This document shows, one piece after another, positions 1 to 64,000 of a stretch of 64,000 bases of DNA (the first letter of the stretch is position 1; the number at the start of each line of letters is the position of its first letter). Under the pieces are notes generated by a model that ran no database searches, was not told the DNA's origin, and saw only the letters and a program-made list of their open reading frames with translations. Source of the DNA: Leptospiraceae bacterium. GTDB taxonomy: Bacteria; Spirochaetota; Leptospiria; Leptospirales; Leptonemataceae. A program made the translations under genes and the position numbers. The stretch covers positions 1 to 64,000 of the forward strand of contig PBEB01000047.1 of assembly GCA_002717505.1 (NCBI GenBank), given 5' to 3'.

Positions 1-125
1 TGGCTGCAGGGAAGATCTGGCTAAGGTCCGGTATACGTTGGACCATCACAGTTGCGCGTCAGCAGGGGATTTGCACCCCTTTCCTCCCAGAAGAAAGACA
101 ATGTCAGTGTTTTTCAGGGAGCGAA
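1..125 (-). promoter_or_regulatory. Cobalamin (B12) riboswitch, cut by the left window edge
   Basis: Read on the minus strand, this stretch carries the conserved core of the adenosylcobalamin riboswitch: a GGGAGG..GGGGTGCAAATCCCC hairpin region, then CTGACGCGCAACTGTGA, a GGTCC/GGACC stem, and AGCCAGATCTTCCCTGC as the 3' arm. A TTGACA hexamer at 128-133 (minus) lies just upstream, although no good -10 follows. The regulated gene must lie left of the window; a B12 transporter (BtuB-like) or cobalamin synthesis gene is typical. The match to the consensus is by eye but covers several separate conserved blocks. The 3' end and expression platform may lie outside the window. Confidence 0.85.
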
Positions 126-171
126 ATTGTCAAGGCTTCTAATCTATTGAATTGACCTGTCCAGGGCTCTG

Positions 172-201
172 CACTGCGAAGCTCCGTATCGCTTCGCAGT
201 G
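172..201. other. Inverted repeat (hairpin) between DUF1289 gene and riboswitch
   Basis: An 11-bp perfect inverted repeat, CACTGCGAAGC and GCTTCGCAGTG, surrounds an 8-nt loop. It lies 60 bp downstream of the stop of the minus-strand DUF1289 gene and just upstream of the riboswitch. There is no T-run on either strand, so if it ends transcription it is not a classical intrinsic terminator. A second weaker repeat (TCCAGG/CCTGGA) follows near 214-235. The rest of 126-261 shows nothing recognisable. Confidence 0.35.
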
Positions 202-261
202 GATGACTATGGCTCTCCAGGTATCAAGGTTCCTGGAAGCCCATCCATAGCCCACGATCCC

Positions 262-525
262 TCAGTCCGGCCACTCCCTTTGCGGCAGCTCGGCCATGAT
301 GCGCTTTCTTTCCTCATCAGAGAGGGCACTCCAGCCTACGATCTCTTCAATGCTGCGAAGGCAGGCTATGCAATGACTGCGGTCCCCCGACAGTTCGCAT
401 TGGTACTTGCATGGAGACAGGGATTGCCCTCGTTGCATAGCCCAAGCAGAGGCGAAGGCTACAATTCGCCAATCAAAATAATCCACATCGCCTCTGTGAT
501 CATTGCATCTTTCGTCCCTGGACAA
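262..525 (-). CDS. DUF1289-family small cysteine protein
   Basis: A small cytoplasmic protein with the DUF1289 pattern: SPCKYQC, then CIACLRSIEEIVGW, a short spacer and ER(K)RIMAELPQRE. The family is about 60 residues with four cysteines that may bind metal; its function is unknown. As drawn it starts with TTG at 525 (87 aa) without a clear ribosome site. A GTG at 486, preceded by AGAGG, or the ATG at 438 would give products of usual family length, so the true start is probably one of these. It stands alone between the MBOAT gene and the riboswitch. The family assignment is good, the start poor. Confidence 0.7.
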   Translation of the reverse strand: MSRDERCNDHRGDVDYFDWRIVAFASAWAMQRGQSLSPCKYQCELSGDRSHCIACLRSIEEIVGWSALSDEERKRIMAELPQREWPD

Positions 526-691
526 AAGATACGGACTCAGTTTCGTCCCGCTCTTTCATCTTTTGTGCTTTTCTGTTTCACTCGGATTAAATGGGGCGGG
601 ATCCCTGTGGCCGGGGCGATGACGTTCCGGGAAGACATGCGAAATGAATGTATCGTTTTCCGGGAAGTAGATGTGGAAAGTGGATGTCAGG

Positions 692-709
692 GAGAACCAG
701 ACGGTTCTC
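692..709 (-). terminator. Weak hairpin at the end of the MBOAT gene
   Basis: GAGAACC and GGTTCTC form a 7-bp stem around a 4-nt loop that overlaps the stop codon of the minus-strand acyltransferase gene. No T-run follows on the minus strand, so a terminator role is only possible. The stretch 526-691 holds no gene that I can support. Confidence 0.25.
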
Positions 710-2235
710 TAAAAGGCAAAGTAGATGAACGTAGTCTGATCCAGCACAGCCAGTTGCGTCAAGATGACAAGAACGATGGGTAGGGCCAGATTCTCAGCCC
801 ACCGGGGCAGAGGGTTGCGTAATTGATTTCCGGAAAAGTAAATCCGGCCCAGGTAATGTCCTGCGATCATCGCAAGGAGGACTAGAAACACTGTGCGATA
901 ATGGGTGGGTCGAATGTCCATGGCCATGCTGCCCTCCATGGCCATCAGTCGTTTGAATATAGGCCATGCATTGCCGATGTCCTCGACGCGAAAAAGAACT
1001 GTATTAAATATCGTAACAAACAGGATCTGATAGAGCCAGCCCACGAACCGCCAGACATTTCGGGGAATGGATCCCAGGTTTTCCATTTTTTCGGCCAATG
1101 GATCAATCCAGGGCTTTAAGAACGCTTCAGCAACCATAGCCAGTCCATGGGTCACTCCCCAGAGAACATAAGTCCATGCAGCTCCATGCCAGAGCCCGGA
1201 TGTTGCCATAACTGCAAAGATGTTAACTTTGTGGCGAGCCGGTCCTACGCGATTCCCTCCCAGTGGAATATAGAGGTAGTCCCGAAACCACCGCGAAAGT
1301 GAAATGTGCCATCTTTGCCAGTGCTCGGAGATGGAGCGACTTAGATAGGGCAGGCGAAAGTTCTCTGGAAGTTGAAAGCCCAACAAGCGTGCTGAGCCAA
1401 TGGCCATATCCGAATAACCGGAGAAGTCCAGATAAAGCTGCATCGTAAAAGCGATGGCCCCCAGCCAGTGTGCGAAGAATCCGTATTCCAGTGGAGCGGA
1501 ATGAATCATGTCTGCATAGGGCGCAACGCTATCTGCCAGAACACTCTTCTTGATAAATCCAAGTAAGAAAATGCGGCAGCCTTCGCGCAGGTGATCGCTA
1601 CTGATTCGAGGAAACGATGTAAGCTGAGGAAGAAATTCTCGTGCGGTAACAATGGGACCTGCTACAAGCTGTGGAAAAAAGGATACAAATAATGCGAACT
1701 TCAAAAAGGAGGTCTCTACAGGTATTACCTTTCGATACACATCAATAGTGTAGCTCATCGACTGAAACGTGAAGAAGCTAATACCAACCGGAAGAATAAT
1801 GCGAAACAGGAGCTGGTGTTGGTCTGGCGATCCAAAGTTAGGATCCACCGCAGACATCAGAGCATGAAAAGAATCAACAAAGAAATGAAAATACTTGAAG
1901 GTTGCCAGGGAGCCCAGGTTCACCAGAAGGCTTACGATCAATGCGAATCTAGCTTTTCTTAATGCCGGTGCGGATTCCTCATCGTCCAGGCCTTCCGTAG
2001 AGGAATGCTGTTTGGAGATGATGATCCCGGCCCAGTAATCTACAAATGTGGAGAAAAGTATAAGCAGGCCAAATCGCCAGTCCCAGGACATGTAGAATGC
2101 ATAGGAGGCCAGAAGTAAGAATGAAAACAGGACGATTTTGCGTCTGGATTCACCGGGAATACGAGCGATGATGTACCACTGGGTTAAAAATACCAGGGCA
2201 AAGAAGAATACGAAGATTCCACTGGAGAATATCAA
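709..2235 (-). CDS. MBOAT-family O-acyltransferase (AlgI/DltB-like)
   Basis: A 508-residue polytopic membrane protein of the MBOAT family, which moves acyl groups onto envelope sugars or polymers. The hallmark region WHISLSRWFRDYLYIPLGG (His about 310) and the later GLWHGAAWTYVLWG (His about 350) are both present, as in AlgI/PatA-type enzymes. The start is TTG at 2235, with GGAG 9 nt upstream; it overlaps the stop of the upstream CPBP gene (TTGA), so translation is probably coupled. Members usually work with a periplasmic SGNH partner (AlgJ/AlgX or DltD type); none is adjacent, but a candidate lies at 20664-21755. The substrate cannot be read from sequence. Confidence 0.88.
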   Translation of the reverse strand: MIFSSGIFVFFFALVFLTQWYIIARIPGESRRKIVLFSFLLLASYAFYMSWDWRFGLLILFSTFVDYWAGIIISKQHSSTEGLDDEESAPALRKARFALIVSLLVNLGSLATFKYFHFFVDSFHALMSAVDPNFGSPDQHQLLFRIILPVGISFFTFQSMSYTIDVYRKVIPVETSFLKFALFVSFFPQLVAGPIVTAREFLPQLTSFPRISSDHLREGCRIFLLGFIKKSVLADSVAPYADMIHSAPLEYGFFAHWLGAIAFTMQLYLDFSGYSDMAIGSARLLGFQLPENFRLPYLSRSISEHWQRWHISLSRWFRDYLYIPLGGNRVGPARHKVNIFAVMATSGLWHGAAWTYVLWGVTHGLAMVAEAFLKPWIDPLAEKMENLGSIPRNVWRFVGWLYQILFVTIFNTVLFRVEDIGNAWPIFKRLMAMEGSMAMDIRPTHYRTVFLVLLAMIAGHYLGRIYFSGNQLRNPLPRWAENLALPIVLVILTQLAVLDQTTFIYFAF

Positions 2236-3386
2236 TCGCTATCTCTCCGGTCCGAATTTCCTGGATCGAATCTGGAGATGTCTTCGCTTTGTGAGCCTTC
2301 TGTCCGGTTTATATCGGAAGCATTGGGAAGTCTCTCCTGGGCTCCGGACTCCGGCGTTAAATATGAGTCCGAGTTCCCCCGGGCGTGGTTTCCATCCCCT
2401 GCTCCGGAGACGGGCCTATCTTCTTCTGTTGGGTGGGCACTATCATTGTTGATCCCTGTGATAGTATGATTTGCGTCTGTGCCCGAGTTGGTAGTTGAGC
2501 CTGCCAGAACGGCGGCAATTCGATCCCGGGCAAGAATCACGGGGGGGACATTGTGAAAGTAAAGGTATATGCCTCCGGCCAGCATCGCGCATCCGCCCAG
2601 GATGAACCACGAAGGAAGAAACTGTCCCGGTTCTACTTCGGCGGGCAGGGCAGGGATGAATCCATACATGGCAAAGACTGCGAACAGGTTAGTAACGCTG
2701 TGGACCCAGATCGTCGCCCATCCGAACCGGGAATACACAGCCATATACCCCAGGAGAATTCCCAGGGGCCATGCATAGCTGAACTGATAGGGATTTCCGT
2801 GAACCAGGCCAAAGAGAAATCCCTGAAGAACTACTGCAATATGCAAGTTCGCTCCGTTCTTGAGTAACCCGCGAAGCATAAAACCGCGAAAGACCATCTC
2901 CTCGCAGATAGGCCCCACCAATCCCACTGTGATGATAGCGCCGGCAATATCCAGCCAGTGACCTGTGGGATGAAACATGTTCATCAAGGTCTCATAGAGC
3001 TCGTAGTTGGGATATAGCTGAAAGGAAAGTGCTTCCAGGACCGAAGCTGCACCCTGGGAACCCACAGGAATCAAAAAGAAGACTGCAGCCAGAACCAGAG
3101 CTCGGGAGTCTCCATCCATCTTCTCAAGATCTGTTGCCTGCCTCTGCCAGGATAGGCCCCCATTCTGTCGGCCGGGATAAAGATACAGAACCACAGTGCC
3201 CATGATGAAGGGAATAGACAGAAGGAGCTTAAAGGCGGAGCCTCGTGGAATATCCAGGCCCAGGGCTTCCCAGATCGTATTCAGAATTCCCGTAATAATA
3301 CCGGCAGCCAGCATCACCAGGAGAAATATTACAACAATCAAGACGGGCTGGCCGTACCGCTTCAGAGGCGTGGGGAGCATGGACAT
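2232..3386 (-). CDS. CPBP-family intramembrane glutamic/metalloprotease
   Basis: A 384-residue membrane protein with the CPBP (Abi, Rce1-like) signature: EEMVFRG at residues 162-168, FGLVH with His196, and HSVTN with His229 and Asn233. These residues form the catalytic centre in family members, which cleave or process membrane peptides. The last 95 or so residues are a hydrophilic tail rich in Ser, Asp, Asn and Gly, which is unusual for the family and may be periplasmic or low-complexity. The gene is first in a two-gene operon and is coupled to the MBOAT gene by overlap. ATG 3386 or the ATG two codons later could be the start. Confidence 0.87.
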   Translation of the reverse strand: MSMLPTPLKRYGQPVLIVVIFLLVMLAAGIITGILNTIWEALGLDIPRGSAFKLLLSIPFIMGTVVLYLYPGRQNGGLSWQRQATDLEKMDGDSRALVLAAVFFLIPVGSQGAASVLEALSFQLYPNYELYETLMNMFHPTGHWLDIAGAIITVGLVGPICEEMVFRGFMLRGLLKNGANLHIAVVLQGFLFGLVHGNPYQFSYAWPLGILLGYMAVYSRFGWATIWVHSVTNLFAVFAMYGFIPALPAEVEPGQFLPSWFILGGCAMLAGGIYLYFHNVPPVILARDRIAAVLAGSTTNSGTDANHTITGINNDSAHPTEEDRPVSGAGDGNHARGNSDSYLTPESGAQERLPNASDINRTEGSQSEDISRFDPGNSDRRDSD

Positions 3387-3486
3387 CAGAGATCCGTCTC
3401 CGGTTTTCTCTGTCGAGTGTTTCCTAAATGGGACAAATAAAAGGATGTTGCCATTTCAGAGTACGCGATACTTCTCGGATCTATCT

Positions 3487-3702
3487 ATGATATGTGTTCA
3501 CCGGTTGAATAAGACCGAACTATACATAAATCACCGAATCATTGAGACCGTGGAGTCCCATCCGGATACCGTGATCACCCTCACAAATGAGAGAAAATAT
3601 ATTGTACGCGAGAGCCCGGAAGAAATCGCGGAGAAAATAGCGGAGTTCGAGAGAAAAATTTTTGAAAAAGCGCTGTACGGGAGGGCCGATACAGGTTCAT
3701 AA
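3487..3702 (+). CDS. flbD: FlbD-family flagellar protein
   Basis: A 71-residue protein matching the FlbD/swrD family: a short N-terminal RLN..ELYINHRIIETVESHPDTVITLTN core and a charged C-terminal helix. In spirochaetes and Firmicutes the gene sits directly before motA, and SwrD in Bacillus raises flagellar motor power. The frame is open far upstream (to 3196), but that part is antisense to the CPBP gene; ATG 3487 gives the family length. motA begins 12 bp after the stop, so the two are surely cotranscribed. The start lacks a strong ribosome site. Confidence 0.88.
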   Translation: MICVHRLNKTELYINHRIIETVESHPDTVITLTNERKYIVRESPEEIAEKIAEFERKIFEKALYGRADTGS

Positions 3703-3714
3703 GCAGGGTAGCAG

Positions 3715-4503
3715 ATGGATTTAGCAACGATTGGTGGTCTACTTATTGGATTCGGTCTGGTTCTTTTTGGAACTCTGGTGGCCGGTCTGTCTCCTCTGGA
3801 TATTTTTGACCTTCCTTCCGTCTTCATTACAATTGGTGGTGGTCTTTCAGCCTCGGTGGTTGCCAGCCCGCTGTCTCGATTACTGAATTTTACCAAGTTC
3901 ACTCGATTTGCAATATTTCCCCGTCAGACGGATGTTGGACAATTGATCCTCACCCTTGTTAGTTTTTCGGAACGGGCCCGTAGGGAAGGTCTGCTTTCCC
4001 TGGAAGATGATCTAGTAAGCCTGGAAGAGCCTTTCCTTCGCAAAGGGATCCAGCTTGTGGTGGATGGCACGGATCCGGAACTGGTCCGCAACATCCTGGA
4101 TACGGATATGCAGAATATCCACAACCGCCACCAGGAAGGGATCAAGCTCTGGACAGACCTGGGTTTCTTTCTGCCTGCTTTTGGTATGATTGGAACTCTG
4201 ATCGGTCTGGTGCAAATGCTTAAGAACCTGGGAGCCGGTGATCCATCGGCCATTGGTGCTGGTATGGCTGCCGCCTTGATTACTACCCTTTACGGATCTC
4301 TGGCAGCGAACCTTGTGGCTATCCCGATGAGCCGTAAGCTGGCCCTGCGGGATGCCGATGAGATGATGATCAAAGCAATTATGATTGAAGGAATCCTGAG
4401 TATTCAATCCGGGGATAACCCACGAATCGTAAAAGATAAACTCAGCTCATTCCTGCCGCCTGCAGAGCGAGCGGCACTGGATGAAAGCACGGCCGGGGCA
4501 TAA
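3715..4503 (+). CDS. motA: Flagellar motor stator protein MotA
   Basis: A 262-residue cytoplasmic-membrane protein, usual length for MotA, with four membrane segments and the large cytoplasmic loop between segments 2 and 3. The start DLATIGGLLIGFGLVLFGTL and the segment LGFFLPAFGMIGTLIGLVQML, including the functional prolines, are typical. With MotB it forms the ion channel of the flagellar stator. It lies 12 bp after flbD and 120 bp before motB; the latter gap is longer than usual and holds only a weak hairpin (TGTCAG/CTGACA near 4570-4590). Confidence 0.96.
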   Translation: MDLATIGGLLIGFGLVLFGTLVAGLSPLDIFDLPSVFITIGGGLSASVVASPLSRLLNFTKFTRFAIFPRQTDVGQLILTLVSFSERARREGLLSLEDDLVSLEEPFLRKGIQLVVDGTDPELVRNILDTDMQNIHNRHQEGIKLWTDLGFFLPAFGMIGTLIGLVQMLKNLGAGDPSAIGAGMAAALITTLYGSLAANLVAIPMSRKLALRDADEMMIKAIMIEGILSIQSGDNPRIVKDKLSSFLPPAERAALDESTAGA

Positions 4504-4623
4504 TTCCGGCTAGAGCGCAACACCAGTAAGGCCGTTTTCCGCAGAGATTTGAAGCCTCCTGCCAGCGGCCTGTCAGACTCTGCCTGACATGCGGTCCGCG
4601 GGCAGGCAGCAAAAGGCAATACT

Positions 4624-5457
4624 ATGGCAAAGAAAGAAAACTGTCCTCCCTGCGAAGAGGGTTCCCCGGCATGGATGACCACCTACGGGGACATGGTAAC
4701 CTTGCTACTTTGCTTCTTCGTAATGCTCTTTGCCACCGGTAAGGCTACGCCTCAGGAAATTCAACTTATCCTTTCTGCCTTTTCTAACAGCATGGGATTC
4801 TTCGAAGGTGGTCAGACGCTTTCCAAGGGTCGCCTGGAGGAAATGGGTATGAATCTGGAAAGCCTTCCTTCTCAAACCAAAGGAAAGTCTCTGGCTCGAA
4901 GTCGCACCCAGGCTCAGACAATATTTAAGCCTGAAATCCAGGCCAAAAAGGTTCGGATTACGGAAGATGAGCGGGGCCTTGTGATTTCCCTGCTGGGCGC
5001 CGACTACTTCGAAGAGGGCAGCGCTCAAAGGACTCCTGAATTGGAAAAAGCCTTAATCAAAGCTGCATCGTTACTCAAGACAGTGGATCGATTCGCAAGG
5101 ATTGAAGGCCATGCCGCGGCCGGCGAAGAAGCACGGCTGAGCCCCGACGAAGATAGTCCCCGCCGGGAACGAACCTACGCAAACGCCTGGGATCTGGCCG
5201 GTGCCCGGTCCATCAATTCCGTTACTTTTCTGCAGGCCCAGGGAGTGCCGCCTGCTCTGATGCAGGTAATAAGCTACGGTTCCTACAGGCCTCTGGCTCT
5301 GGAAGGGGACCAGGGAACCCCGGAAGCTGCGGCCCATAACCGACGCATCGACATCGTCATTCTACCTTATGAAAGCGCCAATCGGGAGTCCGGAGAATCT
5401 AACTACAGAATGCCCGAGACTCGTTTACCTGATGAGGAGTATACCGGGCCGGAGTAA
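4624..5457 (+). CDS. motB: Flagellar motor stator protein MotB
   Basis: A 277-residue stator partner of MotA. The N-terminus has the cytoplasmic stretch ending SPAWMTTYGDMVTLLLCFF, where Asp23 is the ion-carrying aspartate. A linker follows, then an OmpA-type peptidoglycan-binding domain from about 110 (VISLLGADYFEEGSA, the RIEGH-type strand, and an NxxRI-like HNRRIDIVI end). It anchors the stator to the cell wall. The start ATG has AAAGG upstream. A 446-bp gap with a tandem array separates it from fliL. Confidence 0.95.
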   Translation: MAKKENCPPCEEGSPAWMTTYGDMVTLLLCFFVMLFATGKATPQEIQLILSAFSNSMGFFEGGQTLSKGRLEEMGMNLESLPSQTKGKSLARSRTQAQTIFKPEIQAKKVRITEDERGLVISLLGADYFEEGSAQRTPELEKALIKAASLLKTVDRFARIEGHAAAGEEARLSPDEDSPRRERTYANAWDLAGARSINSVTFLQAQGVPPALMQVISYGSYRPLALEGDQGTPEAAAHNRRIDIVILPYESANRESGESNYRMPETRLPDEEYTGPE

Positions 5458-5528
5458 TAGATCGATTTCGCGATTTCGAAACGGAAGCCGGATGCCAGCC
5501 CTGGTGGGCTTCAAAAACCCGGCTGCCA

Positions 5529-5672
5529 GTGCTATTCGCCCCGGTGACCTGGATTTCCGTACCACTTGGCCTGGAACCGGGAATTCCGTGCTACTCGCTT
5601 CGGAGACCTGGATAAGAGGGCGACTGGGCCGGGAAACCGGGATTTCCGTGCTACTCGCTTCGAAAATCTCCA
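5529..5672. repeat. Tandem array, 59-60 bp unit, about 2.5 copies
   Basis: Three copies of a unit beginning GTGCTAYTCGCYYCG and containing ACCTGGAT start at 5529, 5588 and 5648. Between them runs a variable GGRAACCGGGATTTCC stretch. The array lies in the 446-bp gap (5458-5903) between motB and fliL. The rest of that gap shows no gene: the open frames across it (5369-5809 plus, 5425-5775 minus) are repeat-driven and lack start signals. Only the fliL ribosome site (AGGAG near 5893) is recognisable. Confidence 0.75.
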
Positions 5673-5903
5673 TAAATAATGGCCGGCCTGCTTGTACTGG
5701 GCGGACTACCGCCATAATGCGCAGGGCTTTTTTCGGACCCTCCATTCTCGGATTATCCATTGTTCGTTCATCCAAAGAATTGTGTGTCGGGGAACCAGAG
5801 CCGCATTAAGCGCAGGGGTTTCTCCAGGCAGACTGCATCGGGACATAAAAAAAATGGCAACAAATCTGGAGTTTTTTCCGATCTGAATTAGTAGGAGTTT
5901 TTC

Positions 5904-6437
5904 ATGGCTGATGATGAGCTGTTAGAAGAAGGCGAAGAGGAAGGTGGTGAGTACCAGCCACAGGCAGCCTCTGGCTTAAACAGGATCGTAAAGATACTGA
6001 TCTATGTTGCACTGGCCGCAGCGGGCCTGGTCCTGTTATCCTTTGTGGCCTATTTTGTAGCTAAGGAAGCCGCTTCCGAGCAGTTCAAGGAAGTATCTTC
6101 CATCGCAGTGGTAAAACCTCCGCCTCCTTTGGAGAATTTTAATTTCACAGAGGAATTTCGCGTAAACACCGCGGATCAAGGGGAAGCGCACTTTATCAAA
6201 ATGAAGATGAGTCTTGGATTTGAGCAGGGAAACAAAGCGCTGTCCGCCGAGCTGGCTCAACGCACTCCTCAGCTTCGCGATACTATTATTCTTATCCTTT
6301 CTGGAAAGACCAAGGCGGATCTATCTACAGCCCGGGATAAGGTGGAACTGCGCGAAGAATTGAAAGCATCCATCAATCACTTACTGTCCGAAGGCAAAGT
6401 GAAGGATGTCTATTTCACCGAATTCATTGTGAACTAA
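5904..6437 (+). CDS. fliL: Flagellar basal body-associated protein FliL
   Basis: A 177-residue single-pass membrane protein: an acidic cytoplasmic N-terminus (residues 1-30, many Glu), one membrane helix at about 32-54, and a periplasmic FliL domain ending KVKDVYFTEFIVN, the conserved family end. FliL surrounds the stator and stabilises motor function; in spirochaetes it also affects flagellar orientation. AGGAG before the ATG supports the start. It follows motB on the same strand but after a 446-bp gap, so it may have its own promoter. Confidence 0.92.
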   Translation: MADDELLEEGEEEGGEYQPQAASGLNRIVKILIYVALAAAGLVLLSFVAYFVAKEAASEQFKEVSSIAVVKPPPPLENFNFTEEFRVNTADQGEAHFIKMKMSLGFEQGNKALSAELAQRTPQLRDTIILILSGKTKADLSTARDKVELREELKASINHLLSEGKVKDVYFTEFIVN

Positions 6438-6444
6438 TAAGAAT

Positions 6445-6469
6445 GCTCCTGAGGCCGGGCCTCAGGAGC
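6445..6469. terminator. Bidirectional hairpin between convergent fliL and waaA
   Basis: A perfect 11-bp inverted repeat, GCTCCTGAGGC and GCCTCAGGAGC with a 3-nt loop, lies just after fliL and overlaps the stop of waaA. On the minus strand it is followed by ATTCTTATTA, a weak T-rich tract; on the plus strand there is none. Its place between two converging genes supports a shared terminator. Confidence 0.55.
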
Positions 6470-7808
6470 CGATGTCGAACTGGTCGCAGAAGTCACGGGA
6501 TGCGCCCTGGCGGCCGGTGAGAAGTTTCTTTCCGATCTTTCCCTGGCGTTTTCGAAACATAGATTCTTCAGCAAGGCGAAACGTAATCTCTTTCAGCAAT
6601 CTGGTGCTGGGCGCAACAAACAGTGCGCCTGCCTGTCGTAAGTCCACTGCGATGGGACTGGGTTCAATCCTGGGTCCTGTGATAATCGGAATTCCCAGGG
6701 CAGCCGCTTCTGCGGTATTGTGAACTCGATGATGATACGCGCCGCCAATGTAGCAGAATTGTGCCAGGGCATAGGCATGGGCTAAAAGTCCCAGACAATT
6801 CATGATGATAATGCGGTTTTCGCTCTTTCCAGGCTCATGGACGGGAAGATGCAAATTGCCTGAATCGGGCACAAAAAGATCAGCCTGTAATTCCTCTTTT
6901 GCCAGATTCTGCGAAAGCTCGGTCACTCGAGGAGAGTTGATGTGGTGCGGAAATATCCAGACCTTCCAGCCATGAAACCGATCCAGCCATTCGGACAGCA
7001 CCGGAAAGAGCATTTCGTCGCAGGCCTTATATGTGGAAGCCAGAATCAGTATCTGTTCTTTCTTTCGCTTCTTGCCTGCTTTCGTTTTCGCTGGTGGCTT
7101 CAGAAGAGCCTGAAAGCGTTTCTTATGTTCTTCCGGTAACCTGGCCTGCTCCAGTTTGTAGAAAATTGTATCGAACCGGGTATCCCCGGTAATGTGCACC
7201 GGTCCTGAATATAATCGTTGGAATCTCTTCTGATTGGATTCGTCCACTGCGCCGATGCCGGTGAGCGGCCGGTAATGAGGCGCGAAGAACCACTTCCATT
7301 TCAGTCTGGAAGAGTCCACCGGCAGAGCTCCGGAAGCAAGATAGCAGCGGGTTCCTCGCCCGGACAGGTACCTCAGCAGATTTGGAAATACATCCCAGGT
7401 GCTGGTTATGAAGGTATGAATTGGCAACTTGCCGATCAAAGCAGGCCAGCGAAAGGGTAGATCCAGCGGTAGATAAAAGGCGAAATCTACTGTATCTGAG
7501 GGAAGTCGCTTTACACTTCTGGAAAAGACCGAAAGTACAATTGTGGCTTTTCCCCGGCTCCGAATCTCCCTTGCCAGGGCCATGGACTGATCCAGCTCTC
7601 CGGCGCTGGCCGCATGAAGCCAGATTATGGGCTCATTGTGCCCGGGCAGCTTTCGCATCTTCGCTTCTGTGCTGGCAAATCTGCGAAACTGTCTCCATCC
7701 ATCTTTTCGGCTGTTGCGAAAATCCTTTAGACCGGGATGAAACAGGGCCAGGACTCGATAAAGGGGATACAGAGCCAGGAGGCTCAAATTATATAGAAGA
7801 ATTCCCAT
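6462..7808 (-). CDS. waaA: 3-deoxy-D-manno-octulosonic acid (Kdo) transferase
   Basis: A 448-residue inner-membrane GT30 enzyme that adds Kdo to the lipid A precursor in LPS synthesis. It begins with a membrane anchor (LLYNLSLLALYPLYRVLAL). Next come the N-terminal Rossmann half with IWLHAASAGELDQS, holding the catalytic Glu of the family, and the C-terminal half with LASTYKACDE, WIFPHH and YIGGAYHHRVHNTAEAAALGIPIITGP. Length is normal. It starts 25 bp after phoU on the same strand, so phoU and waaA probably share a transcript. Its presence implies an LPS-bearing outer membrane. Confidence 0.93.
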   Translation of the reverse strand: MGILLYNLSLLALYPLYRVLALFHPGLKDFRNSRKDGWRQFRRFASTEAKMRKLPGHNEPIIWLHAASAGELDQSMALAREIRSRGKATIVLSVFSRSVKRLPSDTVDFAFYLPLDLPFRWPALIGKLPIHTFITSTWDVFPNLLRYLSGRGTRCYLASGALPVDSSRLKWKWFFAPHYRPLTGIGAVDESNQKRFQRLYSGPVHITGDTRFDTIFYKLEQARLPEEHKKRFQALLKPPAKTKAGKKRKKEQILILASTYKACDEMLFPVLSEWLDRFHGWKVWIFPHHINSPRVTELSQNLAKEELQADLFVPDSGNLHLPVHEPGKSENRIIIMNCLGLLAHAYALAQFCYIGGAYHHRVHNTAEAAALGIPIITGPRIEPSPIAVDLRQAGALFVAPSTRLLKEITFRLAEESMFRKRQGKIGKKLLTGRQGASRDFCDQFDIGS

Positions 7809-7833
7809 GACTTGGGCCGAAGGCGGCCACCGA

Positions 7834-8433
7834 TCAGGTGGAGTGACGAATGTCCTGAGCTTTTACAGAGAAAATGACATTCTCAGCAATGTTTGTAGAA
7901 AGGTCGCCAATGCGTTCCATGGCTCGTACGATCAAGGCCTGGGAAATATCCGTGGAGACTTCCAGAATCTTTTCTTCGATCGCATCCACTTCCAGTTCCA
8001 GCTTCAGGACTTTGTTCGCAGCGTCCAGGTCGGAATTCACCAGGGCCTGAGCAGCTTCCTTCAGGGCTTCTCGGGCTTTTGACGCCAGCTCCCGCAGATC
8101 ATCGGAAACCTGACCACCAGGAAGTCTGAGACTCCAGCGGGCGATGGTTTTGGATTCATCTCCAATTCTTTCCAGATCTCGGGTGGTCTTGATAGCACTG
8201 AAAATATAGCGAAAATCCAGAGCAAAGGGCTCCTGCAGGGCCAGCAGACGCATGCATTTTTCATCCATCTGGATTTCCATGGCATTTAACTCCCTGTCCA
8301 TGGATACAGTCTTCTGGAAGAGGGTTTCTTCTCTTTTTTCCAGGGTTTCCAATGCCATGTCCAGAATGGCCTCCGCCCGGCGGGCCATCAGGCTGACATG
8401 CTCTTTCAGTTCATCTAGTTGCTTTTGGATCAT
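7834..8433 (-). CDS. phoU: Phosphate signalling/transport regulator PhoU
   Basis: A 199-residue all-helical cytoplasmic protein with two PhoU repeats; each carries the metal-binding E/D...D pattern (TTRDLERIGDESKTIA and IVRAMERIGDLSTNIAENVI). PhoU links the Pst transporter to the PhoR kinase and keeps the Pho response off when phosphate is plentiful. Here it is divergent from pstS rather than last in the pst operon, and sits upstream of waaA. The 162-bp gap to pstS holds a candidate PhoB site that could serve one or both genes. Confidence 0.93.
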   Translation of the reverse strand: MIQKQLDELKEHVSLMARRAEAILDMALETLEKREETLFQKTVSMDRELNAMEIQMDEKCMRLLALQEPFALDFRYIFSAIKTTRDLERIGDESKTIARWSLRLPGGQVSDDLRELASKAREALKEAAQALVNSDLDAANKVLKLELEVDAIEEKILEVSTDISQALIVRAMERIGDLSTNIAENVIFSVKAQDIRHST

Positions 8434-8551
8434 GGCTTTCTACTGGACATCGAGGTAGCAAAAATCCAGTAGGTCAAGCGAGAATTGTCTGGTCCTTGAG
8501 CAGCCCGGAACCGAGGTTGCCAGCGCAGGATTGTGACAGTAGCCACAGGAA

Positions 8552-8573
8552 TGTAACATACTTGTAATATTAT
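8552..8573 (+). promoter_or_regulatory. Candidate PhoB box / promoter before pstS
   Basis: Two direct repeats TGTAACATACT and TGTAATATTAT follow each other at 11-bp spacing, the geometry of PhoB half-sites, with a further looser TGTGACAG at 8532. A TAATAT/TATTAT hexamer at the end could be the -10 element, 20 to 30 bp before the pstS start. The flanking genes are phoU and pstS, and a PhoBR pair is encoded nearby, which supports the reading. It is inference from spacing and context. Confidence 0.5.
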
Positions 8574-8595
8574 TGGTCCATTCTCAGGAGTTACT

Positions 8596-9582
8596 ATGTT
8601 AATGAATCGAAATCTTTTGAAGGCAGGGCTGGGATTGGCCCTGATATCATCCTTCTCTCTGGCATCCTGCAAAGAGAGAATCATGGTGCAGATCGATGGA
8701 TCCAGCACCGTATACCCAATTACAGAAGCAGTTGCTGCAGCATTCCAGGAGCAATCCGGTGATGTGCATGTAACAGTGGGTGTAAGCGGCACTGGCGGCG
8801 GATTTAAGAAATTCTGCACCGGTAAAACGGACATTTCCGATGCATCTCGGGTGATCAAGTCCGATGAGATGGAAAAATGTGAAGAAGCCGGTATTAAATT
8901 TATCGAGATCCCTGTGGCCTATGACGGGCTGGCTGTCCTGGTAAATCCGGAAAATGACTTTGTAGATAAACTCACCGTAGACGAACTGAAGAAGATCTTT
9001 CAGGCAGAAAACCCGGCCAAGACCTGGGCAGAAGTCCGCGAGGGCTGGCCAGAAGAAGAGATCAAAGCTTACTCTCCTGGAAAAGACTCTGGAACTTTTG
9101 ATTACTTTATTGAAGCTATCATCGGAAAAGGCGGTCAGGTTCGATCTGATGCTCTCTTCAGCGAAGATGACAACACCCTGGTCCGCGGTATCTCCGGCGA
9201 CAAGAACGGTGTTGGGTTCTTTGGCTTCGCCTACTATGAAGAGAACAAAGATTCTCTGAAGCTCGTTCCTATTGTAAATCCAAGAAGCGGCGAAGCGGTT
9301 CAGCCCAGCCTGGAAACTGTAAAAAAAGGAACCTATTCTCCGTTGTCTCGCCCGTTGCTGATCTATGTATCTGAGCCATCGGCGAAGAAAGACCATGTGA
9401 AGAAATTCGTAGACTTCTACCTGGCAAACGTTGCTGACCTGGCCAAACAGGTGGGGTACATTCCTCTGTCCGCAGAAGCTTATGAAAACATTAAAGCTCA
9501 CTTCGAAAACCTGGAAACGGGAAGCGTTTTAAAAGACGTGGATCTGATGGGCAAACCTGTGGAGAGCCTGTACGCCAACTAA
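8596..9582 (+). CDS. pstS: Phosphate ABC transporter substrate-binding lipoprotein PstS
   Basis: A 328-residue periplasmic phosphate-binding protein. A signal peptide with a good lipobox (LASC, Cys25) makes it a lipoprotein. The phosphate-binding motifs are clear: DGSSTVYPI, GVSGTGGGFKKF, TDISDASR and GKDSGTFDYF. AGGAG 5 nt before ATG 8596 fixes the start, although ATG 8602 is also possible. It is the first gene of pstSCAB and follows the candidate PhoB box. Confidence 0.96.
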   Translation: MLMNRNLLKAGLGLALISSFSLASCKERIMVQIDGSSTVYPITEAVAAAFQEQSGDVHVTVGVSGTGGGFKKFCTGKTDISDASRVIKSDEMEKCEEAGIKFIEIPVAYDGLAVLVNPENDFVDKLTVDELKKIFQAENPAKTWAEVREGWPEEEIKAYSPGKDSGTFDYFIEAIIGKGGQVRSDALFSEDDNTLVRGISGDKNGVGFFGFAYYEENKDSLKLVPIVNPRSGEAVQPSLETVKKGTYSPLSRPLLIYVSEPSAKKDHVKKFVDFYLANVADLAKQVGYIPLSAEAYENIKAHFENLETGSVLKDVDLMGKPVESLYAN

Positions 9583-9611
9583 TGGCGCGACCTTGAGACC
9601 TTGAGTATTTG

Positions 9612-10577
9612 ATGAAAGACAACCTGGAAATCCTTGTAGAGGCAGTCCAGGGTGACCGAAAGAGGGTTTTTGCTCGATATGGGCAGAAACCCTCCAAGGC
9701 CCTGGGAGAGAGGACCATTCGTTGGGTCCTGCGAATTCTTGGGGCCACTACGGTCACAATTACAGCTTTGATCGTTTATATCCTGGTTTCCGATGCCATC
9801 GGATTCTTTCAGGAAGTGAACTTCTTTGACTTCATCGCCGGAACCCAGTGGGAACCATTTGGCCATGAAAAGAAGTTCGGTGTTCTACCGCTTCTTAGCG
9901 GCACATTGATGATTGCCCTGGGGGCTAGCGCAGTTGCCATTCCGTTTGGGCTGGGCACAGCCATCTATCTTACTCAGTATTCACCGGTCTGGTTTCGGGA
10001 GATTGCCACGCCTGTTGTTGAGATACTGGGAGGCATTCCTACGGTAGTTTACGGTTACTTTGCACTGGTTACGGTTACTCCCATACTGAAGACTCTTTTC
10101 GGCGACGATACGGTTCAGGTCTTCAATGCAATGTCTGCTTCTATCGTTGTAGGCATAAGCATTCTTCCCATGGTATCTTCCCTTTCCGCAGATTCCCTGC
10201 GTGTAGTTCCTGTAAGTATCAAGAATGCTGGTTATGCTCTGGGAATGAGTCGATTCCACGTTGTTACCAAGATTATTATTCCGGCGGCGATTAGCGGTAT
10301 TATTGCATCTTTTATCCTGGCTTTTGCAAGAGCCGTAGGCGAAACCATGGCGGTAACCCTGGCAGCTGGAGCTACGCCAACAACAGCCTGGAACTACTTC
10401 GAAGGCATTCAGACAATGACTGCATTTATTGTGCAGATCTCTCTGGGAGATGCCTCCGCCGGTAGCATCGAGTATTTCACTCGATACGCCATCGGTTTGA
10501 CTCTTTTTGTCCTTACTTTTAGCTTTAATTTCATAGCTACTCGCATTGTGCGAAGATTCCGGGAGGTGTATCAGTGA
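9612..10577 (+). CDS. pstC: Phosphate ABC transporter permease PstC
   Basis: A 321-residue inner-membrane permease of the phosphate importer, with about six membrane segments and the ABC-permease EAA loop (SIKNAGYALGMSRFHVVTKIIIPAAISGI). It carries an N-terminal cytoplasmic extension of about 40 residues before the first helix. A TTG lies just before the chosen ATG. It starts 30 bp after pstS and overlaps pstA by 4 bp (GTGA), showing tight coupling. Confidence 0.94.
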   Translation: MKDNLEILVEAVQGDRKRVFARYGQKPSKALGERTIRWVLRILGATTVTITALIVYILVSDAIGFFQEVNFFDFIAGTQWEPFGHEKKFGVLPLLSGTLMIALGASAVAIPFGLGTAIYLTQYSPVWFREIATPVVEILGGIPTVVYGYFALVTVTPILKTLFGDDTVQVFNAMSASIVVGISILPMVSSLSADSLRVVPVSIKNAGYALGMSRFHVVTKIIIPAAISGIIASFILAFARAVGETMAVTLAAGATPTTAWNYFEGIQTMTAFIVQISLGDASAGSIEYFTRYAIGLTLFVLTFSFNFIATRIVRRFREVYQ

Positions 10578-11536
10578 ATCAGTTCGATCCCTCCCGCTAT
10601 CGACGTTACCAGATGTACGGCCTGGTCTTTCAATTCACCTGCTTTGTGGCCAACTTTGTTGCGCTCTTTTTCCTGGGTTATCTTCTCATCGATCTATTGA
10701 TTACTGGCATCGATGGATTGAGTCTGGATCTGCTCAGTAATACAGCGAATCCAAATCCAAAGAAAGCAGGGATTCTTTCCGGTATAGTTGGAACTCTCTG
10801 GTTGATGGGTCTTACGGCTGCTTTCGCCATTCCCATTGGAGTAGGTGCGGGTATTTTTCTGGAGGAGTATGCCCGGAATAATCGCATTGTTCGCTTCGTT
10901 AAGCTAAACATTCAGAACCTGGCCGGGGTGCCTTCCATCATCTATGGCATTCTGGGCTATACACTTTTTGGAATCTGGCTACCAAGGGCTCTGGAGATTC
11001 TGATCGATGGATTTAATGTGGTTCTGGAGCCCATGGGTTTGCCCATTACCTTTGATCCATCGATCTTAGGCCAGAGTGTGCTGGCTGGATCACTGACCAT
11101 GGCACTGCTTGTTCTTCCGGTGATTACCATTGCAGCCCAGGAAGCTCTTCGCGCGGTACCGGATTCCTTTCGCCTGGCAGGTTACGGAATCGGTATGACT
11201 CGGTGGCAGGTAGTACGCTACCAGGTGCTTCCGGTGGCCACCCCGGGAATTCTTACTGGCGTCATCCTGGCTTTGTCTCGAGCTATTGGAGAGGCGGCTC
11301 CGTTGCTTCTTGTGGGGGCCGCAGGTTACATTGCATTTGTTACCGGTCATCCTCTGGATGGCTATACGGTCCTGCCCATTCAAATCTATAACTGGACCGG
11401 GCGTCCTCAGGAGGAGTTTCATGCTCTTGCAGGCTCCGCCATTATTGTGCTTCTTGTGGTGCTACTGATGATGAATGCGGTGGCCATTTATTTGAGGCTT
11501 TTCTTCAGAAAGAAACTGAGCTACCTACATTCCTAA
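10574..11536 (+). CDS. pstA: Phosphate ABC transporter permease PstA
   Basis: A 320-residue inner-membrane permease, partner of PstC. The EAA loop ([29 protein letters not shown]) and GEAAPLL segment are typical of PstA. It starts with GTG overlapping the pstC stop. pstB follows 13 bp later. Together PstC and PstA form the channel driven by PstB. Confidence 0.94.
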
Positions 11537-11549
11537 ACCGGCAAATATC

Positions 11550-12359
11550 ATGGCAGAGAACGACATAAATTTTCAGGTAAGTGCAAACAATTCGGAAGAG
11601 GATGGTCCCCGGGAAACCATCTTTCGAACTCAGAATCTAAGCGTATTCTATGATACCTTTCAGGCCATTAAAGAGCTGGATCTGGATATCTACAAGCAGA
11701 GGGTAACTGCTTTGATAGGGCCTTCCGGTTGTGGTAAGTCCACCTTTCTGCGTACCTTGAATCGAATGAATGACTTCGTAGAAGGAGCTCGAGCGGAAGG
11801 GGATGTGCTTTTGGACGGTCTGAATATTTTCGCACCGGATGTAGATCCCGTGGAAATTCGACTGCGGGTAGGTATGGTTTTTCAAAGCCCGAACCCGTTT
11901 CCCAAGACCATATACGAAAACATTGCTCTGGGACCTCGCATCAACGGCTATACTGGAGATCTGGAAGAGCTGGTGCAGGAAGCATTGAAGAAATCCTATC
12001 TCTGGGATGAAGTGAAAGACAAACTCCAGGAATCCGCCTACAGTCTCTCCGGTGGTCAGCAGCAGCGTTTGTGCATCGCCCGTGCCATTGCCATGCAGCC
12101 CGAAGTGCTTCTCATGGATGAGCCCACTGCTTCTCTGGATCCGATTTCCACCAACAAGATTGAAGAACTCATCCTGGAACTAAAGAAGAACTATACCATT
12201 GTAATCGTAACCCATAACATGCAGCAGGCAGCGCGAATCGGCGATTTTACGGCGCTTTTTTATCAGGGAAAGCTCATCGAATACGATTCCACCTTTAAGA
12301 TTTTCACTAACCCCGCAGAAAAGCTTACGGAAGATTACATTACCGGTCGATTCGGCTAA
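11550..12359 (+). CDS. pstB: Phosphate ABC transporter ATPase PstB
   Basis: A 269-residue ABC ATPase that powers phosphate import. Walker A is GPSGCGKST, the signature is LSGGQQQR, Walker B is [13 protein letters not shown] and the switch His is in [10 protein letters not shown]. The [16 protein letters not shown]-loop is specific to PstB. It has about 15 extra N-terminal residues compared with E. coli. It is the last pst gene; no phoU follows, a tandem array does. Confidence 0.97.
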
Positions 12360-12399
12360 TACTGTTCTGTTCGGTCCCTTGTGCTGGCTGGACTGGCCA

Positions 12400-12508
12400 G
12401 ATCGTAGAACGATTCTGGATACTAGCCGGATCGTAGAGTGATTCGGGGTGCTAACTGAATCGCAGAATGCTTCTGAGTGCTAACTGAATCGCAGGATGCT
12501 TCTGGAAA
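12400..12508. repeat. Tandem array, 29 bp unit, nearly 4 copies
   Basis: Units of exactly 29 bp start at 12400, 12429, 12458 and 12487; the consensus is about GAATCGYAGARTG followed by ATTCTGRGTGCTAACTG, with drift from left to right. A decayed copy may precede at 12381. The array fills the 177-bp gap between the converging pstB and lipoprotein genes, where a terminator would be expected. There are no spacers, so it is not a CRISPR array. Confidence 0.85.
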
Positions 12509-12536
12509 GTGTCGATTCAACTCAAATGAACCGGAA

Positions 12537-13151
12537 TTAATCGGCTTTCGGTGTTGGGGCCAGATACTCTGGTAGATCGTCCCGGACCTGGGTTCGCAGT
12601 TCCGCAGGAACTGGCTTCAATCCATAGAACTCCAGTTTGTTCTGAAACTCATCGCTCCACAGAGTCTGCAAAAAGCTCAGTGTTCTGGTCCTGGCTTCGT
12701 CGCTGGCAATCGCCGCTGGATTCACATAGAGTCGAAAAACAACCGAATCCGGATATCCATACAGTAATTGAGCGGATTTAAGGCCTTGAAGTTCCTGACG
12801 TTGCGAAGCAAAGGATTCTTCGAAGACGGACAAAGCGCAGCGGCCCTCTGATACAGCCTTCACGGCCATGGGATCCTCCCGCACTTCCAGAGGTGGTATT
12901 CGACGAAGGCCACGTTCCTGGTCTTCTTGCAAGAAAGCCTGATCCGGCATGGTTCCAAGGTAGAGGGAATTTCCATAGCTCAACGCTGCTTCCAGTCTCT
13001 TGGGAATAATCCCACAGAAACCATCGTTCGCGGGCTCGGTGCCACAGGAGGAGGTCAGGATTAGAGAGAACATTACACTCAGCGTCGATGCCAGAAATCG
13101 CTTCAGTCCAGACCCCGGTAATCTAAGACCTGCTAGTTGCCGCCTGGCCAT
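12537..13151 (-). CDS. PstS-like substrate-binding lipoprotein (reduced)
   Basis: A 204-residue lipoprotein: signal peptide and lipobox-like LTSSC (Cys36). The C-terminal part (SVVFRLYVNPAA..., a helix ending FYGLKPVPAELR) resembles the last strand and helices of PstS/PBP-type phosphate-binding proteins. The N-terminal phosphate-binding loops (SGSST, SGT) are not visible, so it is shorter and degenerate as a transporter subunit. ATG 13151 was chosen because the frame open up to 13247 lacks signal character. It follows phoB and phoR on the same strand, about 435 bp downstream, and faces pstB. A role in phosphate sensing is only inference. Confidence 0.55.
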   Translation of the reverse strand: MARRQLAGLRLPGSGLKRFLASTLSVMFSLILTSSCGTEPANDGFCGIIPKRLEAALSYGNSLYLGTMPDQAFLQEDQERGLRRIPPLEVREDPMAVKAVSEGRCALSVFEESFASQRQELQGLKSAQLLYGYPDSVVFRLYVNPAAIASDEARTRTLSFLQTLWSDEFQNKLEFYGLKPVPAELRTQVRDDLPEYLAPTPKAD

Positions 13152-13586
13152 CCCTGATGCACTCTTGGTTTCGGCCGGGCCGCAGTTGTTGAGCGTCATG
13201 CTTGTAAAGTTGCTTGGAGGACCAGATACCATGATCCAAGCCTGCAAGCCCTGCGAAATCTGGCTATGGAAATCCTATATGTCTGAAATCTAACTAGCAA
13301 TCGATGTCCTGGAAGCTCAATAGGGCAGGGATGATGCTGGTTTGGTTCTGGGTATTATCAGTAGCTCGGGATCTATTCTTTTGGAATCAGAGTATTCTCT
13401 CATTGATGCCAGTTTTTTCTATTTTGTGCTCTATTCCCTGTACTTGAGACCGGGGCTCTGTCACTTCAGCCTTTTTCTGATCTGAATCTTCCTCTGCTCT
13501 CAGATCCAGGATAACATCGGGTGATTCGGTTTCTTGACCCGGGGTTCAGGCTCGTCAATGGCAGATTGCAAATGCCTGCTCGGCCC
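13152..13586. other. Intergenic stretch with nothing recognised
   Basis: About 435 bp between the end of the phoR-type gene and the start of the PstS-like lipoprotein gene, both on the minus strand. The coding frames seen here are shadows or upstream extensions without ribosome sites. No clear hairpin, repeat or promoter stands out, although a promoter for the lipoprotein gene is expected in this stretch. Confidence 0.4.
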
Positions 13587-14975
13587 TCAGGATGAAGAAC
13601 TGTAGGCGGGAACGCGGATTGGCAGTCGAATACGAAAGGCAGCTCCACCAGCCGGCCGATTCTCTGCCCATGCCTTTCCTCCATGGATTCGCGTAATCTG
13701 GCGGACAATGGAGAGCCCAAGACCGGTTCCTCCTTCCGTGCGAGAGCGATTTCGGTCTGCACGAAAGAATCGTTCGAAGATCTTTTCCACCAGGTCCGTC
13801 GGAATCCCGGGGCCCCGGTCTGCAACAGTAATCAATACATGGGTATCGCTTTCCGCTTCAGCCCATACTTCAATAGGTGTGCCTTCTTCGCTATGGCGAC
13901 TGGCATTGGCGATCAGGTTCACAAAGAGATGTTCCAGAAGCAAGGGATCTGCATGCACGGTGCAATCTTCCATGTTTATGCGAATATCCAGAGTCTGAGA
14001 CTTTCGCTCCAGGTTTCCCAGGACCAGCGGGCGCAGTTGTTCCAGATACTCCGAAAGTTTCATGGTCACCGGCTGAAAAGGGAAGGCCCGACTTTCGATG
14101 GAGGATATAATTACCATGTCCTCGATGATCCGTTCCATGCGTTCCGTGTTTCGCAGAATGGCCTGCAGAAAGCGCACTTCATGATCCTCAGAGGCTCGAT
14201 TGCTGAGAGTCTCTGCATAGCCTCGAATACTGGTAATCGGCGTCTTTAATTCATGAGAGGCATTCTGCAGGAAGTCTTCTCTGAGTCGCATGGTATTGGT
14301 TTCGCTGGTAATGTCGATTACCAGAACCAGATACATCACCGGCTCATTTTCCATCTCTACTGGCTGGAATGCCAGGCGATAATGTTTTCTCTGCGTTTGA
14401 AAGTCCGAAGGTTCGGGGATGGGTTTATTTCCGGAAATGATTCCATGAATCTGTTCCAGCAAATAATGATTCTTGATAACCTTGAAGTAAGCTTTGCCGG
14501 TGGCTTCCGGCTCCATCAGATGTTCGGACAGGTTGTGGTTTTGAAATACAACAATGCCTTTTCTATTGATGCAGATCACGCCCTCTTGCAATCCATTGAG
14601 CAGGGTCTGCAACAGCTCCTTTTCCAGGTTCAGATCCCCAATGTATCTTTTCAGTCGGTTAAGGTGATCCTCGGATTTCTGACGGATTCCTTCGATTTCT
14701 GGAATTCGCGAGCGAACATAGGGGCCTAAGCCATTTTTCGGAAACCTTTGAAGCTTCTCCAGAAGGAAGCGCAGTGGATCGATGATCTGACGGGTGATTT
14801 GATAGGCTAGATAAGCGCTAATTGCGAGAACAGCGATGCCGGTAATGGCAAAGATTTCCAGAAATTCCAGGGCTTCCCAGTACCCTGGCTTGACCATGGA
14901 GTAATAGAATACGGCTCCCACCACCAGGTAAACAGATACCGGCAGGAGTACGATGCGTACGTAAATGCTTCTCAT
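13587..14975 (-). CDS. phoR: PhoR-type sensor histidine kinase
   Basis: A 462-residue inner-membrane kinase. It has two N-terminal membrane helices (about 5-28 and 39-60), a HAMP-like helix, and a PAS domain (about 115-225, EGVICINRKGIVVFQN). Then come HisKA with the phospho-accepting His241 in FLQNASHELKTPITSIRGYAETL and a HATPase domain with N-box (NLIANASRHS), DRGPGIP and GGTGLGLSIVRQI. This is the layout of PhoR. The adjacent PhoB-type regulator and the pst cluster support a phosphate role. It ends 24 bp from the regulator gene, which it follows in the operon. Confidence 0.85.
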   Translation of the reverse strand: MRSIYVRIVLLPVSVYLVVGAVFYYSMVKPGYWEALEFLEIFAITGIAVLAISAYLAYQITRQIIDPLRFLLEKLQRFPKNGLGPYVRSRIPEIEGIRQKSEDHLNRLKRYIGDLNLEKELLQTLLNGLQEGVICINRKGIVVFQNHNLSEHLMEPEATGKAYFKVIKNHYLLEQIHGIISGNKPIPEPSDFQTQRKHYRLAFQPVEMENEPVMYLVLVIDITSETNTMRLREDFLQNASHELKTPITSIRGYAETLSNRASEDHEVRFLQAILRNTERMERIIEDMVIISSIESRAFPFQPVTMKLSEYLEQLRPLVLGNLERKSQTLDIRINMEDCTVHADPLLLEHLFVNLIANASRHSEEGTPIEVWAEAESDTHVLITVADRGPGIPTDLVEKIFERFFRADRNRSRTEGGTGLGLSIVRQITRIHGGKAWAENRPAGGAAFRIRLPIRVPAYSSSS

Positions 14976-14998
14976 GCAAAGCGGACAGTTGGCTCAGA

Positions 14999-15751
14999 CT
15001 ATGTATCGCCGCGGAAGCGGTATCCCACTCCACGAACTGTTTCCAGCCGTTGTTTCTCATCCAGGAGCTTTTCTCGCAATCGTTTTATATTCACATCCAC
15101 GGCTCGGTCGGAGACATAGACATCCCGGCCCCAGACTCGGTCCAGTAATCGATCTCGGGAAAAAGCAATGTCGGGGTTCTCCATGAAGAGTTTGAGTAGC
15201 TTGTACTCGATTAAAGTCAGATCCACCGGCTTCCCGGCTATGGATACACGGTGGGCGGCTGTGTTCATCTGAATCTCACCGATGGCCATGCTACCGCCCT
15301 GACCATCCTCAGGGGCAACTCCTCTTCGTCTCAGTACAGCCTTCAGGCGTGCCGTGAGTTCTCGGGGGCTGAATGGCTTGCGAATGTAGTCATCGGCGCC
15401 CATTTCCAGACCCAGAACAGCATCGGTTTCTCCGGCTCGGGCGGTGACCATCAGGATTGGTACATCGAACTTGCTTTTGATCTTTTTGCAGAGCTCCATT
15501 CCGCTAATTCCGGGAATCATCAGGTCCAGGATTATGGCATCCGGCAGGTTTCGATCCACTTTGTTCAGCGCATCCATACCGTTGTTGGAGACGCTTACCA
15601 CATAGCCTTCTTCTTCCAGATTAAAGCGAATTAAATCGCATATATCTTCTTCATCATCAACGACCAGAATTCTCAGGCCTCTTACATCATTGTCTTTCAT
15701 TTCAGGTGTCCGGTTTGCGGATCCGGGCTGTCGAGCCGGTGCTTGCTCCAT
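14999..15751 (-). CDS. phoB: PhoB-type response regulator (OmpR family)
   Basis: A two-domain regulator: receiver (ILVVDDEEDICDL, phospho-acceptor Asp in AIILDLMIPG, Lys in YIRKPFSPREL) and a winged-helix DNA-binding domain (IEYKLLKLFMENPDIAFSRDRLLDRVWG...DRAVDVNIKRLREKL). As drawn from ATG 15751 it has 250 residues; ATG 15700 (MKDNDVRG...) gives the usual short N-terminus and may be the real start. It is first in an operon with the PhoR-type kinase and is preceded by tRNA-Gly. It probably binds the candidate site before pstS. Confidence 0.87.
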   Translation of the reverse strand: MEQAPARQPGSANRTPEMKDNDVRGLRILVVDDEEDICDLIRFNLEEEGYVVSVSNNGMDALNKVDRNLPDAIILDLMIPGISGMELCKKIKSKFDVPILMVTARAGETDAVLGLEMGADDYIRKPFSPRELTARLKAVLRRRGVAPEDGQGGSMAIGEIQMNTAAHRVSIAGKPVDLTLIEYKLLKLFMENPDIAFSRDRLLDRVWGRDVYVSDRAVDVNIKRLREKLLDEKQRLETVRGVGYRFRGDT

Positions 15752-15824
15752 AGTAACGAAGAAACACCGAAATTGTTACAATTGTGAGACGAGCCTGTGA
15801 AATATGAAACCAGAAAAGGAAGGC

Positions 15825-15898
15825 TGGAGCGGGTGAGGGGACTCGAACCCCCTCTAAGAGCTTGGAAGGCTATTGTGCTACCGTTACACCACACCCGC
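15825..15898 (-). tRNA. tRNA-Gly (anticodon TCC)
   Basis: On the minus strand the acceptor arms GCGGGTG and CACCCGC pair fully. The T arm is GGGGG-TTCGAAC-CCCC and the anticodon loop is CTTCCAA. The anticodon stem has one mismatch. The discriminator base is T and CCA is encoded (15825-15827). The D arm GTGTAACGGTAGCAC is normal for tRNA-Gly(TCC). It lies 73 bp upstream of the phoB-type gene on the same strand. Confidence 0.96.
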
Positions 15899-16073
15899 GC
15901 TGTGTATCCAATGCCTGTTCTGAGCCTGGTGAGTCAATCCCTTTCCTCATTCCGAGGTGCCGGAGTCTGGTCTGCTGCCCTGCGCTTTCATTTGCCCGAA
16001 ATGGGCTTACCCGGACACATCTTAAATTTCCGTATTTTGGTTTTTCTGGGGCACCTTCGGCGCTGCATGGGTC

Positions 16074-17045
16074 ATGGATTTTGATGCTTTTCCCTGCAAA
16101 CCGGTGATTGGCCCGGAGGGAGCCATTGCCGTCATTTTTTCTAACCAGCGTAGCGATTCCGATTCGGAGGGATGCCAGACAATGGCTCAACGAATGGTGG
16201 AGATGGCCAGTGAGCAGCCCGGCTATCTGGGGGTAGAAAGTGTTCGAGATGAAATCGGTCGAGGAATTACCGTTTCTTACTGGAAAGATCGGGCTTCGGC
16301 TCTGGCATGGAAGGCAGTGGATGAGCATGCAGTGGCCCAGAGAATGGGACGCAGCGATTGGTACAGCTCTTACATGGTTCGGATCGCGCGTATGGAAGGG
16401 GAATATGGTCCTGCCGGTGGACAGTGGAATCAAACAGAGGACACTGTGGGGCCGGCTCTCTGGGCCCGCTACAATGCCTGGGCGAACCACAGGATGCTGG
16501 AAGCTACCTCCCGTCTGCATGAAAATCATTTTGATGTAGAGATTGGCAGAAAGACGGTCCGGGGTTTATGGAACCATCTGATTCGCACGGATCTGGACTG
16601 GCTTCAGCGCTTTGGCTGGAACCTGGATAGGAGGAAAGAAGATTCGAAAGAGAAATCTACGAAGGCTGAATCCGGACCATCTTCAAATATCCAGAATTCC
16701 GCGTCGATTTCGCTGAATCAACTGCCCGGAGAAAATGGAAACGAAGCCAGCCAGGGTCCTGCCACGGTCACTGAGGAATTCTATAGCTTTGAAGAAATTC
16801 AGCAGGAAAGATCTAGATTGGATCAGGACATTGTAGAGTTTTGCTCCGGTCAGGGAGTACGCACTCTGGGAAGCCCTACGGTCTATAATAGCTCTGTGGA
16901 TGGAAAAACCAGGTCGTTGGACTCTCGCATTGCACTGTTTCATTTTTTCAATCATCAGACCTTTCATCGCGGTCAGCTGACGGTGGTACTGCGTCAACTG
17001 GGTGTGACTTCGGAAATGACAGATATTGTCTGGATGGTGGACTAA
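16074..17045 (+). CDS. Fusion of antibiotic-biosynthesis-monooxygenase-like and DinB-like domains
   Basis: A 323-residue soluble protein with two parts. Residues 15-110 match the ABM fold (AVIFSNQRSDSDSEGCQ, PGYLGVESVRDEIGRGITVSYWKD, YSSYMVRIARMEGEYG), seen in small haem-degrading or quinone-related enzymes. Residues 125-323 match the DinB four-helix family (LWARYNAWANHRMLE), with a likely metal triad of His168, His294 and His298 (HQTFHRGQ). A long polar linker (about 185-235) splits the DinB part. DinB members often act as thiol-dependent transferases. The pairing is unusual. The start has no clear ribosome site. No operon partners. Confidence 0.72.
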   Translation: MDFDAFPCKPVIGPEGAIAVIFSNQRSDSDSEGCQTMAQRMVEMASEQPGYLGVESVRDEIGRGITVSYWKDRASALAWKAVDEHAVAQRMGRSDWYSSYMVRIARMEGEYGPAGGQWNQTEDTVGPALWARYNAWANHRMLEATSRLHENHFDVEIGRKTVRGLWNHLIRTDLDWLQRFGWNLDRRKEDSKEKSTKAESGPSSNIQNSASISLNQLPGENGNEASQGPATVTEEFYSFEEIQQERSRLDQDIVEFCSGQGVRTLGSPTVYNSSVDGKTRSLDSRIALFHFFNHQTFHRGQLTVVLRQLGVTSEMTDIVWMVD

Positions 17046-17274
17046 AAAGCATATTAAGGCAAAGCTGAATGATGGTAAATGTTTTGTAGCCCGGGACTTC
17101 CTCGGGGAAGCAGATGTCTGAGCTCATCCTGAATGTCAGAGTCTAATCGTCATCCAGACAATTAACGTAGATGCGAAGGCTGGCCTGGGGACAGGGAGAA
17201 ACTGGCTGTTCTTCGCTCTGCTAAATCTGGGCCAGAGACTCCAGAAGAGTGGAGCCTCATGGAGTAGAATTAAA

Positions 17275-17991
17275 TCAATCCCCGGCAAGATCCGCAGGCT
17301 TATCGTAGTTGATCTCGAAAATGTCGATGTCTGACTCCCTCAATCCGGAAACCACAGCCGTGGAAAGCCCAATGTAGTATTCCTGGGTGGAGTTCATTGC
17401 TTCTTTCACGTAAGCAGCCATAGCCTCATTGGTGATAGATACCGGCAAAATCTTATCTTTCTGTCTGTTGTACACCAGCGCTTCGTAGGTTCCAACCATA
17501 GTGCCGCGGTATTCCAGCTTCAAGACTTTGCCATAGATAGAAACGTTCCCGGCGCCTCCAGTCTTGGATACATTCTTTCTTCGAACGAAGTTTTCTGGCT
17601 GTTTATTGATCAGTGCTTTGGCGCCCAGGACTTCGAAAGATGTTTTTAATGAAACCGGCTCAATCCGGTGAATCTTATAGTCAATGAGCATCACCCGGTT
17701 CATATTCTCGATGAGAAACTGGGCTACCTCTTTGTTGTCGTTGTCGATGCTGAACTTTATGGTTCTTTTCTGTGGAGTGTAACAGGTGCCATCGTCCATA
17801 TCGCATTTCTCTGAGGAATCGTAGCTGGCTACTTCAAACTCACCTTCAAAGGAGTTAATGAAGATTCCCTGGCTTTCCATCTTGGTTACTTTCACAATGG
17901 CCCGGCCTTCGGAATATGTGCCCAGAGCCAACAATGGCTGGAAGGAAAATAGCAGGACAGTGATGGCCAGAATGGAATTTCGCAGTTTCAT
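17275..17991 (-). CDS. Secreted protein of unknown function
   Basis: A 238-residue protein with a classical signal peptide (KLRNSILAITVLLFSF..., cut near LLALG). ATG 17991 is chosen because AGAGG stands 8 nt upstream and the signal peptide begins there; the frame continues to 18102 and would overlap pgi. The mature part has two cysteines in CDMDDGTC, predicted mostly beta structure, and no motif that I recognise. It is divergent from pgi. It resembles conserved spirochaete periplasmic proteins only in general character. Confidence 0.7.
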   Translation of the reverse strand: MKLRNSILAITVLLFSFQPLLALGTYSEGRAIVKVTKMESQGIFINSFEGEFEVASYDSSEKCDMDDGTCYTPQKRTIKFSIDNDNKEVAQFLIENMNRVMLIDYKIHRIEPVSLKTSFEVLGAKALINKQPENFVRRKNVSKTGGAGNVSIYGKVLKLEYRGTMVGTYEALVYNRQKDKILPVSITNEAMAAYVKEAMNSTQEYYIGLSTAVVSGLRESDIDIFEINYDKPADLAGD

Positions 17992-18076
17992 AGATCTACC
18001 TCTGAGGAACGGTTGACGCCTCCTCACTATTTTCGAACAGAATACGTAAAACATCAACCTATTCCCGGAGTTCCCC

Positions 18077-19336
18077 ATGCAAATCGATCTGCAAAATAGC
18101 ACACTTTCCAGCGCTTCATTACAGAAAAGCCAGGAGGCAAGGAAGATCCTGGAAAGTCGCTCCGGTTCCGGGCACGATTTTCTCGGATGGCTGCAGCTTC
18201 CGGAGGAACAGTCAGCCCGGGTTCAAGAGTATCTGAAAATCGCCGCAGATTTGCAGAAGCTGGATGCGGTGGTAATGGTAGGCATCGGGGGCTCCTATCT
18301 GGGGTTTAAATGTCTTTACGAATCGCTGAAACCGGCCGTAGGCACTCCAGCGGGACCAGAGATTCTATTCGCAGGACATAGTCTGGACGGAGATTACCAT
18401 CGCCAATTGCTGGAGTACCTGGAAGACAGAGATTTTGGAGTGGTTGTCATTTCAAAAAGTGGGACCACCACGGAGCCCGCTATAGCCTTTCGTCTGCTCT
18501 GGTCTCTACTCGAAAAGAAGCATGGCAAGGATGCGGCAAAGAGAGTTTGCGCCATTACAGATGGAAAAAAAGGAACTCTTCGCCAGTCTGCGGATGATCT
18601 GGGTTTTCATTCAGCTATCATCGCCGATGATGTAGGAGGCCGCTTCAGTGTTCTCAGTCCGGTGGGGCTGATTCCTGCGGCCATCGCCGGGATCGACATC
18701 TATTCCTTGCTCCAGGGTGCCATGGAAATGTGCGATCATCTGAGAAATGATAAGAGCGATGAGAACCCGGCCGTGCAATATTCGGCATACAGAAATGGAC
18801 TGTACGAAGAGGGGCGGAAGATCGAAATCCTGGTCTATTATCAACATGCCTTTCAGTATCTTGCGGAATGGTGGAAGCAACTATTCGGCGAATCCGAGGG
18901 AAAGGATGGTCGAGGTATCTTTCCTGCCTCTGCAGGCTTTACCACAGATCTGCATTCTCTGGGACAATGGATCCAGGACTCGGAACGAACCATTTTTCAA
19001 ACGATACTGGATGTGGAGGATGCGAAGAGCCCTGTTCTTCAGAACCAGAAAAACGATGGCGATGGCCTGAACTATCTTGCAGGCAAGACTGTGCATGATG
19101 TAAATCGAGTGGCCTTGCAGGCTACCCGTCAGGCTCACGCTGATGGAGGAGTGCCTTCGCTTCGAATGAAGATCCCTACTATAGAAGAGTTCCAGATGGG
19201 CAGGCTATTCTATTTTTTCGAATACGCATGCGGAGTGTCTGCCTACGCGCTCGGGGTAAACCCATTCGACCAGCCCGGAGTGGAAGCCTACAAGAAATCA
19301 ATGTTCAAGATGCTGGGAAAGCCGGGCCACGCTTAA
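18077..19336 (+). CDS. pgi: Glucose-6-phosphate isomerase
   Basis: A 419-residue glycolytic enzyme that interconverts glucose-6-phosphate and fructose-6-phosphate in the cytoplasm. Sugar-phosphate-binding motifs are visible: VGIGGSYLG, VISKSGTTTEPAIAFR and GGRFSVLSPVGLIPAAIAG, with the C-terminal NPFDQPGVEAYK signature. It is of the short bacterial type (Bacillus length), not the 550-residue E. coli type. GGAG lies before ATG 18077. A strong hairpin follows the stop. Confidence 0.97.
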   Translation: MQIDLQNSTLSSASLQKSQEARKILESRSGSGHDFLGWLQLPEEQSARVQEYLKIAADLQKLDAVVMVGIGGSYLGFKCLYESLKPAVGTPAGPEILFAGHSLDGDYHRQLLEYLEDRDFGVVVISKSGTTTEPAIAFRLLWSLLEKKHGKDAAKRVCAITDGKKGTLRQSADDLGFHSAIIADDVGGRFSVLSPVGLIPAAIAGIDIYSLLQGAMEMCDHLRNDKSDENPAVQYSAYRNGLYEEGRKIEILVYYQHAFQYLAEWWKQLFGESEGKDGRGIFPASAGFTTDLHSLGQWIQDSERTIFQTILDVEDAKSPVLQNQKNDGDGLNYLAGKTVHDVNRVALQATRQAHADGGVPSLRMKIPTIEEFQMGRLFYFFEYACGVSAYALGVNPFDQPGVEAYKKSMFKMLGKPGHA

Positions 19337-19338
19337 AA

Positions 19339-19380
19339 CCCTTGCGCCGGATCTTGTATGGTGGGTCTCCGGCGTAAGGG
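19339..19380 (+). terminator. Strong hairpin after pgi
   Basis: CCCTTGCGCCGGA and TCCGGCGTAAGGG form a 13-bp stem with one G-T pair and a 16-nt loop, starting 3 bp after the pgi stop. No long T-run follows, only ATGTCTTGTG. The position argues for a terminator or a 3'-end protecting hairpin. Confidence 0.5.
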
Positions 19381-19410
19381 ATGTCTTGTGCACATCGTTT
19401 CGCATTAGTC

Positions 19411-19510
19411 CAGCATCGCATGCATCCCGGGTATTTCCTGGCTTCAGTGCAGCATCGCATGCATCCCGGGTATTTCCTGGTTTCAGTCCAGCATGGAATG
19501 CGACTCGCAG
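19411..19510. repeat. Tandem array, 39 bp unit, about 2.5 copies
   Basis: Copies start at 19411, 19450 and 19489. The unit begins CAGCATCGCATGCATCCCGG and continues GTATTTCCTGGYTTCAGT. The first two are nearly identical, the third is decayed after about 20 bp. The array lies between the converging pgi and NTPDase-like genes. The minus-strand open frame across it (19298-19663) is open because 39 is a multiple of three and lacks other support. Confidence 0.8.
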
Positions 19511-19580
19511 TTCGCTACAGGGCTTGAATCCTGATTTCGATACAGCCATACAGCATCTGAGGACCATGAGGCCCGGAACT

Positions 19581-20585
19581 CTAATTGCCTGGAAGCCCCG
19601 CAGGACATCCGGCAAATAGATTCGAAATGGCAGCCCCGGGGGGCCAGCTACCTTCGCCGGCATGCAGCTCCTGAAGGTTCAATTCGCTTATCAGCACAAA
19701 CTGATAAGCATGCAGGTAACAACTGGCAGATGCAAATTTTTCGGGCACTCCGGCCTCCACAATCTTCTGCTGGCTGGAACTGCAGATTCGAATCCCCTGT
19801 AACTCCAATTCCTTCTGATCGATCTTCGTTGCCTTCGCCACCGTAAAGATCGATTTCCAGGAGGAACCCAGAGCATACACATTGGAAAGCGTGCGATTCT
19901 GAAAGAACGAAGCATACCAGCTCTGAGATCGAAAAACCTTTCTAAGACCATCTGCACAATTATGGAATCGGTCCCGGGAGGGCTTTGTATTCTCTCTACA
20001 TGCTGCCGGCGGACCTGACAGATTTCGCATCGCATTGAGACCAGCAGGAATGCTCATCGGGCTCAGATCCTGACCTGCGATCTGGACGGTGGCTCCTCCT
20101 GTTTCCAGGATGACATGATCTCTTTTTCCGTCCCGATAGGCGACCATGGCAATGTAGGCCAGTTGCGCTTCCTCTTCTCCGGTAAGTATCCGGGCTTCGG
20201 ATTGCGCAAACTGGGCGGTCACTGCGCTACGAACCAACTCCATTTGCTGAGCTTGCTTTGTTGCAGGAAGCCTGCGGAAGCCGCCGGTGCCCAGAACCAC
20301 GACCTTTTCGATATTCATTCCCTGGAGGTTCTGAAAGCCATCTTTCATAATGCGGAGGATCTCCGGTTCGGGCAGATCGGCAAGTCCTCCGGAGGACTTT
20401 ATGGAAAGGCAATCCTGCGATACATCCAGATGTCTGCATTGATTGTCCACCTCATAGGGGCAAAACCTGGTTCCGGAAGAGCCCGCATCGATCACCAGGT
20501 GAACGTTGGAAGAGGTTGGGGATGAAAAGGGAAGCTGACAGCCTGCCAGCATAATGAGAAAGAAAAGCGACATCCGTCGAAACAT
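19581..20585 (-). CDS. NTPDase/Ppx-GppA-like lipoprotein
   Basis: A 334-residue lipoprotein (lipobox LAGC, Cys16) of the ASKHA phosphatase superfamily. DAGSSGTR at 33-40 is the apyrase conserved region 1 of GDA1/CD39 NTPDases. VLGTGGFRR (98-105), LTGEEEAQLAYIA and LETGGATVQIA (160-170) fill the other nucleotide-binding positions, closer to exopolyphosphatases. It probably hydrolyses nucleotides or polyphosphate outside the cytoplasm. ATG 20585 is chosen for its signal peptide; the frame open up to 20753 would run into the divergent SGNH gene. Which of the two families it belongs to is not certain. Confidence 0.72.
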   Translation of the reverse strand: MFRRMSLFFLIMLAGCQLPFSSPTSSNVHLVIDAGSSGTRFCPYEVDNQCRHLDVSQDCLSIKSSGGLADLPEPEILRIMKDGFQNLQGMNIEKVVVLGTGGFRRLPATKQAQQMELVRSAVTAQFAQSEARILTGEEEAQLAYIAMVAYRDGKRDHVILETGGATVQIAGQDLSPMSIPAGLNAMRNLSGPPAACRENTKPSRDRFHNCADGLRKVFRSQSWYASFFQNRTLSNVYALGSSWKSIFTVAKATKIDQKELELQGIRICSSSQQKIVEAGVPEKFASASCYLHAYQFVLISELNLQELHAGEGSWPPGAAISNLFAGCPAGLPGN

Positions 20586-20663
20586 ATCCGATGGGATTTC
20601 AACTTCTTTGTAGGGTCGACATTTTTTTCGTGCAGATTCATCGGGCTGAACACATAGTGGACT

Positions 20664-21755
20664 ATGCGTCGCTATTGGATTCTGGGCATTTTGTGCGTTC
20701 TCTGTGCACTCACTGTTCATGTCCTGGGAACTGAGCTTAGAAACTATCAGCATCCGGACCGGACGGTTTGGATGCTCAGAGCTCAGAAGCTACAGACGAC
20801 GGAGACCTGGAATACTTTGATTCTGGGCGATAGCCAGGCTATGAGCGGAATTCGTCCCGAGCTGTTTGATTCATCATTCGGCAAGGTGTACAACCTGGGC
20901 CTTCCCAGTGCTCAACCTGAAGGGATGCTATCTGTGCTGCCATACCTGGAGGATCATCAGGTCAGGACATTGATCGTAAATATCAGTCCCTATTCGCTGT
21001 ACGAAACAGAAGTATTTGGGGCCTTCCTTAACTATTATCGAAACGAGTTTATTTCGTTGAACTGGCCTGGACCGAGTAGATCCTTTCTTTATGGAAAGAC
21101 CGGTGGCGAAGTACTTGAATCGGTTCTTTCCGGGCTGGGTCTCTATCGTCTTAATGCGGCGCTGCGGAATCTATCTACGGATGCCAGCCTTTCGCTGATG
21201 GTGCAGCCTGGACCATTTCCTGGAATAGGATACTCATCAGAGCCCATGGGGCAGGCCATCGAAGAGCCGGCATCCCTTTCGATGAAGATGCGAAAGCTAC
21301 GAGAGAAGAACAAAAGGATTGAGCACATACTGACAAGCACCGATGGTTTCTGGACCTGGAGAGATTTCGAATTGCCCTCTGAGGACAGATGCGATGCAGA
21401 AAAGCTAAATCCCCTTCCTGCAAGCATACGATTCAAAGCCCGACCCGAGGCAACCCGCGCCTGGATCGAGTTCTTGAACCAGGCATCCACCAGGGTGGAA
21501 CGCATAATATTGATCCGTATTCCGTTTTCTGATTCCTGGCATGACACCGTTGACAGAATACTGCCATCCGGAAAGGTATCTTCCGATATCCATGGTATTC
21601 TGAAAGAGCTGGATACACCGGACCGGGTGCTTCTGTTGGATGGGGCATCGGACTTTTCGGACGCAGATTTCTACGATTGGAATCATCTGGATTATTGTGG
21701 AGCGGGCCGCTACACGAGGTTTTTGTTGGAACAGATAGGGGCCCAAAAAAAATGA
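20664..21755 (+). CDS. SGNH-hydrolase-like membrane-anchored protein (DUF1574/DltD-like)
   Basis: A 363-residue protein with an N-terminal membrane anchor (residues 4-22) and an SGNH pattern: LILGDSQAMSG with the nucleophile Ser57, NLGLPSAQPEGM as the oxyanion block, and a C-terminal DWNHLDYCGAGRYT with Asp338 and His341. This layout is seen in DltD, AlgJ/AlgX and spirochaete DUF1574 proteins, which work with MBOAT acyltransferases in acylating envelope polymers. Here it is alone, 18 kb from the MBOAT gene, and divergent from the NTPDase-like gene. Confidence 0.7.
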   Translation: MRRYWILGILCVLCALTVHVLGTELRNYQHPDRTVWMLRAQKLQTTETWNTLILGDSQAMSGIRPELFDSSFGKVYNLGLPSAQPEGMLSVLPYLEDHQVRTLIVNISPYSLYETEVFGAFLNYYRNEFISLNWPGPSRSFLYGKTGGEVLESVLSGLGLYRLNAALRNLSTDASLSLMVQPGPFPGIGYSSEPMGQAIEEPASLSMKMRKLREKNKRIEHILTSTDGFWTWRDFELPSEDRCDAEKLNPLPASIRFKARPEATRAWIEFLNQASTRVERIILIRIPFSDSWHDTVDRILPSGKVSSDIHGILKELDTPDRVLLLDGASDFSDADFYDWNHLDYCGAGRYTRFLLEQIGAQKK

Positions 21756-21850
21756 CTGTTTTTACATTCGATGCCGCATTTCGTGGCCCTACGCATTACA
21801 GATAGCTGAGGCCATTGATACGGAACTTCGCCTGAATTGGGAGACATGAG

Positions 21851-22645
21851 TTGAGCTGGAATTTTCTTACACCTGAAATCCCGGAGGATTCGCTAATCCT
21901 GGATTGTCGATCTGACAATCAATATCGGGAATCTACCATTAAGGGAGCGATAGGAGCTTCCTTTGCGAAGAAGCCTTTTGGCTCCGGCCCTCAATCCATG
22001 GCCAAGCTTTCCGGATTCATCGAAGAAGTTCGCAATCGAATGCAAAAGCATCGCGGCATTCTAATATTTGATGAAGGGCAGGGGATGTATGCCTCCCGTC
22101 TGGGATGGCTTCTGCATAGCGCTGGTATCAAAGATTTCCTTATACTCTCCCGTAAATTCGCAGAACTTGAGCCCTCTCTGCTGGGTGGTGGGACGGAGAC
22201 GTTGGATAGCCCACCGGCAGATAAGCCCAGTACCTTTCAGGGTATCTGCTCGATCAGTCATGTCCAGGTTAACTTGACAAAAGTACAGCTAGTGGATGTT
22301 CGCACTCCGGAGGAACATGAAGGGAAACTGCCCCGAATGGTATCTCCTGAGCCAGGCTCCATATGCGGAAAGATCCCGGGATCCATGAACTTTGATTGGA
22401 GACGCCTTTACGATGCAAAAGGTAACCTCAAGCCCAGACCAGATGTGCTCTCTGCCATTCGCTCCATGGGGCTGATACCTGAAAGACCTACCATACTGTA
22501 TGATTTTAACGGAGCTCGCTCCAGTACCATGGCCCTGGTTTTGACCCGTTGCGGCTACAAACATGTAAGCGTGTATCTGGGATCCTGGATGGAGTGGCGA
22601 AAATCCTCTCTGCCGAAGCAAAACTATAAGGTCTGGAAACCTTGA
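21851..22645 (+). CDS. Two-domain rhodanese-like protein lacking the catalytic cysteine
   Basis: A 264-residue tandem-rhodanese protein shaped like thiosulfate/mercaptopyruvate sulfurtransferases. Domain 1 spans about 10-105 (ILDCRSDNQYRESTIKGAIGA) and domain 2 about 140-258 (LVDVRTPEEHEGK...GKIPGSMNFDW, YLGSWMEWR). In the active-site loop of domain 2 (LYDFNGARSS) the cysteine is replaced by Asp218; domain 1 also has Asp (Asp74). It is therefore probably not a sulfurtransferase. It starts with TTG 21851 after GGGAG. Its stop overlaps the metG start by one base, so the two are coupled. Confidence 0.8.
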   Translation: MSWNFLTPEIPEDSLILDCRSDNQYRESTIKGAIGASFAKKPFGSGPQSMAKLSGFIEEVRNRMQKHRGILIFDEGQGMYASRLGWLLHSAGIKDFLILSRKFAELEPSLLGGGTETLDSPPADKPSTFQGICSISHVQVNLTKVQLVDVRTPEEHEGKLPRMVSPEPGSICGKIPGSMNFDWRRLYDAKGNLKPRPDVLSAIRSMGLIPERPTILYDFNGARSSTMALVLTRCGYKHVSVYLGSWMEWRKSSLPKQNYKVWKP

Positions 22646-24750
22646 TGAGCCGCAAGATTCTTGTGACATCGGCGCTGCCCTATGCGAACGGGGCCATCCA
22701 CCTGGGGCACCTGGTGGAATACGTGCAAACCGATATATGGGTTCGATTTCAAAGGCTTCAAGGAAACGAAGTCTACTACTTCTGCGCTGACGACACACAC
22801 GGCACTCCAATCATGATCGCTGCGCGAAATCGCGGCATTACTCCGGAACAACTGGTTAATCAAATTCGAAAGGAACACTTCGAGGATTTGACAGCATTTC
22901 AGGTTGAGTTTGATAACTTCTATTCTACGAATACGCCTGAGAACCGCGCATTGTCCGAAGAGATCTATTTAAAGGCTAAAGAAAAAGGGCATATTCATAA
23001 GAAATCCTTGAATCAACTGTTCTGCATTCATGATGATATGTTCCTGCCAGACCGATTTGTTCGTGGCACATGTCCAAAATGTGGTGCTACAGATCAATAC
23101 GGTGATAGTTGCGAGGTTTGTAGCTCCACCTATCGACCGGAAGAGCTAAAGGACTCTCGATGCTCCATTTGCGGCAATCCGCCGGTGGAAAAAGAAAGCG
23201 AGCACATATTCTTTCAGCTGGCAGACTTTCAGCAGTTTCTGGAAGAGTGGTTGAAGACGCCGAATCGAGTGGATGAAGGCGTTCGTAAGAAGATGCATGA
23301 GTGGATCGATCAGGGACTGAGGCACTGGGATATCAGCCGAGACGGGCCTTATTTTGGTTTCGCCATACCCGGAGAAACGAACAAATTCTTCTATGTCTGG
23401 CTGGATGCTCCCATTGGCTACATGGCATCTTCATTGAACTTTTTTCGAAAGACCGGGAAGGATGATCTGTTCGATGCTTTCTGGCGAAGCGAAGAGAACG
23501 AAGTGTATCACTTCATAGGGAAGGATATTGTGTATTTTCATACGCTTTTCTGGCCCGCTCTGCTCAGTGCAGGGGATTTTCGCACTCCTACTTCCGTATT
23601 CGTCCATGGATTTCTGACCGTGAACGGCGAAAAGATGTCCAAGAGTAGGGGAACCTTTGTTCGTGCTTCTACCTATCTGAAGCATATGGATCCTGAATGT
23701 CTCCGGTACTTCTACGCAACGCGACTGGGTCCGGCTCTGGATGACCTGGACCTGAATACCGAAGATTTTGTTCAAAGATATAACAGCGATGTTGTAGGAA
23801 ATATTGCGAATCTATTCTCGCGTCTGGTTTCCGGAATTGCCTCCAAACTGGAATTTCGTCTATCTAGCGAACTCTCCAAAGAGGGAAAGGTCCTGTTCGA
23901 TCGCGTGGCACAAAAAAAACAGGCCATTGTAAGCTGCTACGAAAATCGACAATATGCGAAAGCCATCCGGGAAATTCAATCGCTGAGCGATGAAGTAAAT
24001 CGCTTTATAACCGAAAAGGAGCCCTGGAAGCAAATCAAGACAGATGCGGAGGCTGCCAGACAGACAGTAACCGATGCCATTAATGCGGCGATGGCGCTGG
24101 CTCTTTATTTGAAACCGGTGCTACCTGTGCTGTCAGGCGGCGTCGAAGAATTGCTTGCCCTGGAGACTCCTTTGCGATTCGACACGGATTTACGGCCACT
24201 GGCTTTCGGTCATGAAATTCGGCCGTACCGACACCTTGCTGGCCGCATTGAAAAGAAAGCTTTTGATGCAATGTTCGATGAGGAACGCATTGAAGCCGAG
24301 GCCAATGCCTCCGAGAAAAAGTCCGCTTCCAGCAAATCAGAAAAAGCTGCAAATTCGCCCAAGCAGGGAAAATCAGGGAAGAAAGAAAATGCGGGGAAAG
24401 GCATGGAAGATCAAGCTACAGAAGGAATCATAACCATTGACGATCTGACTAAAGTAGAGTTACGAGTTGGACAGATCGTTTCTGCCGAACTGATCGAAGG
24501 GGCCGATCGCCTGCTTCGGATTCAGTTGGATGTCGGAGAGGAAAATCCTCGCAATGTTATTGCAGGCATTCGATCAGCCTATGCTCCTGAAGAACTCAAG
24601 GATCTCAAGGTTGTCTGCGTAAGCAATCTGAAACCCAGGAAAATGAAATTTGGGACCTCGGAAGCAATGTTGCTGGCCACCGGCAAAAACGATTCTCTGA
24701 CTCTATTTGTTCCTCATCGAAATGCAGTTCCCGGGGACCGGTTGGGCTGA
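22645..24750 (+). CDS. metG: Methionyl-tRNA synthetase
   Basis: A 701-residue class I synthetase that charges tRNA-Met. It has the HIGH-type motif in AIHLGH near the N-terminus, a knuckle with four Cys pairs (CPKC, CEVC, CSIC), KMSKS in GEKMSKSRG, and the anticodon-binding helical domain. After a Lys/Ser/Ala-rich linker (about 555-590) comes a C-terminal EMAP-II/Trbp tRNA-binding dimer domain (KVELRVGQIVSAE..., NLKPRKMKFGTSE). This is the long E. coli-like form. The ATG overlaps the rhodanese stop; 24754 begins the next gene after 3 bp. Confidence 0.97.
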   Translation: MSRKILVTSALPYANGAIHLGHLVEYVQTDIWVRFQRLQGNEVYYFCADDTHGTPIMIAARNRGITPEQLVNQIRKEHFEDLTAFQVEFDNFYSTNTPENRALSEEIYLKAKEKGHIHKKSLNQLFCIHDDMFLPDRFVRGTCPKCGATDQYGDSCEVCSSTYRPEELKDSRCSICGNPPVEKESEHIFFQLADFQQFLEEWLKTPNRVDEGVRKKMHEWIDQGLRHWDISRDGPYFGFAIPGETNKFFYVWLDAPIGYMASSLNFFRKTGKDDLFDAFWRSEENEVYHFIGKDIVYFHTLFWPALLSAGDFRTPTSVFVHGFLTVNGEKMSKSRGTFVRASTYLKHMDPECLRYFYATRLGPALDDLDLNTEDFVQRYNSDVVGNIANLFSRLVSGIASKLEFRLSSELSKEGKVLFDRVAQKKQAIVSCYENRQYAKAIREIQSLSDEVNRFITEKEPWKQIKTDAEAARQTVTDAINAAMALALYLKPVLPVLSGGVEELLALETPLRFDTDLRPLAFGHEIRPYRHLAGRIEKKAFDAMFDEERIEAEANASEKKSASSKSEKAANSPKQGKSGKKENAGKGMEDQATEGIITIDDLTKVELRVGQIVSAELIEGADRLLRIQLDVGEENPRNVIAGIRSAYAPEELKDLKVVCVSNLKPRKMKFGTSEAMLLATGKNDSLTLFVPHRNAVPGDRLG

Positions 24751-24753
24751 CCT

Positions 24754-27700
24754 ATGCGTTGGCCGCAATTGCCCGGTAGCGGGATTTGCTGCCTTCTTCT
24801 GCTAATTCTAGCAGGATTCTCTTCGCCACAGCTACTGGCCCAGCCTCTGGTGGATCCTGCTCTGCATTACAGGACTTACCGAACCCCTCACTTCGCAATC
24901 CATTATCCTGCCGGCTATCTGGACAATGCCCGGCGCCTGGGTTCCCTGGCCGAGGAGCGTTACAGATCCCTGGAATACAGGTACCGCTCCGGGATCGCTG
25001 TTACGCATATCATCCTGATCCCGAATACCGACACAGTGAATGCTTTCGCTTCCACTTACGTTGTGGATCGGGTGGCTCTCTATGTACAGTCTCCCACTCC
25101 AGGGGAGTTTTCCCGCTTTGACCTCTGGCAGGATCATATATTTACTCATGAATACACACATATTCTGAATTTGTTCCCTTACGAGGGCTTCGCCAACGTG
25201 GTGCTCCGTATCTTTGCCGGTTTGCCGCCAAATTCACTGACGCCCACCGGCCTCATAGAAGGCTTTGCGGTGTACGAAGAGAGTCAGCAAGGGAAGGGCC
25301 GACTGGAGGACCCGCTTACCGATATGGTGGTTCGGGCAGCTATTCTGGAAGATCGGTTCCCGGCATTGGAAGAAATAATGGCAGGAAGCCATCGCTGGCC
25401 GCTGGGAAGCACACCTTACCTCTTCGGTGGCCGGTTCGTTCAGTTCTTACGTGAATACCCGGCCTTTAAACAAAGCGGAGCCAGCGCTCGACTGGACGAA
25501 TACTATCTGTCAGAAGATGTTCCCATCCTCTCAGCGGAGCGCCTGGAGCGACTGGGATATCCGGATGTTCTGGAATTGTATGAAATGTTCAAGGAATGGG
25601 AAAAGTTAAGGTTAAGCAATCGCTTTAACTCTGAGACTCCCTATAATAGGCTCACGGATTCCGGGTTCACAAAAAAATTCTTGCAGATTCACAATGGACG
25701 TCTGTTTTTCTTCGGCTCTCTTCCCGCCGAGCACGGTATCTTCAGTATCCCGCTGAGCGAACTATCCGGGTCGCATAAATCAACCGCTGAACCTGATATT
25801 GAACATCCGGACGTCAGAGCGCACAGCTTATCCTATTTCCGCAGAAGCCGCACCTCTGGCGGTTTTACTTTTACTGGCCCGCCTCCAGGCCAGTCCATGG
25901 GGGAGCCAGAACATCATCTACTGGCATCGCAGGAGAGCTTTCCTGACTATTCAGGATTACGATATCAGCTTTATCGCGCGGATGGATTGGGGCTTCAGGA
26001 AGTAGCTCCAGATTCTCGCATCCTTTTTCCCAGTGCCCGCAGGGATCGCCTTGCTTACATCAAAAGAGAGGATCCATATAGATATCTGATGGTAGCCCGA
26101 GTTACGGGGGAGGGCCGAATTCAAGATGAACGAATTCTGCTTTCCACAGACCTACATGGCATTCTAACCAACAGTGTTCTGTCTCCCGATGCTTCGCTGG
26201 TTATTGGTATCTATCGCAAGGAAGCCACCGGACATCCGGTGCTGGTAGGCTGCGCAGTCCGGTCAGGAAGTGTTAGAATCAGGTCTGAGAATCGCATGCG
26301 GGCAGACGCTGAGAAACCTGGGCTTTTAGACAATGCGAAAAAGTCGGCCGTGTCAAACTGCAGGGTACTTGTGTCAGCGGAGGGCTCAATCACTCATCCA
26401 TCCTTTTCGGAAAATGGAATCCTGTTTTCTTCGGATCGCACCGGGAGATACGAACTATACCGACTTAACAGAAAGCCCAATGCAGTCTGGTCTGAACTCT
26501 TAAGCGGAAGGGAACCATCTGTAGAACAGCTTAGCGAAAGCTCCACCGGCTTATTCTATCCAGTAGCGCATAGTGGTCAGATCTTTGCTTTACGATATTT
26601 TGCTAATGGATATGATATCGTGTCCCTGGATACTGAAAGACTCCTGGCTAAAGATGTCAGCGATGCCTTTCAGAACCAGGATGTCAGTTCTCCATTGAAG
26701 GAATTCCACCTACCGTCCAGTTCCGACGTTTCCACCGAAGCCTACAACGGTCCACTGGAGGTTCGACCCTATTTCGCGGGCTTTCTTTTTGGGATTTCGG
26801 CGGCGGAAAGCGGCATTCTGGCATTTGATCCACTGCAGAGGCATCAGATTGGGCTGGGACTCGGCCTGCTGGATGAAACCCCTTATTTTTCCGCGTACTA
26901 TTCCTATAATCGATTCTCGCATTCACTTAACCTGAGCTACGCAAGAAGTAGCCTGAGTAAGAGGGAGTTCTATTGCGATGTTCCCCGGGGCGCATTGATC
27001 TATCTCTGTCTGGACGATACCTATCAGTTCGAGTATGCAGAAGCGTCCATCGATCGAGATAATCCCGGCCGGGAATTTGATCAGGAGTATTCGCTTGGCT
27101 TACGGCATGAAAAGCATCGGAATTCAGATAGCCTGGCTTCGCTGGTTTTCCCCCAGAGGGATGTAAATCTAAGCTCCATCTTTGCAGGTTATGGAATTAG
27201 CAATGCCACAAGCTTTCCGGAATCCATAAGTCTGGAGAGAGGAATTTCATTGTACGGAGAGGCAGCATTCTACCCTCAGTCCTGGGTAACTCTTTACGAT
27301 GACTTTAGCAAGCGAAAGGAGACTGCAGAGTTTTATAGCGTCGAAGCGCAGGCAGAGTTCTTTATTCCCTTTTTTCTTGACCACCACGTTCCTTATCTTG
27401 CAGCAAATGCGCGATGGACCAGCGGAAAGAACCCGGAAGTGTATCGAGTGCGTCTGAGTTCTTATATGCGAGGCCTGATTCCGGAAGCTTCGCCTTATGG
27501 CCGGGGAGCCATAGTGCTTACGGCGGAGTACAGGTTCCCATTACTATGGCTGTCCAGGCGGTTGATTCTCTGGTGGCCTTCGCTGGGGCTTCGCTATATT
27601 TCATTGGCACCATTCTACGACTATGGCCAATCTTTTGAGAGGGAAGTCTATAGAGACACCTGGAACCGATCTTATGGCATCTACACAGACATTGGTTTGA

Positions 27701-27900
27701 ACATCTTCTATCTTCCCATCGCCATTCGCCTGATATACGCAAGAGGTGAGGGACCGGCGGGGGAAACCAGCTACGGATTTGGATTGCTCGTAGGCGCCCA
27801 GGCAAATTCGCAAGGCATGGACCATGATCCGTTTGCCCGCGCCTTGCGTAAGAATGCGCAAAGACGTCCAGCCCTGGATGCGCAGCAGCATTCCCATTAG
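24754..27900 (+). CDS. Secreted zinc-peptidase/beta-propeller/outer-membrane-barrel protein
   Basis: A 1048-residue protein with a signal peptide (cut near LLAQP). Residues 35-290 look like a gluzincin peptidase: HEYTH at 132-136 gives the two zinc His and catalytic Glu, and IEGFAVYEES at 168-177 gives the third ligand. Residues about 310-650 hold TolB/DPP-IV-like propeller strands (SPDASLVIGIYR, SENGILFSSDRTGRYELYRL). The last 380 residues alternate aromatic and polar residues like a beta-barrel (YFSAYYSYNRFSHSLNLSYA...). It starts 3 bp after metG, so it is probably cotranscribed. It may be an exported protease on the outer membrane. Confidence 0.75.
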   Translation: MRWPQLPGSGICCLLLLILAGFSSPQLLAQPLVDPALHYRTYRTPHFAIHYPAGYLDNARRLGSLAEERYRSLEYRYRSGIAVTHIILIPNTDTVNAFASTYVVDRVALYVQSPTPGEFSRFDLWQDHIFTHEYTHILNLFPYEGFANVVLRIFAGLPPNSLTPTGLIEGFAVYEESQQGKGRLEDPLTDMVVRAAILEDRFPALEEIMAGSHRWPLGSTPYLFGGRFVQFLREYPAFKQSGASARLDEYYLSEDVPILSAERLERLGYPDVLELYEMFKEWEKLRLSNRFNSETPYNRLTDSGFTKKFLQIHNGRLFFFGSLPAEHGIFSIPLSELSGSHKSTAEPDIEHPDVRAHSLSYFRRSRTSGGFTFTGPPPGQSMGEPEHHLLASQESFPDYSGLRYQLYRADGLGLQEVAPDSRILFPSARRDRLAYIKREDPYRYLMVARVTGEGRIQDERILLSTDLHGILTNSVLSPDASLVIGIYRKEATGHPVLVGCAVRSGSVRIRSENRMRADAEKPGLLDNAKKSAVSNCRVLVSAEGSITHPSFSENGILFSSDRTGRYELYRLNRKPNAVWSELLSGREPSVEQLSESSTGLFYPVAHSGQIFALRYFANGYDIVSLDTERLLAKDVSDAFQNQDVSSPLKEFHLPSSSDVSTEAYNGPLEVRPYFAGFLFGISAAESGILAFDPLQRHQIGLGLGLLDETPYFSAYYSYNRFSHSLNLSYARSSLSKREFYCDVPRGALIYLCLDDTYQFEYAEASIDRDNPGREFDQEYSLGLRHEKHRNSDSLASLVFPQRDVNLSSIFAGYGISNATSFPESISLERGISLYGEAAFYPQSWVTLYDDFSKRKETAEFYSVEAQAEFFIPFFLDHHVPYLAANARWTSGKNPEVYRVRLSSYMRGLIPEASPYGRGAIVLTAEYRFPLLWLSRRLILWWPSLGLRYISLAPFYDYGQSFEREVYRDTWNRSYGIYTDIGLNIFYLPIAIRLIYARGEGPAGETSYGFGLLVGAQANSQGMDHDPFARALRKNAQRRPALDAQQHSH

Positions 27901-27984
27901 CCCTGACTTTCCGGTCTTTGCGAAAGGGAAAGCGGCGGCGACGCAGAGTGTATTGCTCCTGCCATATTTCTTGCGTCTCATTTC

Positions 27985-28007
27985 TGCCGGCTGGAGTTCA
28001 GCCGGCA
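27985..28007. terminator. Hairpin between convergent genes
   Basis: TGCCGGCTG and CAGCCGGCA form a perfect 9-bp GC-rich stem with a 5-nt loop. It lies in the 207-bp gap between the peptidase-barrel gene and the converging aminotransferase gene. No T-run follows on either strand. Confidence 0.45.
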
Positions 28008-28107
28008 AGCGTGCTAACTGAGAAAACTGGACCCAGCGTCATGTCCGGCGGGCGAAATCCGGAAATCCCCGACTCCAGAGACAGTGGAGTATATGAACCG
28101 GAAAAAG

Positions 28108-29265
28108 TCAGGCCATAATGGCCTGCACCGCAGCAATGACATCCATACAGTCTTCATCGCTCATTGCACTGTAAATTGGCAATGAAACAATCCGGGCGAA
28201 AATCTCTTCACAGGCAGGAAATTGCTGCGGCTGAAGACCATAGCGTTCTCGATAGTAAGTCATGCGATAAAGCGGAATAAAATGTAATCCGGTGCCAATG
28301 TTTTTCTCTTCCATGGCTGCAATAAACTGGTCTCGATTCGAATCGATCTCAAGGGTATAGAGATGATAGGCAGAGCCGCTCTGTTCCGGACAGGGGCGAA
28401 TTCCGGGAATCTCGGAAAAGGCTCTCTGATAGCTCTCATGGATTAGCTTTCTGCGCTCCCACATGGAATGGGCTCGCTGTAGCTGTACCCGTCCAATGGC
28501 AGAGGCAATATCGGAGAGATTGTATTTATATCCCTGTTCCACTACATCGTAGTGCCATCCAGCCCGTCGATGAGCCGGAGTCGCTATTCCATGAAGTCGC
28601 ATTCTGCGGACTCGCTCGATGAGGTCCGGACGGTCCCCGGTGATCATTCCGCCTTCACCGGTGGTCATATTTTTTGTGGCGTAGAAGCTGAAAGCCGTTA
28701 CCGGTCCTCTTCGGCCAACGTAACCGGGTCCATCCTTCGCAGGAAAGCTATGCGCTGCATCCTGCAGCAGCTCGATTCCTGCCCTTTCGCAAAGAGCGAA
28801 CAATGCATCAAGATCGCAAACTCGACCGCCATAATGGACACAGATTACAGCTCGAACTCTTCCCAGGTCACAGACCGGTCCCTCTGCGGTCTGCTTACAT
28901 CCCTCCAGGAAGCATTGCACGGCCCCAGGACTGAGAAGATAATCATCTCGGTCTACATCCAGAAGAACCGGCCGGGCGCCGGTGCGACTCACCACTTCCG
29001 CAGTTGCTGTGAAGGTAAGGGCCGGCACAAGTACTACATCCCCGGGACCAATGCCCAGAGCGACCAGGCCGAGATGCAAAGCGGCCGTGGCCGAATTCAG
29101 GGCCGCAGCGCCAGGTGCTCCAATCATGGCCGCAAATTCCGTTTCGAATGCATCGGTTTCAGGGCCGGAAGTAATCCATCCGGACTCCATCACGCGTTTC
29201 ACCGCTTCAAATTCCCCATCGCTCAAGTCAGGACGGGCGAAGGGTAGTTTACTGGTTCTTTCCAT
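28108..29265 (-). CDS. DegT/DnrJ/EryC1/StrS-family sugar aminotransferase
   Basis: A 385-residue PLP enzyme that aminates a nucleotide-linked keto-sugar. Family motifs: PFARPDLSDGEFEAVKRVMESGWITSGP, the AALNSATAALHLGL cofactor loop, QDAAHSF, and FSFYATKNMTTGEGG with the PLP lysine; the end holds SLPIYSAMSDED. ATG 29265 (preceded by AGCAGG) is preferred over the frame's first start at 29325. Its start overlaps the end of the GT-C gene by 17 bp, so it is the last gene of a three-gene glycan operon. ArnB-like or another amino-sugar role is possible; the substrate is not readable. Confidence 0.9.
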   Translation of the reverse strand: MERTSKLPFARPDLSDGEFEAVKRVMESGWITSGPETDAFETEFAAMIGAPGAAALNSATAALHLGLVALGIGPGDVVLVPALTFTATAEVVSRTGARPVLLDVDRDDYLLSPGAVQCFLEGCKQTAEGPVCDLGRVRAVICVHYGGRVCDLDALFALCERAGIELLQDAAHSFPAKDGPGYVGRRGPVTAFSFYATKNMTTGEGGMITGDRPDLIERVRRMRLHGIATPAHRRAGWHYDVVEQGYKYNLSDIASAIGRVQLQRAHSMWERRKLIHESYQRAFSEIPGIRPCPEQSGSAYHLYTLEIDSNRDQFIAAMEEKNIGTGLHFIPLYRMTYYRERYGLQPQQFPACEEIFARIVSLPIYSAMSDEDCMDVIAAVQAIMA

Positions 29266-30856
29266 CCTGCTCTGGAGCTGTTTGAAATTGGACTTCAATG
29301 TCGCGGTAGAGTACTGCGTTCCCATGCTTCATCTTCGGTTTTTCTGGAGCGGGCTCAATCAGAATCGTGCCATTTACTCGGCCGGGGCACAAAGCTTCCG
29401 GACCGAAAAGGATTTGGTACGGTGGATCTATGCAGGCTCTGAGATCTCGTCGCTCCATTTGAAGCATTAGACCAGCAGCTCCGGGCCAATGGGCCAGATG
29501 CTCCTTCTTTAAACCAATTCGGTAGATTGCGTCGGGATTCGATTCAAGGTCGGTTTCTTCGATCAATAAGGCAAGTAGCTCCGATGGTCGGAAGTTTCCG
29601 CTGGGAGCACTAGCATCTCGGAGACTGCCTGTGAGCAAGAGACCTCCGAGGAGAGCTACTACACCGAAAACTACCGGCCAGGACGATGTTTCAAACTCGG
29701 ATTCTTGTTCTTCAGCGCTGGAATTTGTTGTGGGGGCTAACTTCTTTTTCAGTCTGGATAACCATTGGCGCTCTGGATGCCAGAGTGGGCTGAGGTTAAT
29801 TACCAGAATCAGGGCATTGATGGTCAGTAAATGATCGAATAGATGGGGCACCAGCATCCCGGGTGTGCGAAGGGCCCCATAGAAGCTGCCTGCGATCAAA
29901 ATAAGGCTCAATGCCAGAAGGCGCTTTTCTGTTTTTCCCAGAGTCTTTCGACCGATAGAAAGATACAGACCCAGGGAAAGAAGCGAAAACAAAGGAAAAC
30001 CTATGCGAAAGGGGCCATCCATTGCTGAAAGCATAAAGATCAGAGCCTTTCCCGGTTTTCTCCATGTAGTGTTCTCTGACAGATAGATCAGGATGGCCTT
30101 TAGATTACCGCCATCGTTCAGTACTGCTTCATAGATCGGAATCGCGATTCCTGCCGTAAGAATCATAAAGCCGGCCACAAGAGGCCATACCAGACTTGAC
30201 TGAAAGAGCTTGCCCCTCTTGTGGAGTTCGAACCAGAGATATATGAGATAAATCAGAGCAGGTCCGAGAAATATCAAGCTACCTGCATGGCTGTGTAAAA
30301 TCCAGATGGCCGAAAATGCCAATCCCGGCAGGGCCCAAAAATCTCCCTGGCCCGACCTGATCAAATTTATGGCGAACCATAACACTGGCAATATCGTGAG
30401 GTGCGGTCCCCAGGGGCTGAAGAGAACGTGCCCTCCTTGATGCCAGATTAGGATTATACAGAATAATAGAAGCAGGACTCGAGTGAAAGAGGATAAACCC
30501 AGCTTTCTGGCCGAAGAAAGAGCGGCCATGCCCATGGCTGCGTTGGCAACCCAAACAGCGATAGTCGACTGATAATAGTGCGAATACTCCGCGAACCACT
30601 GCGAAGGCAGAATGTAATCCACCAGGGCCATCCAATAAAAGGAAATTGGCCCGATATGAAAAAAACCCAGCCTGGAATAGGCTCCCCTCAGTACATCCCA
30701 TTCAGAAGCCATATGTACCTGGCGTGCGATGAGAGCAATGTCCCCCATCTCTTCGAAAGAGCTCCCCATGTCGGGTAGCAACGCCAGAAGCAAGCCCAGC
30801 ATATAGGCCAGCCATCCGAATTCTGATAGGTAAGGTTTCCAGCGTTCAGGCTTCAA
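29249..30856 (-). CDS. GT-C-type membrane glycosyltransferase (GT39/ArnT-like), putative
   Basis: A 535-residue polytopic protein with about ten membrane helices in the first 340 residues and a soluble C-terminal part. The first loop (GDIALIARQVHMASEWDVLRG..., followed by FHIGPISFYWMAL) has the acidic residue and layout of GT-C enzymes that use polyprenyl-phosphate sugars. Start TTG 30856 is backed by AGAGG 4 nt upstream and overlaps the end of the GT87 gene by 11 bp. It stands between a GT87 and a DegT gene, which supports a role in envelope glycans. No exact family match by eye. Confidence 0.6.
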   Translation of the reverse strand: MKPERWKPYLSEFGWLAYMLGLLLALLPDMGSSFEEMGDIALIARQVHMASEWDVLRGAYSRLGFFHIGPISFYWMALVDYILPSQWFAEYSHYYQSTIAVWVANAAMGMAALSSARKLGLSSFTRVLLLLFCIILIWHQGGHVLFSPWGPHLTILPVLWFAINLIRSGQGDFWALPGLAFSAIWILHSHAGSLIFLGPALIYLIYLWFELHKRGKLFQSSLVWPLVAGFMILTAGIAIPIYEAVLNDGGNLKAILIYLSENTTWRKPGKALIFMLSAMDGPFRIGFPLFSLLSLGLYLSIGRKTLGKTEKRLLALSLILIAGSFYGALRTPGMLVPHLFDHLLTINALILVINLSPLWHPERQWLSRLKKKLAPTTNSSAEEQESEFETSSWPVVFGVVALLGGLLLTGSLRDASAPSGNFRPSELLALLIEETDLESNPDAIYRIGLKKEHLAHWPGAAGLMLQMERRDLRACIDPPYQILFGPEALCPGRVNGTILIEPAPEKPKMKHGNAVLYRDIEVQFQTAPEQDGKNQ

Positions 30857-32225
30857 TGGTCCTCTGCTTCTCCTTTTTGATTACAAGAAAGAGTAACAAA
30901 GCCAGGATGATATTGGCCAGAAGCTTTATGTAGTAGAACGCGGAGAATCCCCGGTAGAGTACGTTGTTCCATTTTTCCAGAAAATCTGTGTAAATGTAGA
31001 ACGGAGGAAAATAGAATAGCCAGAGGCAAAGCAATACGGCGCCCAGAATCAAATACGAATCACGCACATGGAGAATGCCGTAGAACAGAAGAACGAGCAG
31101 AGGAAGGATGAGTACAACTTGATGATGGTACCAGGTAAGAGGGGATACCATGGTCATTACAGCCACATAGTAGGAGAAATGAAGACTGCTTTTCCAGCGA
31201 TCCTCTCTCATATTGCGAACGTACCTGGTAAGGGCGATACAGGAAAGAATCCAGCCTGCATTGGTTATCAAAGTTAGCGCCTTGCCTAGAGCCGGACTGA
31301 AGAACAGAACTTCCGTTCCTGCTGGCTCCACGGCAAAATTGGAAATAAACAATCTGGAATACAGGCTCTTAAAGGACTGGTTCAGCGGATGGCTAACCGG
31401 CCATTCTAGAATTGGGATATTGTCGGTAAGAAGGAATCCGAATAGGATTTCCTGGATATAGTAACGAATGGGTTCCCAGGAAAAGTAGGCGATGCTGGCC
31501 AGGCCCAGCACCAGAAGGGATCCTACAATTGCGCCCATTACCTTCCATCGCTTCTCCAGTAGAAGTTTCAGGCCAAGAAACAGAGGCGATAGCTTGATGA
31601 CAGCGCCCATAGAGAGCGCTATTCCGGACAATATTGGGTACTTTCGTTCAGTAAACAGAGCCACCACAAGAGTGGCCAGAGTCAGTACATTGATTTGTCC
31701 ATCTTTGAAATCTGATTCCAGAGGATTGAGAGTTGGTAAGATCGCCAGGCCCACCCCTGTAAGCAGAAAGATCCAGTACCGCCGGTTGGGTAACTTCCGG
31801 TATCGATCCATTCCCAGCAGGTACATGGCCATGGACACTACTATGGCCGTCATCAAGAAAGCTTTGATGGAAACGAACAGACTCTGGGCCCGCTTCATAG
31901 TCACTTCTGGAAGCGGAATCATAAACAGATAAAAGGGAGGGCTGTATAGGTTAGCGCGAAAGATCTTGAACTCAATGTGATGGTCTGCGGCTGCTTGTCG
32001 AATAACCGGCAAAGAATAAACGTTTTGCCGGTCCAGAGTCATCTTATGGGCAAGATAGTAGGCCGGAAAATCAAGCTGTTCCGAGTTTTGAGCATACCTT
32101 CGATGCCCTTTTTGAAAATCGTAAAAAAGCCCCATTCCCAGGATGAGAATAATGATAGAAAGAATCTTAAAAAATAGGCTGCTTTTTTGAAACCTGGGAG
32201 GTAAGTGGAGGTTTTTTGAACTCAT
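30846..32225 (-). CDS. GT87-family (DUF2029) membrane glycosyltransferase
   Basis: A 459-residue protein with about ten membrane helices. The N-terminal loop LDFPAYYLAHKMTLDRQNVYS followed by NLYSPPFYLFMIPL is the GT87 signature, as in mycobacterial polyprenol-phosphate-mannose transferases. It is first in the operon GT87, GT-C, DegT, all on the minus strand with overlapping ends. It is divergent from the symporter gene with a 54-bp gap that must hold both promoters. Confidence 0.75.
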   Translation of the reverse strand: MSSKNLHLPPRFQKSSLFFKILSIIILILGMGLFYDFQKGHRRYAQNSEQLDFPAYYLAHKMTLDRQNVYSLPVIRQAAADHHIEFKIFRANLYSPPFYLFMIPLPEVTMKRAQSLFVSIKAFLMTAIVVSMAMYLLGMDRYRKLPNRRYWIFLLTGVGLAILPTLNPLESDFKDGQINVLTLATLVVALFTERKYPILSGIALSMGAVIKLSPLFLGLKLLLEKRWKVMGAIVGSLLVLGLASIAYFSWEPIRYYIQEILFGFLLTDNIPILEWPVSHPLNQSFKSLYSRLFISNFAVEPAGTEVLFFSPALGKALTLITNAGWILSCIALTRYVRNMREDRWKSSLHFSYYVAVMTMVSPLTWYHHQVVLILPLLVLLFYGILHVRDSYLILGAVLLCLWLFYFPPFYIYTDFLEKWNNVLYRGFSAFYYIKLLANIILALLLFLVIKKEKQRTIEA

Positions 32226-32279
32226 TCCGGGGCTCAGAACAACACTCAGTAGTCCCGATCTACAATCAATCCGGTTTTT

Positions 32280-33641
32280 ATGGACCTATTGTATCTTCCA
32301 CTCATCCTTTATCTCTTAATTGTCTTTTGCGTACCTTTTTTTCTCAGGAAGGAAAAGACCACCGATGAATCCTACTTCCTGGCAGGACGAAGCCTGGGCT
32401 TTCGGGCCTCCTTCCTATCTGTGGTGGCTACGGAAACTTCGGTAGCTACCGTACTGATTTTTCCGGCTGCAGGCTATGCCGGTCGCTGGAATCTACTCGC
32501 TCTCTGTCTGGGATACATTGCAGGTCGCATCTTCGTTGCCAGATACTACCTGAAATCCATCTACGAAATGACAGACACCTCCATCTATAAGGCTGTTGGC
32601 ACGGACCATGGATCCAGGGCCTTTCTTGAGCTGGCATATTTAGCAGCAAAATATATATCCAGCGGTGTGCGATTCTTTATGGGAGGCCTCGCTCTGGCCG
32701 AGCTCTTCGGTGGACCTGTTGCTTTCTGGATTTTACTCACAGCTCTAGTGGCAGGAATCTACAGTCTAACTGGAGGGCTTCGTGCAGTGGTTGTAACGGA
32801 TCAGCTTCAGGGGCTGATTTTATTCTTCACCGGCTTGATACTAATGGGCCTGCTCTGGCCTCCTGCTGAATTTCTCACCGGTACCGTAGGTCCGGCTCTG
32901 TTTAGCTGGAAGCTGGATCTGTTCGATGGAACCCATACAATTCCTCTCTTCATAGGAGGGGCCATTGTTTCCATAGGTAGCCATGGGGCGGACCAGGATT
33001 TACTCCAGCGAATTCTGGCAGTGAAAACCCTGAAGCTAGCCCGCCGCTCTCTGGCCTGGAGCGGAGTAGGAGCCACGGTGGTAATCATGACGTTTGTGGC
33101 TGTGGGCTCTTTCCTGTATGCGGCAAATCCAGATCTGGGCGATACCGGTCAGCTTCTGGCTTACGTAAAACTAAGCGCCAACCCTATCCTTTCCGGTCTT
33201 TTCGCTGTACTTGTCGCTGCCGCATCTATGTCAACACTGGATAGCGCCATCCATTCCACCGGCGCCGTATGGAAATCCATGCTTGGCTCTCAGAAATCCG
33301 GACGTTGGTTTTCGCTGCTTTCTTTGATCGTTCTTTCTGGAGCAGCCCTTGCTTTCATTTACTTCGAAAAGAGGGCCGACAATTTGCTGGCTCTGGCCCT
33401 GGGATCCATGAATTATATCAACGGCGGCCTCATCGGGATATTCACTTATTTCGTTTTCTGGAAACGCCCCCTGACTTTGCTTCCCATGGCCCTGGCAATT
33501 TCGGCTGGTTTTCTTACAACTTTGCTCTTGAATCTGGTGGGAGTTCACTGGACCTTCATTGCTCTGGCATCCAGTTCCAGCGCCCTTCTGGCTGCGTTTT
33601 TAGGACAATGGATCGGGTCAGACAAAGCTAAAGTCCAATAG
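32280..33641 (+). CDS. Sodium:solute symporter (SSS family)
   Basis: A 453-residue transporter with about 13 membrane segments of the SSF/SSS family. Typical parts are DESYFLAGRSLGFRASFLSVVATETS in the first helices, SLTGGLRAVVVTDQLQGLILF, and GADQDLLQRILAVK with the following helix. It imports an organic solute with Na+; the solute (sugar, amino acid, pantothenate and others in the family) cannot be told. It stands alone. Confidence 0.88.
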   Translation: MDLLYLPLILYLLIVFCVPFFLRKEKTTDESYFLAGRSLGFRASFLSVVATETSVATVLIFPAAGYAGRWNLLALCLGYIAGRIFVARYYLKSIYEMTDTSIYKAVGTDHGSRAFLELAYLAAKYISSGVRFFMGGLALAELFGGPVAFWILLTALVAGIYSLTGGLRAVVVTDQLQGLILFFTGLILMGLLWPPAEFLTGTVGPALFSWKLDLFDGTHTIPLFIGGAIVSIGSHGADQDLLQRILAVKTLKLARRSLAWSGVGATVVIMTFVAVGSFLYAANPDLGDTGQLLAYVKLSANPILSGLFAVLVAAASMSTLDSAIHSTGAVWKSMLGSQKSGRWFSLLSLIVLSGAALAFIYFEKRADNLLALALGSMNYINGGLIGIFTYFVFWKRPLTLLPMALAISAGFLTTLLLNLVGVHWTFIALASSSSALLAAFLGQWIGSDKAKVQ

Positions 33642-33718
33642 TCTGACTCTAATGAGGAGACCTCAAGCGAATCGCATTATTTTTCAGGTCCTGAATCACT
33701 GGATTGGAAATCTCGGCA

Positions 33719-35860
33719 TTAAAGCATCTTGCGAAACTGGTCCTCGGTTACTATTTCAATGCCAAGTTTTCGCGCTTTATCCAGTTTAGAGCCTGCTTCC
33801 TCGCCGGCCAGCAGATGGGTTGTCTTTGTGCTCACAGATCCAGTGGTCCGGCCTCCACGCTTACGAATCTCATCCATGGCCAGATCCCTGGGGCGAAAAT
33901 GAGCGAAGCTTCCAGTAACGCACCAGGTTTGTCCGCTCATGGATTGCTCCAGGTTGGACTCTTCTCGAACTTCCTGCATCTGTAAGCCGGCTTCGGCCAG
34001 TGCAGCCAGTCGATTCCGGTTTTCCGGGGCCCTAAGCTGCTCAATGATGACTGTAGCTGTATCTGGCCCAATGCCATCCATATCATCCAGGGTTTCGTGC
34101 GCTGTATCGCTATCGGCCAGGGACAGCCATGCATCCAGGGAATCGAAACCATTCTGCAGAAGCACATCTGTAATGAAGGGACCGATCTCTTTCATGCCAA
34201 GGGATGCCATTACGGTGCGAAACGGTTTCTGGCGCGATTTATCAACTCCGTCCAGTATGATCTGCACGCTTTTGTTACCCAGGCCTTCCAGGTTTCCCAG
34301 CTCTTCACTGTTTTCTTTCAGTTTGTAGATATCCTCAACGTTTCTGAGGAATCCCTTTTCGTATAGAAGTCGGATGGTTTTTTCGCCCAGGCCGGCAATA
34401 TCCATTTGTTTTCGCTGACAGAAAAAGATCAGAGAATTGATTTCCTTTTCCGGACAGGAAGGATTGGTGCAGAGCCAATCCACCATATCACCGGGTCGCT
34501 GTAGCTTCGAATCACAGGATGGGCATCGAGAGGGGAATATAAAAGGTTTTCCTTTCCCCGGGTCTACTACCTCTTCTACGGCCGGAATGATCTCTCCTCT
34601 TTTGCTGACTTTAACGGTGGAGCCCACTCGAACTCCCAGCCTTTCAATGAAATCTGCATTATGCAACGTTGCATAAGTAACAGTAGTGCCCGCCAGTTGA
34701 ACCGGTTCCAGCTTTGCCCGGGGGGTAATGCGGCCTGTTCTACCAACGAATACTTCGATTTCTTCTACTCTGGTCTGAGCGAGATCGGGTTCAAACTTTA
34801 GAGACGTTGCCCACCGCGGTACGGCTGCTGTAAAGCCCAGGTCCAGTCGGCGAAAGCGATTATCCAGCTTTAAGACCAGACCATCTACAGGGAATGCGAC
34901 TTTTTCGCGCTTGTTTTCGAATTTCCCGATGGCCCGGGATAGATCCTTTTCTGAATTAAATGTAACCAGTTCGTTATCATCGAAAATGGGTAATCCAAGC
35001 TTACTCGCATAAGCGAGCAGTTCGGAATCGGACTGAAACTTCTCAGGATCGGATTGGAGGTGTAAGTCAAAGGCCACCCAGCGAAGAGGACGTCTTGCCG
35101 TCTCCCTGGATTTTTTATGCTTTAGCGACCCTGCTGCCAGATTCCTGGGGTTCGCATAGATACCCTCGGACTCTTCATTAAACTTGTCAAACTCCGCGAA
35201 GGTCATGTAGACTTCGCCCCGGGCCACAAGATCCACAGGCTCTTTCAGGGTGCCAGGAATGCTGCGAATGGTCCGGGCATTGTTAGTTACAATGTCCCCC
35301 AGTTGACCGGTTCCTCTGGTTACGGCTCGGATAAGATTTCCTTTTTCGTAGTACAGGACCAGGGTGGCTCCATCCACTTTCCATTGCAGATTGATTTTTT
35401 CCGCAGCTCGCACCGTCTTTGTGGCCCAGGCAAGCGCTTCATCGGTGCTGTAAGTATTGGAGAGGGAAAGTATAGGAACTGTATGCTCAAATTTCTCAAA
35501 ACCAGATTCCAGATCCGACCCCACCAATTCCGTGGGCGAGTTAGTTTCTTTAAATAGAGGGTAATCCTGCTCCAGCGCCTGCAGTTCTCGCAGCATTTCA
35601 TCGAACTTTTTATCGCTGATTTCCGGTTTGTTTTCTACGTAATATCTGTGCTGGTGGTATCGCAGATCGGATGCCAGCTTTTGCATGCGATTTCGAACGG
35701 TTTCTGACGGTGTAGCGCTGGACTTTCCGCTGGTCTTTTTTGCCCCTGTCTTCTTGCTCGGGGCCTGTTTCCGGGAAGCTACCTTTTTACTTGAGGCTAT
35801 CTGCTTCTTCTTTGCGCCTTTCGCAGTGGCCGTCTTTTTTGAGGAATTTGCATTTGCCAT
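33719..35860 (-). CDS. ligA: NAD-dependent DNA ligase with a lysine-rich N-terminal tail
   Basis: A 713-residue ligase that seals nicks in replication and repair. Core parts: Ia domain (RYHQHRYYVENKPEISDKKFDEML, from about 62) and adenylation Lys161 in WKVDG. TRGTG replaces the usual TRGDG. An OB fold, a four-Cys zinc finger (CPSC...CTNPSC), HhH repeats (GLGNKSVQIILDGV, MDGIGPDTATVI) and a C-terminal BRCT domain follow. Residues 1-55 are a Lys/Ala/Ser-rich tail absent from most LigA. With ATG 35860 the gene overlaps the fur end by 74 bp; the next Met (59) would remove both tail and overlap but lacks a ribosome site. Confidence 0.93.
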   Translation of the reverse strand: MANANSSKKTATAKGAKKKQIASSKKVASRKQAPSKKTGAKKTSGKSSATPSETVRNRMQKLASDLRYHQHRYYVENKPEISDKKFDEMLRELQALEQDYPLFKETNSPTELVGSDLESGFEKFEHTVPILSLSNTYSTDEALAWATKTVRAAEKINLQWKVDGATLVLYYEKGNLIRAVTRGTGQLGDIVTNNARTIRSIPGTLKEPVDLVARGEVYMTFAEFDKFNEESEGIYANPRNLAAGSLKHKKSRETARRPLRWVAFDLHLQSDPEKFQSDSELLAYASKLGLPIFDDNELVTFNSEKDLSRAIGKFENKREKVAFPVDGLVLKLDNRFRRLDLGFTAAVPRWATSLKFEPDLAQTRVEEIEVFVGRTGRITPRAKLEPVQLAGTTVTYATLHNADFIERLGVRVGSTVKVSKRGEIIPAVEEVVDPGKGKPFIFPSRCPSCDSKLQRPGDMVDWLCTNPSCPEKEINSLIFFCQRKQMDIAGLGEKTIRLLYEKGFLRNVEDIYKLKENSEELGNLEGLGNKSVQIILDGVDKSRQKPFRTVMASLGMKEIGPFITDVLLQNGFDSLDAWLSLADSDTAHETLDDMDGIGPDTATVIIEQLRAPENRNRLAALAEAGLQMQEVREESNLEQSMSGQTWCVTGSFAHFRPRDLAMDEIRKRGGRTTGSVSTKTTHLLAGEEAGSKLDKARKLGIEIVTEDQFRKML

Positions 35861-36278
35861 AGAGATTCAGTGAGTGGTCTTCCAGTTCGAAATTGTTCTT
35901 ATTTGCTATTTCCAGCTGAATCTTTTCAATTTCCGGCACAACAAATTCTTCAATTCGACCGCAATCTACGCAAACCAGATGGTCATGATGTTCCCGGGGA
36001 GGGATGTATTCGTAGTATTTTACCGATTGCCCGAAGTTATGCTCGGTAAGCTGACCTGATTCCACCATCAAGGAAACGATACGATAGATGGTAGCCCGGG
36101 AAATCTCCCCTTTTCGGTCCTTCAGAGCATCTGCCAGAGAATCCACTGTGAAATGAGTCCCAAGCTCGAAAACCTTTTCAGCCACCAGAAGTCGCTGATT
36201 GGTGATCTTCAGATTTCGCTTCTTCAGGAAGTTGGAAAAGTTGGTGAGTTCACGGTGTATATCTGCAGTTGCCGCCAC
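35787..36278 (-). CDS. Fur/PerR-family metalloregulator
   Basis: A 163-residue regulator: winged-helix (residues 15-90, NQRLLVAEKVFELGTHFTVDSLADAL, RATIYRIVSLMVESG) and a dimer/metal domain (HHDHLVCVDCGRIEEF). The first structural zinc pair is Cys103 and Cys106; the second pair is widened to Cys143 and Cys152 instead of CxxC. PerR-like peroxide sensing or Fur-like iron sensing cannot be separated by eye. The C-terminal 24 codons overlap the ligA start, so the two genes are probably cotranscribed. Confidence 0.87.
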   Translation of the reverse strand: MAATADIHRELTNFSNFLKKRNLKITNQRLLVAEKVFELGTHFTVDSLADALKDRKGEISRATIYRIVSLMVESGQLTEHNFGQSVKYYEYIPPREHHDHLVCVDCGRIEEFVVPEIEKIQLEIANKNNFELEDHSLNLYGKCKFLKKDGHCERRKEEADSLK

Positions 36279-36356
36279 GGGGAGAAATTAATCATTCATA
36301 CCTCTGCTTGCAATCAAAACTCTTGCCGAATCAGGGCCCGGGGGCCTAAATGGACC

Positions 36357-36686
36357 ATGGAAGAAAAGCGCAAGTTTCCCAGGGCCGACCTGGTCTTCCG
36401 AATTGAATATCGGACTCTGAAAGAAGAGCAACCCAGAGCCGGTATGACTCGTGACTTGAGTCTGGGCGGAGTCAGCCTGGAAACGGAAGGGCCGCTGGAT
36501 AAAGGGACACCGCTTTCGCTTACTTTTTCCTTTCCTGAACTGGAGGGAACCATCCATGCCACCGGTCGAGTGGTAAGATCCTGGGACGAAGAGGGTAAAA
36601 TCTTTACAGCTCTGAGGTTTACCGCAGTGCATCAGGATGATCTGGCCATACTGAAGTCTCATCTGGAACAGTTTTACGAGGATTGA
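36357..36686 (+). CDS. PilZ-domain protein (likely c-di-GMP-binding)
   Basis: A 109-residue single-domain PilZ protein. RKFPRADL near the N-terminus provides the arginine motif and DLSLGGVSLE the D/NxSxxG motif that together hold cyclic di-GMP. Length is normal for a stand-alone PilZ adaptor. ATG 36357 is chosen; the frame upstream to 36153 is antisense to fur. It is divergent from fur and converges on thiL. The effector partner is unknown. Confidence 0.85.
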   Translation: MEEKRKFPRADLVFRIEYRTLKEEQPRAGMTRDLSLGGVSLETEGPLDKGTPLSLTFSFPELEGTIHATGRVVRSWDEEGKIFTALRFTAVHQDDLAILKSHLEQFYED

Positions 36687-36752
36687 TCCCGCCAGTTCCG
36701 CTACCAATTCTAGCTGGCATCAATGTTTTTTCCTGATTCCGTTGAATGTTAG

Positions 36753-37754
36753 CTATTGAAGGGGCTCGCGAAAATGCTCAAATCCTGGATGGGATGGAGC
36801 CTCCTGCCCATTTAGTAGAAAGCGAGCCACTGGCTCTTGCGCGGACTCTTCAAACTCACCTATTCGAACGAATCCCTCTGGCAAATCTCTCGAACTCGCA
36901 ACCAGTAATTCCAGCTCTTCTCCAGAGGAAGCCGCGAATTCAGGCCCATAGGCTGCCACGGCTTGCAGCATAGGAAGTTTCTCCAGGTGCACCGTGAGGT
37001 TCAATCCTGAGCTTTCTGCGAATCGCTGACAATCCGCGAAAACTCCATCACTCAAATCCATGGCTCCTGAAACAGGAAAGGAATGACTTTGCAGCGCATT
37101 AATTTGTCTGGCCGCCTCCAGGTTGGCCCGGGGGCGTAAATGCCGCTGGATGGCCTGGGCTTCAATGTCTCCGTTCGCTGCTACAGGCTTCCCGGACTCC
37201 GTGGCCTGCTCCGAGAACTGTTGTAGTGGCACGGTTTCACCCGTTACTGGTTTCTCACCCTTCTTTCGATTGTTCAGAATTTCATAGCCCAGACGGCTCA
37301 TACCTACGTGGCCAGACAGAAATATGCCATCGTTACTGTTTGCTCTGCGAAAGCGGGGATACAGGGCCGGACCGCTGAGAGTGAGCGAGAATAGATAGCC
37401 GTTGGCACGAAAGGTATCCCCCCCTACAAGTTTGCAGCGGTAATCGGAAAGCTGTTCTCTGAGAGCAGCGGCAAACCTGCCAATCAATTCTTCATCTGCA
37501 GTCTCCGGTAATCCCAGATTCAAGAGGCAGAACTCTGGTTCTCCCCCGGCTGCCGCCAGGTCTGAGAGATTCACCTGTACAAGTTTGAATGCGATGTCTT
37601 CCGGGCTGGACCAGTCCAGGCGAAAGTGCGTTCCTTCTGCAAGGCTATCCGTGGTATACAAATAGGACCGACCACCATGTTCGATCAAGGCGCAATCATC
37701 CGCACTCAGATCTGGATTCAGTCTTTCTATGATTCTACTCTCCAGGTTGGTCAT
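36753..37754 (-). CDS. thiL: Thiamine-monophosphate kinase
   Basis: A 333-residue enzyme that phosphorylates thiamine phosphate to thiamine diphosphate. Family motifs: DDCALIEHGGRSYLYTTDSLAEGTHF, KLVQVNLSDLAAAGGEP (Mg/ATP loop), CKLVGGDTFRA and AMDLSDGVFADCQRF. It has an insert of about 30 polar residues (170-200) after GYEILNN. No other thiamine gene is nearby. It converges on the PilZ gene; a weak GCCAG/CTGGC hairpin plus T6 lies in the 66-bp gap. Confidence 0.92.
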   Translation of the reverse strand: MTNLESRIIERLNPDLSADDCALIEHGGRSYLYTTDSLAEGTHFRLDWSSPEDIAFKLVQVNLSDLAAAGGEPEFCLLNLGLPETADEELIGRFAAALREQLSDYRCKLVGGDTFRANGYLFSLTLSGPALYPRFRRANSNDGIFLSGHVGMSRLGYEILNNRKKGEKPVTGETVPLQQFSEQATESGKPVAANGDIEAQAIQRHLRPRANLEAARQINALQSHSFPVSGAMDLSDGVFADCQRFAESSGLNLTVHLEKLPMLQAVAAYGPEFAASSGEELELLVASSRDLPEGFVRIGEFEESAQEPVARFLLNGQEAPSHPGFEHFREPLQ

Positions 37755-37807
37755 ACACTGTCAGAAAAAGGCTGTACTACTTATCCGTCAGGTATTTCTA
37801 TGGGGAG

Positions 37808-38509
37808 GTGGAACCGGCGGAGGCACGGAGAATATTAGGGCTGGAATCCATGGATGAAGCGCTGGATCGGACCAGGCTCCAGCGGGCCTTCCATAGAAGG
37901 CTCTTTGAAATCCATCCAGATGCTCAAAACGCCCGAATCGAAACGGTGCAAGATGTGGTACCTTCGGATCAACCTTCGGCTCATGGTCAGCCTTCCGCAA
38001 TAGATGACTCTTCCGGGGTTACAGGCTCTTCTGGCGCGGAAAATTTGGCCCGGCCTGCCGCTCCTGTTTTAAGAAGGGATCTTTCGGTGGATACCCTCAT
38101 CGAAGCGCGAAAAACCCTGCTCATTCGGCTGGAGCGAGGAAATGATGCTCTGGACACCGAGCCATCTAAGACTACAGGCGGTGCGGAGTTCAATGGCGGG
38201 CAAAAAAAGGAGTCCGGACCTTCGGGGGCTGATGGTTACAAGCTCTATCGCCGGGCACTATTTCTCTATTCCGAAGCAGTTCTGAATTACTTTGAAAAAA
38301 GAAAACATGTTAGTGGCAGGACGGTGAGCGAGCCCACGGCAGAACCGGAGGGGTTTCGTTCCACGCTGGAGGAGGCCCGGTCTCTATTTGTTCAGGTTCT
38401 GGAACGATTCCCCGGAGGAACCTGGACCCCGGATTCCATAGAGCAAATTGCCCGGATTAACGTCTGGTTGAAGCGTGATAGCGCCAGTGGAAGCCAGGTC
38501 CCGAAATAG
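37808..38509 (+). CDS. J-domain-like protein
   Basis: A 233-residue soluble protein. The N-terminus (ARRILGLESMDEALDRTRLQRAFHRRLFEIHPDAQ) is like a DnaJ J domain, with HPD at 36-38. The rest is an acidic, Gly/Ser-rich linker and a helical C-terminal part (YKLYRRALFLYSEAVLNYFEKRK, then a helix-repeat-like end). No zinc or client-binding DnaJ domains. The start is GTG 37808. The last 126 bp overlap the end of the gene on the other strand, which is unusual. Confidence 0.6.
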   Translation: MEPAEARRILGLESMDEALDRTRLQRAFHRRLFEIHPDAQNARIETVQDVVPSDQPSAHGQPSAIDDSSGVTGSSGAENLARPAAPVLRRDLSVDTLIEARKTLLIRLERGNDALDTEPSKTTGGAEFNGGQKKESGPSGADGYKLYRRALFLYSEAVLNYFEKRKHVSGRTVSEPTAEPEGFRSTLEEARSLFVQVLERFPGGTWTPDSIEQIARINVWLKRDSASGSQVPK

Positions 38510-39400
38510 ATCATAGAGCCAGAGAAAGGGGAGGGCTCGAGAGAAGGAATTTAGTCTCCTGGATGCGTTTCTAAAAATTCGGTCCGGGTCTGCTCTCAGG
38601 GACTGAATGCGATTCGCATAGAGAAATGTATCCAGGTTTCGGAACCGGGCCGAAGCGATGTCATCCGGCATTCCGTAGAGCAAGAGAGATTCCACAAGTA
38701 CCAGGGCTCCTTCGATAGGATGAAAGATCCTTCTCGCAATTCTCTGCACCGTAGATCTCATGGAGCCAGGGTCCAGACCAGGACGATGGAAATCCTTTAG
38801 CAGTAAGATTCGCAAGCGTGAAGCCATGGAAGGGTTCTTCTTTAAATAGGAATCCAGTTCGTGGCAGAGAAGCAGGGTATCCACCCTCTGGCAATCCAGG
38901 TCAGCCACGACCACAATGGAAGACTGTTCACGCATTCCATCCATCAAAAGAGTAATGTCGCTGGCATTTCTAAGGTCTGTCCTTGGCATGTAGCCGGAGA
39001 ATAAAAAGGCCTGCCTGTACAGTCTGCGAAACGGATCATCCATAATCAAAAGCGCGGAACCGGTCTGACTCGCTTCCAGGGATGGAAACAGGAAGGAGCT
39101 GGGAGCGCCGGGAAAAAAGAGAGCGCCTGCCCCTGACTCATAGAGCTTTCTCATCGCTTCAGGGTTTTGATGTTGATGGCCAGCGCAAAGCAGAACTGGC
39201 AAACCCCAGTCCAGCATCTCTTCCACTTGATTCTTTCCGAGTTCCGGTATCCATAGAGAACCGGAGGCAGCATGTGCCGGCTCAAAGCTGGTCACTGTGC
39301 GATAATGGATGAGACCGTTCGCCTCCTGGGACTCCAGATAGGCATCCATCAAATGGATCTGATGCTGCGCCAGATCAAGGCCAGCGAAAACTACATCCAT
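38384..39400 (-). CDS. Protein of unknown function, overlaps its convergent neighbour
   Basis: A 338-residue soluble protein without signal peptide. It has alternating beta-alpha elements at the start (MDVVFAGLD..., LPVLLCAGHQ) and in the middle (SSIVVVADLDCQ, LRILLLKDFH), suggestive of Rossmann or receiver-like folds, but no catalytic motif that I know. The start is coupled to the acylase gene: its ATG lies 10 bp inside the end of that gene (39391-39400). Its last 126 bp are antisense to the J-domain-like gene. Confidence 0.6.
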   Translation of the reverse strand: MDVVFAGLDLAQHQIHLMDAYLESQEANGLIHYRTVTSFEPAHAASGSLWIPELGKNQVEEMLDWGLPVLLCAGHQHQNPEAMRKLYESGAGALFFPGAPSSFLFPSLEASQTGSALLIMDDPFRRLYRQAFLFSGYMPRTDLRNASDITLLMDGMREQSSIVVVADLDCQRVDTLLLCHELDSYLKKNPSMASRLRILLLKDFHRPGLDPGSMRSTVQRIARRIFHPIEGALVLVESLLLYGMPDDIASARFRNLDTFLYANRIQSLRADPDRIFRNASRRLNSFSRALPFLWLYDLFRDLASTGAITLQPDVNPGNLLYGIRGPGSSGESFQNLNK

Positions 39401-41604
39401 TCAGGCTCCTGACCAGGATGGTAGCTACGAATAGTCCGAAACTCAATCTCGTTTTCGTCGAGGTAGGTCCGTCTTAAAAGGCGTTTCTGGAAAATTGGGG
39501 CCTGGTCAGCATAATGCCGGGACTCCGGTCGCATACTGCTGCCATAGGGTTGTGCTGCAAAGGATTGCACTCCTTCACGAGTAAACTCTACAAGCATGAT
39601 AAAAGAATCGCCGGCATAGATCTTTTGCCATTCAGGATGCAACCAGCCCTGCAGGCCTTCCAGGTCTTTCATGTGCATTGCATTTAAAACGTCAGGTCCG
39701 CCACCCATTCCAAGCACCGTATCGCCGCGAATCAGCTTCTGACGACTCTGCAGGGGATCGCTCAACGTTCCAGTGTCCAGTAAATAGTCCACTGCCTCAC
39801 GAAAGGAGTCCACGGGATCCGGAGCCTCTTCAATGGGTTTTCGATCCACAACCAGAGTTTTCCAGATAGGTCTCCAGGTTAGCATCGCCAGCATGGCTCC
39901 CTGGCTTTCAGGCCGGGCCGTACCATCCCAGTTGCGAAGCACTTCCAGAGCTTCCTTTTCCAGGGCATTGGTAGGTCGGAATCGTTCCAGAACCGGATAT
40001 ACTGCCTCTTGATAGATCGGAGCCGATGGATGATACTCTTGATCAAACTTATATCGCAGGAATTCTTCCCGACTGATGGAACTGTCCCCGCCGAATAATT
40101 CCAGAGAACGCAGAGCCCGGTTGGTGAGGCGGCGCTCTATATAATTGTACTGCTCATTGTCCCGGGGGTCCGGATTATATGGGGTGCTGGTTGTATAGAA
40201 TGGAGTGGAGTTGGCATTCTGCACGAATCCAGAACGCGGATTGATGACCGCAGGAAGTTCATCATAGTCCAGGTATTCTTCCCAGAGGTATGCCGTGCTG
40301 TTTCCCGGTATAATTCCCGAGTATTCCGGACCAGACGTCCTAACCGGGAGCCTTGCATTGTAGACGTAAGCTATATTCTGGGCATCCGCGTAGACAGTAT
40401 GAAACATGGGCATGGATTGCATTTCCATAGCGGCGGTCCATTCCTGGAAGTTTTGGGCTCGCCCCATGCGATACCATTGCTCAGCAGACGCTGCATGATT
40501 CTCGATGCCGGCCACGCGAACTGCGATGAGGCCGGAGTCGGTTTCCAGGGCCGGACCAAAGATCGTGTCATAGACAGTCCGGCTAACTGTAAATTCGAAA
40601 AAGAATAGATCCAGAGTGATATCTACATCTCTGGTCTGTAACGGTTTTTCTTCACCATCTACTGTGTACTTCGTATAATCCTCATCCGTCTGAAGCCGAT
40701 ACGAGTCCACGAGATCCGGAGTATTCACTGTATGCGTCCAGCCGAGCTTCTTGTTATGACCTACGAAAATCAGAGGGCTTCCGGGAAACGTAGCTCCGTA
40801 CATTTCGAATCCATCTTTGCTTTTTAAATGCGCTTCATACCAGGCTACGGCGCCATCCCAGGGCTGATGCGAATTGACGTTCAATCTATGGATGCCATCG
40901 GCAGAGCGGCTTCGAGACACTGCATGAGCATTGCTGGCCACCATCGCATAGTCCTCATACCAGCTGGTTTTCTCCTGATCCTGCTTTGCCGGGGCGGAAG
41001 ATTCCTCTTCTGGTGGTCTGGCAGCCAGGGCTTTTCCCAGTTCTTGGCCTGTTCCAACGAACAGAGGAATTTTGTGCACGAAGCCTCTTGCAAGATCCTT
41101 CGCTTCCACCGGGAAGAATCGTCCATCCACCTCTTCTGGATGTAAGGCCGCATAATAATTTAGTCCATCCGCATAACCTTGAAATACTTCCTGGAGTTCC
41201 GGAGATATTTGCGCATCGTACACCGCTTCTGTTCGATCATTTATGCGAAACATTCCAGCATAGAAGTCATTCTGTAGCGAAGTGCTGGATAGATGGAGCC
41301 GAGAGAGTTGGCCGCGAGATGCAGCAACCACTGCCTGGATTGTGCTAAAATCATCTTCTGCATGAGCATAGGCCAGCCCAAAGGCCACGTCCTGCTCGGT
41401 TTCGCCCAGGATATGGGGGACTCCATAATCATCCCTTCGAATGGTCACATTGGTTGCTTTCTTTTCGAGCCGGGCCACAGACTCCGGGGATGGATTGTAG
41501 CGAACCCGGTGTGTTCTAAAGATCAGTCCGAGAAAAATAAGCGCACCCAGCCAGATGAAGATAAGAGCAGGAATGCGAATCCAACGGGATTGATTTGAGG
41601 CCAT
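39391..41604 (-). CDS. Penicillin-acylase-family amidase, membrane-anchored
   Basis: A 737-residue Ntn-hydrolase of the penicillin amidase family, which removes acyl chains from amides such as acyl-homoserine lactones or beta-lactams. After an N-terminal membrane helix (10-30) come the alpha part (NVTIRRDDYGVPHILGETEQDVAFGLAYAHAEDD) and the beta chain, whose nucleophile would be Ser224 in VASNAHAVS after autoprocessing. WYEAHL, FPGSPLIFVGHNKKLGWTHT and the C-terminal FIMLVEF segment fit the family. ATG 41604 is chosen; the frame upstream overlaps the rhomboid start. First of two coupled genes. Confidence 0.85.
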   Translation of the reverse strand: MASNQSRWIRIPALIFIWLGALIFLGLIFRTHRVRYNPSPESVARLEKKATNVTIRRDDYGVPHILGETEQDVAFGLAYAHAEDDFSTIQAVVAASRGQLSRLHLSSTSLQNDFYAGMFRINDRTEAVYDAQISPELQEVFQGYADGLNYYAALHPEEVDGRFFPVEAKDLARGFVHKIPLFVGTGQELGKALAARPPEEESSAPAKQDQEKTSWYEDYAMVASNAHAVSRSRSADGIHRLNVNSHQPWDGAVAWYEAHLKSKDGFEMYGATFPGSPLIFVGHNKKLGWTHTVNTPDLVDSYRLQTDEDYTKYTVDGEEKPLQTRDVDITLDLFFFEFTVSRTVYDTIFGPALETDSGLIAVRVAGIENHAASAEQWYRMGRAQNFQEWTAAMEMQSMPMFHTVYADAQNIAYVYNARLPVRTSGPEYSGIIPGNSTAYLWEEYLDYDELPAVINPRSGFVQNANSTPFYTTSTPYNPDPRDNEQYNYIERRLTNRALRSLELFGGDSSISREEFLRYKFDQEYHPSAPIYQEAVYPVLERFRPTNALEKEALEVLRNWDGTARPESQGAMLAMLTWRPIWKTLVVDRKPIEEAPDPVDSFREAVDYLLDTGTLSDPLQSRQKLIRGDTVLGMGGGPDVLNAMHMKDLEGLQGWLHPEWQKIYAGDSFIMLVEFTREGVQSFAAQPYGSSMRPESRHYADQAPIFQKRLLRRTYLDENEIEFRTIRSYHPGQEPEWM

Positions 41605-41711
41605 GGATTTCTGTGTGGGCCGGCCCGGAACAGGTGTCAAATGCAATCGGAGCGAAGAAATTTTCGGAATTTTTATTTGTGAATGGTGATATCCTGGGTT
41701 TTCTTGAAGCA

Positions 41712-42701
41712 ATGAGTGTTTTTCGAGCACCGGTAACCCGAACCCTTGTGGCCATCAATGTGGCTGCGTATATTTTGATGCTTCTCGCCCTCTGGGGCAA
41801 CGGTGCGCAGGCAGAGTCAATCTTTAGCACTTTTGCCCTTGTTCCGTCGATGTTCTGGAATCAGGCAGCAATCTGGCAGCCTTTAACAAGTATGTTTATG
41901 CATGGAGGGCACATACATATTTTGTTCAACATGATTACAATCTGGTCCCTGGGCTCCGTCGTGGAACATCGAGTGGGCCCCGGGAAATTTACAGCTTTGT
42001 ACTTCATTTCTGGCTTCTCAGGTGCGGCATTAATTCTTCTTGCATCTATCTGGGAGCTACCGGGAGCCGAGTCCTACAGGCCTGTGGTGGGAGCCTCCGG
42101 CGCCTTATTTGGTCTCATTGCAGCCCTGGTCGTATTCTATCCCAATGCTCGAGTTCTGCTATTCTTTGTTTTTCCTATGAAAGTACGGACTCTGGCCATA
42201 GGCGTAATAATTGTCTCCATTTTTCTTCAGCTAATGCAATGGGGGCTAGTAGGGGATGAGTCTTCCGGCGTTTTCGGGACCCTTGCCAGCTTGCCTATCT
42301 CACACCTGGGTCACCTTGGGGGCTTTTTTGGCGGTCTTCTCTTTGTATGGCTCGCAATAGCGCCATCAAAAGAAGAGAGAATGGATCCCGGACCTGCCAT
42401 GGGAGGCGGTTTTCGTATGGGCACCAGGCGAACTGGTCCTTCGCACACTACAGGGCCCGAGGAGCAGGTCCTTAGAATGATGCAGGAGTTGATGCGTCAA
42501 AGGCAATCTGGCGCAACGGGCCCGGGCCCTGCTCCTGGCGAGAGAAGGACCGTAAAAGAGATCAATCCCATCCAGGACTCCGAGCGTTTTGATGAACCAC
42601 CTTCCAATAAGCCTGAACGAGGAGAATCCGACTCCGGAAGCGCTCCAGGTAGCGGCAGGCTCTACTATGATCCGGCCAGCGGGCGTTTCTTCTTTAAGTA
42701 G
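41712..42701 (+). CDS. Rhomboid-family intramembrane serine protease
   Basis: A 329-residue protein with six membrane helices and the rhomboid active site: HILFNM (oxyanion Asn in helix 2), GASGALFGL with Ser129 in helix 4, and GHLGGFFGG with His201 in helix 6. It cleaves membrane proteins inside the bilayer. A hydrophilic C-terminal tail of about 110 residues, rich in Gly/Pro/Glu, ends in GRLYYDPASGRFFFK. ATG 41712 is chosen; no strong ribosome site. It is divergent from the acylase gene. Confidence 0.9.
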   Translation: MSVFRAPVTRTLVAINVAAYILMLLALWGNGAQAESIFSTFALVPSMFWNQAAIWQPLTSMFMHGGHIHILFNMITIWSLGSVVEHRVGPGKFTALYFISGFSGAALILLASIWELPGAESYRPVVGASGALFGLIAALVVFYPNARVLLFFVFPMKVRTLAIGVIIVSIFLQLMQWGLVGDESSGVFGTLASLPISHLGHLGGFFGGLLFVWLAIAPSKEERMDPGPAMGGGFRMGTRRTGPSHTTGPEEQVLRMMQELMRQRQSGATGPGPAPGERRTVKEINPIQDSERFDEPPSNKPERGESDSGSAPGSGRLYYDPASGRFFFK

Positions 42702-42841
42702 AAGAATGCCAATTATTTTTGTTGGTATTGATCCTGGCCAAGAGCGGAGCTAAGCAGGACGATTGCCCGATGTTCACATCTCCCGGGCAGAGGAATCAGG
42801 CTTCATGGGACGAAGAATCTTCCAGGCAGTTGAGTTCGTGC

Positions 42842-43183
42842 CTAAAAATCGTAGCTCTCCAGAGCCTCATCTACCGATTTAAAGATCTCAAAAACGGAGG
42901 TCAGTTTGGTGATCTCCATCAGGTTCTCCACATCGGAATTTAAACCGGCGAAGACCATTCGTCCTTTCAGGTAGTCCACATGCTTGAAAATGTTCAGAAA
43001 CAGGCCGAGAGCGGCGGAGTTGATGAACGGAACCTTCTTCATGTCGATAATGAACTTGGGGGCAGCATTGGGCTTAATATACTTTTCCATCTTTTCTGCC
43101 AGGTTGTATTCATCCCCGGACTTGATGGCTCCCTCAATCTTCACAATATTGACTTCGCCCCTTGTGGTAACCTTTACTTTCAT
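42842..43183 (-). CDS. STAS-domain anti-sigma-factor antagonist-like protein
   Basis: A 113-residue SpoIIAA/RsbV-like protein: beta start KVKVTTRGEVNIVKIEGAI, then FIIDMKKVPFINSAALGLFLNIF. In SpoIIAA the loop is DSSGLG; here it is NSAALG, so the phosphorylatable Ser is kept but its neighbours differ. Such proteins release sigma factors by binding anti-sigma kinases. Its ATG overlaps the stop of the upstream sigma-like gene (ATGA), so the pair is translated together. No kinase is nearby. Confidence 0.88.
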   Translation of the reverse strand: MKVKVTTRGEVNIVKIEGAIKSGDEYNLAEKMEKYIKPNAAPKFIIDMKKVPFINSAALGLFLNIFKHVDYLKGRMVFAGLNSDVENLMEITKLTSVFEIFKSVDEALESYDF

Positions 43184-44280
43184 ATGGATAATTTGAACCT
43201 TAGCATTTGCCCCGCTGTCTTGAGCAAATATTTCCCGGGTGCAAACAGATGCAATGGAAATGCAAAAGCACCTGAAAGACCAAGTTTATAGCACAGCTCA
43301 GTTTGACTGTAAAGCGAAATCCCCACAGGTTCAAGATTTTTTATGGGCTCCAGCAAGAGAAATTGGCGGTCCCCTGCTGTGCTGAATTGATAAAGCAGAC
43401 GGGGCTCGGGATAGCCCAGAAAACCGGCTTCCAGGGATCCTGGCATATCCGGAATCTGTTCAGGTAGCCGATCCAGAGCTGTTCGCAGAGCTCTGCGTCC
43501 TACGGAGATTCGCCGATGGAGGGCTGCCTTGCTAACCTGGAGGTAGCTCGATATGTCTCTCAAGCTCATTACGGTATTGGTGTTTCGAGTTCTTTCTTTT
43601 TCCAGCTTGCGTCTGATGTAACGATAGTCCCGCCCCTGGTTTCCCCGGTGCAGGCGGTCGAAGTAAAGGCTCATCTTATGTTTGTGTCTTCGTTTCCAGT
43701 GCTCCTGATCCTGGATTCTGCTCAAAAAGCTTTCATGCAACCCTCTTGCCTGCTCAGGAGAATGTCGTTGGCTGAGTTCACGGAGTTCGGACAGATCCAG
43801 GGGCCAGCCGCATTGAATCTTCATGGGAATCCGATGTACCGGTTCAATCTGCTTTAGCGCAAAGCTCAATGGTCCATGCCAGGCGGTGGTACGTTCTGTA
43901 TGGTATCCAAAATTCTCCACCGGCAAATCGCATTGCGCTGGTTCGTATTTCTTCACCTTCCTTACATAGTTCATAAAATCGAATCGCATGCAACGGGCCA
44001 GGTATCCGGTGAATCGAGAACCTGGTCTGGTGGTAAAGGAGTCCAGGAATCGGGGAAGTTTATCCAGGAATTGTATCAAGAAGTCCTGACAGAGGTCCGG
44101 GTCGTTATTCAGCCTTCTGGAATAGTTCATCATCCACAGGAAAGACTCGGAAACAAAGGAATCCGTTTGTCTGTGGTTGACATAGCGTAAGTAAGCCTCT
44201 TCCAGATCCGGTCTCTTGGTGTAATACTGAGCTGATTCCATACACGGAATCTGTTCTTTCCTCCTGGATCGTTCCAGCAA
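43180..44280 (-). CDS. Sigma-70-like protein with a C-terminal extension
   Basis: A 366-residue protein. Residues 40-110 (SFVSESFLWMMNYSRRL...QDFLIQFLDKLPRFLDSFTTRPGSRFTGYLARCMRFDFMNYVRK) look like sigma region 2. Residues 245-285 (SLRDISSYLQVSKAALHRRISVGRRALRTAL) look like the region 4 helix-turn-helix. The spacer is longer than in ECF sigmas and about 90 residues of unknown fold follow. The start is given as TTG 44280 after AGGAGG, with short spacing; ATG 44241 is the alternative. It is coupled to the STAS gene. A sigma role is inferred from pattern and neighbour. Confidence 0.6.
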   Translation of the reverse strand: MLERSRRKEQIPCMESAQYYTKRPDLEEAYLRYVNHRQTDSFVSESFLWMMNYSRRLNNDPDLCQDFLIQFLDKLPRFLDSFTTRPGSRFTGYLARCMRFDFMNYVRKVKKYEPAQCDLPVENFGYHTERTTAWHGPLSFALKQIEPVHRIPMKIQCGWPLDLSELRELSQRHSPEQARGLHESFLSRIQDQEHWKRRHKHKMSLYFDRLHRGNQGRDYRYIRRKLEKERTRNTNTVMSLRDISSYLQVSKAALHRRISVGRRALRTALDRLPEQIPDMPGSLEAGFLGYPEPRLLYQFSTAGDRQFLLLEPIKNLEPVGISLYSQTELCYKLGLSGAFAFPLHLFAPGKYLLKTAGQMLRFKLSI

Positions 44281-44352
44281 ATCCTCCTGTAGAAAGGCAG
44301 GGCCTCTTTAAAAAGGGCTTTCTTTTTCGGGTTTTATTGTTCAATTGACTGC

Positions 44353-45297
44353 ATGCGAAACTCGGAGGAGCCCATTCGCTTTCGCAAGATGGAAGCTACC
44401 GGAAATGACTATGTCTACTTCGGCCCCTATTTAAGTTCTACCGGGCAGTTTGATCGTCAGCGCACAGAGGAAACGTTGCAATGGCTCACCGGAAGTACCA
44501 TTCGCAAACTTAGCGATCGTCACTTCGGTGTAGGCGGCGACGGCGTGGTGCTGGTGGCGGCGGCAAGAGAAGAGTCCGGAGCTGCGGCCCGAATGTACAT
44601 GTGGAACGCGGACGGCAGCCCATCGGCGATGTGCGGCAATGCATTGCGCAGTGTTGCCCTTCTGATTCACATGGAGACCAGACGATTCCACTTCGCCATA
44701 GAAATGGGAGAAAAAGTCTATGACTGCAAGATTGAACCTTCCGGTGAAGAGGACTTTAGTATTTCCATAGATATGGGGCCGCCCATACTGACCCTGGACC
44801 TGGTGCCTTTCGCGCCGGTACAGGGAACTGTTCTGATCCAGCCAGAAACTACCCGGGCCATGCCGGCACGGGTGGCCCTGGAAGCTGGTTCTGTGCAGTG
44901 GTCTGGCTACACTCTCTCTATGGGAAATCCGCACTTCGTGATTGATCTCGGAGAGCATGAAGCAGGTAGCCTGGATGGGTTAAACCTGCGAACACTGGGG
45001 CCGGCTCTTGAGCACCATCCTGCTTTTCCGGAACGGGTGAATACGGAGTTCATAGAGTGGAAGGATGCAGGTACCATTCGGCAAAGAACCTTTGAGAGAG
45101 GATCCGGAGAGACATTGAGCTGCGGAAGTGGTGCCTGCGCCGCATTTATTGCAGCAAGGGCATCCGCGATTCAGGATGGAAGAGCTCTGGATAAGCTAAC
45201 TGTAGAGTTACGAGGTGGTGTTCTGGAGCTATCGTTGGAGCAGGACAGGATTCGAATGAAAGGGCCTGCGCGAATCGTTTTTGAAGGATGGATTTAG
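44353..45297 (+). CDS. dapF: Diaminopimelate epimerase
   Basis: A 314-residue enzyme that turns LL- into meso-diaminopimelate for lysine and peptidoglycan. Both catalytic cysteines are present: MCGNALRS and ETLSCGSGACAA. RKMEATGNDYVYF, GGDGVV and GNPHFVIDL are typical. It is slightly longer than the usual 275 residues because of short inserts near the start. It stands alone, divergent from the sigma-like gene by 72 bp. Confidence 0.96.
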   Translation: MRNSEEPIRFRKMEATGNDYVYFGPYLSSTGQFDRQRTEETLQWLTGSTIRKLSDRHFGVGGDGVVLVAAAREESGAAARMYMWNADGSPSAMCGNALRSVALLIHMETRRFHFAIEMGEKVYDCKIEPSGEEDFSISIDMGPPILTLDLVPFAPVQGTVLIQPETTRAMPARVALEAGSVQWSGYTLSMGNPHFVIDLGEHEAGSLDGLNLRTLGPALEHHPAFPERVNTEFIEWKDAGTIRQRTFERGSGETLSCGSGACAAFIAARASAIQDGRALDKLTVELRGGVLELSLEQDRIRMKGPARIVFEGWI

Positions 45298-45325
45298 AAA
45301 AAAGGCAGGGCCAGTAGACCCCGCC
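45298..45325 (-). terminator. Intrinsic terminator for the TRL lipoprotein operon (possibly bidirectional)
   Basis: On the minus strand GGCGGGG and CCCTGCC pair around an 8-nt loop (one G-T pair) and are followed by TTTTTT. This fits an intrinsic terminator for the minus-strand TRL genes. On the plus strand the same stem has one mismatch, with TCTTATTT behind, and could also end dapF. Confidence 0.6.
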
Positions 45326-45338
45326 TCTTATTTCAGGA

Positions 45339-45881
45339 TTAGCGTCCTTTGCGAACGGTTCGAACCTGAGTCTTTGGAACAGTTAGACTGGTTCCGTCAG
45401 GTTTGATGATATTAATCAGGTTTCCCTGAATGATGGTTTTCACGTTTCGGTGAACAGAACCATCCCGCATGATTACGGTGTCGCTAAATCCAGGTCCAGG
45501 AGTGCTAACACTACCAGGGCCTACTTGTTTATCGTCGCCCTTAACAACTGTGCATTGCTGCGAATAGATAGTCAGAACATTAAGTTGCTCCGTATCTACC
45601 GTGCTGATTCTGGTTACTCCACCCTCGGCAGCAGCATTACTTACAGTTCCTTCCCCCCAGGTCCAGCCTACGATCCAGAGGTAGATTCTTCGAGTGCAAG
45701 CTTTACCTTCCCTGGTCTGGGGAATGCTAAGATCATTACCGCTACCGGGCATGGAAGTTTGCTGAAACAGCGCTCCCATTGGTCCCTGGCCTGCAGGATG
45801 ACCGATGAACATGCATTGAGAAAGCAATGCAGCTGCAAGAGCCAGTACGGAAATTTGAACTATACGTCTTGTCTGTCTCAT
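45339..45881 (-). CDS. TRL-like lipoprotein with an extra C-terminal module
   Basis: A 180-residue exported protein. The N-terminal signal ends in LLSQC, a loose spirochaete-type lipobox. The TRL-like domain has the same skeleton as its two neighbours: GKACTRR, WGEGTVSNAAAEGGVTRISTVD, IYSQQCTVVKG. After it, about 50 residues (TVIMRDGSVHRNVKTIIQG..., SLTVPKTQVRTVRKG) are unique among the three and resemble the end of the FecR-type lipoprotein encoded at 46684. ATG 45881 has GAGGGG 6 nt upstream and overlaps the preceding stop (ATGA). Last of three coupled genes. Function unknown. Confidence 0.78.
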   Translation of the reverse strand: MRQTRRIVQISVLALAAALLSQCMFIGHPAGQGPMGALFQQTSMPGSGNDLSIPQTREGKACTRRIYLWIVGWTWGEGTVSNAAAEGGVTRISTVDTEQLNVLTIYSQQCTVVKGDDKQVGPGSVSTPGPGFSDTVIMRDGSVHRNVKTIIQGNLINIIKPDGTSLTVPKTQVRTVRKGR

Positions 45882-46201
45882 TGCCACCCCCTCACTACTG
45901 TGCAGTATTTTGCGGTAATGCCAAGTACGCCTTCGGTAGTGTGACTTACGCTGGCAATCTTGTTAATACCGTTTTCTCGGGATGCAGCGCTAATGGAGGC
46001 ATCTCCAAATGCGAAGTAACCCAGGTAACTGGTAGCGCAAGCTCGACCGGTTAGCAGGTTGTTAGACTCAGCTGTGGCTGAACGTCCCAATCCGCCATTG
46101 TTGATTATGTTAACGAAGGCAGGGCTACCGTACTGAGTTGCATAACATGCAGGCATCAGCAGAGCCAGAACCCCCATCATAATGATTCGTTGGACCCGCA
46201 T
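45878..46201 (-). CDS. TRL-like lipoprotein
   Basis: A 107-residue lipoprotein: signal peptide with lipobox-like LMPAC (Cys19), then the TRL skeleton GRACATSYLGYFAFGDASISAASRENGINKIASV...KYCTVVRG. ATG 46201 has GGGGGA 6 nt upstream; its first base overlaps the stop of the gene before it (TGATG). Middle gene of three coupled paralogues. The two conserved Cys, one per half, could pair. The family (TRL, tRNA-associated locus) has no established function. Confidence 0.82.
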   Translation of the reverse strand: MRVQRIIMMGVLALLMPACYATQYGSPAFVNIINNGGLGRSATAESNNLLTGRACATSYLGYFAFGDASISAASRENGINKIASVSHTTEGVLGITAKYCTVVRGWQ

Positions 46202-46506
46202 CAGTTCCCCCTGACTACAGTGCAAGCCTGAGCGTATACCAGCAGGCTAAATACTTCTACGTCAATGGATTGAACTGCGGAGATCCCGCCTTCGGCTGCC
46301 GCTGCTCCCACCGAAGCGTCGCCAAGAGCCACCAGGCCCAGAAAGCTCTGCGCACAGGCCTGGCCTTTTTTAGCGCCATTAGGCGAACTTCCATGAATGC
46401 CAATCTTGGTGCTTGTGAAGATCATACCGGTAGGTCCGATGCCCCCGCTGGCGCAGCTTCCGAGCAGAAACAGGGATGCCACAATGAATAGAATCGATTT
46501 TTTCAA
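46201..46506 (-). CDS. TRL-like lipoprotein
   Basis: A 101-residue lipoprotein with a strong lipobox (LLGSC, Cys18) and the TRL skeleton GQACAQSFLGLVALGDASVGAAAAEGGISAVQSIDVEVFSLLVYAQACTVVRG. The start is TTG 46506, fixed by AGGAGG 6 nt upstream; a longer frame from 46527 would place the ribosome site inside the gene. First of three coupled TRL genes, divergent from the FecR-type lipoprotein gene. An AAAACA/TGTTTT inverted repeat lies at 46595-46612 between them. Confidence 0.84.
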   Translation of the reverse strand: MKKSILFIVASLFLLGSCASGGIGPTGMIFTSTKIGIHGSSPNGAKKGQACAQSFLGLVALGDASVGAAAAEGGISAVQSIDVEVFSLLVYAQACTVVRGN

Positions 46507-46594
46507 TTGTTTCCTCCTCTCAGGCAACTGGACTTAAGCAGTGTATCTTGCTTATCTTGTCTGAGCGATCGTGACTGCTTAGCGTATCTGCCCC

Positions 46595-46612
46595 AAAACA
46601 AACAAGTGTTTT
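46595..46612. promoter_or_regulatory. Inverted repeat in the TRL/FecR divergent promoter region
   Basis: AAAACA and TGTTTT flank a 6-bp centre in the 177-bp gap between the divergent TRL operon and the FecR-type gene. It could be an operator or simply an AT-rich promoter part. No clear -35/-10 pair was found. Confidence 0.25.
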
Positions 46613-46683
46613 TCTTCTTGATTTCGTTAGCGGCTAGCCTTAAGTCGTGGCGAAGAGGGTTATACCCCACTCTGGAGTTTTCT

Positions 46684-47796
46684 ATGTTATCTCGCTCATT
46701 CGCAGCAATATTAAGCATCTCAGCCATTTTCCTCTCTGGATGCGGCTTGTTTGATTCCCAGGCCGATCTTCCTGAGCCCGGAAAGGAGCTGAATGTATCC
46801 GCCGTAGTTCTTCTGGCCACAGGTCAGGTTACGGCGGATGGAGCGCCCATAAAGGCTGGCTCCATAATCCAATCCGGCCAATTGATCAAGACCGGCCCAA
46901 ACAGTTTCTGCGATCTTCAGGTACGCGGTGGCGATAGCTCGGCCATGATTCGACTGAAAGCGAATACGGAGCTTATTCTGAGCGGTCGCCAGTTTAAAGA
47001 GGAGAAGAAGATCCTGGCCGAATTGAAGAAAGGGAATGGAATGTTCGACCTGGACAAAATTACCAGCGCAGAGAACTTCGAAACGGCCAGCCCCACGGCC
47101 GTGGCTTCCGTGCGCGGTACAAAATACGAGGTTTCTGTAAAGGGCGATTCCACATCCATTGAGGTCCTGGAAGGTAAGGTTTCCAGCCGACCAAGAATCC
47201 CTGCTCTGGAAGACCTGCCTCCTGAGATCCAGGAGCGTTCCAGAGTAGTGCATGAGTCGGTAGAAAACCTCAAAAAGAAGGAAGTGATTCTGGAACCTGG
47301 TAAAAAGGTAGAGATTCAGGCTGTGAAAGTATCTCCGGAAGTAGAGGAAGCGGCCCGTAAAGCCATGGAGGCGGAAGCCAGTTCTGATCCAGTGAAAGCC
47401 GAAGAAGCGGCGAAGGCCCTGGATGACTCTATTGCACAAAAAGAAGATACTCTGAAAAAGGCCGTGGAGGAAGCTCCAGCTGCAGCGCCGGAAGACATTC
47501 CTGAACCGGAAATGAAGCAGAAGCTGGATGAATACAATGAGCTCATTCGCATAGAAAAGGAAAAGATTCAAGGGGACGATGTTTCAAAAGCGGTGAGCGA
47601 ACGAAACAACCAGAACCAGGCAAAGCTGATGCAGAGGATTGAAAAGGTTTTCAACAAACCTTCGGAGACTCTGGTGCTAATCAGTGGCGCTCGCATCTCC
47701 GGAGTCGTCATCCAGGTTGGTGCAACCTACTATGTCTATACTGTAAACGGTCAGGTAGCGTACCCCGAAAGCCAGGTTTCGGGCATTGAATTCTAA
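46684..47796 (+). CDS. FecR-domain lipoprotein
   Basis: A 370-residue lipoprotein (LSGC, Cys20). Residues 35-165 form a FecR-like domain ([58 protein letters not shown]), known in spirochaetes as a surface or periplasmic domain, not only in iron signalling. A long Glu/Lys/Ala-rich helical region (200-325) follows. The last 45 residues ([17 protein letters not shown]..., [14 protein letters not shown]) resemble the tail of the first TRL protein. GGAG precedes ATG 46684. sthA follows after 7 bp. Confidence 0.83.
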
Positions 47797-47803
47797 GGAA
47801 TCG

Positions 47804-49192
47804 ATGTATGACCTGGTAGTCCTGGGAAGCGGCCCTGGAGGAGAAGGGGCCGCCATGAAAGGAGCGAAGAGTGGCCTGAAGGTTGCTCTTGTAGATTCCA
47901 GAAAAGACCCTGGCGGCAACTGCACCCACCAGGGCACTATTCCCTCCAAAGCTTTGCGGCAATCCATGCATAATTATGTGGAGTTTCGCCGCAATCCATT
48001 GTTTCGCAACCATCTGGACCAGTTTACCCTGGAACTCCCGGATTTGCTGAGCAGCGCCCGGGCTGTCATCCGTTCTCAGTCCGAGATTCGAAAAGACTTC
48101 TATGATCGTAACGATGTCCATCGGCTCACTGGCAGGGCCTCCTTTCTCGATCAGAATACAGTTGAAGTAGAATCCGAAGGCCGGGCCCCCCGGAAGATTC
48201 AGGGAAAGGCCTTTGTGATTGCAACAGGCTCTCGTCCCTATCGTCCCGATAACCTGGATTTTTCGCATCCTCTAGTTCGAGACAGCGATACAATTCTGGA
48301 AATGGAGCGGACCCCACGTACCATTACTATCTATGGGGCCGGCGTTATCGGATGCGAATACGCTTCCATCTTTCGTAACATGGGGATGAAAGTGAACCTC
48401 GTGAATACCAGGGATAAGCTGCTATCATTTCTGGACGATGAAATCATTGATGCGTTGAGCTACCATTTAAGGCAGCAGGGTGTATTGATTCGCCACAACG
48501 AAGAGTTTGAAAGCCTTTCTGCAAACCAGGATTCCGTGGATCTCAAGCTGAAGTCTGGGAAAGAGATTCGATCCGATGTCCTCTTCTGGGCCAACGGACG
48601 TAGCGGAAACAGCGGCCATATGGGGCTGGAAGCCCTGGATCTGGACATTGATCACCGTGGATACATCAAGACCAATGAATTTTATCTGACGGCAATGCCT
48701 CATATTTATGCTGTTGGGGATGTGGTTGGGTTTCCCAGCCTGGCCAGCGCTTCCTATGATCAGGGTCGCGCAGCTGTATCACATCTCCTGGGAGAAGATC
48801 TTCCTCCTTTGCTGCCCGAAAACATTCCTACCGGTATCTACACCAGCCCGGAAATCAGCTCTCTGGGAAAGACGGAAAGAGAGCTCACCGAGGATAGAAT
48901 CCCTTACGAAGTGGGGCATGCTTTCTTTAAGAGTCTGGCAAGGGCTCAGATCACTGGCTACGATGTGGGCATGCTCAAGATTTTGTTTCACAGAGAGTCC
49001 ATGGAGATCCTGGGTATTCATTGCTTCGGGTATCAGGCCGCAGAAATACTTCACATCGGACAGGCCATCATGGCGCAGCCGGGAAAGGGCAACGATGTGC
49101 GATACTTTGTTCATACTACATTCAATTATCCGACGATGGCGGAGGCCTATCGCGTGGCAGCCCTGAATGGCCTGAATCGTATTCAGGATTAA
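47804..49192 (+). CDS. sthA: Soluble pyridine nucleotide transhydrogenase-like flavoprotein
   Basis: A 462-residue FAD protein of the dihydrolipoamide dehydrogenase family. [18 protein letters not shown] is the FAD site and [16 protein letters not shown] the SthA-type active-site loop, with one Cys where disulfide reductases have Cxxxx[23 protein letters not shown] is the NAD(P) site, and the C-terminal dimer domain has HIGQAIMAQ. SthA balances NADPH and NADH. ATG 47804 after AAGGAA is chosen over an upstream TTG. nhaC-type gene follows after 4 bp. Confidence 0.9.
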
Positions 49193-49196
49193 ACTC

Positions 49197-50702
49197 ATGC
49201 CTTCTCTGTGGCTTTCACTACTACCTGTTATTTTTCTGATCAGTGGTTTGCTTTCTGTAGTCTGGGTTGCCGGCGAAGATGCCACAGCCGGTCCATCTCA
49301 GGTCGTTCTCATTCTGTCCGGCTTTTTCGCCGCCTTGCTTTCTCTGGGACATGGCTTCTATAGATCTAGATCAGAACGAAGTCAATCCGTTGGTGCCGGC
49401 AGCTCCATTTCTCATCCCCATCCGTTTTCTCTGAACGATGGATGGAAGAAGCTGGAATCCAGTGTGCTGAGTACCATAACCGAGGTACTTCCGGCGATTT
49501 TGATTCTACTATTGATTGGAGCTTTGATCGGAGTGTGGATTCTATCTGGCATTGTGCCAGCGCTCATTGTCTGGGGAATTGCTCTATTAAACCCGGCTAT
49601 CTTTTTCTTCACGGCATGCCTCCTGGCTGCCCTTGTTTCGCTGGTTACCGGTAGCTCCTGGTCAACAGCGGGCACCGTAGGTGTTGCTCTCGTTGGCGTA
49701 GGGCAGGCGCTGGGTCTGGATCCAGCGATGACCGCCGGAGCAGTTGTTTCTGGAGCTTATTTTGGCGATAAGATGTCTCCTTTCTCGGAAACTACGAATC
49801 TGGCAGCGTCCATGGCCGGAGTGGATCTGTTCGCACATATTCGAAACATGATCTTTACCACTGCGCCTGCATTGCTGATTAGCCTGATCATCTTTCTTGG
49901 GCTGGGTTATTCCGGGGAAGGTACCGCCCCTGGAGATCTAAGGGAGACTGTAGAATCCTTGAATCAAGTATTCTGGATTCATCCCGCCCTTCTGCTTGTT
50001 CCGGCTGTGACCTTCTTCATGATCTATAAGAAAGTACCTGCTATCCCGGCCATCTTGACCGGAACCATTCTGGGCGCTGTATTTGCGGCTTTGTTTCAGC
50101 AGTCGGCGCTCTTTTGGCTGAAACAGGAAGGAATGGTTGCTGCAATCCTGGAAGCGGCCAGCAACGGACTTAACTTTCGCACAGATAACGAAGCTGTAAA
50201 CAGTCTGATCAATCGGGGAGGAATGAGTTCCATGCTGAGCACCATCTGGCTAATCCTTTCTGCCATGTTCTTTGCCGGTATCATGGAAGGGGCCGGAATG
50301 ATCCAGTCCATCGCACAAAGTGTGCTCAGTAGAATCAAATCGGTGGGTGGCCTGGTAACTGGAACAATCCTGGGCGGAGTCTTCGCCAATGTTGTAACTT
50401 CCGAACAGTACCTTTCCATTGTGGTCAACGGCAGGTTTTTTCGTGAAGCCTACCAGAAAAGAAATGTCTCCGCGCTCACCCTGTCCCGCAGTCTGGAAGA
50501 TAGTGGCACACTAACATCGGCCCTTGTACCATGGAATACCTGTGGAGCCTTCATGGCAGCCACGCTGCAAACGCCGGTGATCCTTTACGCTCCATTTGCC
50601 TTTCTGAATTGGATTACACCGCTCATCGCACTATTTTACGCCTGGTCTGGCCGATTTCTGGGTGATGGAAATACGAAAGACTTCGAGCAATCGGATACTT
50701 AA
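49197..50702 (+). CDS. NhaC-type Na+/H+ antiporter
   Basis: A 501-residue inner-membrane antiporter with about 12 helices. The family core is visible: LVTGSSWSTAGTVGVALVGVG, VVSGAYFGDKMSPFSETTNLAASMAGVDLFAHIRNM, and LEDSGTLTSALVPWNTCGAFMAATL. It exchanges Na+ for H+ (some relatives swap malate/lactate). It starts 4 bp after sthA and lies 2 kb before a V-type ATPase with sodium ligands, which fits a sodium cycle. Confidence 0.9.
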   Translation: MPSLWLSLLPVIFLISGLLSVVWVAGEDATAGPSQVVLILSGFFAALLSLGHGFYRSRSERSQSVGAGSSISHPHPFSLNDGWKKLESSVLSTITEVLPAILILLLIGALIGVWILSGIVPALIVWGIALLNPAIFFFTACLLAALVSLVTGSSWSTAGTVGVALVGVGQALGLDPAMTAGAVVSGAYFGDKMSPFSETTNLAASMAGVDLFAHIRNMIFTTAPALLISLIIFLGLGYSGEGTAPGDLRETVESLNQVFWIHPALLLVPAVTFFMIYKKVPAIPAILTGTILGAVFAALFQQSALFWLKQEGMVAAILEAASNGLNFRTDNEAVNSLINRGGMSSMLSTIWLILSAMFFAGIMEGAGMIQSIAQSVLSRIKSVGGLVTGTILGGVFANVVTSEQYLSIVVNGRFFREAYQKRNVSALTLSRSLEDSGTLTSALVPWNTCGAFMAATLQTPVILYAPFAFLNWITPLIALFYAWSGRFLGDGNTKDFEQSDT

Positions 50703-50721
50703 TACTCGAGTAACCCATTGG

Positions 50722-50754
50722 AGTGAAAAAGTAAGACCGGATCCTTTTTTCACT
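50722..50754. terminator. AT-rich hairpin after nhaC-type gene
   Basis: AGTGAAAAAG and CTTTTTTCACT pair over about 10 bp with a 12-nt loop, 20 bp after the stop. The T-run is inside the stem, so it may end transcription in either direction only weakly. Confidence 0.35.
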
Positions 50755-50840
50755 TGCAGCAAACATGTAAGAGGTCAATGATCTGGCTGCGAACGGGGGA
50801 CTATATGGTATCGAAAGCAACAGAAATGATTCGAGGAAAG

Positions 50841-51587
50841 ATGCGAATGCGACGTATTGCCCAACTTCTTCTGATTCCAGTGTTTTTATTCGGTGGTTCT
50901 GTCCTGGCAGATGGCTTTCAGGTTGGAGCTCCGGTGAAATGCAAATGGCAGAAAGTGGGGAACTACTATACCGGTAAAATCGCACGGAGAAATGGAAACT
51001 CCGTATTTATTCAATACGACGACGGTGATACAGAAAACACTGAAATTCAGTACTGCAAACTAATTGATCCGAATCAAACCAGAAAAAAGCCGTCGCCGGT
51101 CACCGAATCAGGCCCTGGTAGCATAAAAAAATTGGAAGCTCGCTCCACTGGTTCCGATAACTGGCAGGATTGGTCCATTCGCCTGTCCGGAGGAAATGGA
51201 CGACTGACGGCGAACGGAACTGGCCAACATATGTCCTGGGATATTGAGCTGCCAGGACAGGATGCGAAAGTGCTTACCTGTATTCAGGGCTCTCAATGGT
51301 GGACGAAGTGGCAGTACAGATATGGAGGCAACCAGCTTATTGCCGAAGCCTCTTCGCTTACAGAATGGAAAATCGACTCCACATACAATCGACTGAAGGT
51401 GCGAACAAGATGGAGCGGCGATACCGACCAGTGGATTATATCTGGAAAGAAAGGCGAAATCAAAGTTAATCGGAACGGCGGATCCTGGCCGAGCTGGGAG
51501 ATTGAAGACAATATGCCCGGCGAAGACTTCCATATGAAGATGGCTGCAATTTTTGCCATCATTGTAGCCACGGAAATGCCTCATTAA
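50841..51587 (+). CDS. Secreted Tudor/agenet-like protein with tryptophan-rich C-terminal domain
   Basis: A 248-residue exported protein: signal peptide RRIAQLLLIPVFLFGGSVLADG, then a small Tudor/agenet-like barrel (residues about 28-75, GAPVKCKWQKVGNYYTGKIARRNGNSVFIQYDDGD). The C-terminal domain (95-248) has repeating strands ending in W-[DKE]-I-[ED] (SWDIEL, EWKIDS, SWEIED) and a hydrophobic last strand (MKMAAIFAIIVATEM). That layout recalls the Tubby/LURP-one/scramblase fold, which is only a guess. ATG 50841 has GAGG upstream; starts from 50754 to 50847 are possible. Function unknown. Confidence 0.65.
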   Translation: MRMRRIAQLLLIPVFLFGGSVLADGFQVGAPVKCKWQKVGNYYTGKIARRNGNSVFIQYDDGDTENTEIQYCKLIDPNQTRKKPSPVTESGPGSIKKLEARSTGSDNWQDWSIRLSGGNGRLTANGTGQHMSWDIELPGQDAKVLTCIQGSQWWTKWQYRYGGNQLIAEASSLTEWKIDSTYNRLKVRTRWSGDTDQWIISGKKGEIKVNRNGGSWPSWEIEDNMPGEDFHMKMAAIFAIIVATEMPH

Positions 51588-51643
51588 TATTGGCAGCCCC
51601 TGGAAATGAACTGACTGCATAGTCCGGTGTTGTGGCCTGGACT

Positions 51644-52573
51644 ATGCTTCCGTTTTCTCGCATTATTCCAGCAAATATCGATTCCAGTTGCGATTTTCGC
51701 CCGGCCTTCAGTCTGAGACCGGGCGCAATGCTATCTCTGACTGCCATGCTTGTCCTGACACTCCTATCCGGTGTACTGTGCTCCGGACCAGAGGCTAGAG
51801 AGGATGGGCACTCAGAATGCCCGGAAGACATCCCGTCAGAAATGTCATGCATACCGGGCGGACCCTTCGTCTACGGTAGTAATAATCCAGGATGGAAGGA
51901 TGAGCATCCGGAATCCACCGTGGTAGTATCGACTTTTCTGATGGATCGCTTTGAAGTCAGTACCGCCCAGTATGCGGAATGTAGTAAAGCTGGAGCGTGC
52001 AAGAAGGTTATCTCGAACTATCTGCATATGCGCGATGCATCGCTTCCTCAAGTAAAGGTAAGCTGGTATGATGCCCGGGATTACTGTCAGTGGAAGGGCA
52101 AAAGACTGCCCACCGAAGCGGAGTTCGAAAAAGCCAGTCGAGGCCAGAATGGAAATACCTATCCCTGGGGGAATGCGAAAGCGACCTGCGAATTTGCAGT
52201 AATCAAGGAGAATGGCATTCGCGGCTGTTCCCCGGACCATAAGCCTACAGGCGGCCCGAAAAAAACTGGAAGCCGTCCGGCGGGAATCTACGGCCTCCAC
52301 GATATGTCCGGCAACGTTCATGAATGGGTTTCGGATTGGTATGAACCGAATCGGGAAAAATGTGGTAATGACTGTCTGGGTAAGGATCCAGCGGGACCAT
52401 GTGCCGGGGCTCTGCGATGTGAAGGTTATTCTGAAAAGGTAGTGAAAGGCGGATCATGGTACTGGGACTGGGATTGGGCTCGAGCTGCGAAAAGGCGAGC
52501 TTACAGACCGGATAATAGCCCTCCCCATCATTTTGGTTTTCGCTGCGCCCGAAGTATTTCCAGCGAGCCATGA
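51644..52573 (+). CDS. Formylglycine-generating-enzyme-like (SUMF1 domain) secreted protein
   Basis: A protein of about 309 residues with an export signal (MLSLTAMLVLTLLSGVLC) and an FGE-sulfatase/SUMF1 domain: CIPGGPFVYGSNNPG, DRFEVSTAQYAEC, VSWYDARDYCQWKGKRLPTEAEFEKASRG, YPWGN, MSGNVHEWVSDWY, KGGSW and HHFGFRCA. The Cys pair of true FGEs near the end (RxxNxxD/S-C) is not evident, so it may bind ligand or sugar rather than make formylglycine. Several Cys suggest disulfides in the periplasm. Start uncertain: ATG 51644 as given, or ATG 51728. Confidence 0.8.
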   Translation: MLPFSRIIPANIDSSCDFRPAFSLRPGAMLSLTAMLVLTLLSGVLCSGPEAREDGHSECPEDIPSEMSCIPGGPFVYGSNNPGWKDEHPESTVVVSTFLMDRFEVSTAQYAECSKAGACKKVISNYLHMRDASLPQVKVSWYDARDYCQWKGKRLPTEAEFEKASRGQNGNTYPWGNAKATCEFAVIKENGIRGCSPDHKPTGGPKKTGSRPAGIYGLHDMSGNVHEWVSDWYEPNREKCGNDCLGKDPAGPCAGALRCEGYSEKVVKGGSWYWDWDWARAAKRRAYRPDNSPPHHFGFRCARSISSEP

Positions 52574-52692
52574 CGATATTGAGATTTTAAATCATTCTAA
52601 ACGATTGGTATACACTGAAAACCTTCAATCCAGAGCGGGAGGTTTTCAAAATCGCTTGCCCACCTATTGCCGGTTTTGCGGATTGGAAATAG

Positions 52693-53310
52693 ATGGAACA
52701 AAACCTGGATACCCTTGTAAACCGAATCTATGAGGATGGGCTCCAGAAGGCCAGGAAGGAAGCTCAGGAGATTACCTCCGAAGCGAATAAAAAAGCCGAG
52801 GCAATTCTTCAAGAGGCTCAACGCGAAGCCGAATCCATCCTCCAGAAGGCTCGCTCGGATGCGGATTATCTTAAGCAATCCACTGAATCCGAGTTAAAAC
52901 TGGCATCCACCCAGGCATTCAGTCGTCTTAGAAATCAGATTGTTTCCATTCTTTCGGAAAAGGTTCTCTCTGAGCCAGTGAAAGAGGCCTCGCTGAATCC
53001 AGAATTCATCCAGGAAATGGTGTTGGAACTGGGCAGAAACTGGAAAGAGGATGGCTCCGTTTCCCTGGAACTAACTTTACCGGAATCCATGCGATCCAGA
53101 GTGGATCAGCAATTTGAATCTGCCATCAAAAAGGAATTGGACGGCCTGAGTCTGGAGTTTTCGGACTTCGGTGCGGGTTTTCAGGTCCAGAAGAAAGGTA
53201 GCAGCTTTCAGCTAGACTTTAGCAATGAAGCGTTAAAGGCGCTTTTGAAGCCCTATCTTCGCAAAATCACTTTTGAGCGTTTCCTCTCTGACGCCGGAAG
53301 CGAGGCATGA
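52693..53310 (+). CDS. atpE: V-type ATPase subunit E (peripheral stalk)
   Basis: A 205-residue protein with a long N-terminal helix rich in Ala/Glu/Lys (KARKEAQEITSEANKKAEAILQEAQREAESILQKA) and a C-terminal globular part, as in subunit E of the V/A-type stalk. First gene of the V-ATPase operon. GGAA precedes ATG 52693. It overlaps the next gene by 4 bp (ATGA). Confidence 0.85.
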   Translation: MEQNLDTLVNRIYEDGLQKARKEAQEITSEANKKAEAILQEAQREAESILQKARSDADYLKQSTESELKLASTQAFSRLRNQIVSILSEKVLSEPVKEASLNPEFIQEMVLELGRNWKEDGSVSLELTLPESMRSRVDQQFESAIKKELDGLSLEFSDFGAGFQVQKKGSSFQLDFSNEALKALLKPYLRKITFERFLSDAGSEA

Positions 53311-54161
53311 GCGAAAGCTATCACTATTTGATTAGCGGTTTGCCGGATCTTTATTCGGCAGATCAAAGCGCAGAACGCGACCTGGAGCGAATCCAGGCCG
53401 AAATTCTGGAGCTTCTACAGCCGGACGATAGAAGTGAATTTCAATACCTGCTCCTTAGAAACGATAATAAGAATCTACTTCGCCTGATTCGTGATCGTCA
53501 GGGAATTCCGGATGATTCACATATCAGCTTCCATCGGCCAGCTGCCTTTTCTCATCAGGATCTGGAGGAGGGCATTCTGGGATTGTTTGAGTTGCCGGAA
53601 TATATGCAACTTTTTCTAGAGGAGACCGATCTACAAAAACCTCTTACTTTGCAAAGCGAAAACAGGTTAATAGAGCTCTATTACGAGGAAGCCATAGAAA
53701 ACACCGGTCCTTTCCTTTCTGGTTTCTTTTCGCATAAACGAGATCTGAAGAACATCATCAGCGCCATCAATGCAAGGCGTGATGGAATGGATCTTGTTAG
53801 CGTGCTGGTGGGCGATACGGACCTCAATCGTGAGTTGGTCCAGAGCAATCTTCCGGACTTTGGATTATCCAGAGTCTATCCCTTTATCGCAGAGATCAGA
53901 GAATTGATTGAGCAGCGCCAATTGAATGAGCTGGAGAAGCGAATCGATGCCTTGATTCTTGACTACGTTGCGGAAAACTCCATCGGTCATGAATTTGATG
54001 GAGTAGGGGTCTTTGCTTATTTCCTGGAACTCAGTCTGGCCAGTCGCTGGGTGGATCGGTCCGTGGATCTCGGGCGAGAGCGTTTAAGGGAAATTGTAAA
54101 GAAGGTACTGTCAAACTCCGTTTTGCCGGAGCAGGTACGAGCCGATGAGCTTGCACTATAG
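53307..54161 (+). CDS. DUF2764 V-type ATPase operon protein
   Basis: A 284-residue, mostly helical acidic protein (YHYLISGLPDLYSADQSAERDLERI...) found between atpE and atpA in spirochaete V-ATPase operons (as in Borrelia and Treponema). Canonical V/A-type subunit C is missing from this operon. The position and all-helical make-up suggest that this protein takes the place of subunit C as the central-stalk-to-membrane adaptor; that is inference. It is coupled to atpE by ATGA and ends 42 bp before atpA. Confidence 0.8.
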   Translation: MSESYHYLISGLPDLYSADQSAERDLERIQAEILELLQPDDRSEFQYLLLRNDNKNLLRLIRDRQGIPDDSHISFHRPAAFSHQDLEEGILGLFELPEYMQLFLEETDLQKPLTLQSENRLIELYYEEAIENTGPFLSGFFSHKRDLKNIISAINARRDGMDLVSVLVGDTDLNRELVQSNLPDFGLSRVYPFIAEIRELIEQRQLNELEKRIDALILDYVAENSIGHEFDGVGVFAYFLELSLASRWVDRSVDLGRERLREIVKKVLSNSVLPEQVRADELAL

Positions 54162-54203
54162 ATTCGGGTAAGCTGCATGGCCAGGACCCATGGAGAAAAT
54201 TAA

Positions 54204-55970
54204 ATGACCACTGGAAAAGTAACCGGTATTATTGCGAACCTTGTAACCATCGAATGCGATGGCGCCGTCGGACAAAATGAAATCTGCTATATCCAGCACG
54301 GGGATAGTCGGCTGATGGCGGAGGTTATTCGCGTCAATGGCAACGTGGCTCAAGCTCAGGTCTTCGAATCCACTCGAGGTGTAAGACCCGGAATTCCCGT
54401 GGAGTTCACCGGGCATATGCTGGAAATCGATCTTGGCCCGGGAATTCTCTCACGAAAATACGATGGGCTTCAAATGGACCTGGAAAAGGTGGATGGAGTC
54501 TTTCTCAAGAGAGGATTCGTGGCCGATGCTCTGGATCCAGATGCTGGCTGGGACTTCAAGCCTATTGCCAGTGTAGGCGATACAGTGAAGGCTGCGGACT
54601 GGCTGGGTCGCGTAACAGAAAACTGGGTAGATCATAAGATTATGGTTCCCTTCTCTTTTAAGGGACAATGGAAAATCAAATCTCTGGCAAGTGCCGGCAC
54701 CTACAGTGTAGATGATACCATCGCCGAACTGGAAAATGAAGCGGGTCAGACTCAGCAAGTAAGCATGCGTCAGAAGTGGCCTGTTAAAGTCCCCATTACT
54801 CATTTTAATCGAAAGCCCAGGCCTTTTCGCTTGATGGAGATGGGTATTCGCTCCATTGACACTTTGAATCCGCTTCCTGAAGGCGGTACCGGTTTCGTCC
54901 CAGGTCCGTTTGGGTGCGGCAAGACTGTGCTGCAGCATGCCATGAGTAAGAATGCTGCAGCCGACATGATCATTATCACAGCCTGTGGCGAACGTGCCAA
55001 CGAGGTGGTGGAGATCTTCACCGAGTTCCCCGAGCTGGATGATCCCCGCACCGGTCGCAAGCTAATGGAACGAACCACCATTATATGTAATACATCGAAT
55101 ATGCCGGTTGCTGCTCGAGAGGCATCGGTTTATACCGGGATGACCATCGCAGAATACTACCGAAGTATGGGCCTTCGAGTTCTTCTGCTGGCGGACTCTA
55201 CATCGCGATGGGCTCAGGCTTTACGGGAGATGTCCAATCGTCTGGAGGAGCTTCCGGGTCCTGATGCCTTTCCTATGGATCTATCTGCCATCATTTCTAA
55301 CTTCTACGCCCGTGCGGGATATGTCGAATTGAACAACGGAGAAACCGGTTCCATTACATTTGTGGGTACTGTATCTCCTGCTGGCGGAAACTTGAAAGAG
55401 CCAGTGACCGAAAGCACGCGAAAGGCAGCTCGTTGTTTCTATGCTCTTGCGCAGAAGAGGGCTGATTCCAAAAGGTATCCTGCCATCGATCCGTTGGATT
55501 CTTACTCCAAATATCTGGAATATCCAGAATTTCGAGAGTATCTGGATAGCAATGTTCAAGAAGGCTGGGCGGAAATCGTAGATGAGGCCAGGGACATTCT
55601 CCGTCGGGGTATGGAAGCGGCCGATCAAATCAGCATTCTTGGCGATGATTCGGTGCCCATCGAATATCATGAGATCTACTGGAAAGGCGAATTGATTGAT
55701 TTCGTAATTCTGCAGCAGGATGCTTTCGACGACATTGATGCGAATACTCCCCTGGAACGTCAAAAGTATATGTTAAATCTGGTGATGGAGATCTGCAAAA
55801 AACACTTTTCCTTCGGGCACTACGAAGAAGTGGGCAGCTTCTTCAAACAACTCATTAACGTAATGAAGCAGATGAATTACAGCGAATATGAGTCGGAAGG
55901 ATTTCATAAATACAAACAAGAGCTGGATAGAATGATTGAAAGGTCTGCTGCGAAGGCAGCGGCGGAATAA
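54204..55970 (+). CDS. atpA: V-type ATPase catalytic subunit A
   Basis: A 588-residue catalytic subunit. Walker A is GPFGCGKT at 234-241; GERANEVVEIFTEFPEL and LLLADSTSRWAQALREMS are the catalytic Glu and Walker B regions. The non-homologous insert specific to A subunits (about 110-190) is present, which separates it from F-type beta. Length is typical. GGAGAAA precedes ATG 54204. Confidence 0.97.
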   Translation: MTTGKVTGIIANLVTIECDGAVGQNEICYIQHGDSRLMAEVIRVNGNVAQAQVFESTRGVRPGIPVEFTGHMLEIDLGPGILSRKYDGLQMDLEKVDGVFLKRGFVADALDPDAGWDFKPIASVGDTVKAADWLGRVTENWVDHKIMVPFSFKGQWKIKSLASAGTYSVDDTIAELENEAGQTQQVSMRQKWPVKVPITHFNRKPRPFRLMEMGIRSIDTLNPLPEGGTGFVPGPFGCGKTVLQHAMSKNAAADMIIITACGERANEVVEIFTEFPELDDPRTGRKLMERTTIICNTSNMPVAAREASVYTGMTIAEYYRSMGLRVLLLADSTSRWAQALREMSNRLEELPGPDAFPMDLSAIISNFYARAGYVELNNGETGSITFVGTVSPAGGNLKEPVTESTRKAARCFYALAQKRADSKRYPAIDPLDSYSKYLEYPEFREYLDSNVQEGWAEIVDEARDILRRGMEAADQISILGDDSVPIEYHEIYWKGELIDFVILQQDAFDDIDANTPLERQKYMLNLVMEICKKHFSFGHYEEVGSFFKQLINVMKQMNYSEYESEGFHKYKQELDRMIERSAAKAAAE

Positions 55971-56033
55971 GACAGAATCGTCTTAGAGACGGAAGATTTC
56001 AGTCGATGCGATAAAGACAGACCGGGACGGATT

Positions 56034-57356
56034 ATGGAAACCACTGCATTTCAAAAGGTATATAAACAGCTGAGCGCTATTACGAAGGCCACTGTAACTC
56101 TGGAAGCTACAGGAGTGGGCAACGAAGAAATGGCATTTGTAGATGATCGACCGGCTCAGGTCGTAAAGGTGCAGGGGAATCGTGTTACATTGCAGGTGTT
56201 TTCCGGCACCGAAGGTATCGCAACAGATGCAAAAGTAATCTTTACCGGAAAATCTCCTACGCTCAATGTTGGGCCTCAGTTGGCCGGGCGATACTTTAAC
56301 GCTTATGGTGAGCCTATTGACGGTGGACCGGAAATTGAAGGCAAGGAAGTCGAGATTGGAGGGCCCACAGTAAATCCTGTGCGAAGGGAGCAACCGTCTG
56401 AGCTCATCGCCACCGGTATTGCAGGTATTGACCTGAACAATACACTGGTTACGGGTCAAAAGATTCCGTTCTTCGCAGATCCAGATCAGCCCTATAACCA
56501 GGTAATGGCCGATGTGGCCCTGAGGGCTCAAGCCGACAAGATCATTCTGGGCGGCATGGGCCTTTCCAATGACGATTTTCTATATTATCGCAGCGTTTTC
56601 GATAATGCTGGTGTGCAGCATAAGATCATCTCTTTCATCAATACTACGGATAATCCTCCGGTCGAACGTCTGCTGGTGCCGGATATGTGTCTGAGTGCAG
56701 CCGAGTACTTTGCCACCGAGCACAACGAAAAGGTTCTGGTGCTCCTTACAGATATGACCCTTTTTGCGGACGCTCTAGCTATTGTATCGAATAAAATGGA
56801 TCAGATCCCTTCCAAGGACAGTATGCCCGGTTCACTCTATAGTGACCTGGCTCGAATCTATGAAAAGGCGGCCCAGTTTCCGGATGGCGGCTCCATCACA
56901 ATTATCGCCGTGACGACTTTGAATGAAGGCGATATTACACATGCAATTCCCGACAACACAGGGTACATTACCGAAGGACAATTGTTTCTGCGTCGGGATA
57001 CCACCGTGGGAAAGGTTATAGTGGATCCATTTCGTTCCCTGTCGCGGTTAAAGCAGATTGTGATTGGAAAGAAGACCAGAGAAGATCATCCCCAGGTGAT
57101 GAATACTCTGGTTCGACTATTCTCGGATGCGGCCAACGCACGAACCAAAAAAGAAAATGGATTCGATCTAACCAACTACGATACAAGAGCTTTGAAATTT
57201 TCGGAAGATTACTCTCGATCGCTTCTGGCAGTGGATATCAATATCGACACAAATGCGATGCTGGATCGAGGCTGGGAATTGATGGGTAAGCATTTTAAAA
57301 AATCCGAGATCGGCATCAAAGACGAGCTTGTGGAGAAATACTGGGTAGACAGGTGA
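56034..57356 (+). CDS. atpB: V-type ATPase regulatory subunit B
   Basis: A 440-residue non-catalytic nucleotide-binding subunit. The P-loop is replaced (FFADPDQPYNQ), as in B subunits, while VLVLLTDMTLFADAL, PGSLYSDLARIYEKA and GSITIIAVTTLNEGDITH are conserved. It alternates with A in the catalytic head. Its end overlaps atpD by 4 bp (GTGA). Confidence 0.96.
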   Translation: METTAFQKVYKQLSAITKATVTLEATGVGNEEMAFVDDRPAQVVKVQGNRVTLQVFSGTEGIATDAKVIFTGKSPTLNVGPQLAGRYFNAYGEPIDGGPEIEGKEVEIGGPTVNPVRREQPSELIATGIAGIDLNNTLVTGQKIPFFADPDQPYNQVMADVALRAQADKIILGGMGLSNDDFLYYRSVFDNAGVQHKIISFINTTDNPPVERLLVPDMCLSAAEYFATEHNEKVLVLLTDMTLFADALAIVSNKMDQIPSKDSMPGSLYSDLARIYEKAAQFPDGGSITIIAVTTLNEGDITHAIPDNTGYITEGQLFLRRDTTVGKVIVDPFRSLSRLKQIVIGKKTREDHPQVMNTLVRLFSDAANARTKKENGFDLTNYDTRALKFSEDYSRSLLAVDINIDTNAMLDRGWELMGKHFKKSEIGIKDELVEKYWVDR

Positions 57357-57988
57357 AATACCAGTTTAACAAAACCGCCATGCAGCGCCTGAAGCGCGAA
57401 CTGAATGTTCGCATCAAGGCACTGCCTACTTTGAAAGCCAAGGAAACGGCCCTGCGTCTGGAAGTTAAAAAGGCGCAGGAACATCTGGAAGATCTGAAGA
57501 AAGATCTGAACCAATTCCTGGCCAACTCGGAAGGTGCGTCCCTGGTTTGGCCTGAGTTCCCGGACCTGGTGCGCATCTCAAACGTAGAGATTCAAAATCG
57601 CAATATTGCCGGTGTATCGCTACCGGAACTGGATTCCATAGATTTCAAAGTACGAGATTATTCCTACTTCGCCGGGCGTGCATGGGTTTCCGAAGGCGTT
57701 CGTATTGTGAAAAAGCTAAACGAAATGAACGTTCGTATTCAGTTAACCGAGCGGACTGTGGAAATCCTCCATTATGCACGAAAGAAGACTACGCAAAAGG
57801 TGAATCTATACGAAAAGGTACAGATCCCGGAATATCGCGACGCCCTGCGAAAGATCAAAGGTTTTCTGGAAGACCAGGAAAACCTTAGCAGGGCTGCCCA
57901 AAAGATTGTGAAGTCAAGGCATGAAGCTCGTCAAAGAGAGGAAGACCAGGAAGCGGCTACAGGTTCCATGCAGGAGGAGGCTTCATGA
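57353..57988 (+). CDS. atpD: V-type ATPase subunit D (central rotor)
   Basis: A 211-residue coiled-coil protein: the N-terminal helix (NKTAMQRLKRELNVRIKALPTLKAKETALR) and C-terminal helix (TQKVNLYEKVQIPEYRDALRKIKGFLEDQENLSRAAQKIVK) form the rotor shaft. Start GTG overlaps atpB, and the end overlaps atpI (ATGA). No F-type gamma features. Confidence 0.93.
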   Translation: MKYQFNKTAMQRLKRELNVRIKALPTLKAKETALRLEVKKAQEHLEDLKKDLNQFLANSEGASLVWPEFPDLVRISNVEIQNRNIAGVSLPELDSIDFKVRDYSYFAGRAWVSEGVRIVKKLNEMNVRIQLTERTVEILHYARKKTTQKVNLYEKVQIPEYRDALRKIKGFLEDQENLSRAAQKIVKSRHEARQREEDQEAATGSMQEEAS

Positions 57989-59970
57989 TTCAGAAAATGA
58001 AGAAAGTGAATCTTTTCCTCCATTATTCGGAGAAGAAAAAGATACTGGGACAACTTCAGCGTCTGGGTGTCATACATTTGAATACTGTGGCCCATACCGA
58101 TACACAGAAATTCAATCACTTCAAAAAGGTTCAGAGCCGCTATCGAGATATGGTATCTGCTCTGGAAGCCCTTGCCCTGAAGAATAAAGCAGGGAGCAAG
58201 AATGGAGAAAGCAGCAATGACGGTCCTCGGAAGGGGCCGGGCGATGAATCATCAGCCAGACAAAAACTGAACTACCTGGAAGAGAGATTTGACGAAAGAC
58301 AGGCTCTACTTTCTGCCATCCAGGAGCTGGAACAGACTCGTCGGGAGCTTTCGCTCTGGGGCGATTTTCCTCTGGATCGGCTATATGAAATCCAGAAAGA
58401 AGGGCTTCGCATTCGGCTTTTCATCGGCTCCGAGAAAGCCTTTGACCAATTCGAGTTTGCCTCCCTGGAATCTGATGATAGCCCTGCATACTATATTTCG
58501 GTTCTAAATCGAAGCGATGGAAAAGTGTACTTTGCTCTCTTAGAGTTTTCAGGCAAGAACCTGGTCATTCCTTTTGAAGAAGTTTCGCTGCCTTCTAGAG
58601 GGCTTGGTGAGCTGGAGCGGGAAATACAACAGGTCCAGCGCCGATTGGAGAAAGTGGAAGGGGAGATCCTGAGCTGCGGTGCCTGGAAGCAAGCGCTGAG
58701 CAGGGCTATGAACGTTCTGGAGTCCAGGATGTTATTCGAGGCGGCCAAGCATAGCCTGGAGCGCCAGGCCCAGGATACGATCTTCTATATTACCGGTTTC
58801 TATCCAGAATCCAGCGCTCAAGAAGTAGAGGCATTCCTTAAGCAGCAGGAAATCGCCTGTAGCCTGACAGAGCCCGATCCGGGAGATCCGGTTCCTGTTG
58901 CATTGAAAAACGGATTTTTTGCGAAGATGTTCGAGCCCATTACGAAGCTCTTTTCGCTGCCGGATTATATGGAGCTGGATCCAACGCCCTTCTTTGCCCC
59001 GTTCTTTGTAGTCTTTTTTGGAATGTGTCTGGGCGATATTGGCTATGGTCTCGTGGTGGCCGGGCTATCGGGCGTTCTAATATTCATTGTTCCGCGAAAC
59101 TGGAGGCTTATTGCAGGTCTTGGTCTTGTGCTGGGCCTATCCACGGCAGTGGCCGGATTGCTCCTGAACACATTCTTTGGCGAGAACATGTTTCAGGTGC
59201 AGGGAGCTTCCAGCAGCATTGTGGGCGCTCCTTCCGACTTAACTCTGTTTGCCAGTTATAGTTCGGACGGAAGCACGGTCTTTCCTGCGATGACCCTTGC
59301 GCTGCTTCTGGGAGTGGTGCAATTGTTTCTGGGTATGATCCTGCAGTCCGTAAACTCCTATCGCATGAACGGTCCTCTGTTCGCGATCAAGCCTGTGGGA
59401 ATGATTCTCGCTACAGCCGGCTCCCTGATTCTAGCCTGCCACACTAATTTCTTGAACCTCGGGTTCAACGAGCAATTCACCATCGGTCCGCTGGAAGTTG
59501 GTGCCTGGCTGAATTCGATTCCTTTTCTGGCAGGTCAGGTTCTAGCCCTTGGTGGCCTGGCGCTCCTGTTTCTATTCAACAATCCAGATCGCAGCGTTTT
59601 TCTCCGCCCTCTGACTGGTTTGTGGGAGTTCTATCAGTTTGTGACGGGCTTTCTGGGAGATTTTCTGTCCTATATACGTCTCTTCGCTCTGGGACTGGCT
59701 AGCGGCCTGCTGGGAAATGCCTTTAACCAGATTGCATTTATGATCCTACCTGGCTACCCGGAGAACACGGAATTTCTTTCTCCGCTGCTGGCAATATCAG
59801 TAATCATTCTTGTAGTTGGACATACATTGAACCTGGGACTTTCGCTTTTAGGTTCCTTTGTGCATCCGCTTCGTTTAACGTTTGTTGAGTTCTATAAGAA
59901 CCTGGACTTTAAAGGAGGGGGCGTTGCTTATCAGCCTTTTCTACTCAAGCAGCGAGTAAAGGAGGACTGA
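57985..59970 (+). CDS. atpI: V-type ATPase subunit I (membrane subunit a)
   Basis: A 661-residue subunit: cytoplasmic N-terminal half (coiled coil, KMKKVNLFLHYSEKKKILGQLQRLGVIHLN) and a membrane half from about 330 with eight helices. YIRLFALGLASGLLGNAFNQIAF carries the essential Arg that faces the K ring, and SFVHPLRLTFVEFYKN is the typical end. It has a polar insert (about 70-95) in the N-terminal coil. Coupled to atpD; 188 bp precede atpK. Confidence 0.95.
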   Translation: MIQKMKKVNLFLHYSEKKKILGQLQRLGVIHLNTVAHTDTQKFNHFKKVQSRYRDMVSALEALALKNKAGSKNGESSNDGPRKGPGDESSARQKLNYLEERFDERQALLSAIQELEQTRRELSLWGDFPLDRLYEIQKEGLRIRLFIGSEKAFDQFEFASLESDDSPAYYISVLNRSDGKVYFALLEFSGKNLVIPFEEVSLPSRGLGELEREIQQVQRRLEKVEGEILSCGAWKQALSRAMNVLESRMLFEAAKHSLERQAQDTIFYITGFYPESSAQEVEAFLKQQEIACSLTEPDPGDPVPVALKNGFFAKMFEPITKLFSLPDYMELDPTPFFAPFFVVFFGMCLGDIGYGLVVAGLSGVLIFIVPRNWRLIAGLGLVLGLSTAVAGLLLNTFFGENMFQVQGASSSIVGAPSDLTLFASYSSDGSTVFPAMTLALLLGVVQLFLGMILQSVNSYRMNGPLFAIKPVGMILATAGSLILACHTNFLNLGFNEQFTIGPLEVGAWLNSIPFLAGQVLALGGLALLFLFNNPDRSVFLRPLTGLWEFYQFVTGFLGDFLSYIRLFALGLASGLLGNAFNQIAFMILPGYPENTEFLSPLLAISVIILVVGHTLNLGLSLLGSFVHPLRLTFVEFYKNLDFKGGGVAYQPFLLKQRVKED

Positions 59971-60158
59971 AAGGCATTGCTCTGGAGTGTAATGAGAACT
60001 ATCCTCTGGGACTGGAGAGATAGCGATGAGAGAAAGGACCAATTCCAAAGGATAGGTTCGCATTCATGGAGCCTGGAGCCGGAAATCGGCCAGGCAAAAT
60101 CGGAGTTTTTCTGACACGGAGGTCAGAGAACCCATCAGTAAATCGAGGATTAGATAAT

Positions 60159-60602
60159 ATGGAACAAATACTGGCTAGCATTGGATTGGCATTGATGATC
60201 GGACTCTCAGGTTCCGGGTCCGCCATTGGGTTGTCCATCGGCGGAACTTCGGTGATCGGGATGATCAAGAAGAAGCCCGATGCCTTCGGTAGTGGACTGG
60301 TGCTTTCGGGACTGCCCGCCACGCAGGGGCTCTACGGATTCGTGGCCTTTATTCTCTACTCGGCCGAGGTTAATCCCGAAATGACCCTGTTTCAGGGGGC
60401 GGTAATTCTCGGAGCAGGTCTGGCCGTCGGATTGGCAGCTCTGGTCAGTGCCATCCAACAGGGAAAAGTCTGTGCCAGCGGTATTCATGCCATCGGTGCA
60501 GGTCATGATGCCTTTCCCCGAACAATGATTCTGGCTGCCTTCCCTGAATTCTATGCGATTCTAGCGCTGGTTGCAGCGATTCTGATGCAGGGGCTTCTTT
60601 AG
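60159..60602 (+). CDS. atpK: V-type ATPase subunit K (rotor ring proteolipid)
   Basis: A 147-residue, four-helix proteolipid that forms the rotor ring. By alignment from memory with E. hirae NtpK, all sodium ligands are present: Leu52, Thr55 and Gln56 in LPATQGLYG, Gln101 in QQGKV, and Glu130 in PEFYAI. The start ATG 60159 has GAGG about 10 nt upstream. Last gene of the operon; no subunit F or G gene follows. The 188-bp gap before it may hold its own promoter. Confidence 0.92.
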   Translation: MEQILASIGLALMIGLSGSGSAIGLSIGGTSVIGMIKKKPDAFGSGLVLSGLPATQGLYGFVAFILYSAEVNPEMTLFQGAVILGAGLAVGLAALVSAIQQGKVCASGIHAIGAGHDAFPRTMILAAFPEFYAILALVAAILMQGLL

Positions 60603-60809
60603 TCTCCCCTGCTGTCTGTTCTTGATCGCCACTCTGAGTCCGGGGATCAAGCGGGTTATTGCCGAACCGCAGATCGGGCAACTGCTCAGAAGCAGTAGCC
60701 CGGTACATTGATCTGTCCAGTCTCCTGCACCGGCTGTAAACGGTTCCTCCGGCTCCGTAATGGGGCGGTGATTCTTTCCCGGGGATCGCAATCCGTAGAC
60801 ATCCCCTTC

Positions 60810-60834
60810 TTTTCGGCCCCTTGCAGGCCGAAAA
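60810..60834 (+). promoter_or_regulatory. Palindromic hairpin in the 5' leader of the Popeye-like gene
   Basis: TTTTCGGCC and GGCCGAAAA pair perfectly over 9 bp with a 7-nt loop, ending 17 bp before the ATG. It is too close to the start to be a terminator for atpK without affecting the next gene. It could be a terminator-like attenuator or an operator. The rest of 60603-60809 has no recognisable feature. Confidence 0.4.
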
Positions 60835-60850
60835 TGAAATGGGGTAGATC

Positions 60851-61489
60851 ATGTCCCTGGAAGAGTTTTGTTTACATGCGGCCAATGCCATTGTGCTTCT
60901 GGCCTTCCTGTTCAAGGATATCCTGTGGCTCAGGTTGATCATGGTGCTTTCGAGCTTATTCATGATCGGCTATGGAAGACTCAGCGGTCAGCCCCTGCTG
61001 GCCGGATGGGAGCTTCTGTTTCTGGCCATTAACGGGTATCACATTGTTCTGCTATTCAAAGAGCGTCAGCCTCTGAAGCTTCAGGGAAGACTGGCAGAAA
61101 TCCACAAGCTTGTCTTTAATGAATTCTCGGAGCGAGATTTTCTGAAGCTATGGAATTCTGGAATGGATCGAGAGTATGATAACACCGTTATTGTGCGGCA
61201 GCGCGAAACTCCGGATGACCTTCTGTTCATTGTGGACGGTGAAGCTACTGTCAAACGAGGGCGCAAAGTCCTGGTTCGATTGGACCAGTTCAATTTTATC
61301 GCAGAGATGAGTTTTCTTACTGGAGAACCGGCCACCGCAACGGTAAAAGCCAATGGCCGGGTTCGTGTTCACTGCTGGTCCCAGACGGCGCTTCATGATC
61401 TGGAAGCAGTGGATCCTTCGCTTATGGCACGGATTCGAAGCATTCTGGGAAAGGATCTAACCAAGAAGCTGGCCGAGCGCCTGGGCTGA
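60851..61489 (+). CDS. Popeye-like membrane protein with cyclic-nucleotide-binding domain
   Basis: A 212-residue protein: two or three membrane helices in residues 10-65 (NAIVLLAFLFKDILWLRLIMVLSSLFMIGYG), then a cyclic nucleotide-binding fold (about 85-205, LFIVDGEATVKRGRKV, NFIAEMSFLTGEPATATVKANG). The Popeye (POPDC) family shares this layout and binds cAMP in animals. The Arg of the canonical phosphate cassette is replaced (PATATV). GGGG precedes the ATG. It stands behind the V-ATPase operon with a 248-bp gap. Signal and partners unknown. Confidence 0.8.
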   Translation: MSLEEFCLHAANAIVLLAFLFKDILWLRLIMVLSSLFMIGYGRLSGQPLLAGWELLFLAINGYHIVLLFKERQPLKLQGRLAEIHKLVFNEFSERDFLKLWNSGMDREYDNTVIVRQRETPDDLLFIVDGEATVKRGRKVLVRLDQFNFIAEMSFLTGEPATATVKANGRVRVHCWSQTALHDLEAVDPSLMARIRSILGKDLTKKLAERLG

Positions 61490-61607
61490 GAGAAAGCTTC
61501 AATCAAGCTCAATGCAGCGCTCGCAGCACCTCAAGGGTTTCAGTCCATGTAGTACAGAAGCGTATTGATAGGCGAACTAGTTTAATCGACCATGGGTATT
61601 CGAACAT

Positions 61608-61893
61608 CCAAAAATCACCAGGCTTCAAGTTTTGCGGCGCAGGTAGTCTATGGTTCTGCAGAAATCACAGGCATTTGAATTCGAGGACGCTTGTAGTCTT
61701 TGATTGTTCAGGATTCGCAGGCTTTCGATTTCGAGGAGGCATGTAGTCTTTGACTATACAGAAATCACAGGCTTTCGATTTCGAGGGCGCAGGTACTCTA
61801 TGATTAACCAGAAATCGCAGGCTTTTGAGCTCAGCGAAGCAGGACAATCTTTGACTTCTAGGATTCGCCGGCCCTTCGCATGCCGCAGCGCAG
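61608..61893. repeat. Tandem array, 50 bp unit, about 5.5 copies
   Basis: Copies begin at 61608 (51 bp), 61659, 61709, 61759, 61809, and a partial one at 61859. The unit starts CAGAAATCACAGGCTTTCGA and continues TTTCGAGG-GCAGGTAGTCTNTGAT. Copies differ from each other by about 10-30 percent, so it is old. It fills most of the 499-bp gap (61490-61988) between the Popeye-like gene and the peroxidase gene, which holds no gene that I can support. Confidence 0.88.
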
Positions 61894-61988
61894 AAGTATC
61901 AGAGAATATTCTCCATGTTTTTTCATTCGTATGGCCTGCGAGATTTCGAACTGATTGACCGTCTGAAGCGAAGCGAATTCTTCGCATC

Positions 61989-63041
61989 ATGGACGCGTAT
62001 AAGAATCGTATAATCTATATAATTTCTATAGCACTGGTAGGAATTTCAGGTCTTCTCGTTGCCTGTGGCCCATCGCAGGAAGACAGGGAATTGATGAAAA
62101 GAGCTACCGCAATGTTTGGAACGATGCCCGAGCAGATGCCTGGGTCCGAAAACGATTCCAGAGCCATGATTGCACTGGGAGAGAAGCTTTACTTTGAAAA
62201 GAGGCTCTCTTCGAAGGACAATCAATCCTGCAATACCTGTCATCGAGTGGACCAGGGATACTCCGGTTCAGACAATCTGCCAGTTTCTCCTGGCTCCAAG
62301 CCCGGTAGCAAGGGGAACCGTAGCGCTCCTTCCGTCTATAATGCCGGTTTCCATATATCCCAGTTCTGGGATGGTCGAGCGGCGGATCTTGTGGAGCAGG
62401 CGAAAGGTCCAGTACTGAATCCTGCTGAAATGGCAATGCAATCAGAAGAGGAAGTCGTTGCGAAGCTTTCTGGTGTAGACGAATACGCTACCCTGTTTGC
62501 CCGGGCATATCCAGAGGAAAAGGAACCCATTACGTATCATAACATTGCCCGCTCCATTGCTGCATTTGAGCGAACACTGATCAGTACCGATCGGTTCGAT
62601 GACTACATGAATGGCGATGCCTCGGCTTTATCTGCAAAAGAAAAGGAAGGCCTGAAGCTTTTTATGGATGAGGGTTGTATTCAATGTCACAATGGTCCAC
62701 TTTTAGGAGCGAAGACCTATCAGAAAATGGGACGAAACAATCCCTATGCAGATACCGTGGACAAGGGAAGGTTCGAGGTTACGGGAAAGCAGGAGGATAT
62801 GTATGTCTACAAGGTATCCCCGTTGCGAAATATTGCTTTAACAGCACCCTATTTTCACGATGGAAAGGCAGCTACCCTGGAAGAAGCTGTTTCCCAGATG
62901 GCCTATTTGCAACTGGATAAGAAGCTGGAGAAGGAAAAAGTGGACAGCATCGTTGCTTTTCTCGAAAGCCTGAACGGCAAAGGGCTTAAGGCGATTGAGA
63001 ATCCAGAGAATCCACCTGCAGAAGTGCCGAATATGCGATAA
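61989..63041 (+). CDS. Dihaem cytochrome c peroxidase (MauG/CcpA family) lipoprotein
   Basis: A 350-residue periplasmic lipoprotein (LLVAC, Cys26) with two haem c sites, CNTCH at 81-85 and CIQCH at 230-234. ALGEKLYFEKRLSSKDNQSCNTCHR, APSVYNAGFHISQFWDGRAADLVEQA and SPLRNIALTAPYFHDGKA are typical of bacterial dihaem peroxidases that reduce H2O2 with electrons from small cytochromes. The ATG lacks a clear ribosome site. It is alone between two repeat arrays. Confidence 0.92.
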   Translation: MDAYKNRIIYIISIALVGISGLLVACGPSQEDRELMKRATAMFGTMPEQMPGSENDSRAMIALGEKLYFEKRLSSKDNQSCNTCHRVDQGYSGSDNLPVSPGSKPGSKGNRSAPSVYNAGFHISQFWDGRAADLVEQAKGPVLNPAEMAMQSEEEVVAKLSGVDEYATLFARAYPEEKEPITYHNIARSIAAFERTLISTDRFDDYMNGDASALSAKEKEGLKLFMDEGCIQCHNGPLLGAKTYQKMGRNNPYADTVDKGRFEVTGKQEDMYVYKVSPLRNIALTAPYFHDGKAATLEEAVSQMAYLQLDKKLEKEKVDSIVAFLESLNGKGLKAIENPENPPAEVPNMR

Positions 63042-63073
63042 CTTCGGCGGAATAGATTTTTGTGAAAGGTTGA

Positions 63074-63102
63074 GCCGGGCCAGCGCTCAAGGCTGGTTCG
63101 GC
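63074..63102. terminator. Hairpin after the peroxidase gene
   Basis: GCCG-gg-CCAGC and GCTGG-tt-CGGC form a stem of 4 plus 5 bp with a small internal loop and a 7-nt loop, 33 bp after the stop. No T-run follows. A terminator role is possible. Confidence 0.35.
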
Positions 63103-63238
63103 GCCCTGATTGGAGATTTCGAGAACGCTGTGTTTTATGCTCGGCTCAGTCCGGCGGAGCAGGGAGGTATTGAGGTCGCCACTTTTTCAATGGAGTCATC
63201 GTAGCTTGCTTTCTGTTAGAGTCCGCGGACCTGGTTTA

Positions 63239-63443
63239 ACGTTGGAATCAGAAAATCTCACTTAGCGCTGGAATCAGCGAATCTCGCTTAACGTTGGAAT
63301 CAGCGAATCTCGCTTAACGTTGGAATCAGCGAATCTCGCTTAGCGCTGGAATCGGCGAAACTCGCATAACGCTGGAATCGGCGAATCTCACTTAGCGCTG
63401 GAATCGGCGAATCTCACTTAGCGCTGGAATCGGCGCTGTCTCT
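63239..63443. repeat. Tandem array, 26 bp unit, about 7.9 copies
   Basis: Units of exactly 26 bp start at 63239, 63265, 63291, 63317, 63343, 63369, 63395 and 63421 (last one 23 bp). The consensus is GCGCTGGAATCRGCGAATCT plus CRCTTA. Two neighbouring copies are identical and others differ by one to four bases, so the array is young. It ends 4 bp before the stop of the cNMP-binding gene and lies between convergent genes. The remainder of 63042-63238 has only the hairpin noted. Confidence 0.93.
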
Positions 63444-63446
63444 AAA

Positions 63447-63998
63447 CTAAAGTTCAGGATCCTGGATATTGGCTTCCATCTTGTTGATGCGCCCATCCTC
63501 AATATTCTCAATGCCTTTCTTTCTCATGTACTCGTCCAGAATGGTACTGTAAGCTACGAATGTGCGAAAGATACTGAAAATCAGATTGGCATCGGATTGT
63601 ATAACTCGTGAGAACAGGTTTTTATCGAAGGCGCAAATCGAGGTGTGTTCTGCGGTGACTGTGGCGGCATAGGGCCTTCGTTGCATGCCGGTCAATGTGG
63701 ACATTCCGAAGAAATCACCAGCATATAGAGGATAGAAACCCACTTCCTGGCTCTGAAAGGCATGCATGAGCTGGACCTCGCCTTTCAGAACCATAAACAT
63801 TTCGCCGGTGTCTCTGTCCCCCTCGCCATACAGTTTTTTACCTTTGAAATGGACCATGCTTCGAAGGCTATGAAGCATCTCCGCAATCTGCATGTTCTTT
63901 TGCCGGTTTTCGATAACAATGGGTTTCAGCGGATGACTTTCCAGGTCCACAGTAAATGGCTCCTGAACCATTTGGAGTTTCAATTCAATCCGAGCCAT
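63447..63998 (-). CDS. Cyclic-nucleotide-binding-domain protein without DNA-binding domain
   Basis: At least 183 residues, starting at the right window edge (ATG 63998), so an earlier start beyond the edge cannot be excluded. It holds one cNMP-binding fold (about 40-150): GEMFMVLKGEVQLM, YPLYAGDFFGMSTLTGMQRRPYAATVTAE. The Glu of the usual GE(L/M)S cassette is Met here, so ligand binding is unsure. The C-terminus is a short helix with no helix-turn-helix, unlike Crp. It converges on the peroxidase gene. Confidence 0.72.
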   Translation of the reverse strand: MARIELKLQMVQEPFTVDLESHPLKPIVIENRQKNMQIAEMLHSLRSMVHFKGKKLYGEGDRDTGEMFMVLKGEVQLMHAFQSQEVGFYPLYAGDFFGMSTLTGMQRRPYAATVTAEHTSICAFDKNLFSRVIQSDANLIFSIFRTFVAYSTILDEYMRKKGIENIEDGRINKMEANIQDPEL

Positions 63999-64000
63999 TC

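Follow-up and report, generated by a model that had tools for sequence, protein, structure and literature searches.

An ECF-type sigma factor with a fused domain of its putative partner regulator, translationally coupled to an RsbV-like STAS protein in a Leptospiraceae bacterium

The locus described here encodes a predicted, divergent ECF-type sigma factor, whose C-terminal extension corresponds to a domain that relatives encode in a separate gene, and an RsbV/SpoIIAA-like STAS protein whose start codon overlaps the stop codon of the sigma gene. We consider it somewhat probable that this is an ECF sigma factor with its partner regulator partly built in, and that the STAS protein feeds into the same response via a kinase encoded in trans. 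The ancestor would have possessed a sigma gene followed by a gene for a soluble two-part regulator, its C-terminal domain probably beta-rich and its head in some lineages of the zinc-type anti-sigma kind with the motif Hx3Cx2C. In the genus of the bacterium studied here, the regulator would then have lost its head, while its C-terminal domain became joined to the end of the sigma factor. There the domain most likely acts in cis, either by sensing a cytoplasmic cue or by holding the sigma factor in an inactive conformation, a mode of action that has been put forward for other ECF factors with regulatory extensions. The STAS protein probably works through its conserved serine together with an RsbW-type kinase encoded elsewhere, as an independent switch protein whose production is coupled to that of the sigma factor within the family. 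Cases in which an ECF extension originated from a fusion with an anti-sigma factor have been described (PMC8999054), and the locus fits such known built-in control of sigma factors better than the kinase-free partner switch proposed in the initial annotation. A search of open-licence papers yielded none on this locus and none on an ECF sigma factor-domain fusion with a STAS partner.

The window analysed comprises 64,000 nucleotides of contig PBEB01000047.1, designated C47 in a 4.4-Mb genome; the named genomes nearest to it come from metagenomes and are filed under Spirochaetaceae (L031, L032). The sigma gene (43180-44280, minus strand) can be read as 366 residues from a TTG codon at 44280 or as 353 residues from an ATG codon at 44241, and the latter, which is the start in relatives, is probably the genuine one. 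Its stop codon overlaps the start codon of the gene for the 113-residue STAS protein (42842-43183, minus strand) by 4 nucleotides (ATGA, 43180-43183), and no kinase gene is located between the two or adjacent to them; both the ATGA coupling to an RsbV-like gene and the missing RsbW-type kinase had been pointed out in the initial annotation and have held up. In the relatives examined, likewise, no HATPase kinase gene was found between or next to the sigma and STAS genes. The sigma gene belongs to a class-wide family whose members mostly adjoin dapF, the gene for diaminopimelate epimerase, which in the window is the divergent neighbour (44353-45297, plus strand) and which adjoins the sigma orthologue in the family of the window and, outside it, in several genomes from other families. 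Downstream of the STAS gene, a rhomboid protease gene (41595-42701, plus strand) is found, which is a convergent neighbour in many family members.

Taken alone, the sigma protein of the window matches the Pfam domain Sigma70_r2 (PF04542) with an E-value of 0.0027 and the ECF model TIGR02937 (sigma70-ECF) with an E-value of 0.0018 over residues 58-269, both below the cut-off. Its orthologues L036 (58.7 bits) and L035 (44.9 bits) exceed the TIGR02937 cut-off of 42.9 bits, and a profile of 22 orthologues matches solved ECF sigma factors with E-values of about 1e-5, in two separate matches, one running from region 2 into early region 4 and the other covering the helix-turn-helix of region 4. Because the orthologues pass this cut-off and the family profile matches solved ECF sigma factors, the protein is firmly predicted, through its orthologues, to be a divergent ECF-type sigma factor. 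The parts resembling sigma regions 2 and 4 that had been noticed initially are confirmed by these scores. Region 2 comprises residues 52-110 of the 366-residue reading (43951-44127, minus strand; PF04542 match and alignment), and the helix-turn-helix of region 4.2 residues 236-269 (43474-43575, minus strand; TIGR02937 match, alignment and family profile). What had been described as a long spacer proved to be a charged insert inside region 4 that separates its 4.1 helix from its helix-turn-helix (43570-43791, minus strand, boundaries approximate), has a length of about 70-80 residues and is common to the whole class; at this position, 8 residues of the solved SigE face about 86 positions of the family profile. 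Of the 48 genomes of the class, 47 contain a match to the family profile at an E-value threshold of 1e-6. Those scoring above about 95 bits were taken as orthologues, which are present in most of these genomes, and the weaker second matches probably represent other sigma factors.

The C-terminal extension, put at 90 residues in the initial annotation, has in fact about 95 (approximately residues 272-366; 43183-43467, minus strand) and is intact in three genomes. As judged from profile matches and alignment, it is the C-terminal domain of a protein which in relatives is encoded by a separate gene between the sigma and STAS genes, hereafter termed the middle protein. A profile of 11 middle proteins, built with the genus of the window left out, matches residues 294-364 (43189-43401, minus strand) with an E-value of 1.6e-6 and two other fused orthologues with E-values of 1.7e-7 and 8.9e-7, and none of 2683 shuffled decoys scored below an E-value of 1. 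When the extension is aligned with the corresponding domain of the separate middle proteins, the core motifs are seen to be kept. In L035, L036, L042, L043 and L046, the middle gene overlaps the STAS gene by the same 4 nucleotides, as is expected if the fusion kept the end of the middle gene. Three genomes of the genus carry the fused reading frame uninterrupted (60-85% identity), with the extension under purifying selection (dN 0.08-0.24 versus dS 0.45-1.24 within the genus) and, in a more distant pair, more conserved than the sigma part (69% versus 54-60% identity); an origin of the fusion by frameshift or assembly artefact was rejected on these grounds. In the sigma tree, the fused proteins form one clade (100/99), so that a single fusion event suffices, and the fused genus groups, with weak support (88/79), next to lineages whose middle proteins are short. 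A conserved domain after region 4, the feature by which ECF factors with regulatory extensions are recognised, is thus found in three genomes. The extension has no match in Pfam and NCBIfam, including the known extension domains (SnoaL, TPR, zinc finger plus TM), and an AlphaFold model of the fused protein from three sequences had a pLDDT of 35 and was unusable.

The order sigma-middle-STAS is found at 15 loci of the family, in other genera, and the fused sigma-STAS order in three genomes of the genus of the window. In other families, the middle gene is located directly 3' of the sigma gene in the nine genomes examined, in all of which a STAS gene is absent after the pair and a SlyD-like gene (identified by eye) or another gene is present instead; their middle proteins match those of the family of the window with an hhalign probability of 95% (E-value 2.8e-8, 148 columns). 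The motif Hx3Cx2C, which serves for calling zinc-type class I anti-sigma domains (PMC7406223), occurs in the N-terminal part of 4 of 23 middle proteins from two orders (L036, L039 and L046 of the family of the window and L153/L049 of another order), compared with 0.005 occurrences on average and a maximum of 1 over 5000 shuffles. Its presence in two orders suggests that it is probably ancestral and was repeatedly lost. Most middle proteins are devoid of the motif, matches to zf-HC2 reach an E-value of 0.2 at best, and no anti-sigma family of Pfam or NCBIfam matches the middle protein; class I anti-sigma groups are known to mix zinc and non-zinc members (PMC7406223). The position of the middle protein after the sigma factor and the motif make an anti-sigma role likely, and we regard it as a putative anti-sigma factor. 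The possibility that it is an RsbW-like kinase was rejected, as no HATPase match was obtained. The head is reduced or lost in the short middle proteins of L043, L044, L045, L051 and L132-L134, and in several genera the entire N-terminal part is missing. For the C-terminal domain, weak and non-significant Pfam matches to BiPBP_C and DUF3244 (E > 0.1) hint at an Ig-like beta fold; a profile search of the PDB gave nothing convincing. In G031, the gene after the sigma gene encodes a 106-residue protein with two CxxC pairs that replaces the middle protein (L154:1179-1499, minus strand; also in L048).

For the STAS protein, the match to TIGR00377 (ant_ant_sig) exceeds the cut-off, and matches to the solved proteins SpoIIAA and TM1442 were also obtained. 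In the alignment, Ser58 of SpoIIAA, the phospho-acceptor, has its counterpart in Ser56 of the STAS protein (codon 43016-43018), so that the STAS profile and the acceptor serine of RsbV/SpoIIAA-type anti-anti-sigma factors are found together; the preceding residue, Asp57 in SpoIIAA, is replaced by Asn. The sequence Val-Pro-Phe-x-Asn-Ser is kept in 36 orthologues, an invariance due in part to selection, as a portion of this motif was used for their collection; the set includes all loci from a whole-protein search among L092-L121. A single strong orthologue was found in 39 of 61 related genomes, representing all six families of the class. Within the genus, the STAS protein differs by 0-1 residue (99-100% identity, dN 0-0.008), compared with differences of 15-40% in the sigma factor and identities of 68-85% in the extension. 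It is thus a protein of older origin that occurs throughout the class and has hardly changed; it deserves attention as one with no known partner. In most genomes examined outside the family it is encoded without a sigma or middle gene alongside, namely, in the sister family, beside the genes of an AsmA-like protein and of a DUF1318 lipoprotein and, elsewhere, beside those for an MFS transporter, a cytidylyltransferase or other proteins. In G024, a member of the sister family, the sigma gene is situated directly upstream of the STAS gene with no middle gene, which indicates that a sigma-STAS link may not need the extension domain. The AsmA-like protein of the STAS cluster has about 1000 residues (L122:5304-9303; same order in L123, L126 and L127), and the cluster hints at a connection with the envelope or with lipid transport that recalls MlaB.

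RsbW-type HATPases are encoded elsewhere in the genome, one on contig C33 beside another STAS gene, one on C25 within a larger protein, and one on C74 (G000:C74:75252-75689, L182) as a standalone protein of 146 residues with no adjoining STAS or sigma gene; the lack of a kinase at the locus hence does not mean the lack of a kinase. Orthologues of the C74 kinase are present in G024 and in 17 of the 22 family genomes, with a weak 18th match in addition, and this conservation makes it a candidate trans partner. One might therefore envisage a classic partner switch in trans, in which the C74 kinase binds both the STAS protein and the sigma factor and the fused domain is secondary. The HATPase_c_2 proteins of the genome and the retained Ser56 are consistent with this, as is the occurrence of the C74 kinase in the majority of the family and also in G024, the only genome seen outside the family with adjacent sigma and STAS genes. 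We nevertheless judge it unlikely, since the C74 kinase also occurs in G022, f4 and f6, which lack an adjacent sigma-STAS pair, and was not found in G014, which has one; moreover, 18 STAS domains of the genome score above the cut-off, some of them beside their own kinases, and to our knowledge RsbW-type anti-sigma factors are known for group-3 sigma factors and not for ECF factors. The idea put forward initially, that the extension is itself the target of the STAS protein and that phosphorylation-dependent binding switches the sigma factor with no anti-sigma kinase, appears slightly less likely still. It would account for a locus without a kinase, for the tight translational coupling kept in the genus, for the close gene order, with the middle gene, at the 15 further loci of the family, and for the conserved phospho-acceptor serine. 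However, the view that the extension evolved as a STAS target in replacement of the kinase is not supported, as the extension is the C-terminal domain of the middle protein and this protein is paired with the sigma factor in other families with no STAS gene nearby. Against direct binding also speak G024, where the STAS gene adjoins a sigma gene without the domain, the predominance of STAS genes without a sigma gene among the genomes examined outside the family, and the near-invariance of the STAS protein against a changing extension, which is unlike a dedicated co-evolving pair. A variant in which the STAS protein binds the fused former regulator domain and so controls the ECF sigma factor directly, with a kinase in trans setting the switch, is given a marginally lower probability again.

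The extension might, on the other hand, be a functionless leftover of the loss of the head, the sigma factor being constitutively active or regulated solely through its own transcription, as might be supposed from the reduction or loss of the head in several lineages (L043, L044, L045, L051, L132-L134). This is very improbable, because the extension is under purifying selection, has kept the core motifs of the domain and is conserved above the sigma part in the distant pair. The favoured reading, an ECF sigma factor with a partly built-in regulator and a STAS protein acting through a kinase in trans, accommodates the coupling within the family, which argues for a functional link between sigma factor and STAS protein. 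Control in cis is made less obvious by the fact that the retained piece is the C-terminal part of the regulator and not the putative anti-sigma head.

An ECF core with a fused C-terminal domain is likewise found in the ECF factors with regulatory C-terminal extensions, of which some are believed to go back to an ancient anti-sigma fusion (PMC8999054, PMC3426412). Unlike in the groups ECF41, ECF42 and ECF52, the extension of the window shows no match to SnoaL, TPR or zinc-finger domains and is an unnamed domain for which relatives still have a separate gene; the sigma factor is further distinguished by its region-4 insert and the co-translated RsbV-like gene. The pairs of ECF factors and soluble class I (ZAS) anti-sigma factors (PMC7406223) are resembled in that the middle protein is encoded directly 3' of the sigma factor, has no obvious membrane segment and carries Hx3Cx2C in some members of two orders, whereas middle proteins have no significant zf-HC2 match and mostly lack the motif, and in the genus of the window the head has disappeared. 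With RsbV-RsbW-SigB and SpoIIAA-SpoIIAB-SigF, the locus shares a STAS protein with a conserved acceptor serine and translational coupling to the sigma gene; it differs from these systems in the lack of a kinase, in a sigma factor that is ECF-like and not of group 3, and in that what relatives encode between sigma and STAS is not a HATPase. We seem to be dealing with an uncharacterised sigma/regulator pair kept across a whole spirochaete class beside dapF, and with a snapshot of a two-gene sigma control turning into a one-protein control, in which the fused, short-separate, long-separate and zinc-headed forms of relatives make the role of each piece testable by comparison.

Some further genes in the vicinity are worth mentioning. 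A FecR-domain protein (Pfam FecR, E-value 1.7e-12) is encoded a few genes from the sigma gene (46507-47796, plus strand), and in another family (L156/L052) such a protein follows directly after the sigma-middle pair (L156:18-770, minus strand); in Leptospira interrogans, an ECF sigma factor is regulated by a FecR-like protein (PMC12155086). Three diverged tandem genes of the TRL-like family (PF13146, E-values 1e-18 to 1e-23) are located at 45339-46527 on the minus strand. A 338-residue protein with no Pfam match is encoded at 38384-39400 (minus strand); in three genera, related proteins are encoded close to this same locus.
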